A DNA stretch of 56,350 nucleotides from an uncultured Lactobacillus sp. (GTDB taxonomy: Bacteria > Bacillota > Bacilli > Lactobacillales > Lactobacillaceae), in the NCBI GenBank assembly GCA_937916845.1, contig CALFSK010000042.1:1-56350 (forward strand). Reading direction: 5' to 3'. The notes beneath the pieces were generated by a model. The model had not been told where the DNA came from and did not search any database. It saw nothing but the letters and a program-made list of their open reading frames with translations. Shown here piece by piece: positions 1 to 56,350 of the stretch. Positions within the stretch are counted from its first letter, which is position 1. Each line of letters begins with the position of its first letter. The translations under genes and the position numbers were made by a program.

Positions 1-227
1 TCGCGAACGGCCTTAATAGCCTTAACCTTTTGGTCGCCAGATTCAGTTAATTCAACATCGTATGAATCCTTTGCAGCGGCAGCGTCGCCACCAGCAGCGC
101 CAGCAACAGCAACTGGTGCTGAAGCTGAGACATCGAATTCTTCTTCGATAGCCTTAACTAAGTCGTTTAAATCTGAAATTGATGCTTCTTTTAATGAAGC
201 AATAATACTATCTTTATCAAAAGCCAT
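1..227 (-). CDS. rplL: 50S ribosomal protein L7/L12, 3' end cut by window
   Basis: This is the multimeric L12 stalk protein, which recruits translation factors to the ribosome. The N-terminal dimerisation domain is visible, beginning [20 protein letters not shown], followed by the Ala/Gly-rich hinge and the start of the C-terminal domain. The ATG at 227 follows a GGAGGAACAC ribosome binding site. About 75 codons are present; the usual length is near 120, so the C-terminal domain runs off the left edge. It follows rplJ by 59 nt in the usual rplJL order and is very likely co-transcribed with it under the L10 leader. Confidence 0.95.
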
Positions 228-286
228 TTTGTGTTCCTCCATTATAGGTGAGATTATTTTTTGTATTTTTTAACACCAACGACAGC

Positions 287-790
287 CTAAGCTGCGTCTT
301 CGTCGCCCTTTTCAGCAACAGCCTTAACAGCGTATGCCACGTTACGAACAGGTGCTTGTAACAAGTTAGCGATCGTAGCCAATAATTCTTCACGTGATGG
401 CAACGTAGCGTATTCTTGAACTTCTTCAAGACTAGCAACTTTACCTTCGATGATACCACCCTTTAATTGAAGGGCATCGGCAGTCTTCGCGAAGTTAGCC
501 AAAATCTTAGCTGGTGCAACTGGGTCTTCTTCAGAGAAGGCAACGGCAGTAGGACCGGCAAAGACGGGTTTTAAGTCAGGGTAGCCAGCTTCGTCAGCAA
601 CACGCACCATGATCTTGTTCTTGATAACGCGCATCTTAACGCCAGCTTCGCGTAATTGCTTACGCAAATCCGTAACTTGTTCAACCGTCAAACCACGGTA
701 GTCAACTACGATGGCTGATACTGAACTATTTAAAAGTTCAGTGACTTCTTTAACTTCTTGTGCTTTTACAGCAACAGTTTCTTTACTCAA
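287..790 (-). CDS. rplJ: 50S ribosomal protein L10
   Basis: L10 anchors L12 dimers at the base of the ribosomal stalk. The 167-residue product matches the usual bacterial length and carries the L10 N-terminal core, with [20 protein letters not shown] near residues 36-55. I place the start at the TTG at 790 because GGGAGGTGA lies 7 nt upstream. The longer frame reaching a GTG at 901 would translate through the structured leader and is unlikely. L10 in complex with L12 is known in other bacteria to bind this leader and repress rplJL. Confidence 0.95.
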
Positions 791-804
791 CAGATTCACC
801 TCCC

Positions 805-960
805 AGAATTTTGGTTCAGGGATTAATAAAAAATCCCTATGTCCACCAAGACATAGAGAAAAACAATGTCCTCGGCAGGTAGATTGAGGCCATTTGGCCA
901 CCTGAGTCTTAGGTAGAGATATTACTTAACCTCTAGTAATCTATCACAGATCACCTACAG
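805..960 (-). promoter_or_regulatory. L10 (rplJL) leader with intrinsic terminator
   Basis: The untranslated region upstream of rplJ folds like the known Firmicutes L10 leader. It has the conserved CTGCCGAGGAC segment (about 868-878), followed by a hairpin CTATGTC-TTGGTG-GACATAG (837-855) that leads into a T-rich run (GGATTTTTT, about 835-827). The family is known to bind L10-L12 and to shift between antiterminated and terminated forms. The identification rests on motif order and position, not on a covariance search. Confidence 0.8.
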
Positions 961-987
961 GGTCAATTGTTTTCAGAAAATTAATCC

Positions 988-1677
988 TTAAAATGATGCT
1001 AAGTCAACACGTACCGCTGGGGTAAACGTTGAAGTAACAACTAAGTTTTGGATGAAAGTCCCACGTACTGAGGCTGGACGAGCTTTAACGATGACGTCTT
1101 CAATGGTCTTGAAGTTGCCAACTAACTTGTCAGTATCAAATGATACCTTGCCAACAGGAACGTGGACGTTACCGTCACGGTCAGTCCGGTAAGTCACCTT
1201 ACCAGCTTTTGAATCGTTAACGGCTTTAGCAACGTCCATCGTAACCGTACCAGTCTTAGGGTTAGGCATTAATCCTTTAGGACCAAGAACCCGACCTAAA
1301 CGACCAACTTGGGCCATCATGTCTGGAGTTGCGATTGCGACATCAAAGTCTAACCAACCGTCTTGGATCTTCTGAACTAAATCAGCTTCACCAACAAAGT
1401 CAGCACCGGCTTCTTCAGCTTCTTTGGCTTTGTCGCCCTTTGCAAAAACGATAACTGTTTGATCTTTACCAGTACCGTTAGGAAGGACAACCGCACCACG
1501 AAGTTGTTGGTCGGCTTGCTTTGTATCAACGTTTAATTTGAAGGCAACTTCAACAGTTGCATCAAACTTTGCGAAATCCATTTTTTTAACCAAGTCTACC
1601 GCTTCCGTTACATCGTAAGCTTTGTCACGATCAACGAGCTTAGCGGCGTCTTGGTATTGTTTACTTTTCTTTGCCAT
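988..1677 (-). CDS. rplA: 50S ribosomal protein L1
   Basis: L1 forms the mobile stalk at the ribosomal E site and also represses its own operon by binding the mRNA. The 229-residue product has the usual length and carries the family signature [11 protein letters not shown] in its second half. The ATG at 1677 follows AAGGAGGAAAAC. It lies downstream of rplK with a 100-nt gap in which I see no clear terminator, so the two are probably one L11-L1 transcript. Confidence 0.96.
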
Positions 1678-1777
1678 CTAAGTGTTTTCCTCCTTGCAAA
1701 TGTGGTTCAAACGGAGATTTCCTCCCACTTGACACATTCATTTTGATGAAGTGTCCGACGTACTCATCAGTATTGAA

Positions 1778-2203
1778 TTAGCCTTCGACAGTGAATCCCA
1801 TACTACGAGCAGTACCTTCGATCATGCGCATAGCTGCTTCAACATCAGCTGCGTTTAGATCTTGCATTTTAGTTTCGGCGATTTGCTTAACTTGATCTTT
1901 GGTTACAGTTGCAACCTTTTTCGTGTTAGGTTCACCGGAACCACTTTCAACACCGGCAGCTTTCTTTAAAAGAACGGCAGCAGGTGGGGTCTTAGTGATG
2001 AAGTCGAATGAACGATCTTCGTACACCGTGATCACAACGGGAATGATCATACCTGCTTGATCAGCAGTACGAGCATTAAAGTCCTTTGTGAATCCCATGA
2101 TATTGATACCTGCTTGACCTAAAGCTGGGCCAACTGGCGGAGCAGGTGTTGCTTTGCCCGCAGGAATTTGTAATTTAACAACGTTAGCTACTTTTTTAGC
2201 CAC
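1778..2203 (-). CDS. rplK: 50S ribosomal protein L11
   Basis: L11 forms the GTPase-associated centre with 23S rRNA and is needed for the stringent response. The 141-residue length is exactly the usual one. Near the N-terminus it shows the conserved [16 protein letters not shown] segment. The start is the GTG at 2203, behind AAGGAGGAATGTCTC; the longer frame up to 2287 adds an unrelated N-terminus and is rejected. It is first in the L11-L1 operon and has its own promoter overlapping the 3' end of the upstream hydrolase gene. Confidence 0.95.
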
Positions 2204-2228
2204 GAGACATTCCTCCTTAGTCCGTGAT

Positions 2229-2263
2229 GTGGTAAATGGAGCTGAGTTTTTGCTCCTCCCACG
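2229..2263 (-). promoter_or_regulatory. Possible L1-binding operator in rplK leader
   Basis: The rplK leader can fold into two short helices separated by an asymmetric internal loop: GTGG with CCAC outside and GGAGC with GCTCC inside. L1 operators in other L11-L1 operons have this kind of helix-loop-helix upstream of rplK. The assignment is inference from position and shape. Confidence 0.45.
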
Positions 2264-2292
2264 TGAACGTGCATACGTGACGCACAAATGTC

Positions 2293-2321
2293 ATTGTAGC
2301 ATATCTACTTTTCACCAGCAA
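2293..2321 (-). promoter_or_regulatory. Promoter of rplK-rplA
   Basis: TTGCTG (2321-2316) and TACAAT (2298-2293) are 17 bp apart, and a TGC directly before the -10 box gives an extended -10. The -35 box lies inside the last codons of the upstream hydrolase gene. It would give a leader of roughly 85 nt. Confidence 0.7.
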
Positions 2322-3192
2322 CATTTTTTTGTGCGTCCGGATACAGAAACTGAACAATTTGTCGATCAACCTCGTAGTTTTCGTGTAACCGCGAGTGCCG
2401 CGCATTTTTTCCGTGTACGACAAATTCTTGGTACTGGTTAATAGCTGGTCGCAATAAAAACCGTAATGATAGCGCACTATTTAGTGCGACCGCCCCATCA
2501 CTCTGCACCGCGTCACCAATATTACCCGCGATATTTAAATACGAAATCGTATTGGGCAATCGTTGTAACGTGCGCAAAAAGTAATTATAGACGGGAGTCG
2601 TTTTAGTGGGCCCATTTTTCGTTAGCGGGTGATTTTCAATCGGATAAGTATTTTGACCGACCTCACTATCGTTAAAGGGCGCACCAATTGTGACGACCTT
2701 GCGCACTTCCGGCAGATTCACGAGTTTGGCCGCCGTTGTCAAATACTGAAACAACACGACCCCACCCATTGAATGCGCCACTAAGTTCATCGTTTGAACG
2801 TGCTCGTGCGCAATCAAATATTGAACGACCGCTAAAACGCCCTCCGCTTGTTGACGAACGGCCACTCGCGGCGTCGCAAAGATCAATTGCACCATCGGCC
2901 GGTACGGATCTAAATGACCCGTAACGTGCGGCTGATTGTGGCGATCAATCATGACGACTAGCGACTTATTGGCGATACCACTGGACACGAAGCGTTGTAG
3001 CATCCCGCCAAACGAAAAGCGATTGCCCGCATAACCGGGAATAAACAACGTGACCGCACTGTCGTCCGCACAACTAGTTGCGGGTGCGTGGGTCAGGTGC
3101 TGTGGCCGACCATACTGCCAAAACTTGAGACCGATGCGGGCCACAATCCCAATAATTAAAACGCCGATGATGATCAAAATCATTTCTGCCAA
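2305..3192 (-). CDS. Membrane-anchored alpha/beta hydrolase (DUF915-like)
   Basis: The product is about 295 residues with an N-terminal hydrophobic segment (residues 4-20) that probably anchors it with the catalytic domain outside the cell. The nucleophile elbow is AHSMGG near residues 139-144 (Ser), an oxyanion stretch reads FIPGYAGNRFSFGG near 50-63, and a late His occurs in FVVHGKNARHS. These features fit the DUF915 cell-surface hydrolases of lactobacilli; the substrate is unknown. The start may be the TTG at 3192 (GGTGGG 6 nt upstream) or the ATG at 3183. It sits between nusG and rplK and overlaps the rplK promoter. Confidence 0.85.
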   Translation of the reverse strand: MAEMILIIIGVLIIGIVARIGLKFWQYGRPQHLTHAPATSCADDSAVTLFIPGYAGNRFSFGGMLQRFVSSGIANKSLVVMIDRHNQPHVTGHLDPYRPMVQLIFATPRVAVRQQAEGVLAVVQYLIAHEHVQTMNLVAHSMGGVVLFQYLTTAAKLVNLPEVRKVVTIGAPFNDSEVGQNTYPIENHPLTKNGPTKTTPVYNYFLRTLQRLPNTISYLNIAGNIGDAVQSDGAVALNSALSLRFLLRPAINQYQEFVVHGKNARHSRLHENYEVDRQIVQFLYPDAQKNVAGEK

Positions 3193-3232
3193 AGTGGCCC
3201 ACCAGCTTACTTAAATAATTTTATCCGTCGAA

Positions 3233-3781
3233 CTACTTAATTTCGTCGACTTGGTCAAAATCTAATTCAGTACTCGTTTCACGTCCGAACATGTTGATGT
3301 TGACCTTTAACTTCATCTTTTCGTTGTCGATTTCCGTAATTTCACCAGACAAGCCAGAGAAGGCACCGTCGATGATCGTAACTTGTTCGCCAACTTGAAC
3401 ATTCAATTCGGTATGGCGTGCGCTCATTCCTAATTGATGCAAGATTTGTTCTGCTTCTTCAGGTAATAGTGGCGTTGGCTTACTCCCTTGACCATGTGAC
3501 CCTAAGAACCCAGTAACACCAGGCGTGTTCCGCACAATGTACCAAGCTTGGTCGGTCATGACCATTTCAACTAAGACGTAGCCGGGGAAAACCTTCTTCA
3601 TTTCAACTTTATCTTTACCGTTCTTAACTTCATGTGCTTCTTCTTCTGGGACAACGACCCGGAAGATGTTATCTTCCATGCCCATTGATTGCACTCGTGA
3701 TTCCAAGTTAGAACTAACTTTGTTTTCGTAACCAGCGTAAGTATGTAAGACATACCACTTTTTTTCAACAGATTCGACCAT
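3233..3781 (-). CDS. nusG: Transcription termination/antitermination factor NusG
   Basis: NusG binds RNA polymerase and couples elongation to Rho, pausing and translation. The 182-residue product has the NGN domain at the N-terminus (KWYVLHTYAGYENKV, then FPGYVLVEMVM near residue 65) and a C-terminal KOW domain (GEQVTIIDGAFSGLSGEI). The ATG at 3781 follows AAGGAG. Unlike the common secE-nusG co-transcript, a promoter and a terminator-like hairpin separate it from secE. Confidence 0.96.
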   Translation of the reverse strand: MVESVEKKWYVLHTYAGYENKVSSNLESRVQSMGMEDNIFRVVVPEEEAHEVKNGKDKVEMKKVFPGYVLVEMVMTDQAWYIVRNTPGVTGFLGSHGQGSKPTPLLPEEAEQILHQLGMSARHTELNVQVGEQVTIIDGAFSGLSGEITEIDNEKMKLKVNINMFGRETSTELDFDQVDEIK

Positions 3782-3813
3782 GATTGAACTCCTTTAAGGC
3801 TTGTTTTGGGTAA

Positions 3814-3843
3814 AATAAAAAAACTTCGTCAACACGAAGTTTT
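3814..3843 (-). terminator. Intrinsic terminator in the nusG leader
   Basis: On the minus strand AAACTTCGT-GTTG-ACGAAGTTT is followed directly by a run of T. Because a strong -10 box lies upstream at 3863-3858, the hairpin falls inside the predicted nusG leader and would also stop read-through from secE. It may therefore act as an attenuator. Confidence 0.8.
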
Positions 3844-3857
3844 CTCTCAATAAGGAC

Positions 3858-3887
3858 ATTATACCAAATTTTCGGTTAAAAAACCAT
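3858..3887 (-). promoter_or_regulatory. nusG promoter (extended -10)
   Basis: A perfect TATAAT (3863-3858) preceded by TGG forms an extended -10 box just after the secE stop. The -35 match is poor (TGGTTT-like). Predicted transcription starts near 3851, immediately before the leader hairpin. Confidence 0.65.
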
Positions 3888-4072
3888 TAATGTAATGTGG
3901 TTAACGTCTGTAGTAACATCTGAATGATCCAGTCAAACAAAGCGAAGAAAGCCACGAAGAACAGTGACGTTGAAATAACCGTCCACGAGTCCCGCCGGTT
4001 TTCCCGCCAAGTTGGCCAGGTCACTTTTTTCATTTCATGACCAACTAGACCAAAGAACTTAAACAAGCGCAT
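3887..4072 (-). CDS. secE: Preprotein translocase subunit SecE
   Basis: SecE is the small clamp subunit of the SecYEG channel. The 61-residue protein has the short Gram-positive form: an amphipathic segment with the conserved KKVTWPTWRE motif (residues 15-24), then one transmembrane helix (TVISTSLFFVAFFALFDWII). The ATG at 4072 has AGGGGGTT upstream. It directly follows rpmG, the usual rpmG-secE-nusG order. Confidence 0.95.
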   Translation of the reverse strand: MRLFKFFGLVGHEMKKVTWPTWRENRRDSWTVISTSLFFVAFFALFDWIIQMLLQTLTTLH

Positions 4073-4083
4073 GTTTTAACCCC

Positions 4084-4233
4084 CTACCGCGTTTCACGAT
4101 GAAGTGTGTGTTTACCACAATATTTACAAAATTTCTTAACTTCTAAGCGGTTAGTCCGATTCGGATTGGCGTCGACCGTATAGTTTCGCGAACCACAAAC
4201 GGTACATGCCAGTGCAACTTTTTTCTGAGCCAT
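4084..4233 (-). CDS. rpmG: 50S ribosomal protein L33
   Basis: A short gene of 49 residues starting [20 protein letters not shown] and ending HTLHRETR. Four cysteines in two CxxC pairs (residues 10, 13, 36, 39) make this the zinc-binding form of L33. The ATG at 4233 follows GGAGG at good spacing, and the gene lies 11 nt ahead of secE. A longer overlapping frame at 4143-4337 in another phase is a shadow. Confidence 0.93.
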
Positions 4234-4294
4234 CGACAAAACCTCCATAATAATTCAAGTTTAACATTAGCATGGAATTTTTTGAATGTCAATT

Positions 4295-4858
4295 TCATGT
4301 CTGGCTTAACAATAGTCGCCGCAACTTCCGTCGACACCGATCCGCCGCGTTCGTGACTGGCGCAAGCTCCACTTGAAGCATTACCGCGATCCCTTGGGGC
4401 GTCATCCCCGTCAGCATCGCTGCAAAAACTTGCGCTTCAAAGTGTGAACAGACCCGTGCGAATTCAACGAGTTGCTCATGAACATAGACCACGTCTACGG
4501 CGGACAAGGTGGTCACGAGGACATTACTTAGCCCGTCCTCTTCCTCCGTGTCCAACGAAACAACCTCCTGCTCAGGACGCCGCTTCTTGGCCTGCGAACG
4601 ACGAATCAAATCGATGACCTGATTGCTCAGTAACAGCCGATAAAACGCGCCAAAACTGCACGGTTGCGCGGCATCATACTGTTTAGCTGCGCGATGAATG
4701 GCAATGCGCGCCTCTTGCAGCCAATCCTCATCATCAAAATTACGAATGAAATACTGGCGCCTTAACTTTAAAACCACTGGCAAATATTGATCAGCTAACT
4801 GGATAATACTCCGATCATCACCTTGTGCTGCTAACGCAATTAATTGCTGCTCGTTCAA
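4295..4858 (-). CDS. sigH: Sigma-70 family RNA polymerase sigma factor, SigH/ComX-like
   Basis: The 187-residue protein has a sigma region 2 (YLPVVLKLRRQYFIRNFDDEDWLQEARIAI; DxxDWLQEARI resembles the core-binding and -10 recognition segment) and a shorter region 4-like C-terminus ending CRRKLRRLLL. In lactobacilli and streptococci such a factor between cysS and rpmG/secE is the SigH/ComX homologue linked to competence genes. The TTG at 4858 is preferred because GAGG lies 8 nt upstream; the longer frame adds an unlike N-terminus. Whether competence is active in this organism cannot be told from the sequence. Confidence 0.85.
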   Translation of the reverse strand: MNEQQLIALAAQGDDRSIIQLADQYLPVVLKLRRQYFIRNFDDEDWLQEARIAIHRAAKQYDAAQPCSFGAFYRLLLSNQVIDLIRRSQAKKRRPEQEVVSLDTEEEDGLSNVLVTTLSAVDVVYVHEQLVEFARVCSHFEAQVFAAMLTGMTPQGIAVMLQVELAPVTNAADRCRRKLRRLLLSQT

Positions 4859-5048
4859 ATGGCTTTCCTCGTTTCTGTAATTTTCAGAAACCGCACCCCA
4901 TTGAATCTGTAAGCCCAATATACATGGGCCTTTTGAGCAGCACAAGCGAACAAACGTTTTTATTTCATACTAGAAATCAGTTCACCAATTAATTAATTTA
5001 AAGTTATCAGTCTAGCCATTAAAACTAACGTACTGACACCCCATAATT

Positions 5049-5594
5049 CTATTTATGATGATGTTTAACGTGCTCACGTTCTAGTCGTTCACGGTACTGA
5101 TTCAATTTCGACAATTGATCGTCATCCCACGGTGACTTACGGACCGCACCCAAATCCTGTGTTCTAACGGCAGTATGGCGAACTTCCTTCAACTCATCGT
5201 GAACCCGTTTGCGTAGTTCTAAGGCCGGCACACGCAGGGCCCCTTCCGAAAAGATGACCCATTGTTCCGCCTGGTCACTAGTCGCAACCGTTACTTGTAG
5301 CACGCGGGACTGTTTATCCGCCGCGTACTTTTCAATATAGCTGTCAGCCGTCTGGTCCTTACTGGTCCATACAATCTCTAGATCAGCTTGCCGATAACTC
5401 TTCGAATTGCCCGGAACGTACATGGCATCAAAAATCAGGCTAATATTTAGACCCGTAATTTTTTTATACTCCGTTAAAACGTTGATCAGTTCGTCCCGCG
5501 CTTCGGGTAACCGACCAGCTTGTTTTAACCGGGCAAGTTCCGGCCAATTACCAATCATATTATATGCATCTACAATCAATAATTGTTGTTTCAT
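5049..5594 (-). CDS. yacP: NYN-domain endoribonuclease YacP/Rae1
   Basis: The 181-residue product starts MKQQLLIVDAYNMIGNWPEL, with the first acidic residue (D9) of the NYN/PIN active site; further acidic residues lie in LIFDAMYVPG and SKDQTADSYIEKY. The Bacillus homologue Rae1 cleaves mRNA in the ribosomal A site. The ATG at 5594 overlaps the rlmB stop region (TAGTGATG), and a GTG one codon earlier is also possible. It is the last gene of a cysS-mrnC-rlmB-yacP operon, an order conserved in Firmicutes. Confidence 0.9.
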   Translation of the reverse strand: MKQQLLIVDAYNMIGNWPELARLKQAGRLPEARDELINVLTEYKKITGLNISLIFDAMYVPGNSKSYRQADLEIVWTSKDQTADSYIEKYAADKQSRVLQVTVATSDQAEQWVIFSEGALRVPALELRKRVHDELKEVRHTAVRTQDLGAVRKSPWDDDQLSKLNQYRERLEREHVKHHHK

Positions 5595-5596
5595 CA

Positions 5597-6370
5597 CTAT
5601 TTTCCAAGTGGGTGGCGGGACGTGTAGCCTTGATAAATCAAAAGACTAGCGGCCACACTCGCATTCAAACTCTGAACATGCCCAATCATTGGAATTGTTA
5701 GCATTTCATCCACGCTCTTCTTGAGTAATGGTGAAATTCCTTTACCTTCATTCCCGATAATCAGTCCAACCGCACCAGACGCATCCCACTGGCGGTAATC
5801 AGTCCCATTCATATCCGTACCAAAGATCCATAGGCCGGCTTCCTGTAACTGTTTAACCGTCTGCACGAGGTTGGTGACTCTGGCCACCTTCACGTGCTCA
5901 ATGGCACCGGTCGACGTTTTGGCAACCGTACTGGTTAAGCCAACGGCCCGGCGCTTAGGAATGATAATCCCGTGAGCACCCGCAGCGTCCGCTGTCCGCA
6001 TGATTGACCCTAAGTTATGGGGATCTTCGATATTATCAAGGATTAGGAAAAACGGCGCTTCATTTCTTTCCTTTGCGACGGCAAATAAATCGTCAATCGT
6101 GGCGTATTCAAACGCTGCGACCCCGACAGCGACCCCCTGATGGTTCGCGTTATCGGTTAAACGATCAAGCTTTTGCTTCGGCACGTACTGCACGATTAAG
6201 TTCCGCTTCTTCGCAATCTTTGCAATATCGTTTAAAACGTCGGCCTGTAGCCCACTTTGAATGAAGACTTTATTGATTTGTTGGTCGCTCTTAATTGCGG
6301 CCATTGCTGGGTGACGCCCAATGACGAAGTCACCGTTTTCTGGCGTTTGGTTCTGTTCATTATTTGACAC
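5597..6370 (-). CDS. rlmB: 23S rRNA (guanosine-2'-O-)-methyltransferase RlmB
   Basis: A SpoU-type methyltransferase of 257 residues that modifies a guanosine in 23S rRNA. The N-terminal substrate-binding domain starts [12 protein letters not shown]. The C-terminal knotted domain has the three SpoU motifs: [29 protein letters not shown] and [17 protein letters not shown]. The start is the GTG at 6370 behind GGGAGGATTTCAA, overlapping the end of mrnC by 11 nt. Confidence 0.93.
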
Positions 6371-6770
6371 TTGAAATCCTCCCTTCATCAACTTGCTGAA
6401 TGCACCAGTTGGCGAGTTCCGCAATTCGTTCCGTCTGTTGCGTTAACTGCAAGTAACCAAAGACCGCTTCAAAACCGGTTGAGACCCGGTAAGTTAAAAC
6501 GTCGGTGTGTTTTGCAGACGTATGGCTCTTAGCATTGCGTCCGCGCTTGAAGACGTCAGTTTCAACCGGCGTCAAAACGTCATCTGCTTGCATCAACGCA
6601 ATTAAGGCTGCTTGGGCCTTGGCAGAAACGTAATGGGTCGCATGGTGGTGCAATTTTGTGGGTTTTGTAAACCCAATTTCAATCAAATGTTGGCGAATAA
6701 ACGGTTCGTACACCGCGTCACCTAAGTACGCGAGGGCGATGCCGTTTAATTGCTGATAATCAACTTGCAT
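6360..6770 (-). CDS. mrnC: Mini-ribonuclease III
   Basis: Mini-RNase III is an RNase III catalytic domain without the dsRNA-binding domain and matures 23S rRNA ends. The 136-residue protein has the catalytic motif [15 protein letters not shown] at residues 12-26, the basic RGRNAKS segment, and [12 protein letters not shown], which carries the second acidic site. The ATG at 6770 is 1 nt from the cysS stop, in a tight operon. Confidence 0.93.
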
Positions 6771-6771
6771 A

Positions 6772-8184
6772 TTATTCCTTTCTAAACCGAACCCCTTGGG
6801 GCGTATCTTCTAAAATAACCCCTTGGGCTTTTAAATCGTCTCGGATCTGGTCAGCCTTAGCAAAGTCCTTAGCTTGCCGTGCCGCCTCACGGTCATCGAT
6901 CAATGCTTGAATATCCGCATCGGCGAGTTCGTTACTTGGCGCTTCAAAGGTTACTCCGAAGACTCCTGCTAATTGCGCTAAGGCATCCCGCAAAGCAGTT
7001 ACAGTGTCCGCCTGAACGGTCGCTTGAGCTGCGTAGACGTTTGCTAACTTAGCTAATTCGTAGACGGCCGTAATCCCATTTTGCACGTTAAAGTCGTCAT
7101 CCATGGCGGTCACGAAGTCACCCTTTAAGCCTTGAAGTTGTGCCATCACGTCAGCATCCGTCCCCGCTTCAGCGTCGCTTAGCCGGAAATTCAAGTTACG
7201 ATAAGCGTTTTGCAACTTACTTAAGTTGTTCGCCGCTTCGTCCAAGTTGCCTTGCGTGTATTGAATTGGCCGCCGGTACTGCGTCGTCGCCATGAAAAAG
7301 CGCAAAATCTGAGGATCGATTTTTTTAATGATATCATGAACGGTCACAAAGTTGCCTAAGGACTTACTCATCTTTTCATTATCATCGCCAACCGTCACAA
7401 AACCATTATGCAACCAGTAGTTAGCAAACTTTTGACCAGTCTTCGCTTCACTTTGTGCAATTTCATTCTCATGGTGGGGAAACTCTAAGTCTTGACCGCC
7501 ACCGTGAATATCAAACGTGTCACCCAAGTACTTAGTGGACATGACGGAGCACTCGATATGCCAGCCCGGACGTCCCTTACCCCAAGGCGAGTCCCAAGAA
7601 ATTTCACCCGGCTTAGCGGCTTTCCACAAAGCAAAGTCAATTGGATCTTCTTTACGGTTCGTTTCCTCATCGGCCGTATGTTGACTCGCGCCGACTTCAA
7701 GGTCATCGATGCGTTGGTCGGATAACTGACCGTAGTTTTTAAACTTCCGGGTCCGGTAGTAGACGTCCCCTTCAGATTCATAAGCGTAACCTTTATCAAT
7801 CAATTTTTGAACAAAACTAATAATTTCAGGAATATTTTCCGATGCGCGGGGATGGGCGGTTGCCGGTTCAATATTGACCGCAGCCGTATCTTCCATAAAA
7901 GCCTTGATAAAACGGTCGGCCACTTCAGGCACCGTTGTATGGTCTTCAGACGCACGTTTGATTAATTTATCATCGACATCGGTGAAGTTTGAAACGTAAT
8001 CAACGTGGTAACCTGAATATTCAAAGTAGCGCCGAATGGTATCAAACGCAATGGCGGAGCGGGCATTGCCGATATGAATATAGTTATAAACAGTTGGCCC
8101 ACAGACGTACATCTTAACGACCCCGGGGGTCAGTGGTTTGAATGGTTCTTTTTGACGCGTCAGCGTATTAAAAACATTTAACAT
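6772..8184 (-). CDS. cysS: Cysteinyl-tRNA synthetase
   Basis: A class I aminoacyl-tRNA synthetase that charges tRNA-Cys. The 470-residue protein has the zinc-binding [16 protein letters not shown] segment, which includes the HIGN signature, the second zinc-site residues in GWHIECSVM and [10 protein letters not shown], and the KMSKS loop ([11 protein letters not shown]). The ATG at 8184 is the first start after an upstream stretch of about 190 nt. In that leader I found no T-box: no specifier hairpin or TGGNACC-type bulge is recognisable. Confidence 0.97.
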
Positions 8185-8317
8185 GCAGTGGCACTCCTTT
8201 CCAGTTCACAATTGCTTTGTTGCTAGTTTACCATGTTCTACCCGTGGGTGAAATTCTTAGTCGGATTAAAGTTAGTCTAAATGGCACATTCCATCGACTA
8301 GCCTTCAACAACGCAAT

Positions 8318-8363
8318 AAAAAACGCCCCCGCACTACGGAGATTCCGCAGTGCCAAAGACGTT
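8318..8363 (-). terminator. Terminator after gltX
   Basis: On the minus strand a long stem (AACGTCTTTGGCACTGCGG against CCGTAGTGCGGGGGCGTT, with several G-U pairs) runs into a T tract. It separates gltX from cysS, so cysS must have its own promoter. Confidence 0.85.
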
Positions 8364-8376
8364 TATACGCAAATTG

Positions 8377-9867
8377 TTATTTAGCGAGTTCCGCGATCAT
8401 CGCATCAAGATGCTTCATCGTCGTTTCGCGACCTAATAATTCGATGGTTTCTGGTAATTCAGGACCATGCATTTCATGGGAGACGGCAATCCGAATCGGC
8501 ATGTAAAGTTGACGACCCTTAATCTTAGTATCTTTTTGAATGCTCTTAATCGTCTTTTGAATTTCAGTTGCTTCAAAGACATCGATGTCTTCAACGCGTT
8601 TCCGGAATTCCTTTAAGACGATTGGCGCAGTTTCATTATCAAGTTCCGCCTTGGCTTCATCGTTAATGTCAGCTGGACCGTTAAAGAACAAGTCAGCTAA
8701 GTCGACGATTTGACCCGTGTAACTCATTTGGTTCTTGTAAAGTGAAACTAACGTCCGGGTCCATTCGATTTGACTCATGTCAGGACGTTTTGGTAACCGA
8801 CCGGCTTTGATCAATTGACGAATTGACATCGCAAAGACTTCGTTTTCGTCAGCCTTCTTGATATATTGGTTGTTGACCCATTCCAACTTCTTGCCATCAA
8901 ATGAGGCTGGTGACTTGCTCAAACGCTTTTCATCGTACATCTTGATGAATTCACGCTTCGTGAACAATTCACTTTCACCAACTGGTGACCACCCTAATAG
9001 GATGATGAAGTTGAGCATCGCTTCTGGTAAGTAACCCAATTCACGGTATTGTTCGATAAATTGGAGCACCGTTTCGTCACGTTTACTTAATTTCTTACCG
9101 GTTTCGGTATTGATAATTAAGCTCATGTGGCCAAACTTAGGTGCTTCCCAACCAAAGGCTTCGTAAATCATTAATTGTTTAGGCGTGTTGGCAACGTGAT
9201 CATCACCACGGAAAACGTGGCTGATTTGCATCATGTGATCATCAACCACAACGGCAAAGTTATACGTTGGCATCCCGTCACGTTTCTTAATGACGAAGTC
9301 ACCACCGACCGTCTTGGATTCAAAGGAGACGTTTCCTTTAACCATGTCATCCCAAGCGTAAGTTTTACCTTCTGGGACGTGGAAACGAATAACAGGCTTT
9401 AATCCCGCCGCTTTAGCAGCGGCAATCTTAGCTTGTTTTTCTTCTTCGGTCATGCCAGCAAATTCGTACACGTAATGTGGCATTTCTTTGTTGGATTTTT
9501 GGACGTCACGCTGAGCTTTTAATTCGTCTTCCGTCATGTAAGACTCATAAGCTTTGCCTTCATCGATCAATTGTTGAATCAACGGATCGTAAATAGACTT
9601 CCGTTCAGATTGACGGTAGGGACCGTAGTCGCCACCAATATCTGGACCTTCATCCCAATCCATGCCTAACCATTTCAGGTTATCCATTTGACTCTTTTCA
9701 CCATCAGCGACGTTCCGCTTTAAATCGGTGTCTTCGATTCGAAGAATAAACTTCCCTTTATTATGCCGGGCAAATAAATAGTTAAACAATGCTGTCCGGG
9801 CATTACCAATGTGTAAATGGCCAGTTGGACTTGGTGCGTAACGCACACGAATCTTGCTCTTTGCCAA
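8377..9867 (-). CDS. gltX: Glutamyl-tRNA synthetase
   Basis: A class I synthetase of 496 residues that charges tRNA-Glu and, in lactobacilli, usually also tRNA-Gln for later amidation. The HIGH motif appears as [20 protein letters not shown] near the N-terminus, and the KMSKS-equivalent is [12 protein letters not shown]. The start is taken as the TTG at 9867, giving [14 protein letters not shown], with GAGGCG about 9 nt upstream; the ORF is open further to 9900. It ends at a strong terminator. Confidence 0.95.
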
Positions 9868-10040
9868 TGTGATTAACGCCTCTTTCATTATTTTTATCAC
9901 TTACTGTGACGATATAAAACCAGTGACGCCCCGCTTCAATAACCGAGACGCCATCCGGTCCACTTGCTTATCCAGTTTACCATGTTTACCGCTAAAAATT
10001 AAGTTTCCGCCTTGATTTTCCCACGATAAACTAATCAATC

Positions 10041-11252
10041 TTAGTGGCGATTATTATGGTTGTTTCCACCGCTTTGCGGATTGTCGTTATTGTGGCTGCT
10101 GCGATTATTACTATGCTTATTGCCAGTATGACCGCTCTCGTTTTCGGTATGGTCCGAAATCCCACGATTGGCATGTGCTAGCCGTGCAAAGATCATCCGA
10201 CCCGCATCCGTCTGCAACGCACTCGTCACAATGACATCCACTTTTTCGTTGATGTAGAATTTCCCATCTTCAACCACGACCATGGTCCCGTCATCAAGGT
10301 AACCAACCCCTTGTTGCCGCTCGCTACCATTCTTAACCACCATGACGTTCATTTCTTCACCAGGAATGACCCGTGGTTTCAAGGACTTAGCCAATTGATT
10401 GATGTTTAAAACTTGAACGTTTTGGAATTCAATCACTTTGTTTAAGTTGTAATCGTTCGTGACGATCACACCGTTGACTTTTTTAGCCAACTGGATGAGT
10501 TTGCTATCCACTTCTGGAATGTCTTCGAAGTCACCCTCATACATTTCAACGGGAATGATATTTTCATTTTGGAGCTTGTTTAAAATATCCAAGCCCCGTC
10601 GACCCCGGACCCGCTTAATACTATCCGCAGAATCCGCAATGTACTGTAATTCGTACAGAACAAAGTTAGGTACCAGCAACGTGCCTTCCAAAAAGCCCGT
10701 CTTGACGATGTCGTAAATTCGACCATCAATCAAAATGTTGGTATCCAAAATCTTGTAATGGTGATAGTTTTTGTCCGGCTGAGCATCCGTAATTTCCGGG
10801 TCGGCTTCCTTCTCACGCCGCCGAAAATTAAAGACTTTCCGCCATTCATCGATTCGTGTCGTACCGACCCGGGCACCGATATAGCCAAAAAATAGCATCA
10901 AAATAATTGGGATGACCGTGTTCAATAAGAATAACGGACTGCGATTGAATAATTGCGAAATCAGAACCGCGATCAGTAACCCAATAATAAAACCGATACT
11001 TCCAAATAATAACGTCATTGGATTTTGCTTCGACAGATTTTTTTCAACCCGGTCCACTAGCCGCACCGCGGCATTCGCTAAGAATAGCGACAGAACCCAT
11101 AAAACTAACGCTCCCAACACAAAGTTGGTTAAGATGTTATTCACTAGTACGTTTGGTTGCGCCCAAATCGTGTCCCATAAAAACGGCAGGTAAGTTAGTC
11201 CTAACGTCCCACCGACAACGATAAACACGAGTCGCACCGTTAACTTCTTCAT
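10041..11252 (-). CDS. yacL: YacL-type membrane protein with PIN and TRAM domains
   Basis: The 403-residue protein has four predicted N-terminal membrane helices (about residues 5-24, 42-62, 82-102, 107-127), then a cytoplasmic PIN domain (ILDTNILIDGRIYDIV, VTNDYNLNKV) and a TRAM domain (PGEEMNVMVVKNG and VGYLDDGTMVVV). Its biochemical role is not settled. The last 45 or so residues are a low-complexity His/Asn/Ser tail that is unusual for the family. The ATG at 11252 follows AAGGAG. It is 20 nt downstream of radA, the conserved radA-yacL order. Confidence 0.9.
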   Translation of the reverse strand: MKKLTVRLVFIVVGGTLGLTYLPFLWDTIWAQPNVLVNNILTNFVLGALVLWVLSLFLANAAVRLVDRVEKNLSKQNPMTLLFGSIGFIIGLLIAVLISQLFNRSPLFLLNTVIPIILMLFFGYIGARVGTTRIDEWRKVFNFRRREKEADPEITDAQPDKNYHHYKILDTNILIDGRIYDIVKTGFLEGTLLVPNFVLYELQYIADSADSIKRVRGRRGLDILNKLQNENIIPVEMYEGDFEDIPEVDSKLIQLAKKVNGVIVTNDYNLNKVIEFQNVQVLNINQLAKSLKPRVIPGEEMNVMVVKNGSERQQGVGYLDDGTMVVVEDGKFYINEKVDVIVTSALQTDAGRMIFARLAHANRGISDHTENESGHTGNKHSNNRSSHNNDNPQSGGNNHNNRH

Positions 11253-11272
11253 CGCGACGACTCCTTTATAAA

Positions 11273-12649
11273 TTAGTTTGGCTGTTGTAATGCTAACTGT
11301 AGGGCTTCTTTCAAGGTTGAAACCCCAATGACATTAATCCCCTTTGGAATATCCCAGCCTTGCAGATTATTCTTCGGGATAAAGATTCGCTCAAAACCAA
11401 GTTTGGCCGCTTCACCGACCCGTTGTTCGATCCGGTTAACGCGCCGAATTTCACCAGTCAACCCAACTTCACCGACAAAACAATCGGTAGGACGGGTCTG
11501 CTGATCACGATAACTCGAGGCCACGCTGACAGCAATTGCCAAATCAATTGCGGGTTCATCAAGTTTGACCCCACCGGCCGCCTTCAAATAGGCATCCTGA
11601 TTTTGTAACATCAAGCTAGCCCGTTTTTCAAGCACGGCCATCAGTAACGACACCCGGTTATGGTCCAAGCCACTAGCGGTCCGTTTGGCATTACCAAAGA
11701 CCGTCGGCGTCACTAACGCCTGAACTTCGACCAAGATTGGGCGCGTCCCTTCCATCGAAACCACGATGGCTGAGCCGGTCGCATCTTTCAGCCGTTCTTC
11801 CAAGAAAATTTCCGACGGGTTAGCGACTTCGTATAAGCCACCCGTCCGCATTTCAAAGATACCAAGTTCATTAGTAGATCCAAACCGGTTTTTAACGGCC
11901 CGCAAGATCCGGTAAGTATGGTGCAAGTCACCTTCAAAGTAGAGCACGGTGTCCACCATGTGTTCCAAAATCTTGGGCCCAGCGATGGCGCCACCCTTAG
12001 TCACGTGTCCAACAATAAAGATCGTAATTCCGTTCGTTTTTGCGATTTGTAAAAGTTCCGCCGTAATTTCACGAATTTGTGACACTGAGCCAATTGCAGA
12101 ATCGACGTCCGGTTCCTGCATGGTTTGAACCGAATCAATAACCACAAACTCTGGCTTCATTGATTCAATCGTCGCCCGGATATTTGACATATCCGTTTCC
12201 GGATAGAGGTAGAAGTCTTCACTATCGACCGCCAACCGGTCGGCCCGCATTTTGACTTGGGACGCACTTTCTTCACCGGTCACGTACAGAACCGAGCCAC
12301 CCGTTTCAGCGAGTTGCCCTGAGACTTGTAACAGTAAGGTTGACTTCCCGATGCCGGGGTCCCCACCAATTAAAACTAGGGAACCTGGCACGACACCGCC
12401 ACCCAAGACCCGGTTAAACTCTTGAAGCTTCGTCTTGACGCGTGGCGTTTTCGTTAAAGAAACTTCCTTTAACCGTTGGGGCTTCGCCGACTTACCGGCA
12501 AAGCTGACCCGCGACTTGCGGTCCGGCTTTTTATCAAAGTGTTCTTCAACCAACGTGTTCCACTCGCCACAGTTGGGACAACGCCCAAGATAACGTGGGG
12601 TCGAATACCCACAATTAGAACAAACAAACTGGGTCTTCACTTTTGCCAC
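11273..12649 (-). CDS. radA: DNA repair protein RadA
   Basis: RadA/Sms is a RecA-like branch-migration helicase that processes recombination intermediates. The 458-residue protein starts with a four-Cys zinc finger ([21 protein letters not shown], key Cys at residues 10, 13, 27, 30). It continues with Walker [11 protein letters not shown], the RadA-specific KNRFG motif ([13 protein letters not shown]) and a C-terminal Lon-protease-like domain. The start is a GTG at 12649 behind GGGAGGCC. Confidence 0.96.
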
Positions 12650-12780
12650 TAAAATTGGCCTCCCATCCGTGCACCGTTTCGGCGCTTAATCGACATTCAA
12701 TGTACATGACTTTATTTTACCATTATTAACCATTAAAGCCGGTAAATCGCATCAGTTTAATGGATTTTTATCTATTACTA

Positions 12781-12815
12781 CCGTTCCACCAGCCAAACCT
12801 GGTGTGCTATGAGGA
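12781..12815 (-). repeat. Partial, diverged copy of the element B 3' arm
   Basis: The plus-strand stretch CCAGCCAAACCTGGTGTGCT followed by ATGAGG closely matches CCAGACAAAACTGGTGTGCT followed by TATGAGG at 12842-12867, which is the 3' arm of element B copy 1. Its own 5' partner arm is absent, so it looks like a truncated remnant of another B element. Confidence 0.6.
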
Positions 12816-12840
12816 CCAGCTGTGCCTGATTAACCGCTTC

Positions 12841-12995
12841 GCCAGACAAAACTGGTGTGCTTATGAGGGACGGTTCCAGCCAAAGTTCGGTCTGGAACCT
12901 CGCTTCAAAGCCGATACCCACATCTTTGAAGCGCCCCACAATATTGGCCAAGACCCCCGCCAATATTGTCGCCACAGCACACCAATTTTGTCTGA
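12841..12995 (-). ncRNA. Structured element B, copy 1
   Basis: On the minus strand this 155-nt unit folds into a closed multibranch structure. The outer helix is GTCAGACAAAATTGGTGTGCT (12995-12976) with AGCACACCAGTTTTGTCTGGC (12861-12841). Inner hairpins pair ACAATATTGGC with GCCAATATTGT, GCTTCAAAG with CTTTGAAGC, and GGTTCCAG with CTGGAACC. Copy 2 at 16694-16857 differs mainly by compensatory changes. G-U wobbles fit only the minus-strand RNA. Function unknown; it lies between radA and element A copy 1. Confidence 0.75.
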
Positions 12996-13063
12996 CTTCA
13001 CTATATACAGTTTCCCTATTATTTGAGGAGTTCCTTATGTGATGGCTTAACTTACTAAAATAT

Positions 13064-13241
13064 CGGAGGTTGTCACTGATAACATCGGTCGTGATGGTGA
13101 TATTTGGTCGGTGTTTTTCCGACCTTATATCACCGGACGGTCCAGAACAATTGCGCTTTTTGCAAGTGTTCTGGGCGAGGGTTAAGACCGCTTCTCAGGC
13201 TTAACCCGGTCCCACGACCGCATGCTATCAGTGACAACCGG
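13064..13241 (+). ncRNA. Structured element A, copy 1
   Basis: On the plus strand this 178-nt unit is closed by GGTTGTCACTGAT (13068-13080) with ATCAGTGACAACC (13227-13239). Inside are CGGTCGTG (13086-13093) with CACGACCG (13213-13220), a two-part hairpin (13096-13102 with 13128-13134; GGTCGG at 13106-13111 with CCGACC at 13119-13124), a hairpin 13142-13149 with 13167-13174, and a hairpin 13179-13186 with 13200-13207. Copy 2 (16476-16653, inverted) keeps the helices with many compensatory changes. It ends 10 nt beyond the dut stop. No known RNA family was recognised. Confidence 0.75.
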
Positions 13242-13251
13242 ATTAGGTCGG

Positions 13252-13788
13252 CTATCGATTCGTTGACCCAAAACCACCGGAACGGGTGGTTGTGACGTCG
13301 GCTTCGTTATCGGCTGTCAGATAGTGGGTAAAGATGCCTTGCGCAATCCGTTCACCCTTTTTGATGTGGACGTCGCGAATGCCCATGTTGATCAATTGGG
13401 CGTAGATGGCCCCTTCATTTTTAGCGTTGTTGTAGTAGTCCGCATCGATTACACCAATCCCGTTCGGTAAAATCAGGTTGCGCTTCAACGGGTTGCTGGA
13501 GCGGTTCGCCATCAACAAATATTCGCCGTCATTCATGTAGGCCTTAATCCCCGTTGGAACTAAAAACGGTTTTAACGTCTTTGCGGCGGCGTCTAAGTCC
13601 GCTTCGGAACTTTTTTCGCCGTGGTGTAACTGCCACAAGATCTTAATGAAGTTCAGTTTCCAAATCGATGGTAACGTAAAATCTTCCGCCGCTTCAAAGT
13701 CGTATCCAGCCGCTTGCTTCGTTGTCCGATAAGGGACGTGTAATCCTTGGTCAGTGTATGCGCTCACAATCTCAAATCCTCGGGCCAT
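13252..13788 (-). CDS. dut: dUTP diphosphatase
   Basis: dUTPase hydrolyses dUTP to dUMP, keeping uracil out of DNA. The five trimeric-dUTPase motifs are present in order: AGYDFEAAED, NRSSNPLKRNL, NGIGVIDADYYN, GERIAQGIF and the C-terminal RSGGFGSTNR. At 178 residues it is longer than the roughly 145-residue standard form, with an insertion between motifs 1 and 2 (about residues 38-75), as in enzymes from lactobacilli and their phages. The ATG at 13788 follows TAGGAATTAAA. No phage genes lie nearby. Confidence 0.92.
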   Translation of the reverse strand: MARGFEIVSAYTDQGLHVPYRTTKQAAGYDFEAAEDFTLPSIWKLNFIKILWQLHHGEKSSEADLDAAAKTLKPFLVPTGIKAYMNDGEYLLMANRSSNPLKRNLILPNGIGVIDADYYNNAKNEGAIYAQLINMGIRDVHIKKGERIAQGIFTHYLTADNEADVTTTRSGGFGSTNR

Positions 13789-13852
13789 TTTAATTCCTAC
13801 TTTCAAGTTTAATATGTGACCACATTTTACCACACTTCTACCAGTGGATTCG

Positions 13853-13881
13853 TTGACAAAATAGGCATTTACCGGTTTAAT
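13853..13881 (+). promoter_or_regulatory. Promoter of the acetyltransferase-rpiA unit
   Basis: A perfect TTGACA (13853-13858) and TTTAAT (13876-13881) are separated by 17 bp. The first ribosome binding site (AAGGTGG) lies about 27 nt downstream. Confidence 0.75.
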
Positions 13882-13921
13882 TAGCTTTAGTTATAAAACC
13901 CTTTACAAGGTGGTGACAGCA

Positions 13922-14206
13922 ATGGAATTCACGCGTGAACCGCACCGATTTTTCTTCAACGACGACCAGGGAAAATTAGCTGGTGAAATTACTTTTCCAG
14001 CCATCAATGATGATCAGACTTGGGTCATTGAACACACCTTTGTACGCGACGACTTTGGTCATCAAGGTCTCGCCGCTCAACTGACCGAAGCCGTCATTGA
14101 CGCTGCACGGGCTGAACACAAACAAATTCAGCCCCTCTGTACCTATGCCAAGGCTTACTTTGATCGTCACCCCGAAGCACAGGATATCTTAGTCACTAAG
14201 TCTTAA
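13922..14206 (+). CDS. Small GNAT-like N-acetyltransferase (YidJ/YjdJ type)
   Basis: A 94-residue protein of the small GCN5-related acetyltransferase family (PF14542-like). It has the acetyl-CoA-binding core [20 protein letters not shown] (GHQGLA resembles the R/QxxGxG/A loop) and a conserved C-terminal Tyr/Cys region [14 protein letters not shown]. Substrate unknown. The ATG at 13922 is chosen because AAGGTGG stands 8 nt upstream; two GTG codons just before it are possible. It is 20 nt upstream of rpiA and likely co-transcribed. Confidence 0.85.
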
Positions 14207-14226
14207 ATAAAGGAGCACGTCTACTA

Positions 14227-14913
14227 ATGAATCAGCAGGATCAATTAAAACAGCTCGTTGGCCAAAAAGCTGTTGAATATATTAAAGATGGTATGCAAGT
14301 TGGACTCGGTACCGGTTCAACCGTTAAATTTATGGTCGACGCCCTCGGTGAACGTGTTAAAAACGAACACCTTAACATTGTCGGCGTCTCAACTTCCGAA
14401 CGGACCGAAGCCCAAGCTAAAAGTTTGGGGATTCCAATGAAGTCCGTTGATGAAGTCGACCACCTCGATTTAACCATTGACGGCGCCGACGAAATCTCCG
14501 CCGACTATCAAGGGGTCAAGGGTGGCGGGGCCGCCCTTCTCTTTGAAAAGATCGTTGCCATTAATTCCGATAAAGTTATGTGGATCGTGGACGAAAGTAA
14601 AATGGTCAAACAACTTGGGGCATTTGGTTTACCCGTAGAAGTCATTCCTTATGGGAGCCAACACGTCTTTGAAAAGATGGCTGCCCGCGGTTATAACCCG
14701 GTCTTCCGTAAAGTTGACGGCGAATTTGTCCGGACCGACTCCAACAACATCATCATTGATTTGCATATCGATCCCATCACTGATCCACAGGCACTAGCCG
14801 AAGACCTGATTCACATGGTCGGCGTTGTTGAACACGGGCTATTCCTTGATATGGTCAACACAGTAATCGTCGGTCATGCTGATGGTCCCGAAGTACTTGA
14901 AGCCCGTCCATAA
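14227..14913 (+). CDS. rpiA: Ribose-5-phosphate isomerase A
   Basis: Interconverts ribose 5-phosphate and ribulose 5-phosphate in the pentose phosphate pathway. The 228-residue protein has [15 protein letters not shown] near residues 25-39 (phosphate loop), the catalytic [11 protein letters not shown] near 80-90, and [13 protein letters not shown] with the catalytic Glu and the following Lys. The ATG at 14227 follows AAAGGAGCACG. Confidence 0.96.
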
Positions 14914-14933
14914 ACTTTCCTTTCACGGATTGC

Positions 14934-14962
14934 TTGTCGACACCTTCAGAAACCGATACAAT
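14934..14962 (+). promoter_or_regulatory. pepC promoter
   Basis: TTGTCG (14934-14939) and TACAAT (14957-14962) are 17 bp apart, immediately after rpiA. They would give pepC its own transcript with a leader of about 20 nt. Confidence 0.65.
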
Positions 14963-14990
14963 GAGAATAAGATTAAAGGAGCGTGATTTT

Positions 14991-16322
14991 TTGAGTAAAG
15001 AAATTAGTATGAACCAGATTGCCAATTTTCAAGCCGATTTAGATCAACACGCCGATGCAAAAGTCATCGAACGTAGCGTGACCAAGAACGGTATCTTAGC
15101 AAGCAGTCAAGATATTCAAGCAATGAGCCAAACCACCCCGGTATTTTCAATTGATTTGGACACCGGTGACGTGGCTAACCAAAAGCAAAGTGGCCGTTGC
15201 TGGATGTTCGCCGCATTGAACACGATGCGTCACGACTTAGCTGAAAAGTTCAACTTAAAGCATTTTGAATTATCTCAGAACTACACTTTCTTCTGGGACA
15301 AGTTTGAAAAGGCCAACTATTTCTACGAAAACGTCTTAGCAACTGCTGACCAACCAACTAGCAGCCGGAAAGTCGCTTGGTTAATGACCACCCCACAACA
15401 AGACGGTGGCCAATGGGACATGCTCGTTGCGATCATCCAGAAATATGGGATCGTTCCTAAGAGCGTGATGCCTGAAACCTACAACAGTTCGAAGTCCGCT
15501 GAAATCAACGCAACGTTGAACTTAAAGTTACGTAAAGACGCCGTTGAACTCCGTGAATTAGTCGCAGCTGGCACTAGTGCTGACGCCATTCAAGACCGCA
15601 AGGAAAAGATGTTGAATGAAGTTTACCGGATGTTATCTTACGCATTTGGCGAACCCGTTACCGAATTCGACTGGGAATACCGCGATGACAACAAACAATA
15701 TCACATCGACCAAGGTTTGACGCCACAAAGCTTCTTCAAGAAGTACATTGGCTGGAACTTGGACGACTACGTTTCAATCATCAACGCCCCAACCGATGAC
15801 AAACCATACAACCACACCTACACGATTGAAATGTTAGGTAACGTTTTAGGCGGTCGTGAAGTTAAACATTTGAACGTCTCAATGGCAGACTTCAAGCAAC
15901 TCGCCATCAACCAACTTAAAGCCGGCCAAAGTGTTTGGTTCGGTTGTGACGTTGGTAAGTCTTCTGACCGTCAAAAGGGTGTTATGGCCATGGACGTCTA
16001 CAACCAAGATGAATTATTCGACGTTGACTTGTCCATGTCTAAAGCAGAACGTTTGGACTACGGTCAAAGTTTGATGACCCACGCGATGGTTATCACCGGT
16101 GTCGACCTAGTTAACGGCCAACCAACTAAATGGAAGGTCGAAAACAGCTGGGGTGACAAAGTCGGAACGAAGGGCTTCTTCGTGATGAGTGACGCTTGGA
16201 TGGACGAATACTGCTACCAAGTCGTTGTTAACAAACAATTCTTACCTGATGAATTGAAAAAGGCACAAGCAGAAGAACCAACGATCTTAGCACCTTGGGA
16301 TCCAATGGGCGCTTTAGCTTAA
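14991..16322 (+). CDS. pepC: Aminopeptidase C (bleomycin hydrolase family)
   Basis: A cytoplasmic cysteine aminopeptidase of family C1B that lactobacilli use for peptide nutrition. The 443-residue length matches the family. The catalytic Cys lies in NQKQSGRCWMFAALN (about residue 70), the His in MTHAMVITGVD and the Asn in KVENSWGD near the C-terminus. The start is the TTG at 14991 behind AAAGGAGCG, 13 nt from the ribosome binding site core; a longer frame from 14934 overlaps the promoter. Confidence 0.95.
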   Translation: MSKEISMNQIANFQADLDQHADAKVIERSVTKNGILASSQDIQAMSQTTPVFSIDLDTGDVANQKQSGRCWMFAALNTMRHDLAEKFNLKHFELSQNYTFFWDKFEKANYFYENVLATADQPTSSRKVAWLMTTPQQDGGQWDMLVAIIQKYGIVPKSVMPETYNSSKSAEINATLNLKLRKDAVELRELVAAGTSADAIQDRKEKMLNEVYRMLSYAFGEPVTEFDWEYRDDNKQYHIDQGLTPQSFFKKYIGWNLDDYVSIINAPTDDKPYNHTYTIEMLGNVLGGREVKHLNVSMADFKQLAINQLKAGQSVWFGCDVGKSSDRQKGVMAMDVYNQDELFDVDLSMSKAERLDYGQSLMTHAMVITGVDLVNGQPTKWKVENSWGDKVGTKGFFVMSDAWMDEYCYQVVVNKQFLPDELKKAQAEEPTILAPWDPMGALA

Positions 16323-16344
16323 TCACATTTGCACCATGATAAAA

Positions 16345-16399
16345 ACACACGGGACACTCACGGCAATCATTGCCAGTGAGTGTCCCGTGTGTTTTTTTT
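16345..16399 (+). terminator. Strong terminator after pepC
   Basis: A near-perfect stem of more than 20 bp (ACACACGGGACACTCAC with GTGAGTGTCCCGTGTGT, plus an inner GGCAAT/ATTGCC) is followed by eight T. Five A on the other side would let it act weakly in reverse. Confidence 0.93.
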
Positions 16400-16475
16400 A
16401 ATCCTAAAAGTTGCAAGTTAATTTCAAGAATTAATTACAGCTGTATCAATATCTAGGCCAATGAGAATAGCGATT

Positions 16476-16653
16476 CCGGTCGCCACTGATGACATGCGGT
16501 CGTGGGACCGGGCCTAGCCTAAGGGACGGTCTAGCCCCTCGCCCGGAACACTTGCAAAATACGCAATTGTACCGGACCGTCCGTGGCCTAAGACCGGAAA
16601 AATCACCGGTCAAAAGCCACCTTCACGACCGATATCATCAGTGACAACCTCCG
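16476..16653 (-). ncRNA. Structured element A, copy 2
   Basis: An inverted homologue of 13064-13241. The closing helix is GGTTGTCACTGATG (16649-16636) with CATCAGTGGCGACC (16491-16478); relative to copy 1 two base pairs became U-G, which is tolerated only if the minus strand is the RNA. The inner helix GACCGG/CCGGTC replaces GGTCGG/CCGACC, and GTGGC/GCCAC-type pairs replace GTGAT/ATCAC. Loop and junction motifs such as GGACGGTCC and GGTCCCACGACCGCATG are conserved. Function unknown. Confidence 0.75.
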
Positions 16654-16693
16654 ATTACCTGATATTAACAACAGTAAGGTTATCCTGAGCGCA

Positions 16694-16857
16694 GTCGGCC
16701 AGGGTTGGTGTGCTGTGTCGGCAAAATTGGCAGGTGTTTTATATCTGCCAATTTTGCGGGACGATTCAAAGACGCGGGTTACCGGCTTTGAATCGAGGTT
16801 CCAGACCGTCCTATGGCTGGGACCGTCCCCCACAGCATACCAGCCCTGGCCGACGGA
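16694..16857 (+). ncRNA. Structured element B, copy 2
   Basis: An inverted homologue of 12841-12995. The outer helix GTCGGCCAGGGTTGGTGTGC (16694 on) pairs with GCATACCAGCCCTGGCCGAC (to 16854): 22 consecutive pairs including two G-U wobbles. Several positions that are A-U in copy 1 are G-C here. Inner hairpins pair GCAAAATTGGCAG with CTGCCAATTTTGC, GATTCAAAG with CTTTGAATC, and GGTTCCAG with CTGGGACC. Its 5' end faces element A copy 2 across about 40 bp. Confidence 0.75.
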
Positions 16858-16925
16858 GCGGACAATTTAGGCATAACTACTGTTATGGAACTGATAGCAG
16901 TTTTGGACTTTTTAACCTTTAAGCC

Positions 16926-17603
16926 CTAAAATTCTTCTTTACCCGTAATGTTCAACTGGTCATCCAGGTGGTAACAGATTGGGACCCCGTTGGCCACTTC
17001 GACCCCATCAATCCCGGTATCACTAATCTGTTCGAGATACTTGATCATCGCACGTAACGTACTGCCGTGTGCCACAACCAACTGATTTTGTCCGTCTAAC
17101 AACCGTGGAGCAATCATATCGATCCAGTACGGCATGATGCGGTCGTACGCCATCTTCAGGCTTTCACCGCGGGGTTCAATGTTTGGCCCGTACTTCATGT
17201 AGCGCCGGTCATGATCCAGTTCAGCCGCCGTCAATAATGGGGGTACCGTATAAAAACTTCGCCGCCATTTTTGAACTTGTGCCTTACCGTATTCTTGGCG
17301 GGTAGCGTCCTTATTTTGTCCGCGTAACGCGCCGTAGTGTCGTTCATTCAGGCGCCACGTTTTATACTCCGGCAACCATGCTTGATTGATCTCATCCAAC
17401 ATAATGTTGGCCGTGACGATCGCACGTTTTAAAACCGACGTGTGGACCGCACCAAACTGAATGCCGGTTTCTCGTAGCCGTTTGCCTGCATGGTGAGCCT
17501 GCATAATCCCAACGTCCGTCAGCGGTACGTCACTCCAGCCCGTATACGTATTATCGCGATTCGCCGTACTCTCACCGTGTCGTACCAATACCAGTTCTGT
17601 CAT
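16926..17603 (-). CDS. gpmA: 2,3-bisphosphoglycerate-dependent phosphoglycerate mutase
   Basis: A histidine phosphatase-fold enzyme of 225 residues that interconverts 3- and 2-phosphoglycerate. The phosphohistidine is in [20 protein letters not shown], the second core region is [16 protein letters not shown], the cofactor loop [12 protein letters not shown] follows, and the second His is in [15 protein letters not shown]. Lactobacilli often carry several paralogues, so it may not be the main glycolytic enzyme. The ATG at 17603 has AGGTG upstream. Confidence 0.88.
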
Positions 17604-17633
17604 TCTCTACACCTGCCATATTAATTACTTCTA

Positions 17634-17661
17634 ATCATAATCGATTTAAGCTGTTTTTCAA
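17634..17661 (-). promoter_or_regulatory. Promoter of the phosphoglycerate mutase gene
   Basis: TTGAAA (17661-17656) and TATGAT (17639-17634) are 16 bp apart, downstream of the preceding terminator and 31 nt before the start codon. Confidence 0.55.
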
Positions 17662-17685
17662 AGTCGGAACTGTCTTACTATCAAT

Positions 17686-17730
17686 TAAAAAGAACGGCTA
17701 AACTAGCGTCACCACTAAGTTTAACCGTTC
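17686..17730 (-). terminator. Terminator after the EamA transporter
   Basis: GAACGGTTAAACTTAG pairs with CTAGTTTAGCCGTTC and is followed by five T on the minus strand, just past the transporter stop. Confidence 0.85.
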
Positions 17731-17745
17731 TCAAAGCTTTAATTA

Positions 17746-18777
17746 TCAGTCTTCCTGATTCGAAATGGCGTTAGAGTGCTGAGCCAATCTGAGTGCTTCA
17801 GCATCCCCATCCGTTTCAGATTGCGCAACCTTGCCCATGGCACTAGCACGTTCTCTGAACCGATTACCAACAAAGGTCACGACCGACCCAATCAAGATCA
17901 CAACGATCCCAATCACCGTCGTGAGTACAATTTGTTCCCGTAAGATCAGCGCAGCTAAAATCGGCGCTAATCCCGGTTTGATAAAGAAGACCAGTGAAGC
18001 CGTCGACACGTCGGTTTTTTCCATTGCCAAGAAATAAAAGGCAAAACCACCACCCGTGACACAGACCCCAATAAAGAATAATAACCAGAAATATTGCATA
18101 TTAACATTTACAAGTACCGGAATAGCGGCAAACTGGCGCAACCCGATGGCTGTTAACCCAGAAGCTACCGCTGGAATCTTTGTAATTAACGCTAGAACCA
18201 ATAATTCAAACGCGCCCGCAAAAAATGTGAAACACGTCATCGTCAACCCGTTCAGTCCCCGTTTAACGGAACCGTACCGCGAAACGATACTATATAGACC
18301 AAACGTAATGGCCGAACCGATTGCTAAAATCAATCCCAAGCCGTTCGTCAAATGGGCTGGGTTCACAATAATTAATAACCCAATCACCGAAATAATCACA
18401 GAAATTAAGTTAGCTCGACCTAACCGTTCGTGCAGGATCAGGTAAGAGAAGAGCAACGCAAAGACCGGATTACAGCTGAATAGCACGGCCACCGTCGAAG
18501 CTTTGTCTACCGTAATGGCTAGTTGGTATAACGACATGCTGACGATCACACAGATCAACCCAGTCAGAGCAAAGAGTCGCCAGTCGGCTCCAACTAAACG
18601 CCGACCTGACTTTTTAAGCGCACTCAGCGCAAATGGCAACAGGACAACTGCCCCAATGAAAAATCGAATTAAGTTCAATTGAATCGGATTAAAGGCGCTA
18701 CCGGCCATCTTTAGTGCAATCTCCATTGAACTGAACATCAACGTTGAAATTGCAATGTAAAGATATGCTTTCTTCAC
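17746..18777 (-). CDS. EamA/DMT-superfamily transporter
   Basis: A 343-residue membrane protein with ten predicted helices arranged as two EamA repeats (residues about 5-135 and 150-290), typical of drug/metabolite transporters. The repeat ends LHERLGRANLISVIISVIGLLIIV and LREQIVLTTVIGIVVILIGSVV are characteristic. The 35-residue hydrophilic tail follows the last helix. Substrate unknown; amino acids or metabolites are possible. The start is a GTG at 18777. Confidence 0.85.
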   Translation of the reverse strand: MKKAYLYIAISTLMFSSMEIALKMAGSAFNPIQLNLIRFFIGAVVLLPFALSALKKSGRRLVGADWRLFALTGLICVIVSMSLYQLAITVDKASTVAVLFSCNPVFALLFSYLILHERLGRANLISVIISVIGLLIIVNPAHLTNGLGLILAIGSAITFGLYSIVSRYGSVKRGLNGLTMTCFTFFAGAFELLVLALITKIPAVASGLTAIGLRQFAAIPVLVNVNMQYFWLLFFIGVCVTGGGFAFYFLAMEKTDVSTASLVFFIKPGLAPILAALILREQIVLTTVIGIVVILIGSVVTFVGNRFRERASAMGKVAQSETDGDAEALRLAQHSNAISNQED

Positions 18778-18855
18778 GAAACGTTCGCTTCTTTCTTAAT
18801 AAAAATTTAATAGTCACGCGTTTCAGTATAGCACCATTTTCAAACCCTTTTCAAA

Positions 18856-19818
18856 CTAGCTAATGAGATTCGACTGAACAACCACCATTAAGATTGGAAT
18901 CACGATTAAACTCAGGAGCGTGGTTTCCGTCACCATCACGGCCGCATAGTCGGCATCGGCACCGTAGAGTTTTGACACGACCGGCGCGTTGGTCATAACT
19001 GGCATGGCGGATTGTAAGATAAAGACTTGTTTCATTTCAACTGGAATGGACATCGGGATGAGCATTAACGTCATCAAAACGGGTGCAAAGATGAAGCGTC
19101 CGAGTAAGATCCCAATACTATCACGGTCAAAACGCATACTGCTCAAGCCAGCGTTAGCCATGGAAATCCCAATAAAGAGCATCGAGAGTGGGACCGTTAA
19201 GCCCCCAATGTAAGAGAAGTCGTCCATTAAGAAACTTGGTAACTTGATCCGCCATAAAACGATCAGTACCCCAATCATAAAGCCTAACAGTGGCGGTGAG
19301 AAAATCTTTTTGAGGGTTTGCTTCAAATCAAACTTAGCAGCCCCCACCCCGTCGCGCTGAATCAGGTAAACTCCGATCGTCCAAAAGATCGTCGTGTTGG
19401 CCATGTAGTACACCAGTACGTACGGTAAGGCACTACTCCCAAACAACGCCTCGTTAACGGGTAAACCGATAAAAACGGTATTGGAGTTAAAAAACATCGA
19501 CGAGAAAAGCCCCCGATGACTCTTCTTGATGTTTAAAGCCCGCATCACCCCGAACGAGATCCCGAATAAGATTGCCATGTTAAGGACGGGAAAACGCAGT
19601 CCAGGCAAGGTATCTAATAACTTTTGCGCGGTGAACTGCTTCGTGATCGTTGCAATCATGTAAGCGGGTAACGCAATTTGCGTAACGAGTCGCGCAACTA
19701 ATTTAGTTGAATCCTCGCTAAACCAGCCCCAGCGCGCTAATAAATAACCAACGGCAATCATAATGATAATCGTCATGACACCTTGAATGCTATGTAAAAA
19801 TGTCTGTAAAACTTGCAT
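18856..19818 (-). CDS. AEC-family transporter (auxin efflux carrier/malate permease type)
   Basis: A 320-residue protein of about ten membrane helices in the AEC family, whose bacterial members export or take up organic acids such as malate. The conserved first half MFFNSNTVFIGLPVNEALFG (Asn/Pro-rich crossover near residue 108) and the second-half SAMPVMTNAPVVSKLYG support this. The ATG at 19818 follows GAAAGGAG. No metabolic neighbour reveals the substrate. Confidence 0.85.
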   Translation of the reverse strand: MQVLQTFLHSIQGVMTIIIMIAVGYLLARWGWFSEDSTKLVARLVTQIALPAYMIATITKQFTAQKLLDTLPGLRFPVLNMAILFGISFGVMRALNIKKSHRGLFSSMFFNSNTVFIGLPVNEALFGSSALPYVLVYYMANTTIFWTIGVYLIQRDGVGAAKFDLKQTLKKIFSPPLLGFMIGVLIVLWRIKLPSFLMDDFSYIGGLTVPLSMLFIGISMANAGLSSMRFDRDSIGILLGRFIFAPVLMTLMLIPMSIPVEMKQVFILQSAMPVMTNAPVVSKLYGADADYAAVMVTETTLLSLIVIPILMVVVQSNLIS

Positions 19819-19867
19819 TTTTCACACTCCTTTCACTGAAAAATAATAATTCGATGAGAACCTTACC

Positions 19868-19895
19868 AGTATACCACTGTTTTTTAGGTAGCTAA
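19868..19895 (-). promoter_or_regulatory. Promoter of the AEC transporter gene
   Basis: TTAGCT (19895-19890) and TATACT (19873-19868) are 16 bp apart, with TGG before the -10 box (extended -10). Confidence 0.5.
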
Positions 19896-19918
19896 TCGCA
19901 ATTTCCGTATGAAAACGT

Positions 19919-19947
19919 TTGACGTTCTGGATAATTTTATTTATAGT
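19919..19947 (+). promoter_or_regulatory. Promoter of the LCP gene
   Basis: TTGACG (19919-19924) and TATAGT (19942-19947) have a 17-bp spacer, leaving a 5' leader of roughly 140 nt before the LCP start. A second TATAAT at 19952-19957 overlaps downstream. Confidence 0.65.
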
Positions 19948-20094
19948 GTTCTATAATTGTGTGCTGACTGATATGGTTCATTTATTGACCAGTTGATTGT
20001 TAAAATCTTATTAAGTCAGCCGTTTTTCAGAGCAAAAGTTTGATATCCGTCCTAGAATAGAATTGGTGAAAATACGAAATGATGAGGATCGATT

Positions 20095-21270
20095 ATGTCA
20101 GAAAATAATAACGATAATGGAATGGGGCCCCGCGAGCGGCGCTATCGGCAGCAACAACAACGCAATCCACATTTAAAGCCGCACAAAAAACGGACTTGGC
20201 TAGTCGGCTTACTGATTGCGTTAGGCGTGCTCTTAGTCGCCGGGGCTTACTGGGGAACAAAGACTTGGAACGCCGCTAAAGATACGATGAATACCACGTT
20301 TCAGGCAACCGGGGCTTCCAAATCCCGGAACGTCGACGCCGTCATTAAACAGGGGAAGCCGTTTTCAATCCTTCTGTTAGGGACTGATACGGGTGCCTTG
20401 GGACGAGGGAAAGATTTCTCGGCCAGAACGGATACGATGATCATCGCAACCATCAATCCTAAAAAGGAAAGCATGTCACTGACTAGTATTCCTCGTGATA
20501 CGCAAGTGATGATCGATGGTCAGTCCCAGAAGATCAACGCGGCCTATACGGTTGGCGGCGCGAGTGGTGCCGTTAAATCCGTTGAAAAACTAGTTAACGT
20601 TCCGATTGATTTTTACGCCTTAATCAACATGGGTGGTTTGAAACAGATCATCAACGCAATGGGTGGCGTGACCATTACGCCAAAGATGACCTTTAAATAC
20701 GGTCACGTTAACGTTAAAAAAGGTGTTAAGACGAAGTTGAACGGGGCAGCGGCCCTTGATTACTCCCGGATGCGTTACGATGATCCACTTGGTGACTACG
20801 GTCGGCAGAAACGCCAACGCCAAATTATCATGGCGATGGTTAGTCAATCTAACTCACTAGGCTCGATCGCTAACATTGAAAAAATTACGAAGCAACTCTC
20901 TAACAACATGCGGACCGATTTAACTTGGAACGACATGGTTACTTTAGATACGAAGTATAAGAACGCGTCTCACCACGCCAAGACTTATACGTTACAAGGA
21001 ACGGATGCCATGATTAATGGTCTTTCTTACCAAGTTGCTTCCGCTTCCCAACGTTACAAGATTTCTAAGAAATTACGGACTCAATTGCAGCTTTCAACCA
21101 GCAGCATCTCTGAATCCGACTTTACGGATACCGCTTCAATCACGACTGGCAGCAGCAGTAGCTCCGACAGTTCTGATTCGTCCAGCACGACCTCGGATAG
21201 CACGCAACAAACTACTACTGACAGTACCACAACGCAAGATGCAACAACGACCAAGGACACACAGTATTAA
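20095..21270 (+). CDS. LCP (LytR-CpsA-Psr) family cell-wall glycopolymer ligase
   Basis: LCP enzymes attach teichoic acids or capsular polymers to peptidoglycan outside the cell. The 391-residue protein has a basic cytoplasmic N-terminus, one membrane helix (about residues 36-56) and the LCP domain with ILLLGTDTGALGRGKDFSAR, SLTSIPRDTQVMI (active-site Arg) and ALDYSRMRYDDPLGDYGRQ. It ends in a Ser/Thr-rich tail of about 50 residues, probably extended in the wall. The ATG at 20095 follows GATGAGGATC. It is transcribed alone. Confidence 0.93.
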   Translation: MSENNNDNGMGPRERRYRQQQQRNPHLKPHKKRTWLVGLLIALGVLLVAGAYWGTKTWNAAKDTMNTTFQATGASKSRNVDAVIKQGKPFSILLLGTDTGALGRGKDFSARTDTMIIATINPKKESMSLTSIPRDTQVMIDGQSQKINAAYTVGGASGAVKSVEKLVNVPIDFYALINMGGLKQIINAMGGVTITPKMTFKYGHVNVKKGVKTKLNGAAALDYSRMRYDDPLGDYGRQKRQRQIIMAMVSQSNSLGSIANIEKITKQLSNNMRTDLTWNDMVTLDTKYKNASHHAKTYTLQGTDAMINGLSYQVASASQRYKISKKLRTQLQLSTSSISESDFTDTASITTGSSSSSDSSDSSSTTSDSTQQTTTDSTTTQDATTTKDTQY

Positions 21271-21313
21271 AACTGATTAAACAAACTAGACCACAATTAA
21301 GTATCTAAAACTC

Positions 21314-21360
21314 AAATACCCGTTCAGAAATGTTAACTATTTCTGGACGGGTATTTTTTT
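21314..21360 (+). terminator. Terminator after the LCP gene
   Basis: AATACCCGTTCAGAAAT pairs with ATTTCTGGACGGGTATT and is followed by a run of seven T. Confidence 0.92.
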
Positions 21361-21369
21361 ATGCACGCT

Positions 21370-21966
21370 TCATCCTTTAGTTAAATGATTAGGGTGATGC
21401 TCCAGCCAATACGAATACCAGACCACGGCTGAAGCCCCTGGCAGTATGACACTAATCAGAACTATCGGTAGCGCCGCAGTTGGCCACCAACTACTCATAA
21501 TTAGGCAGAGTACACCGCTGCCAAAAAAGAACCACCCACCTAACACGTTAGTTTTACGCCAAATGATTGGCGAGCGATACGTCCAAGGAACCCGAATCCC
21601 AAGTACGCCGTTTTGCGGTGCATCCACGCATAGGATCCCCACAAAACTGATTACTAGGCCATTCAACGCACCTTGGGGTGATATTTTTAATCCAATGGGC
21701 CCAAAAATTACCAAACTACTATAAATAAACCACGCAATCGCCCAGTGATCCACGACTTGCCAGGCCGTCCAATGATAGGTCGAAGCTGCGATAAACGGCG
21801 TCACCAAGGAAAGGATATACGTAATTGTCACGACAGCCAAGACTTCAAGCGTTAAATGAAGTTGCCGCCATCCCACCGGTTTGGGGAGCCACAACCAGAT
21901 TAGCATTAAACTATTTAAACCGGAAAAAATTAGCGCACGCCAGCGCCATTTTTCAATGCTTGACAT
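21370..21966 (-). CDS. SdpI-family membrane protein
   Basis: A 198-residue protein with about six membrane helices. The C-terminal half has the SdpI signature, GVLGIRVPWTYRSPIIWRKT followed by N and GGWFF. SdpI protects Bacillus from the SdpC killing toxin, but the family is broad and most members have no known toxin. The ATG at 21966 is preferred (GGTGG five nt upstream) over a GTG at 21978. It follows the small membrane gene at 21982-22266 by 15 nt, so the two are an operon. Confidence 0.8.
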   Translation of the reverse strand: MSSIEKWRWRALIFSGLNSLMLIWLWLPKPVGWRQLHLTLEVLAVVTITYILSLVTPFIAASTYHWTAWQVVDHWAIAWFIYSSLVIFGPIGLKISPQGALNGLVISFVGILCVDAPQNGVLGIRVPWTYRSPIIWRKTNVLGGWFFFGSGVLCLIMSSWWPTAALPIVLISVILPGASAVVWYSYWLEHHPNHLTKG

Positions 21967-21981
21967 GCAAACCACCACTTT

Positions 21982-22266
21982 TCAGTTATGCGCCATGAAG
22001 TAAATCGCACCTAAAACGGTCAGGACGGCTACACCTAGCAAGTAACCATAAAACCATTTCTCACTGAGGGAATACGTCTTGACCCCGCTAACCGTTTTCG
22101 CCATGCACGCAAAAAAGATGACGATGATTGGGTAAATCCCCAAACCAACCGTGCTAGCGGCCACCCAATCATGACCAGTCGTTGGCTGGCTTGTACTGAT
22201 ACGAAATCCCATAATTAGCGTTCCTAAAAATACCCACGTCGGCAAAACCGCGCCAATTTTTCGCAT
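21982..22266 (-). CDS. Small hypothetical membrane protein
   Basis: A 94-residue protein that I do not recognise. It has three hydrophobic segments (about residues 8-24, 36-56 and 72-90). The ATG at 22266 follows GGGGGACG at good spacing. It is the first gene of a two-gene unit with the SdpI-like protein, hinting at a shared envelope or immunity role, which is inference. Confidence 0.7.
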   Translation of the reverse strand: MRKIGAVLPTWVFLGTLIMGFRISTSQPTTGHDWVAASTVGLGIYPIIVIFFACMAKTVSGVKTYSLSEKWFYGYLLGVAVLTVLGAIYFMAHN

Positions 22267-22454
22267 TGCTTCGTCCCCCTATGTTTTTAGCTTTACCCAA
22301 GCTAAAGATACCATAGTGGGCCTGCGTTGACGACCGTTTGCCTACCCTACTGATTAAATTCCACCGTTTAGCCTAAGTATACGGACATTTTATTCACCCC
22401 CCATACATAAAATTTTGTTTGTCTACTTAGCAATCAAACCGTTACTAGATATTC

Positions 22455-22496
22455 AAAACCACGCGCAAAAACAGCTCAGCTTTTGCGCGTGGTTTT
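22455..22496 (-). terminator. Terminator after the fabH-acc operon
   Basis: AAAACCACGCGCAAAA pairs with TTTTTGCGCGTGGTTTT. The structure is nearly symmetric, so it may act in both directions, but it lies 17 nt beyond the accA stop. Confidence 0.85.
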
Positions 22497-22512
22497 ATCA
22501 TTTTTATTCACT

Positions 22513-23286
22513 TTAATTAATCGGCCAAGCGTCTAACAAATGTTGAAACTTAGCTTCTCGTTGAGCAATCAATGTGGGGCCGTCCCACTGACTCAAGTCC
22601 CGTAGTTGCGCTTCAATCAAGCTGATTAGGGTGTCCACCAGCTTCGGCGTTTCATGCGCCACCACTTGATCGACTAACCCGCGTTCAGTCAGTTCCGTCG
22701 CCGTCATGGGCAATAGATCAATGGCATCGCTAACGGTCTGTTGCCCGTGCAAAATCGCGGCCACGGCTTCGGGCGACGCTACGTTAAATAACGCGTCGTC
22801 TAGCATGATGATCCGGTTAGCGTTGGCAAATCCTAATGCGCCGCCACTGTGGCCTTCCCCGAGAAAAATCACTAAGTTAGGAACCGTTAACTGGCCAGTC
22901 GCCGCAATCAAGTCGGCAATCGCTTGGCTCTGACCGAACCGTTCCGACATCGGACTAGCATCCGCGCCAGGCATGTTGATCAAACTAACGACCGGCATCC
23001 CAAACTTTTGTGCGTGCTGAACCACCCGTAACGCGGTTCGGTAACCAGGGACCGTCAACGCCCCGCCATTTTTATTACGTCGACTGGCGAGGTCGCTACC
23101 CCGGTCAACACCCAAAACGGCTAACCGCTGACCAGTCGCCGTTTTGCCAAATCCGGCCGTCAACGCGGCGTCTTGGCCTAATAACCGGTCCCCACGCTGG
23201 CGCACCATGGTTGGCAGCAACGCCTTGATGATCGTCGGCGCACTGATTCGGTCCGCAGCCCGGAGTCGCTTTAATCGTTCATCCAT
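22513..23286 (-). CDS. accA: Acetyl-CoA carboxylase carboxyltransferase subunit alpha
   Basis: With AccD it transfers carboxyl from carboxybiotin to acetyl-CoA, giving malonyl-CoA. The 257-residue length is that of the short lactic-acid-bacterial AccA. Crotonase-fold motifs are INMPGADASPMSERFGQSQA and FLGEGHSGGALGFANAN. The segments GEGHSGGALGF and LFNVASPEA diverge from the usual GEGGSGGALAxG and YSVISPEG, consistent with a second, diverged ACC set. The ATG at 23286 overlaps the end of accD by 8 nt. Confidence 0.9.
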   Translation of the reverse strand: MDERLKRLRAADRISAPTIIKALLPTMVRQRGDRLLGQDAALTAGFGKTATGQRLAVLGVDRGSDLASRRNKNGGALTVPGYRTALRVVQHAQKFGMPVVSLINMPGADASPMSERFGQSQAIADLIAATGQLTVPNLVIFLGEGHSGGALGFANANRIIMLDDALFNVASPEAVAAILHGQQTVSDAIDLLPMTATELTERGLVDQVVAHETPKLVDTLISLIEAQLRDLSQWDGPTLIAQREAKFQHLLDAWPIN

Positions 23287-24085
23287 GGCACTGGTCCCCT
23301 TTCAGATCGTAACTCGCCAAGACGGTCGCTAAGTATTGGGAAAGTTGTGGTCGGGCAACGACCGCATCTAACATCCCGTGTTCAAATAAACTTTCCGCCG
23401 TTTGAAAGTCTGCGGGTAAGTCGACTGGCATCGTCTGCTGAATCACGCGGGCACCGGCAAACCCAATCTTAGCACCGGCTTCCGCTACGACGACGTCACC
23501 CTTGAAGGCGAAACTTGCCGACACGCCACCCATGGTCGGATCAGTCAAAACCGTAATCAACGGCAATGGTGATGCGGCCAAGCGGGCGAGTTCTGCCAAA
23601 ACTAAATTCATCCCGACTAACGCGTAGACGCCCTCTTGCATGCGGGCACCACCCGAAGTCGTGACAAGAATCAATGGCAATTGCCGTTGCCGGGCAACCT
23701 GACTAGCCGCCACGATGCGCCGCGTCACGACCGTATTCAACGTCCCCATCATGAAGTAACTATCCATGACGGCTACGACGGCCGGATGCTGGTCAATCGT
23801 GGCCACACCGGTCACAACCGCTTCAGTCGACGTCGTCCGCTCCTGTGCTCGTGCCAATTTTTGGTCATACGCGGGAAAATCCAGCGCATTCACTGGTCGT
23901 TCGGGCATGGGTAACGGTTGAAAACTAGCCGCATCGACTAACAGGTCAATGCGTTGCTCTGCTGTCAATCGTTGCCAGTGTTTGCAGTACGGACATTGCC
24001 GAAACGGTCCCCACTGACTGTGATGAACGTGGCGGCCGCAAGCGACGCACGTCGTCCACGTTCCTGTCTTTGGATAGTGCGTCAT
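23279..24085 (-). CDS. accD: Acetyl-CoA carboxylase carboxyltransferase subunit beta
   Basis: The beta half of the carboxyltransferase, 268 residues. A four-Cys zinc ribbon (CVACGRHVHH and CPYCKHW) at residues 13-37 is followed by the crotonase-like domain with TSGGARMQEGVYALVGM and LTDPTMGGVSASFAF, which bind acetyl-CoA. The ATG at 24085 overlaps the accC stop (ATGA) behind GGGAGG, so translation of the two is coupled. Confidence 0.93.
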   Translation of the reverse strand: MTHYPKTGTWTTCVACGRHVHHSQWGPFRQCPYCKHWQRLTAEQRIDLLVDAASFQPLPMPERPVNALDFPAYDQKLARAQERTTSTEAVVTGVATIDQHPAVVAVMDSYFMMGTLNTVVTRRIVAASQVARQRQLPLILVTTSGGARMQEGVYALVGMNLVLAELARLAASPLPLITVLTDPTMGGVSASFAFKGDVVVAEAGAKIGFAGARVIQQTMPVDLPADFQTAESLFEHGMLDAVVARPQLSQYLATVLASYDLKGDQCHG

Positions 24086-25404
24086 TTTTCAACCTCCCAA
24101 CGACCTAAGCTGTGAATCGAATACTGGTCACGTTCATATTCAGGACGGGCAACCGTTGCCCGCAAAAAAGCTAGGTCGGTTTCTGGACCGACTAACTGAA
24201 CCGCAGCTAAAGCCCGTTGCAAATTTTGAACCGCAACCTGACGCGTCGGTCCCGTGACCATCAGCTTAGCAATCAGCCCGTCATACATCGTCACCAAGTG
24301 GTCCCCCACCCGATAACCAGTGTCAACACGGACATCGGGTGACCAGTTCAACTGCGCAATTTCAGTTTGCCGAATCGGCAGCGTCGCCGAAATCCGCGCT
24401 TCAATCGCCGTACACTGGGGGTGTAAACCGACGTTGGCGTCGACTTCGACGGGTAGTCCCGCAGCTTGCCTGATTTGTGCCTGCACGATGTCGATACCCG
24501 TTGTTAGCTCGGTCACCCCGTGTTCGACTTGCAACCGGGTATTCATTTCCATAAAGTAAAACCGGCCATTTGAGAATAAAAATTCAACCGTTCCTAGGCT
24601 TTGATAGTGCGTTCCAGCAAGTAGTTGGCGCGTCAACTGGTACAACTCCTGGCGCTGCTCCGTCGATAAAATACTTGCCGGACTTTCTTCAAACACTTTT
24701 TGTTTGTGTAACTGCAAACTACAGTCGCGATCGCCTAAAATCAGTAGCCCCGTCGCCGTTCCAAGCACCTGAACTTCAATGTGCCGGGCGCGGTTGAGGT
24801 AGTGTTCTAAGTACATTGAATCATCTAAAAAAGACGCAACGGCTTCTTGGCGCGCCGTTCGTAACTGCTGGTGGAGTTTTTTGACGTCCGCAATCACGCG
24901 GATCCCCTTACCCCCACCACCATGACTGGCTTTCAAGACTAGTGGAAAGCCCAATCGTTGCGCAAGGGGCTTAATGCTAGTCCATCCAAGTCCTTGGAGT
25001 GAATGCCCAGATAGAACGGGCACCCCCTGTTTGCGCGCAAAATCCTTCGCACGGGATTTATCTCCCATTAACTTAATCTGGGCCGTTTGTGGTCCAATCC
25101 ACGTAATACCGCACTCGGCACACATTTCAGCAAACTCAGCATTTTCTGACAAAAAACCGTAACCGGGATGAATGGCATCCGCATGCGTGTTCAGGGCCGC
25201 CATTAAAATTGCTTCGGCGTTTAAGTACGACGCACTCGCCGCGGCCGGGCCAATGCAGACCACTTCGTCGGCAAGCTGTGTATACCAAGCGCCCCGATCA
25301 GCCGTGGAGCAGACCGCGACCGTTTGAATATTTAGTTCCCGGCAGGCCTTAATGATTCGAACGGCAATCTCCCCGCGGTTGGCAATTAAAAGCTTGCGAA
25401 ACAT
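24082..25404 (-). CDS. accC: Biotin carboxylase subunit of acetyl-CoA carboxylase
   Basis: Carboxylates biotin on AccB using ATP and bicarbonate. The 440-residue protein has the N-terminal domain MFRKLLIANRGEIAVRIIKA, the ATP-grasp glycine loop KASHGGGGKGIRV, and the active-site segment FYFMEMNTRLQVEHGVTE. The family usually reads FIEMNTRIQVEHPVTE, so the loop is recognisable but varied. The ATG at 25404 is 2 nt from the accB stop. Confidence 0.94.
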   Translation of the reverse strand: MFRKLLIANRGEIAVRIIKACRELNIQTVAVCSTADRGAWYTQLADEVVCIGPAAASASYLNAEAILMAALNTHADAIHPGYGFLSENAEFAEMCAECGITWIGPQTAQIKLMGDKSRAKDFARKQGVPVLSGHSLQGLGWTSIKPLAQRLGFPLVLKASHGGGGKGIRVIADVKKLHQQLRTARQEAVASFLDDSMYLEHYLNRARHIEVQVLGTATGLLILGDRDCSLQLHKQKVFEESPASILSTEQRQELYQLTRQLLAGTHYQSLGTVEFLFSNGRFYFMEMNTRLQVEHGVTELTTGIDIVQAQIRQAAGLPVEVDANVGLHPQCTAIEARISATLPIRQTEIAQLNWSPDVRVDTGYRVGDHLVTMYDGLIAKLMVTGPTRQVAVQNLQRALAAVQLVGPETDLAFLRATVARPEYERDQYSIHSLGRWEVEK

Positions 25405-25406
25405 AC

Positions 25407-25796
25407 TTACCGGTCCTTTCGCACTGTAAATAGCGGTTGTTCAAATTCGACCGCCGTATCATCCGCCACTAAAATGGCCGTTAATTGGCCCGCAACGGGA
25501 CTCGTTAACGGATTAAACAACTTCATACTTTCAATCTGACCCAGTTCCTGACCAGCCGTAACGGTCCGACCAACCTTCAAATCACTGGCTAAGTGAACAA
25601 CGCCCACCATTGGGCTTTTAACACTAACCTCAAGATTGTCTGCACTAGTTGCTGGTGTCGTCGACTGTCCCGTACCGTTAGCCTTATCGAGCGACTTCGT
25701 GACTTCGATTTCAAGTTCGCCAGCCTTGACCCGGATCTGTTGGTACCCTTCACGCGCGTACTTTTCGACTAGTCGGTCTAAATCTTTCAATTCCAT
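25407..25796 (-). CDS. accB: Biotin carboxyl carrier protein
   Basis: The 129-residue carrier holds biotin on a lysine and moves the carboxyl group between AccC and AccA/D. The C-terminal biotinyl domain has VKSPMVGVVHL and the biotinylation site in QIESMKLFN. The usual motif is EAMKM, so Ala is Ser and the second Met is Leu, while the Lys is kept. A short Thr/Ala/Ser linker joins it to an N-terminal region. It lies 10 nt after fabH. Confidence 0.93.
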   Translation of the reverse strand: MELKDLDRLVEKYAREGYQQIRVKAGELEIEVTKSLDKANGTGQSTTPATSADNLEVSVKSPMVGVVHLASDLKVGRTVTAGQELGQIESMKLFNPLTSPVAGQLTAILVADDTAVEFEQPLFTVRKDR

Positions 25797-25806
25797 AGTT
25801 GCACCC

Positions 25807-26778
25807 CTACTTTTTAATCAAAACGGAACCATAGGCCAAGCCGCCACCAAATGCAGTCAACAAGGTCGGTCCGGTCATGTGATCAAAGACTTCCGCCAAG
25901 GCCATCGCCACGCCCGCTGAAGACGTGTTGCCCAGCCGTTCAACGTTATGTGGGAACTTAGTCATTGGTAACGCTAAGTTGGCCGCAATCTTTTCAATAA
26001 TCCGTAAGTTCGCTTGGTGACAAATAACGTATTGAAGGTCACTTGGTTGAACGTTCGCCGTTTTCAGCAACGTCTTCATCTGTTCGGGAACCACGTTAGT
26101 TGCAAACTGGAAGACTTCGCGACCATTTTGATAAAACGCGTCAGTTTGCGGATAGTTGCTAGCCGCAACCTTAGTTATCGGGCGTACGCGACCAGAGTGA
26201 ATCACTTCCGCATTCCCCTGCGTCTGTAATTTTTCTGCCAGTAGACTATTTTCTTCAACATTGGTCGTCGCTTTCAACAACGCACCGCCAGCACCGTCGC
26301 CAAAGAAAACCGCGGCGGTCCGGTCTTGAAAGTCCATCATCTTGGAATTCACTTCGGCGCTAATCACCATCACATTTTGATACTGACCGCTACGAATGAA
26401 TTTATCCGCCGTTGCCAAACCAAACGTAAAGCCCGCACAGGCGGCACTCATATCAAACGCAAAGGCGTTATCGGCACCAATGTTAGCCTGAACGATACAA
26501 GCGGTAGCCGGCGTTAACGCGTCTGGCGTGATCGTCGTCACGATAATGAGGTCAATATCGGTTGCGGCCACGCCGCTTTTGGTCAATAATTGCTGCGCAA
26601 CTTGGGTGGCTAGGTCCGAAGTGTTTTCTTGATCCATGGCAAAGTGCCGGGTCTTAATTCCGGTATGCGCTTGAATCCACTCATCATTAGTATCCATGAT
26701 TGTCGCTAATTCATCGTTATCAACGACCCGTTCGGGAACGTACTGTCCCATCGCCGTGATTTTTGTATAAGTTGGCAT
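25807..26778 (-). CDS. fabH: 3-oxoacyl-ACP synthase III
   Basis: FabH starts fatty acid synthesis by condensing acetyl-CoA with malonyl-ACP. The 323-residue protein has the catalytic triad in SAACAGFTFG (Cys about 113), ICHQANLRIIE (His) and ERLGNTSSAG (Asn). Being first in an operon with all four ACC genes, but without the rest of the fab genes, suggests an accessory initiation module. The ATG at 26778 follows GGGGA. Confidence 0.93.
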   Translation of the reverse strand: MPTYTKITAMGQYVPERVVDNDELATIMDTNDEWIQAHTGIKTRHFAMDQENTSDLATQVAQQLLTKSGVAATDIDLIIVTTITPDALTPATACIVQANIGADNAFAFDMSAACAGFTFGLATADKFIRSGQYQNVMVISAEVNSKMMDFQDRTAAVFFGDGAGGALLKATTNVEENSLLAEKLQTQGNAEVIHSGRVRPITKVAASNYPQTDAFYQNGREVFQFATNVVPEQMKTLLKTANVQPSDLQYVICHQANLRIIEKIAANLALPMTKFPHNVERLGNTSSAGVAMALAEVFDHMTGPTLLTAFGGGLAYGSVLIKK

Positions 26779-26912
26779 TTTATTTATTCCCCGTTGCTTT
26801 CTATCTCGTTATCAAATCAATTATATTAATTTTATCAATAAAAGCCCGTTGGTCAAAGCCAGCGACCGCTTTTTTAGGCAAATCCTTATATTCGATCCCC
26901 ATAATAAATAAA

Positions 26913-26950
26913 ACAGTGACACTAACCGGCATAACGGTCAGCAATCACTG
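26913..26950 (-). terminator. Terminator after the EIIA-EIIB pair
   Basis: On the minus strand CAGTGA and TCACTG enclose an inner CCGT/CGG stem and are followed by TTTTATTTATT, 10 nt beyond the EIIB stop. Confidence 0.55.
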
Positions 26951-26959
26951 CTCACTTAA

Positions 26960-27475
26960 CTAATTAACGGGTGCTTCAAAGCCATTCTTAGTTAGCAATG
27001 GCATGACGTCGACTTTTTTATCAGTCGGCACTTTCTGAGCAAAAATTGGTAAGCCCGCGGCATGAATCTCATACAGCGCATCGGCTTCAGCTGGACCGAC
27101 CGCAATCGCGTTGGTCACCATGACCATCCCAGCCGTATAAGCTAAACTCCCAATATCTATCCCGGTCGTACTAAAATCAATTCCACCCGCAACTAGCCGG
27201 GCCATATTTTGTGGTGTGTCCGTTAGAACTAACGGCTTGACCCCGTCAAAAAGCGGATTTTGATATATTTCAATCATTTTTTCAACCGTAATGACATTCG
27301 CCTTGACCCCCGGCGGCGTGGCCTGGACAATCAACATCTTGCGTAACGTATCCTGCGCAACCGTATCCGATACCACTAAAATGCGGTTCGGGTTCACACT
27401 TTTAGTCCAAACGGTCGCAACCTGACCGTGTAATAAGCGACTATCAATCCGGGCTAAGCGGATCTCCATCGTCAT
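26960..27475 (-). CDS. Mannose-family PTS EIIB protein, single domain
   Basis: A 171-residue EIIB of the mannose/fructose/sorbose family, with the phosphorylated His in ARIDSRLLHGQVATVW (about residue 17). It is cytoplasmic. No IIC or IID gene accompanies it, so it more likely relays phosphoryl groups to ManR than to a dedicated permease. Its ATG overlaps the EIIA stop (ATGA). The arrangement recalls Listeria MpoB, the glucose-sensing EIIB that controls ManR. Confidence 0.9.
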   Translation of the reverse strand: MTMEIRLARIDSRLLHGQVATVWTKSVNPNRILVVSDTVAQDTLRKMLIVQATPPGVKANVITVEKMIEIYQNPLFDGVKPLVLTDTPQNMARLVAGGIDFSTTGIDIGSLAYTAGMVMVTNAIAVGPAEADALYEIHAAGLPIFAQKVPTDKKVDVMPLLTKNGFEAPVN

Positions 27476-27891
27476 AGTATCTCATCTTTCTCGCTATCTT
27501 GAAGTAAATCGAGATGTTTAATCCCAATCTTACCGGTTTCTTCCAAGTGCGCAATCACTTCGTTCAATGGTTTGTCCCGCACCGTATAGGCTTCAATCAG
27601 CATCGGCAGGTTCAAACCGGTAATTAACCCCATCCGATCAACGTGTTCGGCAACGATTCGACTCGCCGCGTTGAACGGTGAACCTCCCCATAAATCGACC
27701 AAAAACAAGACTTGATCATCGGCATCAAAACGAGCAACCGCCGCTGCCAGATTTTTACTTAGATCTTCAGGTTCTTCGTCCAACTGAAAAGTCACAACTT
27801 GAACTTTCTCTTGTGGTCCAAAAATCATGTAGGAAGAGTCCACTACCCCTTGAGCAAATTTACCATGACTGACTACGACAAACGCTAACAT
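27472..27891 (-). CDS. Mannose-family PTS EIIA protein, single domain
   Basis: A 139-residue EIIA with the active His in VVSHGKFAQGVVDSS (residue 9) and the family segment LVDLWGGSPFNAAS. It receives phosphate from HPr and passes it to EIIB. The ATG at 27891 follows AGGAGGAGA. It lies between the manR gene and the EIIB gene and is preceded by its own sigma-54 promoter. Confidence 0.92.
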   Translation of the reverse strand: MLAFVVVSHGKFAQGVVDSSYMIFGPQEKVQVVTFQLDEEPEDLSKNLAAAVARFDADDQVLFLVDLWGGSPFNAASRIVAEHVDRMGLITGLNLPMLIEAYTVRDKPLNEVIAHLEETGKIGIKHLDLLQDSEKDEIL

Positions 27892-27935
27892 CGAAAATCT
27901 CCTCCTTTTGATTTAACCCATTCATAGAAATAACA

Positions 27936-27953
27936 TGCAAGAAACGTGCCAAT
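27936..27953 (-). promoter_or_regulatory. Sigma-54 promoter of the EIIA-EIIB pair
   Basis: TTGGCAC (27953-27947), five bases, then TTGCAT (27941-27936) matches the -24/-12 consensus TGGCAC-N5-TTGCW essentially perfectly. It lies between the manR stop and the EIIA gene. A TGTATCA heptamer at 27958-27964 sits just upstream, overlapping the manR stop. Confidence 0.85.
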
Positions 27954-27960
27954 TAGTGTA

Positions 27961-30807
27961 TCAACTAGCCGCTACCTGCGCTTGATGCGTTTCTAATAAT
28001 TGCACAATGTAATAATTTTCAGCGTCAGAAAATGTAAGCTGGAGCTGATCACTGATTTGCTGATTGGCTTTTTGAACAACTGGGTACCACTTAGAAGCCA
28101 TCACACTTGGTAACTCTTCAGTTGGTGCCGTGATTTCATCTTTAATTGCGGTCCGCTCTAGCGCGCCAGCGAGGTGCATGATGAGGTCTATCCGAAAAGC
28201 ATTGCTCATATCGTTTGCGAGACTCGCTTCAATCGTTTCGCTATACTGCCACAACAAACTGATTAATTTATGCGGGTTTAAGAACGTAAAGTAGTCACCC
28301 AAGTAACGTTCGCATAATTCAGGCGTCAACTCTTGGCTTTCGACCACGTTGCTTTGCGGCGAATCAATCCCCATCGCCAACTGGTCAATAAACTTCTCGC
28401 CGCCACCCTGTAACAGTTCTTCAAGCGAAATAAACGGAACGTCCAGGTTCGGTTGCGTAATACCAGTCGCCGCAATAATTTGATAGTTTTGCCCAATTTG
28501 CTTGATTCGAGTCGCCATGTTGACGACGGAAATTGGAAAGACCGTAATACCTTCAATAAAGTTTTGTGCAAGCAAACTATCTAAGATCGACTTGATTCGT
28601 TCAGCGGTGCCAACGCCGGTTGCACAAATCGCCACGATCGCGCGCTGTGCCGTATTATCCGTAGCAGCCGCTGATTTAACGGACTTTTTCTGATCCTCGG
28701 TTGGCAAGTTACGAGAAATTCGTGAGTACCCCTTAAAACCGACCAGTTCCTGATAAATCGAATCCAAATCACTGTCGATCAAACTGGCTTTCCGAACGGC
28801 TTCCAAAACAACCGGGGTGGTAACCATGTCAATCGTTCGAATGGCAATACCCGTTTCGGATTGAATCCGTTCGCCAAACGTTGTCAACGACCCCATGTCG
28901 ACTAACAACAGGACCCCGTTACCAGCATCCAGTGTCTGGACCTGCTTTTTAATGTGCGTGTAAGCAACGGTTGGGTCCATATCCAGTGGCATGTCAAAGG
29001 CGCGCACGTCGTAGTCATCCAATAATTGTCCCACCACTTGGGCCATCGACGAAGCCGTGCTCATTCCGTGGGCTGCAACCAGCACGCCGACTTTGCCATT
29101 GAGTTGCATGGACTTTAAAGAAATCAGTAAAATAGCTAAATAATAAACTTCAGATTGCGGAATTGGCAGGTGGTAGCGTTCCTCTAGTCCCTGCTTCAAA
29201 ACTTCGGCAGCCTTGATTTCGGCCGGATATTCCTTGACCATGGCCAACATATCCGAACTCATCTGCCGCATCGGCTTACCCGCCTGAATGCGTTTGATAA
29301 ACGAGCTGACGTGCAAACTAACCGCGTAAATAAAATTATCTTTAAAGTTGTAACCAAGCATCTCTTGTATCGTTGCCTGGGCCGTCTTCGTAAAATCAAT
29401 GACGTCTTGATCAACGATTTCCGCTAACTTATTTTCGGGTGAGACTTCCATCTGGGTCTGTTTATAAAACGACTTCAGATGGAGATTAATATCCGTCGTG
29501 ATAAACCGATTAATATGTTCCTTATCGAGTCCCTCACGCCGCAACAAGGACGCTTTATCCCCAATAATTTCGTACAAATTATACGGTAACTCATAGTTAT
29601 CGTTCTTATTGCGCATGGGGGTTGGCCCATCGTTAGGCTTGACGGTTAAAATCGGGTCTAATAGTTCTGAAATCGCCCCTAACTCGTGGCGGTTGGAAGC
29701 CACCGTCATGAGTCCGCTCCGGATGTTTTGAGGAAGATCGTCCATCGTAATGTTGATTTCACTGTCATTTTCCAGACTATTCACAAAGCCCTGCGCACAA
29801 ACTAATTGGATGTTTGATTTCAACTGACCGACGTTCCCAAACGTTACGGAACCGAGTAACGCCTGAACGACGTCCTCAGTCAGTTTAATTTGCTTATTAA
29901 TCCGGTTGGCTTCTAGTGATAATAAAGCCTTGAGTAATTCTAACCGTTCCTGCGCCGAGCGATTGTTAAACGCTGGTAATTGAATTGTAATTGGAATCCG
30001 CCGAACGAAGGTCTGGAGCAACGTGCTCTCTGGGTCTTCCGTCGTGGCACAGACTAGCCGAACGTTGGCGTGGTGATTCTTTGACGTTTCACCTAAGCGC
30101 GAATAGGTCCCGTGATCCATAAAGTAAAAGATCATTTCTTGGCCTTCCGGTGGTAACCGGTGAACTTCGTCAAGAAAGAGCATGCCGCCATCCGCTTCTT
30201 GAATCAACCCGTCCTTATCCTCATTGGCCCCCGTAAAGGAACCCTTTACATAACCAAACAGATGTGACATCAACAGTTCCGGGTTATGGGCGTAGTCCGC
30301 ACAATTAAACGTAATCAATCCCTGAGCATTCGTCAAAACGTCGTTACCTTCCGCAAAACGATACATGGCGTTTGCAAAGTAGGTTTTCCCAGAACCCGTC
30401 GGCCCAATAATCAACGTGTTCAGCCCCCGCGGTGGGTAAAGAATTGCCGCTTTAGCTTGTTCAACTTGATTTGACAGACTTTCATGCGAGCCAATCATGC
30501 TATTGAAAATATCCGGCTTCGATGATGGATTGGCATTTAGCTTTGCCCGAGAAACGCTATTCTCTTCAGAGTTCGCTACGCCAACGGTCACTGGTTCAGT
30601 TGCATCCGGTACTGCGGCGGACGCCTGGACGTAGTGCACTGGCCGACCGCTCAATTTATCAAGCTGGCCCTCTCGCACCAGCGCGTTTAATTCTTTACTG
30701 ACATTGGATCGAGCTAACATCAAAGCGTTGGCCACCGCTTCGGTGGTTAATCCCTTCGCATCACTATGCTGACAGAGATACTCAAATATCCGTGCTTTTC
30801 TGGTCAA
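27961..30807 (-). CDS. manR: LevR/ManR-type sigma-54-dependent activator with PRD and EII domains
   Basis: A 948-residue activator of the mannose PTS. Domains in order: an N-terminal winged helix (about 1-60), an AAA+ domain with Walker A GPTGSGKT near 136, the sigma-54 contact loop GSFTGA near 190 and Walker B-like MLFLDEVHRL, a first PRD (about 440-560), an EIIA-like domain with VAAHGMSTAS, an EIIB-like domain with ICATGVGTAERI, and a second PRD. PTS phosphorylation of the PRD and EII domains controls this family. The start is taken as the TTG at 30807 because AAGGAG is 8 nt upstream; a GTG at 30816 would overlap the ribosome binding site. Confidence 0.93.
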   Translation of the reverse strand: MTRKARIFEYLCQHSDAKGLTTEAVANALMLARSNVSKELNALVREGQLDKLSGRPVHYVQASAAVPDATEPVTVGVANSEENSVSRAKLNANPSSKPDIFNSMIGSHESLSNQVEQAKAAILYPPRGLNTLIIGPTGSGKTYFANAMYRFAEGNDVLTNAQGLITFNCADYAHNPELLMSHLFGYVKGSFTGANEDKDGLIQEADGGMLFLDEVHRLPPEGQEMIFYFMDHGTYSRLGETSKNHHANVRLVCATTEDPESTLLQTFVRRIPITIQLPAFNNRSAQERLELLKALLSLEANRINKQIKLTEDVVQALLGSVTFGNVGQLKSNIQLVCAQGFVNSLENDSEINITMDDLPQNIRSGLMTVASNRHELGAISELLDPILTVKPNDGPTPMRNKNDNYELPYNLYEIIGDKASLLRREGLDKEHINRFITTDINLHLKSFYKQTQMEVSPENKLAEIVDQDVIDFTKTAQATIQEMLGYNFKDNFIYAVSLHVSSFIKRIQAGKPMRQMSSDMLAMVKEYPAEIKAAEVLKQGLEERYHLPIPQSEVYYLAILLISLKSMQLNGKVGVLVAAHGMSTASSMAQVVGQLLDDYDVRAFDMPLDMDPTVAYTHIKKQVQTLDAGNGVLLLVDMGSLTTFGERIQSETGIAIRTIDMVTTPVVLEAVRKASLIDSDLDSIYQELVGFKGYSRISRNLPTEDQKKSVKSAAATDNTAQRAIVAICATGVGTAERIKSILDSLLAQNFIEGITVFPISVVNMATRIKQIGQNYQIIAATGITQPNLDVPFISLEELLQGGGEKFIDQLAMGIDSPQSNVVESQELTPELCERYLGDYFTFLNPHKLISLLWQYSETIEASLANDMSNAFRIDLIMHLAGALERTAIKDEITAPTEELPSVMASKWYPVVQKANQQISDQLQLTFSDAENYYIVQLLETHQAQVAAS

Positions 30808-30883
30808 CTTCGCCACTCCTTTACTTCACAGCGTATCAGTTTAAATCTATAACTTCAGTTGTGTTTAATCTTACCACAGAGTG

Positions 30884-30902
30884 TATTGATACACTATCAA
30901 TA
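30884..30902. promoter_or_regulatory. Operator-like palindrome upstream of manR
   Basis: TATTGATA-CAC-TATCAATA is a perfect 8-bp inverted repeat about 77 bp before the manR start. It contains a TGATACA heptamer that also occurs upstream of the main PTS operon. The bound protein is unknown; ManR itself is a candidate. Confidence 0.5.
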
Positions 30903-30916
30903 GTATGGCGATAAAC

Positions 30917-30948
30917 AAAAAGTGTGTATACCTAACGCATACACACTT
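30917..30948 (-). terminator. Terminator after the DUF956 gene
   Basis: AAGTGTGTAT pairs with ATACACACTT and is followed by TTTGTTT on the minus strand, separating the main PTS operon from manR. Confidence 0.8.
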
Positions 30949-30954
30949 CCGACA

Positions 30955-31338
30955 TTACTTTAAATAGTTATTACGATTTTTACCTTTAAACGCACGCCTT
31001 AAAACTTGGAAGAACGTCAATGAACGTACAATCTTTTCAGGCTTAACGTGTTTTCTGATAGCTCTCAAAACCCGCTTAGGATCTTTCGATGAAAATGCGT
31101 ACATCCCGTTTTTCTTCGTCTTTAAAGCATACCGCGGAATCCACCGACCTTTGAACATGACGGAAACAACCACACTGTCAACCTCAGTCCACGGAATCTG
31201 AATATAATTCCGAGCATTGCGATCATCATAAAACTCGAAGCCTTTATCTCCCACCATAATCTGACCATAATCAGTCAGACCTAAGTGTGAATTTCCTTTA
31301 ATGACTAATTCAACTTTGGTATTTAGCGATTGCACCAT
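30955..31338 (-). CDS. manO: DUF956 family protein (ManO type)
   Basis: A 127-residue cytoplasmic protein of the DUF956 family, which almost always follows mannose PTS operons in Lactobacillales and whose action is not well defined. It has a PH-like beta-rich start (VELVIKGNSHLGLTDYGQIM) and a basic C-terminus (RAFKGKNRNNYLK). The ATG at 31338 follows ATGGAG. It lies 219 nt beyond EIID, after a hairpin terminator, so it probably depends on read-through or its own promoter. Confidence 0.85.
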   Translation of the reverse strand: MVQSLNTKVELVIKGNSHLGLTDYGQIMVGDKGFEFYDDRNARNYIQIPWTEVDSVVVSVMFKGRWIPRYALKTKKNGMYAFSSKDPKRVLRAIRKHVKPEKIVRSLTFFQVLRRAFKGKNRNNYLK

Positions 31339-31458
31339 TTTAATTACTCCATTTCTATCTCAACTAATCCAGTTTCAATTATAAAGTGTCTTGTTAATTT
31401 AAGCAAAATCAGAATTGATTAAGGACCAATCAATACGCCGATTGTAAAAATCCAGGTA

Positions 31459-31490
31459 TAAAAATAGATGAACTCCGAAGAGTCCATCTA
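31459..31490 (-). terminator. Terminator after EIID
   Basis: TAGATGGACTC-TTCG-GAGTTCATCTA followed by TTTTTAT on the minus strand. Partial read-through would let DUF956 be made at a lower level than the permease. Confidence 0.82.
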
Positions 31491-31557
31491 CATTTATCAA
31501 CGAGCTTCGCAAAAAATCAAAGTTCAGATTGAAGACTTCAATAATTATGAATGCAGT

Positions 31558-32472
31558 TTACATCACACCAAGAACGTGCATGATAACACCAAATGCGAAG
31601 AGTCCGAAGATAATAATGATTGGTGAAACTTTCTTCTTTAATAACCACATTGATAAGAAGGTAATCAACAAGGCAGCTAAACCAGGAATTAATTGATTTA
31701 AGTTATCTTGTAACGTCGTTACCTTGTATTGGTCCAATGAAAGACCAGCCTTTTGTTCAACTAAGGCCTTCTTGATACCGGCAGCGCCAGATGGAAGTTG
31801 TGACCAGTTGATAAAGGCACCCTTAGCTTGTTTGATAGTTGAGACTTTAACAGGGCTAAAGTCAACAACAACCCAACGTTCAATTAAAGCAGGTAAAATG
31901 AACATCCCTAAGATAGAAGCACCCTTGGTAATGTCTTGTAAGATACCACCAGATAAGTCTTCAGTAATCTTAGAACCGGCTTTGTAACCGAATTCCTGTG
32001 TATACCACATGAAACTTAAACGAAGTAAGTTCCAAACAACGAAGTACAAGATAGGACCCATGATGCTACCACCTAAAGCAAGTGAGGCAGCTAAGGCACC
32101 AATGATTGGCTTCAACGTGAACCAGAATACTGGGTCACCAACACCAGCCAAAGGACCCATCATCCCAACTTTAACCCCTTGAATTGTAACGTCATCAATA
32201 GGAGCACCATTGGCACGTTCTTCTTCCAAGGCTAACGTAACACCAATAATTGGTGACGCAACGTATGGATGAGTGTTAAAGAATTCCATGTGACGCTTTA
32301 AAGCAGCGGCACGGTCTTCTTTAGTTGTATATAATTTCTTGAGGGCTGGAATTAATGAATAAGCCCAACCTGCGTTTTGCATACGTTCGTAGTTCCATGA
32401 ACCTTGGAGGAAGTTCGAACGTACCCAAACTTTAATACGATCATTTTTTGTAAGTTTTACTTGATCAGCCAT
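31558..32472 (-). CDS. manN: Mannose-family PTS EIID membrane component
   Basis: EIID forms the sugar channel with EIIC. The 304-residue protein has a long cytoplasmic N-terminus with NFLQGSWNYERMQNAGWAYS and GVTLALEEERANG, the glycine-rich GPLAGVGDPVFWFTLKPI, and a C-terminal membrane helix region (IPGLAALLITFLSMWLLKKK). The ATG at 32472 follows GGGAGG. Codon use is strongly biased, suggesting high expression of this glucose/mannose permease. Confidence 0.95.
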   Translation of the reverse strand: MADQVKLTKNDRIKVWVRSNFLQGSWNYERMQNAGWAYSLIPALKKLYTTKEDRAAALKRHMEFFNTHPYVASPIIGVTLALEEERANGAPIDDVTIQGVKVGMMGPLAGVGDPVFWFTLKPIIGALAASLALGGSIMGPILYFVVWNLLRLSFMWYTQEFGYKAGSKITEDLSGGILQDITKGASILGMFILPALIERWVVVDFSPVKVSTIKQAKGAFINWSQLPSGAAGIKKALVEQKAGLSLDQYKVTTLQDNLNQLIPGLAALLITFLSMWLLKKKVSPIIIIFGLFAFGVIMHVLGVM

Positions 32473-32490
32473 TTTTGCTTACCTCCCTTG

Positions 32491-33300
32491 TTAGTATTTA
32501 TCGATTATGTCGCCAACGGGATCCCCTGTATTGGATCCACCGCCACCATTACCAGAACCGCCCATCTTGGAAAGGTTCAAGTAAATAAGGGCCATAGCAA
32601 CACCGATAGCACCAAGACCAATAAGAGTAATTTCACTGACAGCAGCTAAAACGAAACCTAAAGCGAAGAATGGCCACATTTCGCGAGAAGCCATCATGTT
32701 GATAACCATGGCGTACCCAACGGCAACAACCATACCACCACCGATTGACAAACCATCAGTCAACCAAGCAGGCATAGCGTTTAACATTGCTTTAACGGGA
32801 CCAGCACCAACAGCTAAGATTAAACCGGCTGGAATAGCAATCCGTAAACCTTGCATACAGATGGCAATCCATTGCCACATATCAATTTTAGCAAAACTAC
32901 CTTCTTCAGCAGCACGGTCCATGATGTGGACAATGATAGTTGCTAAAGTACGGGCAAGAATGGTTAATAATAAACCAGCAACAGCTAAAGGAACGGCGAT
33001 CGCAATGGCGGAAGAAACTCCGGCACGACCTTGGCCACCTAAAACTAAAATAATTGCAGATGCAATAGCGGCTAAAGCGGCATCAGGAGCAACCGCGGCA
33101 CCAACGTTTGACCAACCTAAGGCGATCATTTGTAGGCTACCACCTAAAATAATACATGGTACTAATTGACCGGTAACTAAACCGATTAGCGTACATGCAA
33201 CAACTGGTTGATGGAAATGGAATTCATCCAAAATACCTTCCATACCAGCTAAAAATGCTACAATCACGACTAAAATCACTTGAATGAAATTCAAATTCAT
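32491..33300 (-). CDS. manM: Mannose-family PTS EIIC membrane component
   Basis: The 269-residue integral membrane subunit with about eight hydrophobic segments. Family motifs are GMEGILDEFHFHQP near residues 19-32 and LGGSLQMIALGWSNVGAAVAPDA. The C-terminus is glycine-rich (MGGSGNGGGGSNTGDP). It is 18 nt before EIID and 30 nt after EIIAB. EIIC of this family is also the receptor for class IIa bacteriocins. Confidence 0.95.
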   Translation of the reverse strand: MNLNFIQVILVVIVAFLAGMEGILDEFHFHQPVVACTLIGLVTGQLVPCIILGGSLQMIALGWSNVGAAVAPDAALAAIASAIILVLGGQGRAGVSSAIAIAVPLAVAGLLLTILARTLATIIVHIMDRAAEEGSFAKIDMWQWIAICMQGLRIAIPAGLILAVGAGPVKAMLNAMPAWLTDGLSIGGGMVVAVGYAMVINMMASREMWPFFALGFVLAAVSEITLIGLGAIGVAMALIYLNLSKMGGSGNGGGGSNTGDPVGDIIDKY

Positions 33301-33330
33301 GATTTAATCCTCCATTCTTCTTCTGATAAG

Positions 33331-34305
33331 CTATTTTTGTTCGTTTAACATGCTTTGTGCTTTTTTCAAGATATTATCCATGTTGTCCTTACCATCGGTT
33401 GGGACTTTCCGAACGTCAAATTCAACGCCGTCATCTGCCAACTTCTTGTAAGTATCGATATCTTCTTGACTGAAAGCCAAAACCTTGTTTGGTTGAACTT
33501 TACCAACTGAGTGAGCCATTGACCCGATGTTCAAGGTCTTAATTGGAACCCCACCCTCGATAGCAGTCAAAGCATCTTCTGGTGTTTCAAATAATAGTAA
33601 GGCTTTTTGACCACCAAAATGCTTGTCATCCTTAGCAATCTTAATCATTTGTTTGATTGGGATAACGTGCGCTTTGATTCCGGCAGGTGCAGCCTGCTTG
33701 ATCATGCTAGAACGTAATTCGTCCTTAGCAACGCTATCTGAAACAACGATAATCCGCGTTGGATTGATAGTCTTGCTCCAGGCAGTGGCAACTTGCCCAT
33801 GCAATAGCCGTGAGTCGATCCGTGCCAACCCGTATTCGAGTGACCCAGGACGACCCGCATTGTTTACGCTAGGAGCTGCGGCGGCTGCCTTTTCTTCCTT
33901 AGGCGCTAAGGCTTCTGGACGAACTTTAACCCCGTCCTTAGCCGTTTCAATGATGTGGGTTGCAATTTCGTGAGCCGAGTTCATCGAAAGCCGTGAAGCG
34001 TAGGCTTCGATTAACATTGGCAAGTTCAAACCAGCAACAATCGCCCATGTGTCCTTATGTGCTTCGAACAGTCCATTGACTTGGTTAAACGGAGTTCCGC
34101 CCCAAAGGTCAACTAAGAATAAGACTTGGTCTTGATCGTCGAAAGAAGCAATGGCTTTTTCCAACTTAGCCTTGATGTCATCAGGACCTTCGCTAGGCAT
34201 CAACGTAACCGGTTGAACGTTTTCTTGTTCGCCGAAAATCATTGAACCAGATTGAAAAATGCCTTTAGCGAATTCGCCGTGACTAGCAATGATAATGCTT
34301 ACCAT
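33331..34305 (-). CDS. manL: Mannose-family PTS EIIAB fused component
   Basis: The 324-residue cytoplasmic phosphotransfer protein. The EIIA domain has IASHGEFAKGIFQSG (His 9) and LVDLWGGTPFNQ; an Ala/Glu/Lys-rich linker at about residues 134-152 leads to the EIIB domain with ARIDSRLLHGQVATAW. The ATG at 34305 follows AGGAGGTACAAGG. First gene of the main operon, read from the sigma-54 promoter at 34441-34424. Confidence 0.95.
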   Translation of the reverse strand: MVSIIIASHGEFAKGIFQSGSMIFGEQENVQPVTLMPSEGPDDIKAKLEKAIASFDDQDQVLFLVDLWGGTPFNQVNGLFEAHKDTWAIVAGLNLPMLIEAYASRLSMNSAHEIATHIIETAKDGVKVRPEALAPKEEKAAAAAPSVNNAGRPGSLEYGLARIDSRLLHGQVATAWSKTINPTRIIVVSDSVAKDELRSSMIKQAAPAGIKAHVIPIKQMIKIAKDDKHFGGQKALLLFETPEDALTAIEGGVPIKTLNIGSMAHSVGKVQPNKVLAFSQEDIDTYKKLADDGVEFDVRKVPTDGKDNMDNILKKAQSMLNEQK

Positions 34306-34388
34306 CCTTGTACCTCCTATTTTTCGTTACAGTCATAATAAAACGAATAAATAATATCTAAATAGCCCGTAACGGTTTTGTTTGATAC

Positions 34389-34402
34389 TGAAAGCGCAAT
34401 CT
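34389..34402. promoter_or_regulatory. Candidate cre site for CcpA
   Basis: TGAAAGCGCAATCT matches the TGAAARCGYWWWCA consensus at all but the last position. It lies about 10-25 bp downstream of the predicted sigma-54 start of the PTS operon, so CcpA binding there would repress. Confidence 0.5.
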
Positions 34403-34423
34403 TTTTTGCCCTCACTTATATAT

Positions 34424-34441
34424 ATGCAACTTCCGTGCCAA
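34424..34441 (-). promoter_or_regulatory. Sigma-54 promoter of the mannose PTS operon
   Basis: TTGGCAC (34441-34435), GGAAG, TTGCAT (34429-34424) matches the -24/-12 consensus. It needs RpoN plus an activator, which fits ManR encoded downstream. The leader is about 105 nt. Confidence 0.88.
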
Positions 34442-34483
34442 AATACACTAAAATCAAATTACCGCTACTTCGGCCTTTTAGAC

Positions 34484-34530
34484 TGATACACAGCTGTGAT
34501 ACAGTATTAGTTTGTTCAATTTGTGTATCA
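34484..34530. promoter_or_regulatory. Candidate ManR upstream activating sites
   Basis: TGATACA occurs at 34484-34490 and 34497-34503, flanking CACAGCTGTG, and inverted as TGTATCA at 34524-34530. These positions are 43-89 bp upstream of the -24 element, suited to an enhancer of a LevR-type activator. Binding is inferred. Confidence 0.5.
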
Positions 34531-34595
34531 AATAGCGTGTTTTTAATACTAACTTACGAAACACTGTACTTTCTTAACCTTTTTTGCTGATTCAC

Positions 34596-35444
34596 TTAAT
34601 AACTGAGCGCCCGCCGGCCATTCTGTTGCCAAATTGTTTCAAAATCATGGTTACTGATTGTTTCCTGCCTACCGGTCCACGGATCATTATAAAATAACGC
34701 GTTGACTTGGTAGCCAGTCATCGTTACGGTATGGCTTGCAAAACCGTCCAGCCCGGTGACCCACACCACCACCGGATGGCGCTTAGCCAGTTGTGCTTTT
34801 AATTGGGGTAAGCTCATGCCACTCAAGTTGACTGCCGTGGGAAGATATTGTCGCACAGTTGCTAGTAACCCTTGCGGATAGACATAGAGTCCCACCCCCA
34901 CATTACCGGTCGGCTCACCAACAAACCCACTGTTCGGGTCCGAACTGCGTGGAACCGCAGCCGCAAATCTCATTTTATCGATTTTAACGCCCGCATATTG
35001 TAGCATCATGGTCGTCGCCGTCATCTCACACCCCGTTGGCAACTCCGGTAATTGGCTAATTAGGGGTACCGCCAATTGGATTGTTGCCGGGGCCACAGGT
35101 TTTAAATCACTGGCTAAGACCCAGCCACTTTGTTTAGCGCCGTTACTAATATAGTAGTAACGTTGCTTTTTACCATTGCGGACAATGTCAGCCTGTTCTG
35201 AGCGGGTCCAAACGGTTTGTGGGTGCCGATTTAGGTGTAAGTTGATGTGCAATCGCGCACGTTGATGTTGCTGGACCGTCAAATGGTAGGCCTTTCCATT
35301 CGAATTACTCGTTAAGTAGCTTTTCTTTGAAACAACTTGAATCCCCGTAATTGGGTAGGTTGTGGCAGCCTGAACGGGCTGAGTAATTTGCCAACTGATC
35401 CACAAACTAACAAGCCCTACCGCCATCTTGCCGTACTTATGCAA
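34596..35444 (-). CDS. Secreted C39-like cysteine peptidase
   Basis: The 282-residue product starts with a signal peptide (MHKYGKMAVGLVSLWISWQI, cleavage near AQA/A around residue 26), followed by an SH3-like region (YYYISNGAKQSGWVLASDL) and a C39_2 papain-like domain. The nucleophile is in PTGCEMTATTMM and the catalytic His in SHTVTMTGY. The start is taken as the TTG at 35444 behind GTGGGG; the open frame extends to 35519. Substrate unknown, probably wall or extracellular peptides. It has no operon partners. Confidence 0.82.
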   Translation of the reverse strand: MHKYGKMAVGLVSLWISWQITQPVQAATTYPITGIQVVSKKSYLTSNSNGKAYHLTVQQHQRARLHINLHLNRHPQTVWTRSEQADIVRNGKKQRYYYISNGAKQSGWVLASDLKPVAPATIQLAVPLISQLPELPTGCEMTATTMMLQYAGVKIDKMRFAAAVPRSSDPNSGFVGEPTGNVGVGLYVYPQGLLATVRQYLPTAVNLSGMSLPQLKAQLAKRHPVVVWVTGLDGFASHTVTMTGYQVNALFYNDPWTGRQETISNHDFETIWQQNGRRALSY

Positions 35445-35565
35445 CGTGCTGCCCCACTTTCTCTTGAAGAATATTTGTTCAGGCTCATTATAATACTGGA
35501 AACGGTTGGATAAAAACAAAAATGTACATCAATTTAGATTAACAAAGTATTTAAAACTAGCCATT

Positions 35566-35608
35566 AAAAATGGGCACTAGCAATGCTGACGTTGCTAGTG
35601 CCCATTTT
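35566..35608 (-). terminator. Terminator after the merR-type gene
   Basis: AAAATGGGCACTAGCAA pairs with TTGCTAGTGCCCATTTT and is followed by TTTAAT on the minus strand. The perfect stem could also act in reverse. Confidence 0.88.
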
Positions 35609-35630
35609 GTCTATATCATATTTAGTCATT

Positions 35631-36062
35631 TCAAAACGGATTCGGTAACCCATTAGCAATTTTCTCTGCTTCCGCGATTGCCCGCTCCTGATTAACGAGA
35701 TCGACAGCACGTGGATTCTGGTAAATAGCCAATTTTTCATCAATCCCCTTTAGGTTGGCCATGATTGTGGCTTGGTTCGCTAGAATTTGTTCCCGGTGCT
35801 GTTGTAGTAAGTGTTGCCGGTGTTCAATAGTACTCGGTCCCTTCATCACGTCATCTATATAATTACGAATATCCGCAATTTTCATCCCCGTATTTTTTAA
35901 ACAACAAATCGTGTGCAATAGATGCAAATCGCCATCAGTAAAAACACGGTACCCCGCTGCATTACGCGCCACGAACGGCAATAATCCCTTTAGATCATAA
36001 TAACGAAGTGTATAAATCGATAAGCCTGTCTTTTTGGCGACATCTTTAATTTGATAAAGCAA
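35631..36062 (-). CDS. MerR-family transcriptional regulator
   Basis: A 143-residue regulator with the MerR DNA-binding head LYQIKDVAKKTGLSIYTLRYYDLKGLLPF (key YTLRYYD; residues 2-30), the second wing RNAAGYRVFTDGDLHLL, and a long coiled-coil dimerisation helix (about 80-125). No conserved cysteines for metal sensing stand out, so it is probably in the small-molecule branch that partners oxidoreductases. The start is a TTG at 36062 behind GAGG. It is divergent from the reductase it likely controls. Confidence 0.9.
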   Translation of the reverse strand: MLYQIKDVAKKTGLSIYTLRYYDLKGLLPFVARNAAGYRVFTDGDLHLLHTICCLKNTGMKIADIRNYIDDVMKGPSTIEHRQHLLQQHREQILANQATIMANLKGIDEKLAIYQNPRAVDLVNQERAIAEAEKIANGLPNPF

Positions 36063-36081
36063 AATAAAACCTCACTTTTTC

Positions 36082-36112
36082 TTGCCTTCGAGTATGCTCG
36101 AGGGTTTATGGT
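36082..36112 (+). promoter_or_regulatory. MerR-type promoter with 19-bp spacer
   Basis: TTGCCT (36082-36087) and TATGGT (36107-36112) are separated by 19 bp. The spacer holds the inverted repeat CCTTCGAG-TATG-CTCGAGGG (36085-36104). The over-long spacer with a central dyad is the hallmark of promoters that MerR proteins activate by untwisting DNA. Confidence 0.75.
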
Positions 36113-36171
36113 GTTGATATTAACTGATTTCATGGTAAAAAACAATTCATAACCAAGCGAGGAATTTAAAT

Positions 36172-37191
36172 ATGCAAAAATTAGTATTAGTAACTGGAGG
36201 CAATGGCTTTTTGGCCCTTCATATCATTCAGGATTTATTGACGGCTGGATACGCCGTTCGGGCAACCTTACGCTCACTGGACAAGGCTAGTACAGTCAAG
36301 CAGGCTTTAACAACCCACCAAGTTCCTAATTTAACCCAGTTGAGCTTCGTCACAGCCGATTTAAACAAAGACGCTAACTGGTCCGCTGCAATGGCTGGCG
36401 TCAACGCCGTGATGAGTGTGGCCGCACCAGTCTTCGTTAACGGTGAAAGCGTGGATGCAAAAATGAACCACGCATCCCAAGCTGGCACCAACCGCATCTT
36501 AAAAGCGGCAAGTGCTGCCGGAGTCTCGCGCGTTGTGATGACCGGTAACTTAGGGGCTGTCGGCTTCAGTAATTTCAGTAAAACTACTCCCGTGACAGCG
36601 GATGACTGGACTGATCCAGACCAACCTGGTCTATCGCCCTATGAAAAATCAAAGTTATTGGCGGAACAAGCCGCGTGGCAATTTGTTCAAACCCACCCCA
36701 ACGCGCCTCAACTAGTGACCGTCAACGCGGGTGCAATGCTAGGGCCTAGTCTGGATGACCACGTTTCAGGAAGCTTCGGAATTTTAACTCGTCTAATTGA
36801 TGGCAAGTTAACCCCCAATTTGACCATTAACGTGGTTGATGTGCGCGATATTGCCCGAATGCACATCTTAGCGCTCGAAACTTCGAGTGCGGCTGGTCAG
36901 CGTTTCGTGGCCGTGGCACCAACTGCAATTGATATGCGCTCAGTCATTAAGTTGATTAGAACCACCCGACCAGATTTAACAGACAAATTACCCCGACATT
37001 TATTGCCGACCAAACTAGTTCATTTATTGGCCCCACTTAATTCCGAGATTAAATCAGCCGACCTTATGCTAAGAATTAACCATCACGTCAGTACCCAGGC
37101 TGCTAACGATGGTTTAAAGTGGCACGCACAATATTCAAGTGAACAGGCAGTGGTGGCTGCGCTACGGAGCCTCCCAGCTGGCTCTAAATAG
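36172..37191 (+). CDS. NAD(P)-dependent epimerase/reductase (extended SDR)
   Basis: A 339-residue Rossmann-fold protein of the dihydroflavonol reductase/3-beta-HSD branch. It has the nucleotide loop VTGGNGFLALHII (residues 7-19) with an Arg-rich NADP-preferring segment RATLRSLDKAS, and the catalytic Tyr-Lys in SPYEKSKLLAEQ (about residue 162). Likely an aldehyde/ketone reductase; the substrate is unknown. The ATG at 36172 follows GCGAGGAA. It is probably activated by the divergent MerR regulator. Confidence 0.88.
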   Translation: MQKLVLVTGGNGFLALHIIQDLLTAGYAVRATLRSLDKASTVKQALTTHQVPNLTQLSFVTADLNKDANWSAAMAGVNAVMSVAAPVFVNGESVDAKMNHASQAGTNRILKAASAAGVSRVVMTGNLGAVGFSNFSKTTPVTADDWTDPDQPGLSPYEKSKLLAEQAAWQFVQTHPNAPQLVTVNAGAMLGPSLDDHVSGSFGILTRLIDGKLTPNLTINVVDVRDIARMHILALETSSAAGQRFVAVAPTAIDMRSVIKLIRTTRPDLTDKLPRHLLPTKLVHLLAPLNSEIKSADLMLRINHHVSTQAANDGLKWHAQYSSEQAVVAALRSLPAGSK

Positions 37192-37257
37192 TAAAAATAA
37201 TCATAATGAGGAGTTCATTAGTGTTGCTACAACAATGCTAAAATCTAAATTTTCACA

Positions 37258-37300
37258 AAAAAAGCTCTCAAAGTGCCAGAATAGCACTTTGAGAGCTTTT
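37258..37300. terminator. Bidirectional terminator between reductase and tRNA-Leu
   Basis: AAAAGCTCTCAAAGTGC pairs with GCACTTTGAGAGCTTTT. The minus-strand side has seven T (ending the tRNA-Leu transcript); the plus-strand side has four (ending the reductase). Confidence 0.85.
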
Positions 37301-37311
37301 AAATTCGTTAG

Positions 37312-37395
37312 TGCGGCCAAGAAGATTCGAACTTCCACCGAGTTGCCCCGACAAGATCCTTAATCTTGCGCGTCTGCCAATTCCGCCATGGCCGC
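37312..37395 (-). tRNA. tRNA-Leu (anticodon AAG)
   Basis: The 84-nt RNA folds as a class II tRNA: acceptor GCGGCCA/TGGCCGC, D-arm with GGAATTGGCAG, anticodon stem CAAGA/TCTTG with loop TTAAGGA, a long variable arm (TCGGGGCAACTCGG) and T-arm GGAAGTTCGAATCTTC. The loop gives anticodon AAG, reading CUU and, if A34 becomes inosine, other CUN codons. CCA is not encoded. Confidence 0.93.
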
Positions 37396-37450
37396 ATCAT
37401 AACTCACAAAAAACATCATACCAAAATTTTGTGAGTCTGACAAGTCTAAT

Positions 37451-38326
37451 TCAAGATTTTTGAACTTTTAAACCGGCTGCATCCACCGGTAACAAGTGAT
37501 ATTGCCCCGTCAACGCCGGATTAGTTTGTAATTTCTGCTGAAGCTCGTTTAACTGTCCGTAATCACCCAGCGTGACAATTGTTGGACCAGCACCGCTCAA
37601 ATATGTGCCCATGATACCTAGCTGATGGGCCGTCTTGCGAATCGTTGCTAACGCCGGCACCAACTTAGCCCGGTACTGTTCGTGGAATTGATCCGCTTCA
37701 AGTAACGGCAACGCCACTTCCCAATTCTGGGTCGCTAAGGCCGCAACTAAGGTGTTTGCCACGCTACTACCCGCAATGGCCTGTTTGAACGGTAAGTTTG
37801 CTGGCAAAGCCTCACGACTCGCTGACGTCAGCAACTCTTCGTTAGGTACGTAGACGCTAGCAAAAAGGTTCGGTAATGGCAGTTTGACCGCGTGCACCTG
37901 TTGTTCGACCGCCGTTGAAACGACTAAGCCACCAAAAATTGCGGGCGCCACGTTATCTGGATGCCCCTCTAGCTGGGTCGCTACGACCAATAATTCATCT
38001 AGTGACCGCTGCTGACCACTCAATTCGTTAGCTAAAGCTAATCCCGCGACGATGGCCGTCGAACTGCTTCCTAATCCCCGGGCTAGCGGGATTTTTGAAT
38101 CCACTTGTAAATGTTGGGGCTTTAAATCGGGCGCCAAAGTCAGCGCCGTTTTAATAATTAAATTCCGGTCGTCCGTTGGCACTTCATCACCAAACGGATG
38201 ATCAATCTGCCAATGATCACTGGGTTGCAAGACTTGCAAAGTTAATTGCATATCTAACGCAAGCCCAATCGAATCAAAACCTGGGCCTAAGTTTGCTGAA
38301 GTTGCAGGGACTGAAATTGTTAACAT
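37451..38326 (-). CDS. thrB: Homoserine kinase
   Basis: Phosphorylates homoserine on the way to threonine. The 291-residue GHMP kinase starts ISVPATSANLGPGFDSIG and has the ATP loop PLARGLGSSSTAIVAG near residues 82-97, with a late GAGPTIVTLG motif. The ATG at 38326 follows AGGTGAGC. It is 8 nt after hom. Confidence 0.95.
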   Translation of the reverse strand: MLTISVPATSANLGPGFDSIGLALDMQLTLQVLQPSDHWQIDHPFGDEVPTDDRNLIIKTALTLAPDLKPQHLQVDSKIPLARGLGSSSTAIVAGLALANELSGQQRSLDELLVVATQLEGHPDNVAPAIFGGLVVSTAVEQQVHAVKLPLPNLFASVYVPNEELLTSASREALPANLPFKQAIAGSSVANTLVAALATQNWEVALPLLEADQFHEQYRAKLVPALATIRKTAHQLGIMGTYLSGAGPTIVTLGDYGQLNELQQKLQTNPALTGQYHLLPVDAAGLKVQKS

Positions 38327-38334
38327 GTGCTCAC

Positions 38335-39621
38335 CTACGCATTCTTCAAAACTTTATAGCTGGCCAACAGGCGCATATTGTCCTGCTCACCAATCGCCGA
38401 CGTAATTTCGGCCAACTGTTGATCGTTCATGGCATGGGTAATAATCACGACCCGCGCGTTACCATCACTTAATTGGTTTTGAATGATCCGGCTAAACGAA
38501 ACTTCCGCCTTCGTCATAATCGCGGTCAACTTCATCATCATCCCGGGAACGTCACGCATCTTTAACGCGATAAAGTGTGGATACACGACGTCTTCGGGCG
38601 CGGCCAAAACAGTTTCTTGCCGGTACGAATTAAACGTATTCCCCGTCGTATTCAACGCAATATTCTTGGCAACCGTGGTGATGTCACTTAAAACACTGTT
38701 CGCCGTTGGTAGTTCACCGGCGCCCGGGCCGTAGAACATCGTGTCTCCCACGGCCGTCCCCGTCACCATGACGGCGTTATTTTCATTTTGCACCGTTGCT
38801 AAGGGATGGTGGTCAGAAACGAGGACGGGACCGACCGAAACGGCAATCCGGTCATCGATTTCTTCCGCGATTCCCAATAATTTAATGGTGTATCCTAATT
38901 GGTTCGCTTCCCGAATGTCTTCGGGACTAATGTTGGTAATCCCTTGAACGTGGACGTGATCCATGGATAAACTCATCCCAAAAGCAAATTGTGTCAAAAT
39001 AATCATCTTATAGGCGGCATCCAGCCCTTCAACGTCGTTCGTCGGATCCGTTTCAGCAAATCCTAAGTCCTGTGCCGAGCTCAACGCCTGTTCATAGGAC
39101 CAATTTTTGGTTAGCATTTGCGTCATGATGTAGTTGGTCGTCCCATTGACGATCCCCATCACCCGTTGGATCTTATCCGCTGCAAAACTGTTGTCAATGG
39201 TCCGTAAAATAGGAATCCCGCCGGCAACGCTAGCTTCATAAAAGAGGTCGCGGTGGTTTTCACGCGCAATCTGGACGAGTTCGCGACCATATTGCGCAAT
39301 TAAATCCTTATTGGCCGTAACCACGTGTTTCCCCGCTTGAAGCGCCCGGGTAATGTATTCCTTCGCCGGGTGAATCGAGCCCATCACTTCGACCATAATC
39401 TGAATGGACGGGTCAGATATCAACGTATCAATTTGGTCGGTCAACTGGACATCCCCTAAATCGACTTGTTCGTGCTTTTTCAAGTTGTGGACAACCACAC
39501 AAGCAAGTTCAAGCTGACGGCCGGTGATTTCTGAGATCTTTTCTTGGTGCGCTTGTAACATTTTTACAACGCCGGTACCAACTGTGCCCAGTCCGACAAT
39601 CCCAATTTTAATCGTTTCCAT
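38335..39621 (-). CDS. hom: Homoserine dehydrogenase
   Basis: Reduces aspartate semialdehyde to homoserine. The 428-residue protein has the nucleotide loop IGIVGLGTVGTGVVKML (residues 6-22), the catalytic region ANKDLIAQYG and GGIPILRTIDNSF, and a C-terminal ACT domain (DVPGMMMKLTAIMTKAEVSF) that usually mediates threonine feedback. The ATG at 39621 follows GGAGGGT; an upstream in-frame extension to 39684 is rejected. No thrC lies in this window. Confidence 0.95.
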   Translation of the reverse strand: METIKIGIVGLGTVGTGVVKMLQAHQEKISEITGRQLELACVVVHNLKKHEQVDLGDVQLTDQIDTLISDPSIQIMVEVMGSIHPAKEYITRALQAGKHVVTANKDLIAQYGRELVQIARENHRDLFYEASVAGGIPILRTIDNSFAADKIQRVMGIVNGTTNYIMTQMLTKNWSYEQALSSAQDLGFAETDPTNDVEGLDAAYKMIILTQFAFGMSLSMDHVHVQGITNISPEDIREANQLGYTIKLLGIAEEIDDRIAVSVGPVLVSDHHPLATVQNENNAVMVTGTAVGDTMFYGPGAGELPTANSVLSDITTVAKNIALNTTGNTFNSYRQETVLAAPEDVVYPHFIALKMRDVPGMMMKLTAIMTKAEVSFSRIIQNQLSDGNARVVIITHAMNDQQLAEITSAIGEQDNMRLLASYKVLKNA

Positions 39622-39690
39622 GCTAAACCCTCCATTATTTTTAATAGTTAAGCTCATTCTATCGAAAGCCCAGCCGTTAAGCAATCCTTT

Positions 39691-40137
39691 TCAGACTAAT
39701 TTGATTGGCCCCCGACACCGTCCACACGTGTAGCGCGTTAAATCCATTCGCCGTTTACGCCGATACACTTGTCCACAATTTTGACACACGTACGTGTACC
39801 GGTACGCTTGCTTCGCTGGATGCTTGGGTGCTGGCGCATAGCGTGATCCGCCAACCTGAGCCAGTAATTGCTTAAAGTCAGCGTCCCGGTGCCGATATCC
39901 CCGGCGAGCTAAGTGCAAATGATAGTGACACAGTTCGTGCTTGATCACACCAATCAACGTCGCTTCTCCAAAATCCGTCAGCATTTTAGGGTTGATATCA
40001 ATATTATGACTTTCTAGCTGATAACGCCCTCCCGTCGAACGCAACCGCGCGTTAAAGTAAGCCCGGTGACGGAACGGTTGCCGAAATTCTTGTTCGGATA
40101 AGGCCATCACCAAGCGTTGGAGTTCTGAATCAGTCAT
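39691..40137 (-). CDS. sprT: SprT-like zinc metalloprotein
   Basis: A 148-residue SprT/YpcK-family protein. The zinc-protease motif HELCHYHLHL is near residues 67-76, and a C-terminal zinc ribbon has CQNCG and CGRCRG. Eukaryotic Spartan relatives degrade DNA-protein crosslinks; the bacterial role is unproven. Its start overlaps the 3' end of tex by 8 nt, a conserved pairing in lactobacilli. Confidence 0.88.
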   Translation of the reverse strand: MTDSELQRLVMALSEQEFRQPFRHRAYFNARLRSTGGRYQLESHNIDINPKMLTDFGEATLIGVIKHELCHYHLHLARRGYRHRDADFKQLLAQVGGSRYAPAPKHPAKQAYRYTYVCQNCGQVYRRKRRMDLTRYTCGRCRGPIKLV

Positions 40138-42301
40138 CGCTCGGTGCCACCATGGTCAGTGCAATCCGCTGGCGCTGTTCATCGACACTTTCGACCCAGA
40201 CCGTCACGATATCACCAACCGCAACGACTCGGCGTGGGTCCTTTAAGAACTTATGGCTCAACTTAGAAACGTGTACTAAGCCGTCCTGTTTAACACCAAT
40301 ATCAACAAAGGCCCCGAAATCGACGACGTTGCGGACCGTTCCTTGAAGCTGCATGCCTGGCTTTAAATCGCTCATCTTTAAAACGTCTTGCCGCAATAAC
40401 GGTGCGGGCATCGTGTCCCGGACATCCCGGCCAGGTTTTTGTAAACTGCTGACGATGTCTTTTAGCGTCAGTTGCCCAACTCCGGTCGTTTCAGCTAACT
40501 GGGCTAAATCTAACTGGCTCAATTGTTGCGCCTTATCCGTCCCAACATCAGTCGATTTTAGTCCCGCCGCTGCTAACAACGCCTTGGCAGCTGGGTAGCT
40601 TTCCGGATGAATATCCGTGTTATCAAACACATTTTTTCCGTCAATGATGCGCAGGAACCCAACCGCCTGTTCGTAAGCCTTAGGTCCTAACCGCGGCACC
40701 TTTTTCAACTGTGGCCGGCTGGCAAATTCGCCGTTTTCATCCCTGAACGCCACCACGTTCGTTGCAATCGTTTTGGATAACCCTGAAATGTGGGTCAAAA
40801 GTTCAGAACTCGCCGTATTTAAATTAACGCCGACTTGGTTCACAGCCGTTTCAATGACCGTATCCAGCTGGATGCTGAGTTCCTTTTGGGGCACATCGTG
40901 TTGGTACTGCCCCACTCCGACCGACTTAGGGTCAATCTTGATGAGTTCAGCCAACGGATCTTGCAAACGGCGGCCAATGCTAATCGCACTACGCTGTTCA
41001 ACGTGAAGCTCTGGAAATTCCTGCCGCGCCTTATCGCTCGCTGAATAAACGGACGCCCCGGCTTCATTCACAATGACGTAGTAAACGGGCCGTTTCAACG
41101 TTTTCAAGACTTCAGACACGAACTCTTCGGATTCGCGGGAGGCCGTCCCGTTACCAATCGCAATCATTTCAACTTGGTACTTTTCAATAAAGGCCTTAAA
41201 CTCACCAGCCGCCGCTTCCCGCTTGGCCTGTGACGCAGGCTTATGCGGATAAATGACCAACTTGTCTAGGAACTTACCGTTAGCATCCATGACCGCTAAT
41301 TTACACCCCGTCCGGTAAGCGGGATCGAAGCCTAATACGACCCGACCCTTCAACGGTGCTTGCATCAGTAAATGATATAAATTATCCCCAAACACTTTAA
41401 TGGCCTGTTCATCCGCCGCGTCACTTAATTCATTCCGCAGTTCCCGTTCAATGGCGGGTCCAATAAAACGTTTGTACGCGTCTTGATAAGCCGCTTCGAC
41501 TAACGCCACGGCTGGTCCTTGGTGCTGACCAACAAAGCGAAAATGACAGTACCGGTCAATGCCCGCTTGGTCCACCTGGATCCCAACGCGTAATACTTTT
41601 TCCTTTTCCCCACGGTTAAGCGCCAGTACCCGGTACGAAACGAGCTGCTTAATGGGGCTAGTGAAGTCGTAGTACTGCTGATAGACGCCCTGTTCATCAA
41701 GCGCCTTACCCTTAGGCTTCACCTTTGCGACTAACATCCCGTGATCCCGCGTATCATTACGAATCCAGTTACATAACTGCGCGTTGTCACTAAATGCCTC
41801 CGCTAAAATTTCGTGCGCACCAGCCAGTGCGGCCGTGCTATCGCTCACGTCTTTTTCAGCATTCACAAATTGACGGGCCTTTTCTTGAATCCCATTCTTA
41901 GGGAACTTCAGTAACCAGGCGGCCAACGGTTCCAAGCCGGCATCCTTCGCAATCGTCGCCTTGGTCCGCCGCTTTTGCTTATACGGCAAATAGAGGTCTT
42001 CCACGTCTTGTAGTTTAGCCGCTTTTTTAATTGCTGCGGTCAACGCTGGCGTCAGCTGTCCCTGTTCATCAATCAGCTTCAGTACGTCGGCCTTTCGACT
42101 TTGCAAATTGGCCAACCGGTCGTAGTTTTCTTTAATTTCGCGAATTTCCACTTCGTCGAGTTCACCGGTCCGTTCTTTCCGGTAACGGGCAATGAAGGGA
42201 ACGGTATTGCCCTCGTCCATCAAACCTAATACGGCCTTGATTTGTTGCGGTTTAAACTTGGTCAGTGTCTGATTGACTAACGTTAAAATTTGATTATCCA
42301 T
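40130..42301 (-). CDS. tex: Tex-family RNA-binding transcription accessory protein
   Basis: The 723-residue protein has the Tex layout: an N-terminal helical region, a YqgF/RNase H-like domain (GRVVLGFDPAYRTGCKLAVMD), helix-hairpin-helix repeats (LNTASSELLTHISGLSK) and a C-terminal S1 domain (GMQLQGTVRNVVDFGAFVDIG). Tex/Spt6 relatives act in transcription and RNA handling. The ATG at 42301 is preferred over the TTG at 42313. Confidence 0.95.
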   Translation of the reverse strand: MDNQILTLVNQTLTKFKPQQIKAVLGLMDEGNTVPFIARYRKERTGELDEVEIREIKENYDRLANLQSRKADVLKLIDEQGQLTPALTAAIKKAAKLQDVEDLYLPYKQKRRTKATIAKDAGLEPLAAWLLKFPKNGIQEKARQFVNAEKDVSDSTAALAGAHEILAEAFSDNAQLCNWIRNDTRDHGMLVAKVKPKGKALDEQGVYQQYYDFTSPIKQLVSYRVLALNRGEKEKVLRVGIQVDQAGIDRYCHFRFVGQHQGPAVALVEAAYQDAYKRFIGPAIERELRNELSDAADEQAIKVFGDNLYHLLMQAPLKGRVVLGFDPAYRTGCKLAVMDANGKFLDKLVIYPHKPASQAKREAAAGEFKAFIEKYQVEMIAIGNGTASRESEEFVSEVLKTLKRPVYYVIVNEAGASVYSASDKARQEFPELHVEQRSAISIGRRLQDPLAELIKIDPKSVGVGQYQHDVPQKELSIQLDTVIETAVNQVGVNLNTASSELLTHISGLSKTIATNVVAFRDENGEFASRPQLKKVPRLGPKAYEQAVGFLRIIDGKNVFDNTDIHPESYPAAKALLAAAGLKSTDVGTDKAQQLSQLDLAQLAETTGVGQLTLKDIVSSLQKPGRDVRDTMPAPLLRQDVLKMSDLKPGMQLQGTVRNVVDFGAFVDIGVKQDGLVHVSKLSHKFLKDPRRVVAVGDIVTVWVESVDEQRQRIALTMVAPSDD

Positions 42302-42356
42302 TTTTTCACCCAATCTCTATAAGACTCATACCTTCTATTATACCCGGTAAAGATGA

Positions 42357-42390
42357 CAAAAAGGACCTGGAAAAAACCAGATCCTTTTTC
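42357..42390 (-). terminator. Terminator after the 145-residue hypothetical
   Basis: AAAAAGGATCTGG-TTTTTT-CCAGGTCCTTTTT on the minus strand, placed between the hypothetical gene and tex. Confidence 0.85.
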
Positions 42391-42412
42391 GTCGTTAGCT
42401 TTATGAAGAATG

Positions 42413-42850
42413 CTACATCACGACGCTCATGATTCGTTGAACATCGCCTGAGACCCGTTCCATAGCAGCCTCTTGGTCTTTTTCTGCCTGGTTAAAAGTG
42501 TCAACGTCAATGGTTTGATCATCGATGTTTAAACTGGTCGTCATGGCAGCACAAGCGTTGGTATACGTTTCGTAGGCCGCTAACAAGTTGCGGTGGCGCC
42601 CAATCAAACGAACGGGTACTTGCACTTTTTTCAGTTGTGCTAAGTTCTTTTGATACTGTTCGGTACCGTCGCTAAATTCCATTTGGATATCGTTAAATTC
42701 AGCTGGGACCATTTGTGCCACTGCGTCATCATCGACAGCTTTACGTAATTTTTCAAACAATGGGTTTAATTGTTCCCCCATCTTTTCCGTACTTTCAATC
42801 ACCTTAGATAATACCGGCATGTATGTCTGAACCGTTGCTTTACGCATCAT
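42413..42850 (-). CDS. Hypothetical helical protein downstream of the P-type ATPase
   Basis: A 145-residue acidic protein that I do not recognise. It looks mostly helical with no membrane segment or signal, and has long runs suggesting a coiled coil (residues 15-45 and 105-140). It contains two adjacent Met starts (ATGATG) after GAGC. It lies 54 nt downstream of the manganese-riboswitch ATPase and may share its transcript, although TAGAAT at about 42880 could be a private -10 box. Confidence 0.75.
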   Translation of the reverse strand: MMRKATVQTYMPVLSKVIESTEKMGEQLNPLFEKLRKAVDDDAVAQMVPAEFNDIQMEFSDGTEQYQKNLAQLKKVQVPVRLIGRHRNLLAAYETYTNACAAMTTSLNIDDQTIDVDTFNQAEKDQEAAMERVSGDVQRIMSVVM

Positions 42851-42904
42851 TCACAGCTCTTTTCTTTGTTTTTAGTTATCCTTATTCTACCAGTAACTGG
42901 CCAC

Positions 42905-45559
42905 TTATGCGCGACGCATGTGGCGACGTTGGAAGAACTTAACAATTTCCACGATAACAACCATGGACAAGGAAGCCACGAAGACAATTCCCCATTGGTA
43001 AGCATCCAGGTTGGTTACGTGGAACAAGCCGTTCAAGCCTGGCACCATGATCGTCATTGCTAACATGGCAAACGCAATTAAAATTGCCCAGTTAAAGAAC
43101 TTGTTTCTAAAGAGTCCCACCGTAAACAAGGATTCGTGAATCGACTTCGAGTTAAACGCGTGGAATAACTGAATCAAGCCTAAAGTTGCAAAGGCCATCG
43201 TTAACGCGTCGGCGTGCGCCATGGAAGCACTGGCATGAACCGGGTAAGTTAAGGCTAGCCAGTAAACGAGTAACGTGATGCCACCTTCAAGTAAACCTTG
43301 GTAAATAATACTGCTGAAGACGCCACCCGAGAAGAAGTTAGAATTTCGACCCCGTGGTTGGTGCTTCATGATGTTCTTTTCAGTCGGTTCAACCCCCAGC
43401 GCAATGGCTGGTAAGGTGTCGGTAACTAAGTTAATCCATAAGATATGCACCGGCGCTAAAATTTGCCAACCAAGCATCGTCATCATGAACAGGGTTAAAA
43501 CTTCCCCTAAGTTAGCCGACAGCAAGTATTGAATGGCTTTTTGAATGTTGGCAAAGACCTTCCGACCTTCCTCGACGGCCACCACGATGGTCGCAAAGTT
43601 ATCGTCGGCTAAGACCATATCACTGGCCCCTTTAGAAACTTCGGTCCCGGTAATTCCCATCCCAATACCAATATCGGCCGCTTTCAACGCTGGTGCGTCG
43701 TTCACACCGTCACCGGTCATGGCAACGACTTTACCGCGTTTTTGCCATGCGTTCACGATTCGAACTTTATGTTCAGGCGCAACCCGGGCGTAAACGGAAT
43801 ATTGGCTAACTTGCTTATCAAACTGGGCGTCGGTTAAAGCATCTAATTCGGCACCGGTAATCACGGCATCGTCATCACCAGGTTCGATAATTCCTAACCG
43901 TGCCGCAATGGCTTCGGCCGTATCACGGTGGTCACCGGTAATCATCAACGGACGAATTCCCGCTGACTTCGCGTCCGTTACGGCTTGTTCAACTTCTGGA
44001 CGTTCCGGATCAATCATCCCGACCATCCCGGCAAAGACTAAGTCGTTTTCCATCGTATCAGAATTGACCGTTGCGGGAACTGCGTCGATAACCTTGTATG
44101 CAAACGCTAAAACCCGTAACGCCTGGGTCGCTAACTCATGGTTCGTCGCTAAAATTTGGTCACGAATTGGCTGGGTTAATGGACTAACGTCGCCGTCGGT
44201 TTCAACCTGGGTGACCCGTTTCAATAACTCGTCGGGCGCACCTTTAACGGCAACTAAGAACTGACCGTCTGATAACGGGTGAACCGTCGACATTAATTTT
44301 CGTTCGGAGTCAAACGGCACTTCGTTGACCCGGGGCTTATCAGTCAATAGTTGGTCAACCGGGTAGCCCTGATCTAAATTATATTGAATCAGCGCCGTTT
44401 CGGTAGGATCACCGGCTAACCCGTCCGCCATAATTTTCGTATCGTTACTTAAAATCATGACTTGGGCTAAGTGGCTATCAATTGGTAATTCCGTTGTCCG
44501 CGCGTCCACTAACTTTTGGTTTAAGACGAGTTTTTCAACGGTCATTTTATTTTGGGTTAAAGTCCCAGTCTTATCCGACGCAATAATGTCGGTACTCCCC
44601 AACGTTTCAACCGCGGGTAACTTCCGGACTAACGCGTGGCGCTTGGCCATCCGTTGCGTCCCTAACGCTAACGTGATCGTCACGATGGCTGGTAAGCCTT
44701 CTGGAATGGCAGCAACGGCTAAGGAAATCGCCGTGAGTAACATGTCGATCAAACTTTCAGAACCGCGCAACATCCCGATACCAAAGACGATGGCTGCGAT
44801 GACCAAAATCAAAATGGTCAACGACTTCCCTAATTGGGTCAAGTTCGCTTGTAATGGTGTCGTCGTTTCATCAGCGGCTTCGATCATCCCGGCGATCCGC
44901 CCAACTTCGGTCTGCATCCCGGTCGCAACGACGATTCCGTTCGCTCGGCCATAAGTTACGTTGCTATTCATGTAGGCCATGTTTAAGCGGTCACCAATGG
45001 GAAGGTCGCCGGCTTCAAGCGTAGCGGCGTTCTTTTCAACCGGCACGGATTCACCGGTCAAGGCGGATTCCTCAACTTTAAGTGACGCACTTTCAATCAG
45101 ACGTAAGTCGGCGGGCACAATGTCACCCGCTTCAAGCGTGACCACGTCACCGGGGACGAGTTCGTCACTCTTAACGGTCTGTAACTGACCATCACGCAAA
45201 ACGGTCGCATCCGGAGCCGCCATTTCCTTAAGGGCGTTGATGGCTTCTTCAGCTTTGGATTCCTGAAAGACACCGAACACGGCGTTCAAGATGACCACCA
45301 GTAAAATAATGACAGCATCGACGACTTCACCACTAAACGCAGCGACTAGGGCAGCGACTAACAACACGATGATCATGAAATCCTTGAACTGTGCCAAGAA
45401 CTTTTGCAACATCGAAGTCGTTTTCTGCTGGTTCAATGCGTTTTTGCCGTACTGTTCCAACCGCTGCTTGGCGTCGGCTTGTTGTAAACCGTGCTCATCC
45501 GTTTTGAGTTCGGCGTAAATGGCCGACAACGGCTGTTGGTACTTAGGTTGTTTACTCAT
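42905..45559 (-). CDS. P-type cation ATPase, probable Mn2+/Ca2+ exporter (YoaB/MgtA-like)
   Basis: An 884-residue P2A-type ATPase with ten membrane helices. Motifs are the phosphatase loop TGES, the M4 motif AAIPEGLPAIVTIT, the phosphorylation site SDKTGTLTQNK (Asp about 330), KGAPDELLKRV in the nucleotide domain, the hinge TGDGVNDAPALK, and M6 INLVTDTLPAIALG. Sequence alone suggests Ca2+ or Mn2+. The manganese riboswitch upstream favours Mn2+ export, as for YoaB of Lactococcus and MgtA of pneumococcus. The ATG at 45559 follows AGGAGGAGC. Confidence 0.9.
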   Translation of the reverse strand: MSKQPKYQQPLSAIYAELKTDEHGLQQADAKQRLEQYGKNALNQQKTTSMLQKFLAQFKDFMIIVLLVAALVAAFSGEVVDAVIILLVVILNAVFGVFQESKAEEAINALKEMAAPDATVLRDGQLQTVKSDELVPGDVVTLEAGDIVPADLRLIESASLKVEESALTGESVPVEKNAATLEAGDLPIGDRLNMAYMNSNVTYGRANGIVVATGMQTEVGRIAGMIEAADETTTPLQANLTQLGKSLTILILVIAAIVFGIGMLRGSESLIDMLLTAISLAVAAIPEGLPAIVTITLALGTQRMAKRHALVRKLPAVETLGSTDIIASDKTGTLTQNKMTVEKLVLNQKLVDARTTELPIDSHLAQVMILSNDTKIMADGLAGDPTETALIQYNLDQGYPVDQLLTDKPRVNEVPFDSERKLMSTVHPLSDGQFLVAVKGAPDELLKRVTQVETDGDVSPLTQPIRDQILATNHELATQALRVLAFAYKVIDAVPATVNSDTMENDLVFAGMVGMIDPERPEVEQAVTDAKSAGIRPLMITGDHRDTAEAIAARLGIIEPGDDDAVITGAELDALTDAQFDKQVSQYSVYARVAPEHKVRIVNAWQKRGKVVAMTGDGVNDAPALKAADIGIGMGITGTEVSKGASDMVLADDNFATIVVAVEEGRKVFANIQKAIQYLLSANLGEVLTLFMMTMLGWQILAPVHILWINLVTDTLPAIALGVEPTEKNIMKHQPRGRNSNFFSGGVFSSIIYQGLLEGGITLLVYWLALTYPVHASASMAHADALTMAFATLGLIQLFHAFNSKSIHESLFTVGLFRNKFFNWAILIAFAMLAMTIMVPGLNGLFHVTNLDAYQWGIVFVASLSMVVIVEIVKFFQRRHMRRA

Positions 45560-45584
45560 ATATAAGCTCCTCCTGGCATCTGAA

Positions 45585-45739
45585 TCTCATTTTCTAAATG
45601 GTCTGGATATAGAAAATGAGACCCATGTATGCACGCAAAATGTGTGAACATACATAAGTCTCACTATTTAAGACAATACCGGATTGGCTTCTTGTTGACG
45701 ATATTGCCGCGAATTTAACTCCGCTAGTTACTCCCTTAT
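45585..45739 (-). promoter_or_regulatory. yybP-ykoY manganese riboswitch with expression platform
   Basis: The aptamer (45739-45654) starts ATAAGGGAGTAAC and ends GAGACTTAT, which pair as P1; between them lies the conserved CGTCAACA internal segment. Downstream, TGAGACTTATGTATG can instead pair with CATACATGGGTCTCA, excluding the hairpin TCTCATTTTCTA with TAGAAAATGAGA (to 45585). These mutually exclusive folds are a plausible switch; no T tract follows, so control may be translational. Confidence 0.8.
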
Positions 45740-45740
45740 G

Positions 45741-45761
45741 ATTATACCGTTAGTATAACGG
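45741..45761 (-). promoter_or_regulatory. Promoter and inverted repeat before the Mn riboswitch
   Basis: TATAAT (45746-45741) would start transcription right at the aptamer. Abutting it is the perfect inverted repeat CCGTTA-TAC-TAACGG (45761-45747). The -35 box is poor. Confidence 0.6.
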
Positions 45762-45797
45762 ATTCATATTGAACTGTCTACTAATAATCTTTTGGGC

Positions 45798-46625
45798 TTA
45801 TTTCCAAAAGTCATCGTAAATGTTAATGGCCGCGTGCCGCTTATGCGCCGTTTTAAGGTACCACGCTTCGATCTTTTCGGCGGCGTCATCGGCAATTGCT
45901 TTGCCTTCCAAGTAGTCGTCGATGTCGTCATAGTGCACGCCAAGTGCGACTTCGTCCGGTAAAGCGGGCCGGTCTTCTTCTAGGTCCGCCGTTGGCACTT
46001 TCTCGTAAAGGTGCTTAGGGGCATCTAGAAAGGCTAACATTTGCTTGCCTTGGCGCTTGTTGAGCCGCCAAAGTGGCACGATATCGGCACCACCGTCACC
46101 ATACTTCGTGTAAAAACCGGTCACGGCTTCCGCCGCATGGTCGGTTCCCACAACGGCACCGTGCATTTCGCCCGCAATCCCGTACTGAACGATCATCCGT
46201 TGCCGGGCTTTGATATTACCTTTGTTAAAATCATGAATCGTTAAGTCGTTGGCTTCGAGCGCTTGTACCATGGCATCAGTTGGCGCCTTGATATCAACGC
46301 GGTCAGTCACATCGGCGTTCATAAACTGAATGGCTTCCATCGCATCCGACTCATCGGCCTGATTGCCGTATGGTAAACGAACTGCGATGAACTGATACTG
46401 AGCATCCCCAGTTTCAGTCCGCATTTCATCGATTGCCATTTGCGTTAATTTACCAGCTAAGGTGGAATCTTGCCCGCCCGAAATGCCCAATACGTACGTC
46501 TTTAAAAAGGTATTCTTCTTCAAATACGCTTTCAAAAAATCAACACTGCGCCGAATTTCTGTTTCGGGATCAATGCTTGGCGCAACGTGTAAAGCTTCAA
46601 TAATTTCTGTTTGTAATGGTCGCAT
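45798..46625 (-). CDS. nadE: NH3-dependent NAD+ synthetase
   Basis: The last step of NAD synthesis, amidating deaminated NAD with ammonia and ATP. The 275-residue protein lacks the glutaminase domain of the longer form. The PP-loop motif is [14 protein letters not shown] near residues 46-59, with [20 protein letters not shown] and KRQGKQM further on. The ATG at 46625 follows AGGAGGAT. It is 13 nt after pncB, making a NAD salvage operon. Confidence 0.95.
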
Positions 46626-46638
46626 CGGCCAAATCCTC

Positions 46639-48105
46639 CTAATAATCGATTTTGTTCACCCAACTGCGAACAGAATTGATAATGTTCATTTTATGATCAT
46701 ACAATTTTTGTGATAGGTCAACGGGATAATCTTGTGGATTTAAGTCCCGTTTATACTCATCCCACAACGAATCAAGACTGTCATAAGCATACTGCTTAAT
46801 CGCGTCGAGGCTCGGTAAATCGTAGACCTGCTTCCCATGATCATAGATTGGGATTAATACCGGCCGCGCGTCAAAATCGCTGACCGTTTTATTAATATAA
46901 GTGTAGCTCGGGTGGAACATGTAGATGGCGTCTTCGTTGCGGGGGTCTTCATCGTACAAGGTAATGTAATCCCCTTCTGATTTACCGTCGGCCCGTTTCG
47001 TAATGCGCCAAATTTGTTTTTGCCCGGGGGTTGAAACCTTTTCGGCGTTGTTCGATAGTTTGATCGTATCGACCATCTTATGGTGATCATCTTCGATCGA
47101 TACCATTTTATAAACGGCGCCTAATGCGGGTTGGTCAAACGCCGTGATCAGTTTGGTCCCAATGCCCCAAACACTGATCTTGGCCCCTTGCATCTTTAAG
47201 TTTTGAATCGTTTTTTCATCTAAGTCGTTGGAAGCGTAAATCTTCGCATCGGGAAAACCAGCTTCATCCAATTGTTCACGAACCCGTTTGGACAAGTAAG
47301 CCATGTCACCACTGTCGATCCGGACCCCTTGGAAGTTGATCTTGTCGCCCATTTCCTTAGCAACTTTGATTGCACTAGGTACCCCACTGCGCAACGTATC
47401 GTAAGTATCTACTAAGAAGACGCAGTCGTGGTGCGTTTCCGCGTAAGCTTTAAACGCCAAGTAGTCATCCCGATAAGTCTGAACTAACGCATGAGCGTGG
47501 GTCCCACTAATCGGAATACCAAAAATCTTACCAGCGCGGACGTTACTCGTCGCATCAAAGCCACCGATATACGCTGCCCGGGTCCCCCAAATGGCGGCGT
47601 CAAATTCTTGCGCGCGCCGGGTCCCGAATTCCAGTAAGCCGTCTTCACCGACAACTGACTTGATACGGGCCGCCTTAGTGGCAATCAAGGTTTGGTAATT
47701 AATAATATTTAGTAACGCCGTTTCGATCAGCTGACAGGTTGCCAGTGGTCCTTCAACCTGCAGTAAAGGTTCATTGTTGAAGACCAAGTCCCCTTCACGG
47801 GCTGAACGAATCGTCGCATCAAACTCAAAGTTCTTTAAGTAATCCAAAAAGCCGTCAGAATAGTTACCAGTCTCGCGAAGGTAGGCAATATCTGTATCCG
47901 TAAAATGTAAATTATTGATATAATTAACTACCCGTTCCAGGCCAGCAAAAATCGCATACCCATTTTGGAAGGGCATCTTGCGAAAGAAGACTTCAAACAC
48001 CGCGTGCTTGTTGTGAATTCCCTCTTCCCAATAGGTCTGGATCATGTTGATCTGATAAGCATCCGTATGCAAGGTTAAACTATCATCCGGATAGATTTGC
48101 GTCAT
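46639..48105 (-). CDS. pncB: Nicotinate phosphoribosyltransferase
   Basis: Converts nicotinate and PRPP to nicotinate mononucleotide. The 488-residue protein is the longer Firmicutes type, with [20 protein letters not shown] at the N-terminus, [23 protein letters not shown] (phosphoribosyl contacts), [14 protein letters not shown] and [13 protein letters not shown]. The start at 48105 follows GGAG at 9 nt spacing; longer open frame upstream is rejected. An inverted repeat lies 24 bp upstream. Confidence 0.95.
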
Positions 48106-48128
48106 GAGTTTTTTCTCCATTTCGTCAT

Positions 48129-48144
48129 TGTAAAGATGTTTACA
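48129..48144. promoter_or_regulatory. Operator-like inverted repeat before pncB
   Basis: TGTAAA-GATG-TTTACA is a perfect inverted repeat just upstream of pncB-nadE. NAD salvage genes in Firmicutes are commonly repressed by the niacin regulator NiaR, so this is a candidate site; the exact motif for this organism could not be checked. Confidence 0.5.
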
Positions 48145-48261
48145 GTAAGATAAGCCTATTTTAGCATTTTTTATAATAGTAATGAATGTAAGCACCAGAA
48201 AAAGTTGCAGAAATCTATGATTTACCTATACTTTAATTATGATTAGAAAGTGAGGTCGCTT

Positions 48262-48996
48262 ATGTCAGCCCCTTTTGACACGGTTTCAATTTTGAACGTT
48301 CCGTTTATTAATACGACTAACACCGCCTTTGTCCACCAACTTCAACAGGATATTGACCATCACGCGAACCGTTTCGTTGTGACGGCCAACCCTGAAATTT
48401 TGATGTACGCGCGCGAACACCCGGATTATCAGCAGGTCTTGCGCCAGGCTGATTACATTGCCCCCGACGGCATTGGCGTCATTCAGGGCGCCCAAATTCT
48501 TGGTACGCCGCTCCCCGAGCGCATCACTGGTTACGATACGCTCCTAGAATTACTTAAATGGGGTGGTCAAACGCACCGGCGCATCTTTTTGCTAGGTGCT
48601 AAACCGGCCGTCCTAAAACAAGTCACAGCTACCGTCCAGCGCGATTATCCGGGCATTGAAATTGTCGGGGCGCGTGACGGCTACTTCGACGATGAGGCGG
48701 CGGTTGCAGCTCAGATTGTCGCGGCTAAACCCGAGATGGTGTTCGTTGCGACTGGATTTCCTAAGCAGGAGATTTTCATCGCCAAATATCGGCAACGCTA
48801 CGACGCCCTCTGGATGGGGGTCGGCGGTAGTTTTGACGTAATTGCCGGTGCCGTCAAGCGGGCCCCGCAATTCTGGCAAAAACATCATATTGAATGGCTC
48901 TACCGGTTGATCCAAGAACCGAGTCGTTTCAAACGCATGTTAGTTTTGCCCCGCTACTTGCGCTTAGTGAAAAAGATCGCCAAGCAAAAACATTAG
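48262..48996 (+). CDS. tagA: WecG/TagA/CpsF family glycosyltransferase
   Basis: A 244-residue GT26 enzyme that in Gram-positive wall teichoic acid synthesis adds N-acetylmannosamine to undecaprenyl-linked GlcNAc. Family segments are VVTANPEILMYARE, ADYIAPDGIGVIQGAQILG, LPERITGYDTL, and KRAPQFWQKHHIEWLYRLIQEPSRFKR at the C-terminus. The ATG at 48262 follows TGAGGTCG. It is divergent from pncB and transcribed alone. Confidence 0.92.
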   Translation: MSAPFDTVSILNVPFINTTNTAFVHQLQQDIDHHANRFVVTANPEILMYAREHPDYQQVLRQADYIAPDGIGVIQGAQILGTPLPERITGYDTLLELLKWGGQTHRRIFLLGAKPAVLKQVTATVQRDYPGIEIVGARDGYFDDEAAVAAQIVAAKPEMVFVATGFPKQEIFIAKYRQRYDALWMGVGGSFDVIAGAVKRAPQFWQKHHIEWLYRLIQEPSRFKRMLVLPRYLRLVKKIAKQKH

Positions 48997-49009
48997 TCCA
49001 TATTAACTA

Positions 49010-49047
49010 AAAAACGGCCCTGATTCTTTACAGAATCAAGGTCGTTT
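49010..49047. terminator. Bidirectional terminator between tagA and nagR
   Basis: AAAACGGCCCTGATTCT-TTAC-AGAATCAAGGTCGTTTT, with A and T runs on both sides, lies between the convergent ends of tagA and nagR. Confidence 0.88.
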
Positions 49048-49061
49048 TATCATTTCACTGT

Positions 49062-49763
49062 TTATTTTTCGAGGTAAAATTCAAACCGGTTACCCACGTA
49101 CTGAGTACGCACGTATTCGAACGGTTCCCCAGTCTGCAAATAAGAAATCTGGCGTAGCCGTAACAGTGCGTCACCGCGACGGACAGACAAGAACTCCGCA
49201 ATCCGTTCCGATGCTGACATGGCGGATACCGTCTGTTGGGCTTTACCGGGAACAAACCCAGCCTTTTCTTCCAACGTCCGGTATAACGAACTTGTGATTT
49301 CATCCTTTGTAAACTGTTTAACGAGTCGTTCGGGCACAGTTGCAACTTCAAAACAAATTGGCACGTCGTCCCCGTAGCGAATCCGTTCCATCCGTAAAAC
49401 TTGTTCGTTAGGCTTCAACGACAACTTTTCACTTTCGGATAATGAAGGACTCGTCACGTGGTACGAAATGGTTTTACTGGACGGCACCTTGCCTTGAGCC
49501 AGCATCAGATCAGTGAAGCTGGTGACACCAGACATCTTTTCTTGGACCTTTTGATTGGCCACAAACGTCCCGGCACCAACTCGCCGTTCTAAGATTCCTT
49601 CATCAACCAAGGTCTGAATCGCTTGGCGGAGTGTCATTCGACTGACGTCAAACTGACTCGCCAGCTCCCGTTCAGACGGAATTCGATCACCAACGGCCCA
49701 CCTTCCGGCTTCGATGGCTTGCTTAATTTGGTTGTGAATTTGAATATAGATTGGCGAACTCAT
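49062..49763 (-). CDS. nagR: GntR/HutC-family regulator NagR
   Basis: The 233-residue protein has an N-terminal winged helix (AIEAGRWAVGDRIPSERELA and MTLRQAIQTLVDEGILERR) and a C-terminal UTRA effector domain with FEVATVPERLVKQF. Next to nagA this is NagR/YvoA, which senses amino-sugar phosphates and represses nag genes. The second ATG (49763) is preferred because AAGGG abuts the first one. It is 23 nt after nagA in one operon. Confidence 0.92.
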   Translation of the reverse strand: MSSPIYIQIHNQIKQAIEAGRWAVGDRIPSERELASQFDVSRMTLRQAIQTLVDEGILERRVGAGTFVANQKVQEKMSGVTSFTDLMLAQGKVPSSKTISYHVTSPSLSESEKLSLKPNEQVLRMERIRYGDDVPICFEVATVPERLVKQFTKDEITSSLYRTLEEKAGFVPGKAQQTVSAMSASERIAEFLSVRRGDALLRLRQISYLQTGEPFEYVRTQYVGNRFEFYLEK

Positions 49764-49786
49764 GGTACTCATCCCTTACTTCTAAT

Positions 49787-50923
49787 TTATTTAGTTGCTT
49801 TTTTGCCGTAGCTATAAGTTGCGACTAAGTCTTGGTTTGCGTCTAAGACGTTGATATCAGCGTCTTTACCCGCTTCCAAGCTACCTTTTTTGGTCAAACC
49901 GAATTCACGTGCTTGGTTAACAGAAGACATCTTAACGGCTTCTGCAATCCCACAGCCAGTGAATCGTTGAACGTTCTTGAAGGCGTTAATATAAGTTAAC
50001 ACAGAACCCGCTAAGTTACCAGCTTCAAGCCGTGCTTGGCCGTCCTTAACGATCACTTTTTGACCGCCAAGTTCACTGACACCATCTGGTTCACCCTTCG
50101 CACGCATTGAGTCTGTAACTAACTCAATCCGATCGGCACCTTTTTGTTCGTAAGCCAATTTGATCATGTCAGGGACGATATGGAAACCGTCACAGATCAA
50201 TTCGCAGTACATGTTGTTTTCAAGCATGGCATGACCAGTGACACCTGGTTCGCGGTGCTTGAATTCACGTTGCGCATTGTATAAATGCGTCACGTGGGTT
50301 GCTTTACTTGCTAATAATTGTTCACGGGTCGCATTACTATGACCAACTGAAGGTACGATGCCATTTTCAAGACAGTACTTTTCAAAATCACGCGAACCAG
50401 GATCTTCTGGTGCGTAAGTAATTAACTTCACGCGACCACCAGATAACTTATTCCAGTTGTCTAGTAATTCCACGTTAGGATTTTTGATGTACTTTTCAGG
50501 TTGAGCACCCTTAAAGGTTGCTGAAATGAATGGGCCTTCCAAATGAACCCCTTGAATAACGGGGTTTTCTTGGGCCGCCTTGTTGATCCCTTCCATCGAA
50601 TGATTCAAGTTTTCGTTGGATTGGGTCATTGTCGTACAGAAGTATGATGTAATCCCTTCACGGGCCACCATATCGTTGACCATTTCGTTAATTTCAGCTG
50701 GATTTCCATCCATTGAATCAAAACTATAACCACCATGGCTATGAACATCAATAAAGCCCGGTACAATCGTCTTGCCACTGACAAATTCGATATCGTCATC
50801 GGGTTGGGCAACGTAGTCATCCATTGGGCCAACCGCTTCAATTTCCTTACCAAAACGAATGTAGCCGTCATCGATCTTTTCTAGACCGGTATAGATGATG
50901 GCATGTTTTAACACTTTACTCAT
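49787..50923 (-). CDS. nagA: N-acetylglucosamine-6-phosphate deacetylase
   Basis: Removes acetyl from GlcNAc-6-P for glycolysis or wall recycling. The 378-residue amidohydrolase has the metal site DVHSHGGYSFDSMDG, HLEGPFISATFKG, VGHSNATREQL, THLYNAQREFKHR and the catalytic Asp in VTDSMRAKGEPDG. The ATG at 50923 follows AGGAGGAATT. It is the first gene before nagR. Confidence 0.95.
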   Translation of the reverse strand: MSKVLKHAIIYTGLEKIDDGYIRFGKEIEAVGPMDDYVAQPDDDIEFVSGKTIVPGFIDVHSHGGYSFDSMDGNPAEINEMVNDMVAREGITSYFCTTMTQSNENLNHSMEGINKAAQENPVIQGVHLEGPFISATFKGAQPEKYIKNPNVELLDNWNKLSGGRVKLITYAPEDPGSRDFEKYCLENGIVPSVGHSNATREQLLASKATHVTHLYNAQREFKHREPGVTGHAMLENNMYCELICDGFHIVPDMIKLAYEQKGADRIELVTDSMRAKGEPDGVSELGGQKVIVKDGQARLEAGNLAGSVLTYINAFKNVQRFTGCGIAEAVKMSSVNQAREFGLTKKGSLEAGKDADINVLDANQDLVATYSYGKKATK

Positions 50924-50953
50924 GAACAATTCCTCCTTGGATTTACTGGTTTA

Positions 50954-50982
50954 ATTATAATCGGTATAGACCAAACATGCAA
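50954..50982 (-). promoter_or_regulatory. nagA promoter with NagR-type operator
   Basis: TTGCAT (50982-50977) and TATAAT (50959-50954) have a 17-bp spacer. Within the spacer the sequence TTGGTCTATACCGA (50974-50961) resembles the NagR/DasR site built on TGGTCTAGACCA, well placed for repression. Confidence 0.7.
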
Positions 50983-51003
50983 CCGCTAGTACCAAGTTAT
51001 TTC

Positions 51004-51795
51004 TTATTCGCCGAGTTCTTTGGCAATCGTTGCGTCGATTCCTTTGACGACAGACGTCATAAAGCCGGCTTCTTCCATGGCTAATAACCCCGCAACGGTC
51101 GTCCCACCTGGAGAAGAAACTTGATCGATCAGGTCAAACGGAATCTTATCCGATTTGAGTACCATTTCAGCACTCCCTAGGGTCGCTTGGGCCGCAATCT
51201 TAGTCGCGACGGCTTTGCTTAAGCCGTGTTTGACACCGGCACGCGCCATCGCATCAATAAAGAAGTAAACGTAAGCGGGCGAACTTCCAGCCAAGGCTGA
51301 AAAGGTACTGAAATCTTTTTCAGCAACTTCACTAGTAGCCCCAACAGCGTCGAATAATTGTTGTCCGGCGGCGTACTGGTCAGCAGTCAACGCTGCGTTT
51401 CCAATCAGAGCGGTCATCCCGGCGCCGATGGCTACGTTAACGTTGGGCATGATGCGCAACACGGGAACATCGGGGGCAACCGTTGCGTAGTCAGCAAGGC
51501 TGAGGCCAGAGACCATCGTGATGACCCATTTGCCAGCTGTCAGCGCTGGTTGAACCGCTTTTAAAGTGGCCAAGGCAATGTTAGGCTTAATTGCCAAAAC
51601 AACCACGTCAGCGGCCTTAACCACCGCTAAGTTGGAATCCATGGCGTTTAAACCGTTGGCCTTCGCGTAAGGTTCGTAACTAGTCGCATGCGCACTGTGC
51701 ACGTAAATGTCTGCTGGTGCGACGGCCTTCATTTTTAACCAACCATCAATAATGGCGCGCCCCATGTTGCCGGCGCCGATAAATCCAATCTTCAT
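51004..51795 (-). CDS. proC: Pyrroline-5-carboxylate reductase
   Basis: The last step of proline synthesis. The 263-residue protein has the nucleotide loop IGFIGAGNMGRAIIDGW at the N-terminus, VVLAIKPN, and the C-terminal signature DLIDQVSSPGGTTVAGLLAME. The ATG at 51795 follows GGGAG at 9 nt. It is transcribed toward nagA but is probably separate. Upstream are about 300 bases (51796-52095) in which I see only AT-rich non-coding sequence. Confidence 0.95.
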   Translation of the reverse strand: MKIGFIGAGNMGRAIIDGWLKMKAVAPADIYVHSAHATSYEPYAKANGLNAMDSNLAVVKAADVVVLAIKPNIALATLKAVQPALTAGKWVITMVSGLSLADYATVAPDVPVLRIMPNVNVAIGAGMTALIGNAALTADQYAAGQQLFDAVGATSEVAEKDFSTFSALAGSSPAYVYFFIDAMARAGVKHGLSKAVATKIAAQATLGSAEMVLKSDKIPFDLIDQVSSPGGTTVAGLLAMEEAGFMTSVVKGIDATIAKELGE

Positions 51796-52095
51796 AAGCA
51801 ATTGCTCCCTTAGAGTAAAATATAGGTTTTGTTACCTCTAATTTACACTATCCTAAGTGGCAACGCCAAACGTTCGATAAATTTATCTAACTCATAAAAA
51901 AATCAAAACGTTGCTTGCTAGCAAATGATTGGACTAGTGTCCCTAGTTAAAAACAATTAAATAATTTTTCTCATCATAAATCTAACTCTAAGCACAGGGA
52001 TTAATCCAATCATTATCAACTACAGCAACTTCTTCAAGGACCGGTTCCATATAACAAATATATTTATATCCATCTGACAAGTATCGTGACTAGCG

Positions 52096-52124
52096 TTGAC
52101 AATGACTACCCGCACGTATACCCT
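52096..52124 (+). promoter_or_regulatory. Probable pnuC promoter
   Basis: A perfect TTGACA (52096-52101) is followed after 15-17 bp by TATACC/TACCCT, a weak -10 box. It would start the transcript just before the pseudoknot. Confidence 0.45.
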
Positions 52125-52140
52125 ACATACTAATAACGAC

Positions 52141-52174
52141 CCGTTCCAACAGCGTTGCATCCGAACACGGCTGT
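52141..52174 (+). promoter_or_regulatory. H-type pseudoknot, probable NAD+-II (pnuC) riboswitch
   Basis: Two helices interleave in pseudoknot order: GTTC (52143-52146) with GAAC (52163-52166), and ACAGC (52149-52153) with GCTGT (52170-52174). The structure lies 12 nt upstream of the AAGGAG of pnuC. The NAD+-II class is a small H-type pseudoknot found upstream of pnuC in Lactobacillales; the match here is by topology and context. Confidence 0.6.
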
Positions 52175-52201
52175 CTAAAAACAAAAAAGGAGTTTTTTAT
52201 C

Positions 52202-53020
52202 ATGAATAATAGTACCAACCAAGATTCAAGTCCGAATTTGCAGCAGCTAGCTTCCCGGCTTAAAAGTGATTTAGCTAGCCTTCCCGCCGCAATTCGCGCG
52301 GTTTTTGACTTAAAACGTAACGTGACTGAGCTGCGGACCCTCCGCTCCTCCACTAAGGTCATGATGAGTTTAATGCTACTGGCAAACATCATCGGTTTCA
52401 TTTTAGGGAAAGATTTTAGTTTTAACGGGTGGATTGGCCTAGTTACTGGACTAGCCGTTGTGTTAAATCTTATTTTAGTCGATCAGGGTCGTCTGACTAA
52501 TTACAGCTGGGGTATTTTAGGCTGTGCCGTCTGGCTCGTTATTGCCATTAATAACCGCTTAATCGGGGATATCGCTGCGCAATCCTTTTATCTCATCATG
52601 CAATTCGTGGGTATCGCCGTCTGGCACCGCAAAATCAGCGAACAAACGGATACCCATGAACTTGCTTCGCGTAGCTTTAGTAAGCTAGCAGGCTTTTGCT
52701 GGCTCATTACAACCGTTATTATTTACATGGTCGTGCTATATTTCAGTAAACGTTTAAACGGTACCCAAGTTTACTTAGACGCCACCCTACTTCCACTAGG
52801 GATCGTTGGGATGGTCTTAATGGTCTACGGTTACCGTTCGCAATGGTACGCTTGGATCACCCTTGATGTGATCAACGTCATCATTTGGTTCAACCAATTA
52901 AAGGGCTTTAGTCCCGCTTCCGCATCAATGTTTGCCCTTCAACTCGTCATGCTGGCAAACGGCCTCTACGGCGCTTACCTGTGGTTCTACGGACAAAAAC
53001 GCACAATGACCACTAGTTAG
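52202..53020 (+). CDS. pnuC: PnuC-type nicotinamide riboside transporter
   Basis: A 272-residue membrane protein with about seven helices after a 55-residue cytoplasmic head. The PnuC pattern is seen in FYLIMQFVGIAVWHRK and QWYAWITLDVINVIIWF, where aromatic and Asn residues line the vitamin site. It imports an NAD precursor by facilitated diffusion trapped by phosphorylation. The ATG at 52202 follows AAAAAAGGAG. Confidence 0.9.
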   Translation: MNNSTNQDSSPNLQQLASRLKSDLASLPAAIRAVFDLKRNVTELRTLRSSTKVMMSLMLLANIIGFILGKDFSFNGWIGLVTGLAVVLNLILVDQGRLTNYSWGILGCAVWLVIAINNRLIGDIAAQSFYLIMQFVGIAVWHRKISEQTDTHELASRSFSKLAGFCWLITTVIIYMVVLYFSKRLNGTQVYLDATLLPLGIVGMVLMVYGYRSQWYAWITLDVINVIIWFNQLKGFSPASASMFALQLVMLANGLYGAYLWFYGQKRTMTTS

Positions 53021-53062
53021 GCAAACAACTGGAACGGGGCCCGTTATTTCACCCTAAAAAAG

Positions 53063-53097
53063 TAACCCACGTAGCAGCTTTCTGCACGTGGGTTTTA
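53063..53097 (+). terminator. Terminator after pnuC
   Basis: AACCCACGTAGCAG pairs with CTGCACGTGGGTT and is followed by TTATTT. Confidence 0.88.
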
Positions 53098-53197
53098 TTT
53101 GGCCGACTGAACATACGCAATCCGTCAAAAAATATGGATTTTTATACACAAAAAAAACGACTATCATGATGATAGTCGTTAGCCGCTTTGGTATTAA

Positions 53198-53269
53198 TTG
53201 GGCTAGCTGGGTTCGAACCAGCGCATCACGGGATCAAAACCCGTTGCCTTACCACTTGGCTATAGCCCA
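53198..53269 (-). tRNA. tRNA-Gln (anticodon TTG)
   Basis: A 72-nt cloverleaf: acceptor TGGGCTA/TAGCCCA with the U1-A72 pair typical of bacterial tRNA-Gln, D-loop AAGTGGTAAGG, anticodon loop TTTTGAT, and T-arm GCTGGTTCGAACCCAGC. CCA is not encoded. Confidence 0.95.
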
Positions 53270-53278
53270 AAAATGAAA

Positions 53279-53361
53279 TGGAGGGGAGTGGATTCGAACC
53301 ACCGAACCCGAAGGAGCGGATTTACAGTCCGCCGCGTTTAGCCAGACTTCGCTACCCCTCC
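53279..53361 (-). tRNA. tRNA-Tyr (anticodon GTA)
   Basis: An 83-nt class II tRNA: acceptor GGAGGGG/CCCCTCC, anticodon stem GCGGA/TCCGC with loop CTGTAAA, a long variable arm and T-arm GTGGTTCGAATCCAC. It is 9 nt upstream of tRNA-Gln in the same direction and is probably co-transcribed. Confidence 0.95.
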
Positions 53362-53435
53362 GTAAATCATTCAACTATATTAGAATACATAATTTTGAAT
53401 AAAAAATCAAGGCTTTTTTCAAACTTTTTTTGATT

Positions 53436-54263
53436 TTAATTTAAATCAAGCATCTGAGTCTCCTGATACCATTCAGCCATGAAACTAGTTGTTTGCCATT
53501 CATTAATCCGTTTCAAGCCATATCCAACCGCCTGATCATAATACGTTGTGCCGTTGAACGTCCGTGGCCGCGGGTGGATGTGCAAGTGGCCAAACAGGAC
53601 GTGGGCCACGTCAAACTGTTCCAACAACGCTCCCATCCGTGGTGTTCCCATCACAGCGTTCGCCATGTTCCAAAAACGGTTATCCGATGAAAAACGCAGG
53701 TAATCCGCCCTTGGCACAAAGTGAGTCATAAAGATGACCTGCTTTTGTTCCGCCTGAGCCAAAGATAACTGCGCTTTGACTTGATTTAAAACTAAATCAG
53801 TTCGTTCCAAATCACTCATCGGTTGTTCAATTGCCCGGTCAATCCAGAAGGCCCGTTTCCAATGTAAAAAGTCTTCAGTGGTTGTATCAGGGACACTCGC
53901 CGCAAATTGGTAGTCGTACCAACCGTTATTACCAATGATCCGCCAGTTCGTATTCGGGATATCAACGTAACGATTATGCAAATAACCGGCGAAGCGCCCA
54001 TTTTCAAGCTCGTCAAACGATACGCCGTGCACCATGTCATGATTTCCCGCAATCCAGCGAACTTGCGTGTGAGTGCCTAACAGGGCCTGTAAATCGACAA
54101 CAAACTGCTGGCTTTTTTGAAAGTCATTGAATAGGTCCCCCGCAATGAGATACCACTGGACCCCATTTTGTTCTAAGTACGCTGCCTGAGCACGCATCAT
54201 CGCGTTGGAGTCGACGCGGTTAACGTCAAAATGATTATCACTACTAAATGCTAAACGAACGAT
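53436..54263 (-). CDS. Calcineurin-like metallophosphoesterase, apparent ATC start
   Basis: A 275-residue metallophosphoesterase. Metal-binding motifs in order: SSDNHFD (residues 7-13), AGDLFND, AGNHDMVHG, MTHFVP and FGHLHIHPR. The first motif is upstream of the first ATG (54200), so that ATG cannot be the true start. The frame is open to 54263, where an ATC sits 8 nt after AGGGAGG; no ATG, GTG or TTG exists between the preceding stop and this point. Starting there gives MVRLAFSSDNHFDVNR. Substrate unknown. It lies downstream of dtpT and its terminator. Confidence 0.82.
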   Translation of the reverse strand: MVRLAFSSDNHFDVNRVDSNAMMRAQAAYLEQNGVQWYLIAGDLFNDFQKSQQFVVDLQALLGTHTQVRWIAGNHDMVHGVSFDELENGRFAGYLHNRYVDIPNTNWRIIGNNGWYDYQFAASVPDTTTEDFLHWKRAFWIDRAIEQPMSDLERTDLVLNQVKAQLSLAQAEQKQVIFMTHFVPRADYLRFSSDNRFWNMANAVMGTPRMGALLEQFDVAHVLFGHLHIHPRPRTFNGTTYYDQAVGYGLKRINEWQTTSFMAEWYQETQMLDLN

Positions 54264-54281
54264 GACGATGGCCTCCCTAAT

Positions 54282-54317
54282 AAAAAAAGATACGTTATCA
54301 ATAAGATAACATATCTT
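54282..54317 (-). terminator. Terminator after dtpT
   Basis: AAGATATGTTATC pairs with GATAACGTATCTT and is followed by seven T on the minus strand, just upstream of the metallophosphoesterase ribosome binding site. Confidence 0.85.
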
Positions 54318-54332
54318 TCAATAAAATTCGTT

Positions 54333-55805
54333 TTATAGAATCCCCTTCATCGACCGTTTAATCGACGGTACCATGGCAAAGAGAATAATTCCTAAGATCA
54401 CACTTGAAATCCCAATGATTGCAAAGTATGGGACTTCAGTCTGTGTTGAATAGAACTTAACGATCTGAGCATTCAAGGCACTACCGACAGAATCGGTTAG
54501 GAACCACATACTCATCATTTGTGAAGCGAAGGCTTTTGGCGCTAACTTAGTCGTAACTGATAAACCAATTGGTGAAATCAGCATTTCGGCAATTTCTACC
54601 AAGGCCCAGCTACCAACTAACCAGAGTGGGCTAACTTTTCCACCCGTTCCGAATAACGCACCAGGCATTGCCATCAGCAAGTATGATGCCCCGGCAAAGA
54701 CTAACCCAACAGCGAACTTCGTTGGCGAGCTAGGTTGCTTCTTACCCCACTTCGTCCATAACAAGACAAATGGTGTGGTGTACAACATGATGAATAATGG
54801 ATTCAACGTCTGGAAGTCAGAAGCTTGTAAGTGCATAAACCCAATGTTCAAATTGACCCGGTTAGCTGCAAAGAGGGCTAATACGGCTGAACCTTGTTCT
54901 TCAATCGCCCAGAACAATGCTGCGGCAATAAAGAGTGGAATGTACGCACGAACACGGGAACGTTCCGTTGAGCTAGTCTTTTCAGACGTTAACATCAAGA
55001 TGAAGTAGACCACTGGTGTGACAAGAACCAGAATCGTAATCAAGTTGATAATATGTGACAATGTCAACATATTCATTAATTGCATTAAGAGTAGGACTAA
55101 AGCTAATCCAATAACCCCAATCAGAACCCGACGGACTAATTTCTTAACGTCTTTTGGTTCCAATGGATCAGTTGGGTATAAACTTGCAGCGCTCAAGTTC
55201 TTCTTACCATCAAAGTAATATTGTAGTAATCCGAAGAACATACCGATTGCGGCCAATGAGAACCCTAAGTGGAAGTTGATCTGTAAACCAACCCGACCAA
55301 CTAAGATTGGCGAAATCAGAGAACCTAAGTTAATCCCGAAGACGAAGACACTAAACCCAGCGTCCCGTCGAGTATCTTCTGGCGCGTAGAGTTGCCCAAC
55401 CATGTCCGAGACGTTAGGTTTTAATAACCCAGTCCCAATAACGATTAAAGCGATTGAGCCAAACAGAGCGGGCGCACCAAATGGTGTTGATAGAACGATG
55501 TGCCCGACCATGATCAAGATCCCACCGTAGAAAACAGTCTTACGACTCCCCCAGACCCGGTCACTTAAGAAGCCACCAAGCACACTAGAGACGTAAACTA
55601 ACGCTGAGTAAATTGACATAATGGATGCCGCCGTAACTTGGTCAAAGCCAAGGCCACCCTTTGCCACACTGTAGTACATGTAGTAAATAAGTAGGGCGCG
55701 CATACCGTAGTAACTGAATCGTTCCCACATTTCAGTGAAGAACAACGTACGCAATCCACGTGGTTGGCCAAAGAACGACCGATCCAGTTTTTGCTGATTA
55801 TCCAA
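54333..55805 (-). CDS. dtpT: Proton-dependent di-/tripeptide transporter
   Basis: A POT/PTR-family symporter of 490 residues with 14 hydrophobic segments. Signatures are [20 protein letters not shown] (ExxERFxYY) at the N-terminus and [14 protein letters not shown] in the middle. It supplies peptides to enzymes such as PepC. The TTG at 55805, with GGAGG 8 nt before, is preferred to the TTG at 55820. Confidence 0.95.
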
Positions 55806-55888
55806 TTGAATTTCCTCCAAACTTAATCATACAGCTTGTCTTTCGTTTAAAAGTAACAAAATTTGTTTCTTAATTAAACATAATAACT

Positions 55889-55917
55889 ATTATACTAGCC
55901 TTAATCTTAATCAACAA
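55889..55917 (-). promoter_or_regulatory. dtpT promoter
   Basis: TTGTTG (55917-55912) and a perfect TATAAT (55894-55889) are 17 bp apart, giving a leader of about 77 nt. Confidence 0.65.
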
Positions 55918-56052
55918 TACACTTAATCATTTTCTAATCTAACGGTCATTAATCAAAGTGCTTACCTTGCATTATCAGGTGATAACAAAGCCCGGCAACT
56001 CGCACAAAACTACTTACCATTGATATTTGCGAGTTTTTAATTATATTTACAA

Positions 56053-56092
56053 TGACATTAATTTCTAATTTAATATAAAAAAATTAATGTCA
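56053..56092. repeat. 12-bp inverted repeat upstream of dtpT
   Basis: TGACATTAATTT (56053-56064) and AAATTAATGTCA (56081-56092) are perfect inverted repeats with a 16-bp AT-rich spacer. They lie about 135 bp upstream of the dtpT -35 box. The remaining gene-free sequence from 55918 to 56200 shows nothing else I can name. Confidence 0.6.
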
Positions 56093-56198
56093 AGTAAACG
56101 TTTTCCGAATGATAAATTCGGATAAAATCTAATTAATAAAACGACTTGTGACCAGTCGATTTTCGTTTGAATGACCACTTGAATTGCATCGTTTAAAC

Positions 56199-56242
56199 GA
56201 AAAACGGAGAACTGCACGTTCACACGCGCAAGATTCTCCGTT
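56199..56242 (-). terminator. Second hairpin terminator downstream of tRNA-Thr
   Basis: AACGGAGAA pairs with TTCTCCGTT across a 22-nt loop and leads into TTTTTCG on the minus strand. It backs up the terminator nearer the tRNA. Confidence 0.65.
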
Positions 56243-56264
56243 CCATTAAAAGGCTTTAATTATC

Positions 56265-56291
56265 TAAAAAGACGAGAACACGTCTCGTCTT
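56265..56291 (-). terminator. Terminator directly after tRNA-Thr
   Basis: AAGACGAG-ACGTGTT-CTCGTCTT followed by TTTAG on the minus strand. Confidence 0.8.
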
Positions 56292-56297
56292 CAATAG

Positions 56298-56350
56298 TGC
56301 CGGCTACCAGAGTCGAACTGATGACCCTCGGTTTACGATACCGATGCTCT
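56298..56350 (-). tRNA. tRNA-Thr (anticodon CGT), 5' end cut by window
   Basis: The 3' two-thirds of a tRNA: anticodon stem TCGGT/ACCGA with loop ATCGTAA (anticodon CGT), T-arm CAGTTCGACTCTG and the acceptor strand GCCGGC with discriminator A at 56298. The D-arm and 5' acceptor strand lie beyond the window edge. Confidence 0.9.

Follow-up and report, generated by a model that had tools for sequence, protein, structure and literature searches.

Two copies of a paired-module element in the window

The window, a stretch of 56,350 nucleotides from a Lactiplantibacillus genome near L. xiangfangensis, contains two copies of a mobile element (Table 1). Each copy carries two related modules, A and B, each some 180 nt long, whose 5' ends face each other inside the element. 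The A modules lie where the original prediction had placed a folded structure in two copies, at 13064-13241 and 16476-16653, limits that take in only some half of each element. That first reading had missed the partner module B next to each window copy, the multicopy status and the ends with target duplications found in the family. We found that B and A are divergently oriented in all 58 clusters that contain both modules (85 clusters in total), and that the full-length element measures 486-601 bp in five checked copies that are bounded by the repeats and have a duplication and both modules. Shorter copies with internal deletions are also present in the family, and modules have been lost by this route at the site of copy 1 in L. 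xiangfangensis (L079) and in a 136-bp remnant at C69:59514.

Table 1. Features of the two element copies in the window.
Feature	Position	Length	Strand	Remarks
Mobile element copy 1 (B module, spacer, A module)	12777..13252	476 bp	+ (that of its A module)	interval missing in relatives L080, L081 and L091
Left target duplication, copy 1, TATCTATT	12769..12776		.	7/8 equal to right duplication
Right target duplication, copy 1, TATCGATT	13253..13260		.	
B module, copy 1	12835..13002		-	related to A, opposite strand; A model R1 59.3 bits at 12838-12999; nhmmer profile B 134.6 bits
A module, copy 1 (first copy of the original prediction)	13062..13243		+	
Mobile element copy 2	16404..16923	~520 bp	-	ends set by resemblance to the CTAAAG repeat, give or take several bases; missing in L079
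Flanks of copy 2, TTTAATCC / TTTAAGCC	overlap the element ends given above			imperfect duplication, judged by eye
A module, copy 2 (second copy of the original prediction)	about 16473..16655		-	
B module, copy 2	16688..16860		+	R1 80.6 bits, E 8.6e-20; nhmmer 161.5 bits

Element ends, target duplications and empty sites

The elements end in short inverted repeats, CTAAAGRTTGAAA. Twenty-five candidates of 90-700 bp carry CTAAAGRTTGAAAR, with at most one mismatch, at both ends, and TAAAGRTTGAAAR has 139 matches in its own genome compared with 39 for a reversed control; a recognisable end is absent in many copies. Perfect target duplications of 7-9 bp flank 15 of the 25 repeat-bounded candidates, the other 10 having no perfect one. 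The ends were free to shift by 1 in this test, and 500 re-pairings of the flanks, used as the control, gave a mean of 0.86 and a maximum of 5. Empty sites were found for both window copies. The site of copy 1 is empty in L. garii, L. plajomi and L. modestisalitolerans (L080, L081 and L091), which have a single copy of the target there, and that of copy 2 is empty in L. xiangfangensis. When six gaps were inspected in genome G020, one was a clean empty site (corresponding to C22:23723 of the host genome), and the other five were deletions or unclear. In-place inversion was also considered for six sites compared between the host genome and G020; independent insertions fit better, with inner sequences 75.7-84.1% alike in three sites and giving no alignment in three.

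Three features by which MITEs are defined, namely inverted-repeat ends, a target duplication, and short, multicopy elements that contain no transposase gene, were each found in this family. No transposase, as an autonomous relative with the same ends would carry, was recognised from reading-frame starts between the three repeat pairs lying 700-3500 bp apart at the loci examined (up to 3.5 kb). Mobility is well supported because of the inverted-repeat ends, the duplications, the empty sites and the copy number.

The fold of the modules is kept by covariation

A copies 1 and 2 fold at -104.4 and -107.2 kcal/mol, with z-scores of -11.7 and -9.8 (200 dinucleotide shuffles, none of which folded as low). 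The antisense strand of A copy 2 folds too, with a z-score of -6.8, and the sense fold is the lower of the two in 48 of 52 copies. The module fold consists of a closing stem P1/P2, a hairpin P3 whose internal loop is TTA/TTA, and hairpins P5 and P6 carried on a short stem, P4; its unpaired blocks GTGAA, CGAGG and AGACC..GGCT are nearly constant, also across genera. Two-sided changes occur at 25 of 62 pairs among 31 A copies from the same genome, a number that none of 500 shuffles reached (mean 11.1), and at 60 of 62 pairs in the cross-genus alignment, which was fitted to the model. The fold is kept by covariation. Folding, the z-scores and the within-genome changes confirm that the two copies share six helices with compensatory changes, and the double changes originally named between them are visible when both A copies are compared; copy 2 has, in addition, one mismatch in its GGGTTAAG stem. 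Further homologues are numerous, with at least 67 full A copies in the host genome and covariation both within that genome and across genera.

Distribution and gene context

The element recurs in intergenic gaps of some lactic acid bacteria, and matches to it were found in 10 of the 40 genera of the sampled family. Distant blastn searches of plasmid and phage collections with A copy 2 gave no match, and one exact 18-base pattern match in IMG/VR was taken as chance; R1 found nothing there at E 0.01. At tandem-gene sites, A opposes the gene direction in 33 of 38 modules (p 4e-6), and in 10 of 13 in G020 (p 0.09). In G020, convergent gaps are enriched among those with elements (21 of 43, compared with 112 of 621 without; p 1e-5), and divergent gaps are depleted (2 of 43 compared with 135 of 621; p 0.005). 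Terminator-like hairpins were seen close to 17 of 75 elements, whereas of 400 random windows 9 had them at a size of 220 bp and 13 at 260 bp; the A side and the B side showed no clear difference.

Strand preference and the nature of the selected fold

The sense strand had initially been drawn from wobble pairs, and its direction holds. Among the closest copies (identity at least 0.88), changes to wobble and to A-C stand at 94:54 in A and 74:27 in B, each counted on the module's own strand; helix P3 of A, which aligned poorly, was excluded. This is weak support for the strand, far below RNase P (16:4 and 109:16 in the same count; when only pairs common to both strands are taken, 12:1 and 85:12) and below 6S (17:3 and 5:2, respectively). 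The same copies have 27 double Watson-Crick changes in A and 13 in B, against 7.9 and 5.1 doubles by chance. Closest A copies at an identity of at least 0.92 give 22:18, and counting all cells of 107 A copies gives 202 wobbles to 179 A-C (singletons 15 to 16); both results are as expected of inert copies. The cross-genus set gives 118:76, and the controls for the all-cell and cross-genus counts, on pairs folding on both strands, give 37:1 and 186:25 for RNase P and 22:7 for 6S. A first reading of the all-cell count as absence of strand preference was replaced by the weak preference seen in the closest-copy count, on which subfamilies and alignment have less influence. Wobble is the commonest state at four pairs and A-C at none. 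At orthologous B sites, three pairs show 12 wobbles, 3 A-C and no double Watson-Crick change; the other four of the seven B pairs, at 63-84% identity, were judged non-orthologous.

The modules may be a functional RNA cargo of the element, transcribed outward or by read-through, a reading to which we would give a little less than an even chance. It would suit the near-constancy of the unpaired blocks across genera, the own-strand wobble preference in each module, the orientation bias between tandem genes and the lower sense fold. However, the strand preference is below that of the RNA controls, no Rfam match was accepted, and promoter-like sites are at shuffle level in 12600-17000 (4 compared with 5.9 in shuffles).

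Another possibility, which we hold more tentatively, is that the selected fold is one of DNA, single-stranded or cruciform, seen by a mobilising enzyme or the replication fork. The weak strand preference of the all-cell and cross-genus counts is consistent with this, as are the good fold of the antisense strand and the loss of modules by internal deletion, whereas the excess of wobble on each module's own strand among the closest copies, the four pairs with wobble commonest and the biased orientation relative to genes argue against it. The low wobble content of the modules (4.1%) had been taken as an argument for DNA and was dropped, the RNA controls being close on both-strand pairs (3.6, 7.7 and 4.7%); because this argument fell, we lowered our estimate for a DNA fold slightly.

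It is improbable that the fold is not selected and that its arms are kept complementary by hairpin-templated correction or gene conversion between copies, since these processes alone, although in keeping with the near-equal all-cell wobble and A-C, would neither preserve loop sequences, or wobble as the commonest state of a pair, from genus to genus nor give the closest-copy wobble bias. Seven orthologous A sites hold nine double Watson-Crick changes where 2.2 doubles are expected, an excess that could come from such correction or conversion; the seven do not include two pairs with identities of 85% and 82% or another two that the alignment lacked.

Relation to known elements

No Rfam family accepts A or B at the gathering score over the window, in agreement with the initial failure to recognise a known family; at E values up to 5 over 12650-13300 (copy 1), only five chance-like matches of 13.7-16.7 bits appeared, far below the cut-offs. 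ERIC consists of one module, and bcr1 of the Bacillus cereus group is a mobile repeat with a conserved fold, likened here by description only. As far as the available text of the sources goes, features shared with QMITE2-type prokaryotic MITEs are inverted-repeat ends, 7-9 bp direct repeats, a location mostly 3' of reading frames and a predicted stable transcript fold (PMC10969869). Compared by description and not by repeat sequence, QMITE2 has a core of 113-145 bp (PMC10969869), whereas the present element has two related divergent modules with a fold kept in several genera. BOX, RUP and SPRITE of Streptococcus pneumoniae are likewise described, in the part available, as small interspersed repeats with extensive secondary structure and an excess between convergent genes (PMC3049150); by description, not sequence, they differ in their reported range, which centres on S. 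pneumoniae, with fewer in S. mitis and rare occurrence in other streptococci (PMC3049150). ERIC of enterobacteria resembles our element as an intergenic MITE with a reported orientation-specific effect on the transcript, and is set apart, again by description in the accessible text and not by sequence, by its occurrence in other taxa (PMC10969869, PMC3049150). Full-text literature searches found no earlier description of the element, and PMC2267715 mentions lactobacilli once in the text available, as L. johnsonii. We regard the element as a MITE-like family with paired folded modules, not described in the literature searched.

Interpretation

Very probably, the A feature is half of a non-autonomous, MITE-like DNA transposon whose fold is selected in multiplying lineages. 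The original reading, either a conserved RNA or structural selection on a mobile palindrome, stands as to mobility and the keeping of the fold; a role as RNA, and the proposed strand, are possible only, as no Rfam family accepts the modules and the wobble preference lies far below RNase P and below 6S. A transposase acting in trans would cut at the terminal repeats of such a transposon. In lineages still multiplying, selection would act on the fold formed by the own strand of each module, whether RNA or exposed single-stranded DNA; many of the resident copies would meanwhile decay. Most surviving insertions would be those downstream of genes. Between tandem genes, an A in the direction of the genes may be avoided if its transcript terminates, is cleaved or interferes with the next gene; the tandem-gene bias could alternatively come from oriented insertion. 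A bolder proposal, which we consider rather unlikely, is that the paired modules form a new class of structured nucleic acid and that mobility itself depends on them: two inverted folds of about 180 nt, RNA or single-stranded DNA, would be read by shape by a mobilising enzyme, so that shape and not sequence would be inherited over ten genera.

Folded MITEs are often known from one or few species, which leaves selection on their folds undecided. In the present family, the many copies in each genome and the matches in ten genera provide enough covariation to ask directly about fold selection, and a specific partner is suggested by the divergent arrangement of the two modules with their nearly constant loops. 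Since several of these bacteria are amenable to culture and engineering, it becomes testable whether movement of a MITE requires its fold, and whether as RNA or as DNA.

The element pairs two related modules

Both copies of A, the folded module of about 180 nt, were recovered as originally predicted (see table). Aligned with their flanks, they have a mean column identity of 83%, and their folds reach z scores of -11.7 (copy 1) and -9.8 (copy 2) against 200 dinucleotide shuffles. Copy 2 has a stable antisense fold as well (z -6.8), as a near-palindrome must. The element extends beyond the limits first drawn for it. Flank alignment revealed a second conserved block, B, ahead of A in many copies, which R1, our covariance model of A, matches on the strand opposite to A; R1 recognised B likewise at many other loci examined. 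The loci examined in the source genome form 85 clusters, comprising 56 simple B/A pairs, two with an extra A, and 27 others (23 single A, two B-B, one A-A, and one lone B). In all 58 clusters with both modules, B and A are divergent, with their 5' ends facing. The proposed comparison with Rfam yielded no accepted family: the window-wide search at gathering score gave no match to A or B, and the five matches obtained in 12650-13300 at E up to 5 (13.7-16.7 bits) all lay far under cut-offs.

Features of the window and related loci (G000, source genome; G020, relative; C, contig)
Feature	Location	Strand	Description
Ribosomal protein L10 leader	window 819-931		Rfam RF00557, 66.7 bits
Element copy 1	window 12777-13252	+	476 bp
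B beside A copy 1	window 12838-12999	-	R1 59.3 bits
A copy 1	window 13062-13243	+	
Reading frame	window 13252-13833	-	presumably dUTPase-like; stop codon at element/target junction (13250-13260)
Protein	window 14227-14913		which we take to be RpiA-like
Inverted repeat	window 16341-16396		21 bp, perfect, with T tract; adjoins copy 2
Element copy 2	window 16404-16923	-	about 520 bp
A copy 2	window about 16473-16655	-	
B beside A copy 2	window 16688-16860	+	R1 80.6 bits
Diverged A-type subfamily	G000 C1:28286, C25:3520, C33:30272, C49:8491, C15:107980, others		R1 about 87-101 bits
Remnant (L042)	G000 C69:59514-59649		136 bp, no modules
Element	G020 C100:182370-182981		612 bp, with B modules

The fold is conserved across copies and genera

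A first look, in which 40 of 107 candidates were scored, showed many more A copies in the source genome. Alignment of 31 of these gave a consensus of 62 pairs, with two-sided changes at 25 of them, a number never reached in 500 shuffles (mean 11.1). When the 3.0 Mb genome was searched with R1, 129 matches were obtained, with at least 67 copies scoring no less than 166 bits, a lower bound because antisense, partner-module and partial matches are among the 129 and scoring covered 150 of 1393 candidates. A diverged A-type subfamily also matches R1, with a B partner in several cases.

The fold is kept across genera. Among 52 matches from several genera and from Lactiplantibacillus species, aligned to R1 and thus leaning towards the model, 91.6% of cells pair (67.4% shuffled) and 60 of 62 pairs show two-sided changes (45.3 shuffled); none of 500 shuffles was as high on either measure. 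Sliding the partners by 1-3 columns reduced pairing to 35.4-40.8%. Unpaired blocks, GTGAA, CGAGG, AGACC and GGCT among them, are nearly constant. At seven orthologous A sites we counted nine double Watson-Crick changes, where pooled divergence predicts 2.2 doubles of any kind; three orthologous B sites had none. A covariance model built from A copies does find further homologues with covariation, in the source genome and in other genera.

The element family is mobile

Sequence matching CTAAAGRTTGAAA lies at the outer ends in inverted orientation. Perfect duplications of 7-9 bp, with a one-base shift of each end permitted, bound 15 of 25 repeat-bounded candidates (90-700 bp), compared with a mean of 0.86 and a maximum of 5 in 500 trials with randomly re-paired flanks; since two sites are common to both genomes, about 13 duplications are independent. 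We mapped nine such candidates to modules: five with A and B (486-601 bp), two with two B, one with A alone, and one (136 bp) without modules.

L. garii, L. plajomi and L. modestisalitolerans lack copy 1 and show a single target copy at the site, as opposed to TATCTATT and TATCGATT in the window. Copy 2 is absent from L. xiangfangensis, which at the copy 1 site has kept B and the right arm and lost most of A. In the relative G020, 38 of the 85 clusters could be mapped to compared stretches; some sites are common to both, some lack modules, and six hold an element in the other orientation, which fits independent insertion. One of six apparent empty sites inspected was clean (C22:23723), the other five being deletions or unclear. 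The remnant at L042 and the B-bearing element of G020 have the same duplication, CTCAGAC, and are apparently one insertion. Modules get lost, and element ends persist.

The element behaves as a MITE, showing the defining features tested, an autonomous partner excepted. The loci examined held three widely spaced repeat pairs (879, 968 and 3499 bp apart), and no transposase was recognised on inspection from reading-frame starts within them. No description of the family appeared among the results of full-text searches; subscription literature lay outside them, and absence from print is not claimed.

Distribution and gene context

The protein at 14227-14913 is 100% identical to its L. xiangfangensis counterpart, and long aligned DNA blocks around it show 94.8-96.1% identity. 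Within the genus, R1 matched 15 of 21 genomes at E 0.001, three of them by one weak match each. Under strict filters, with at most 13 (family) and 9 (order) candidates scored per genome, it matched 28 of 201 genomes and 10 of 40 genera of the family at E 1e-5, and 5 of 295 genomes of the order, all five within the same family.

Of 84 clusters in the source genome, 33 lie between convergent genes, 41 between tandem genes and 5 between divergent genes, as classified by a simple ORF caller set at 100 aa; 5 were unclassified. Of 38 modules at tandem sites, 33 have A directed opposite to the genes (p 4e-6); the G020 figure is 10 of 13 (p 0.09), from insertions partly the same. This bias suggests either a harmful effect of sense A on the following gene or oriented insertion. 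The stop codon sits at the copy 1 junction, so the adjoining frame may owe its end to the insertion, and the inverted repeat beside copy 2 is likely a terminator. Gaps with elements in G020 are enriched for convergent genes (p 1e-5) and depleted of divergent ones (p 0.005), 22 of 78 modules outside any clean gap being left out of the count. Pneumococcal repeats are likewise reported to be enriched between convergent genes (PMC3049150).

Each module weakly prefers its own strand

The original prediction held that wobble pairs fix the sense strand. An own-strand preference does exist, but it is weak and leaves a sense RNA unproven. Across 107 A copies, pairs that are most often Watson-Crick contain 202 wobble and 179 A-C cells. 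At pairs common to both strands' folds, wobble:A-C is 195:92 for B and 22:12 in one other genus, with controls at 37:1 (RNase P, genus), 186:25 (RNase P, family) and 22:7 (6S). Changes between disjoint closest copies, counted with the P3 hairpin omitted for A, gave 94:54 for A and 74:27 for B at identity of at least 0.88, 54:27 and 54:22 at 0.90, and 22:18 and 37:9 at 0.92. The corresponding controls were 16:4 (RNase P, genus), 109:16 (RNase P, family, identity at least 0.70) and 17:3 (6S), or 12:1, 85:12 and 5:2 (few) at strand-shared pairs. G003, a genome of the genus that is 93% complete, gave no RNase P class B match, perhaps owing to an assembly gap.

In the 52 cross-genus copies 4.1% of standard pairs are wobbles, as are 13.6-15.7% of all sense pairs and 3.6-7.7% of strand-shared pairs in the RNA controls. 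Because the controls are low on strand-shared pairs, the class to which 63 of 67 A pairs belong, wobble content does not separate RNA from DNA. The strand preference is no proof of a sense RNA and agrees with selection, weak or past, acting on RNA or on single-stranded DNA while many copies are inert.
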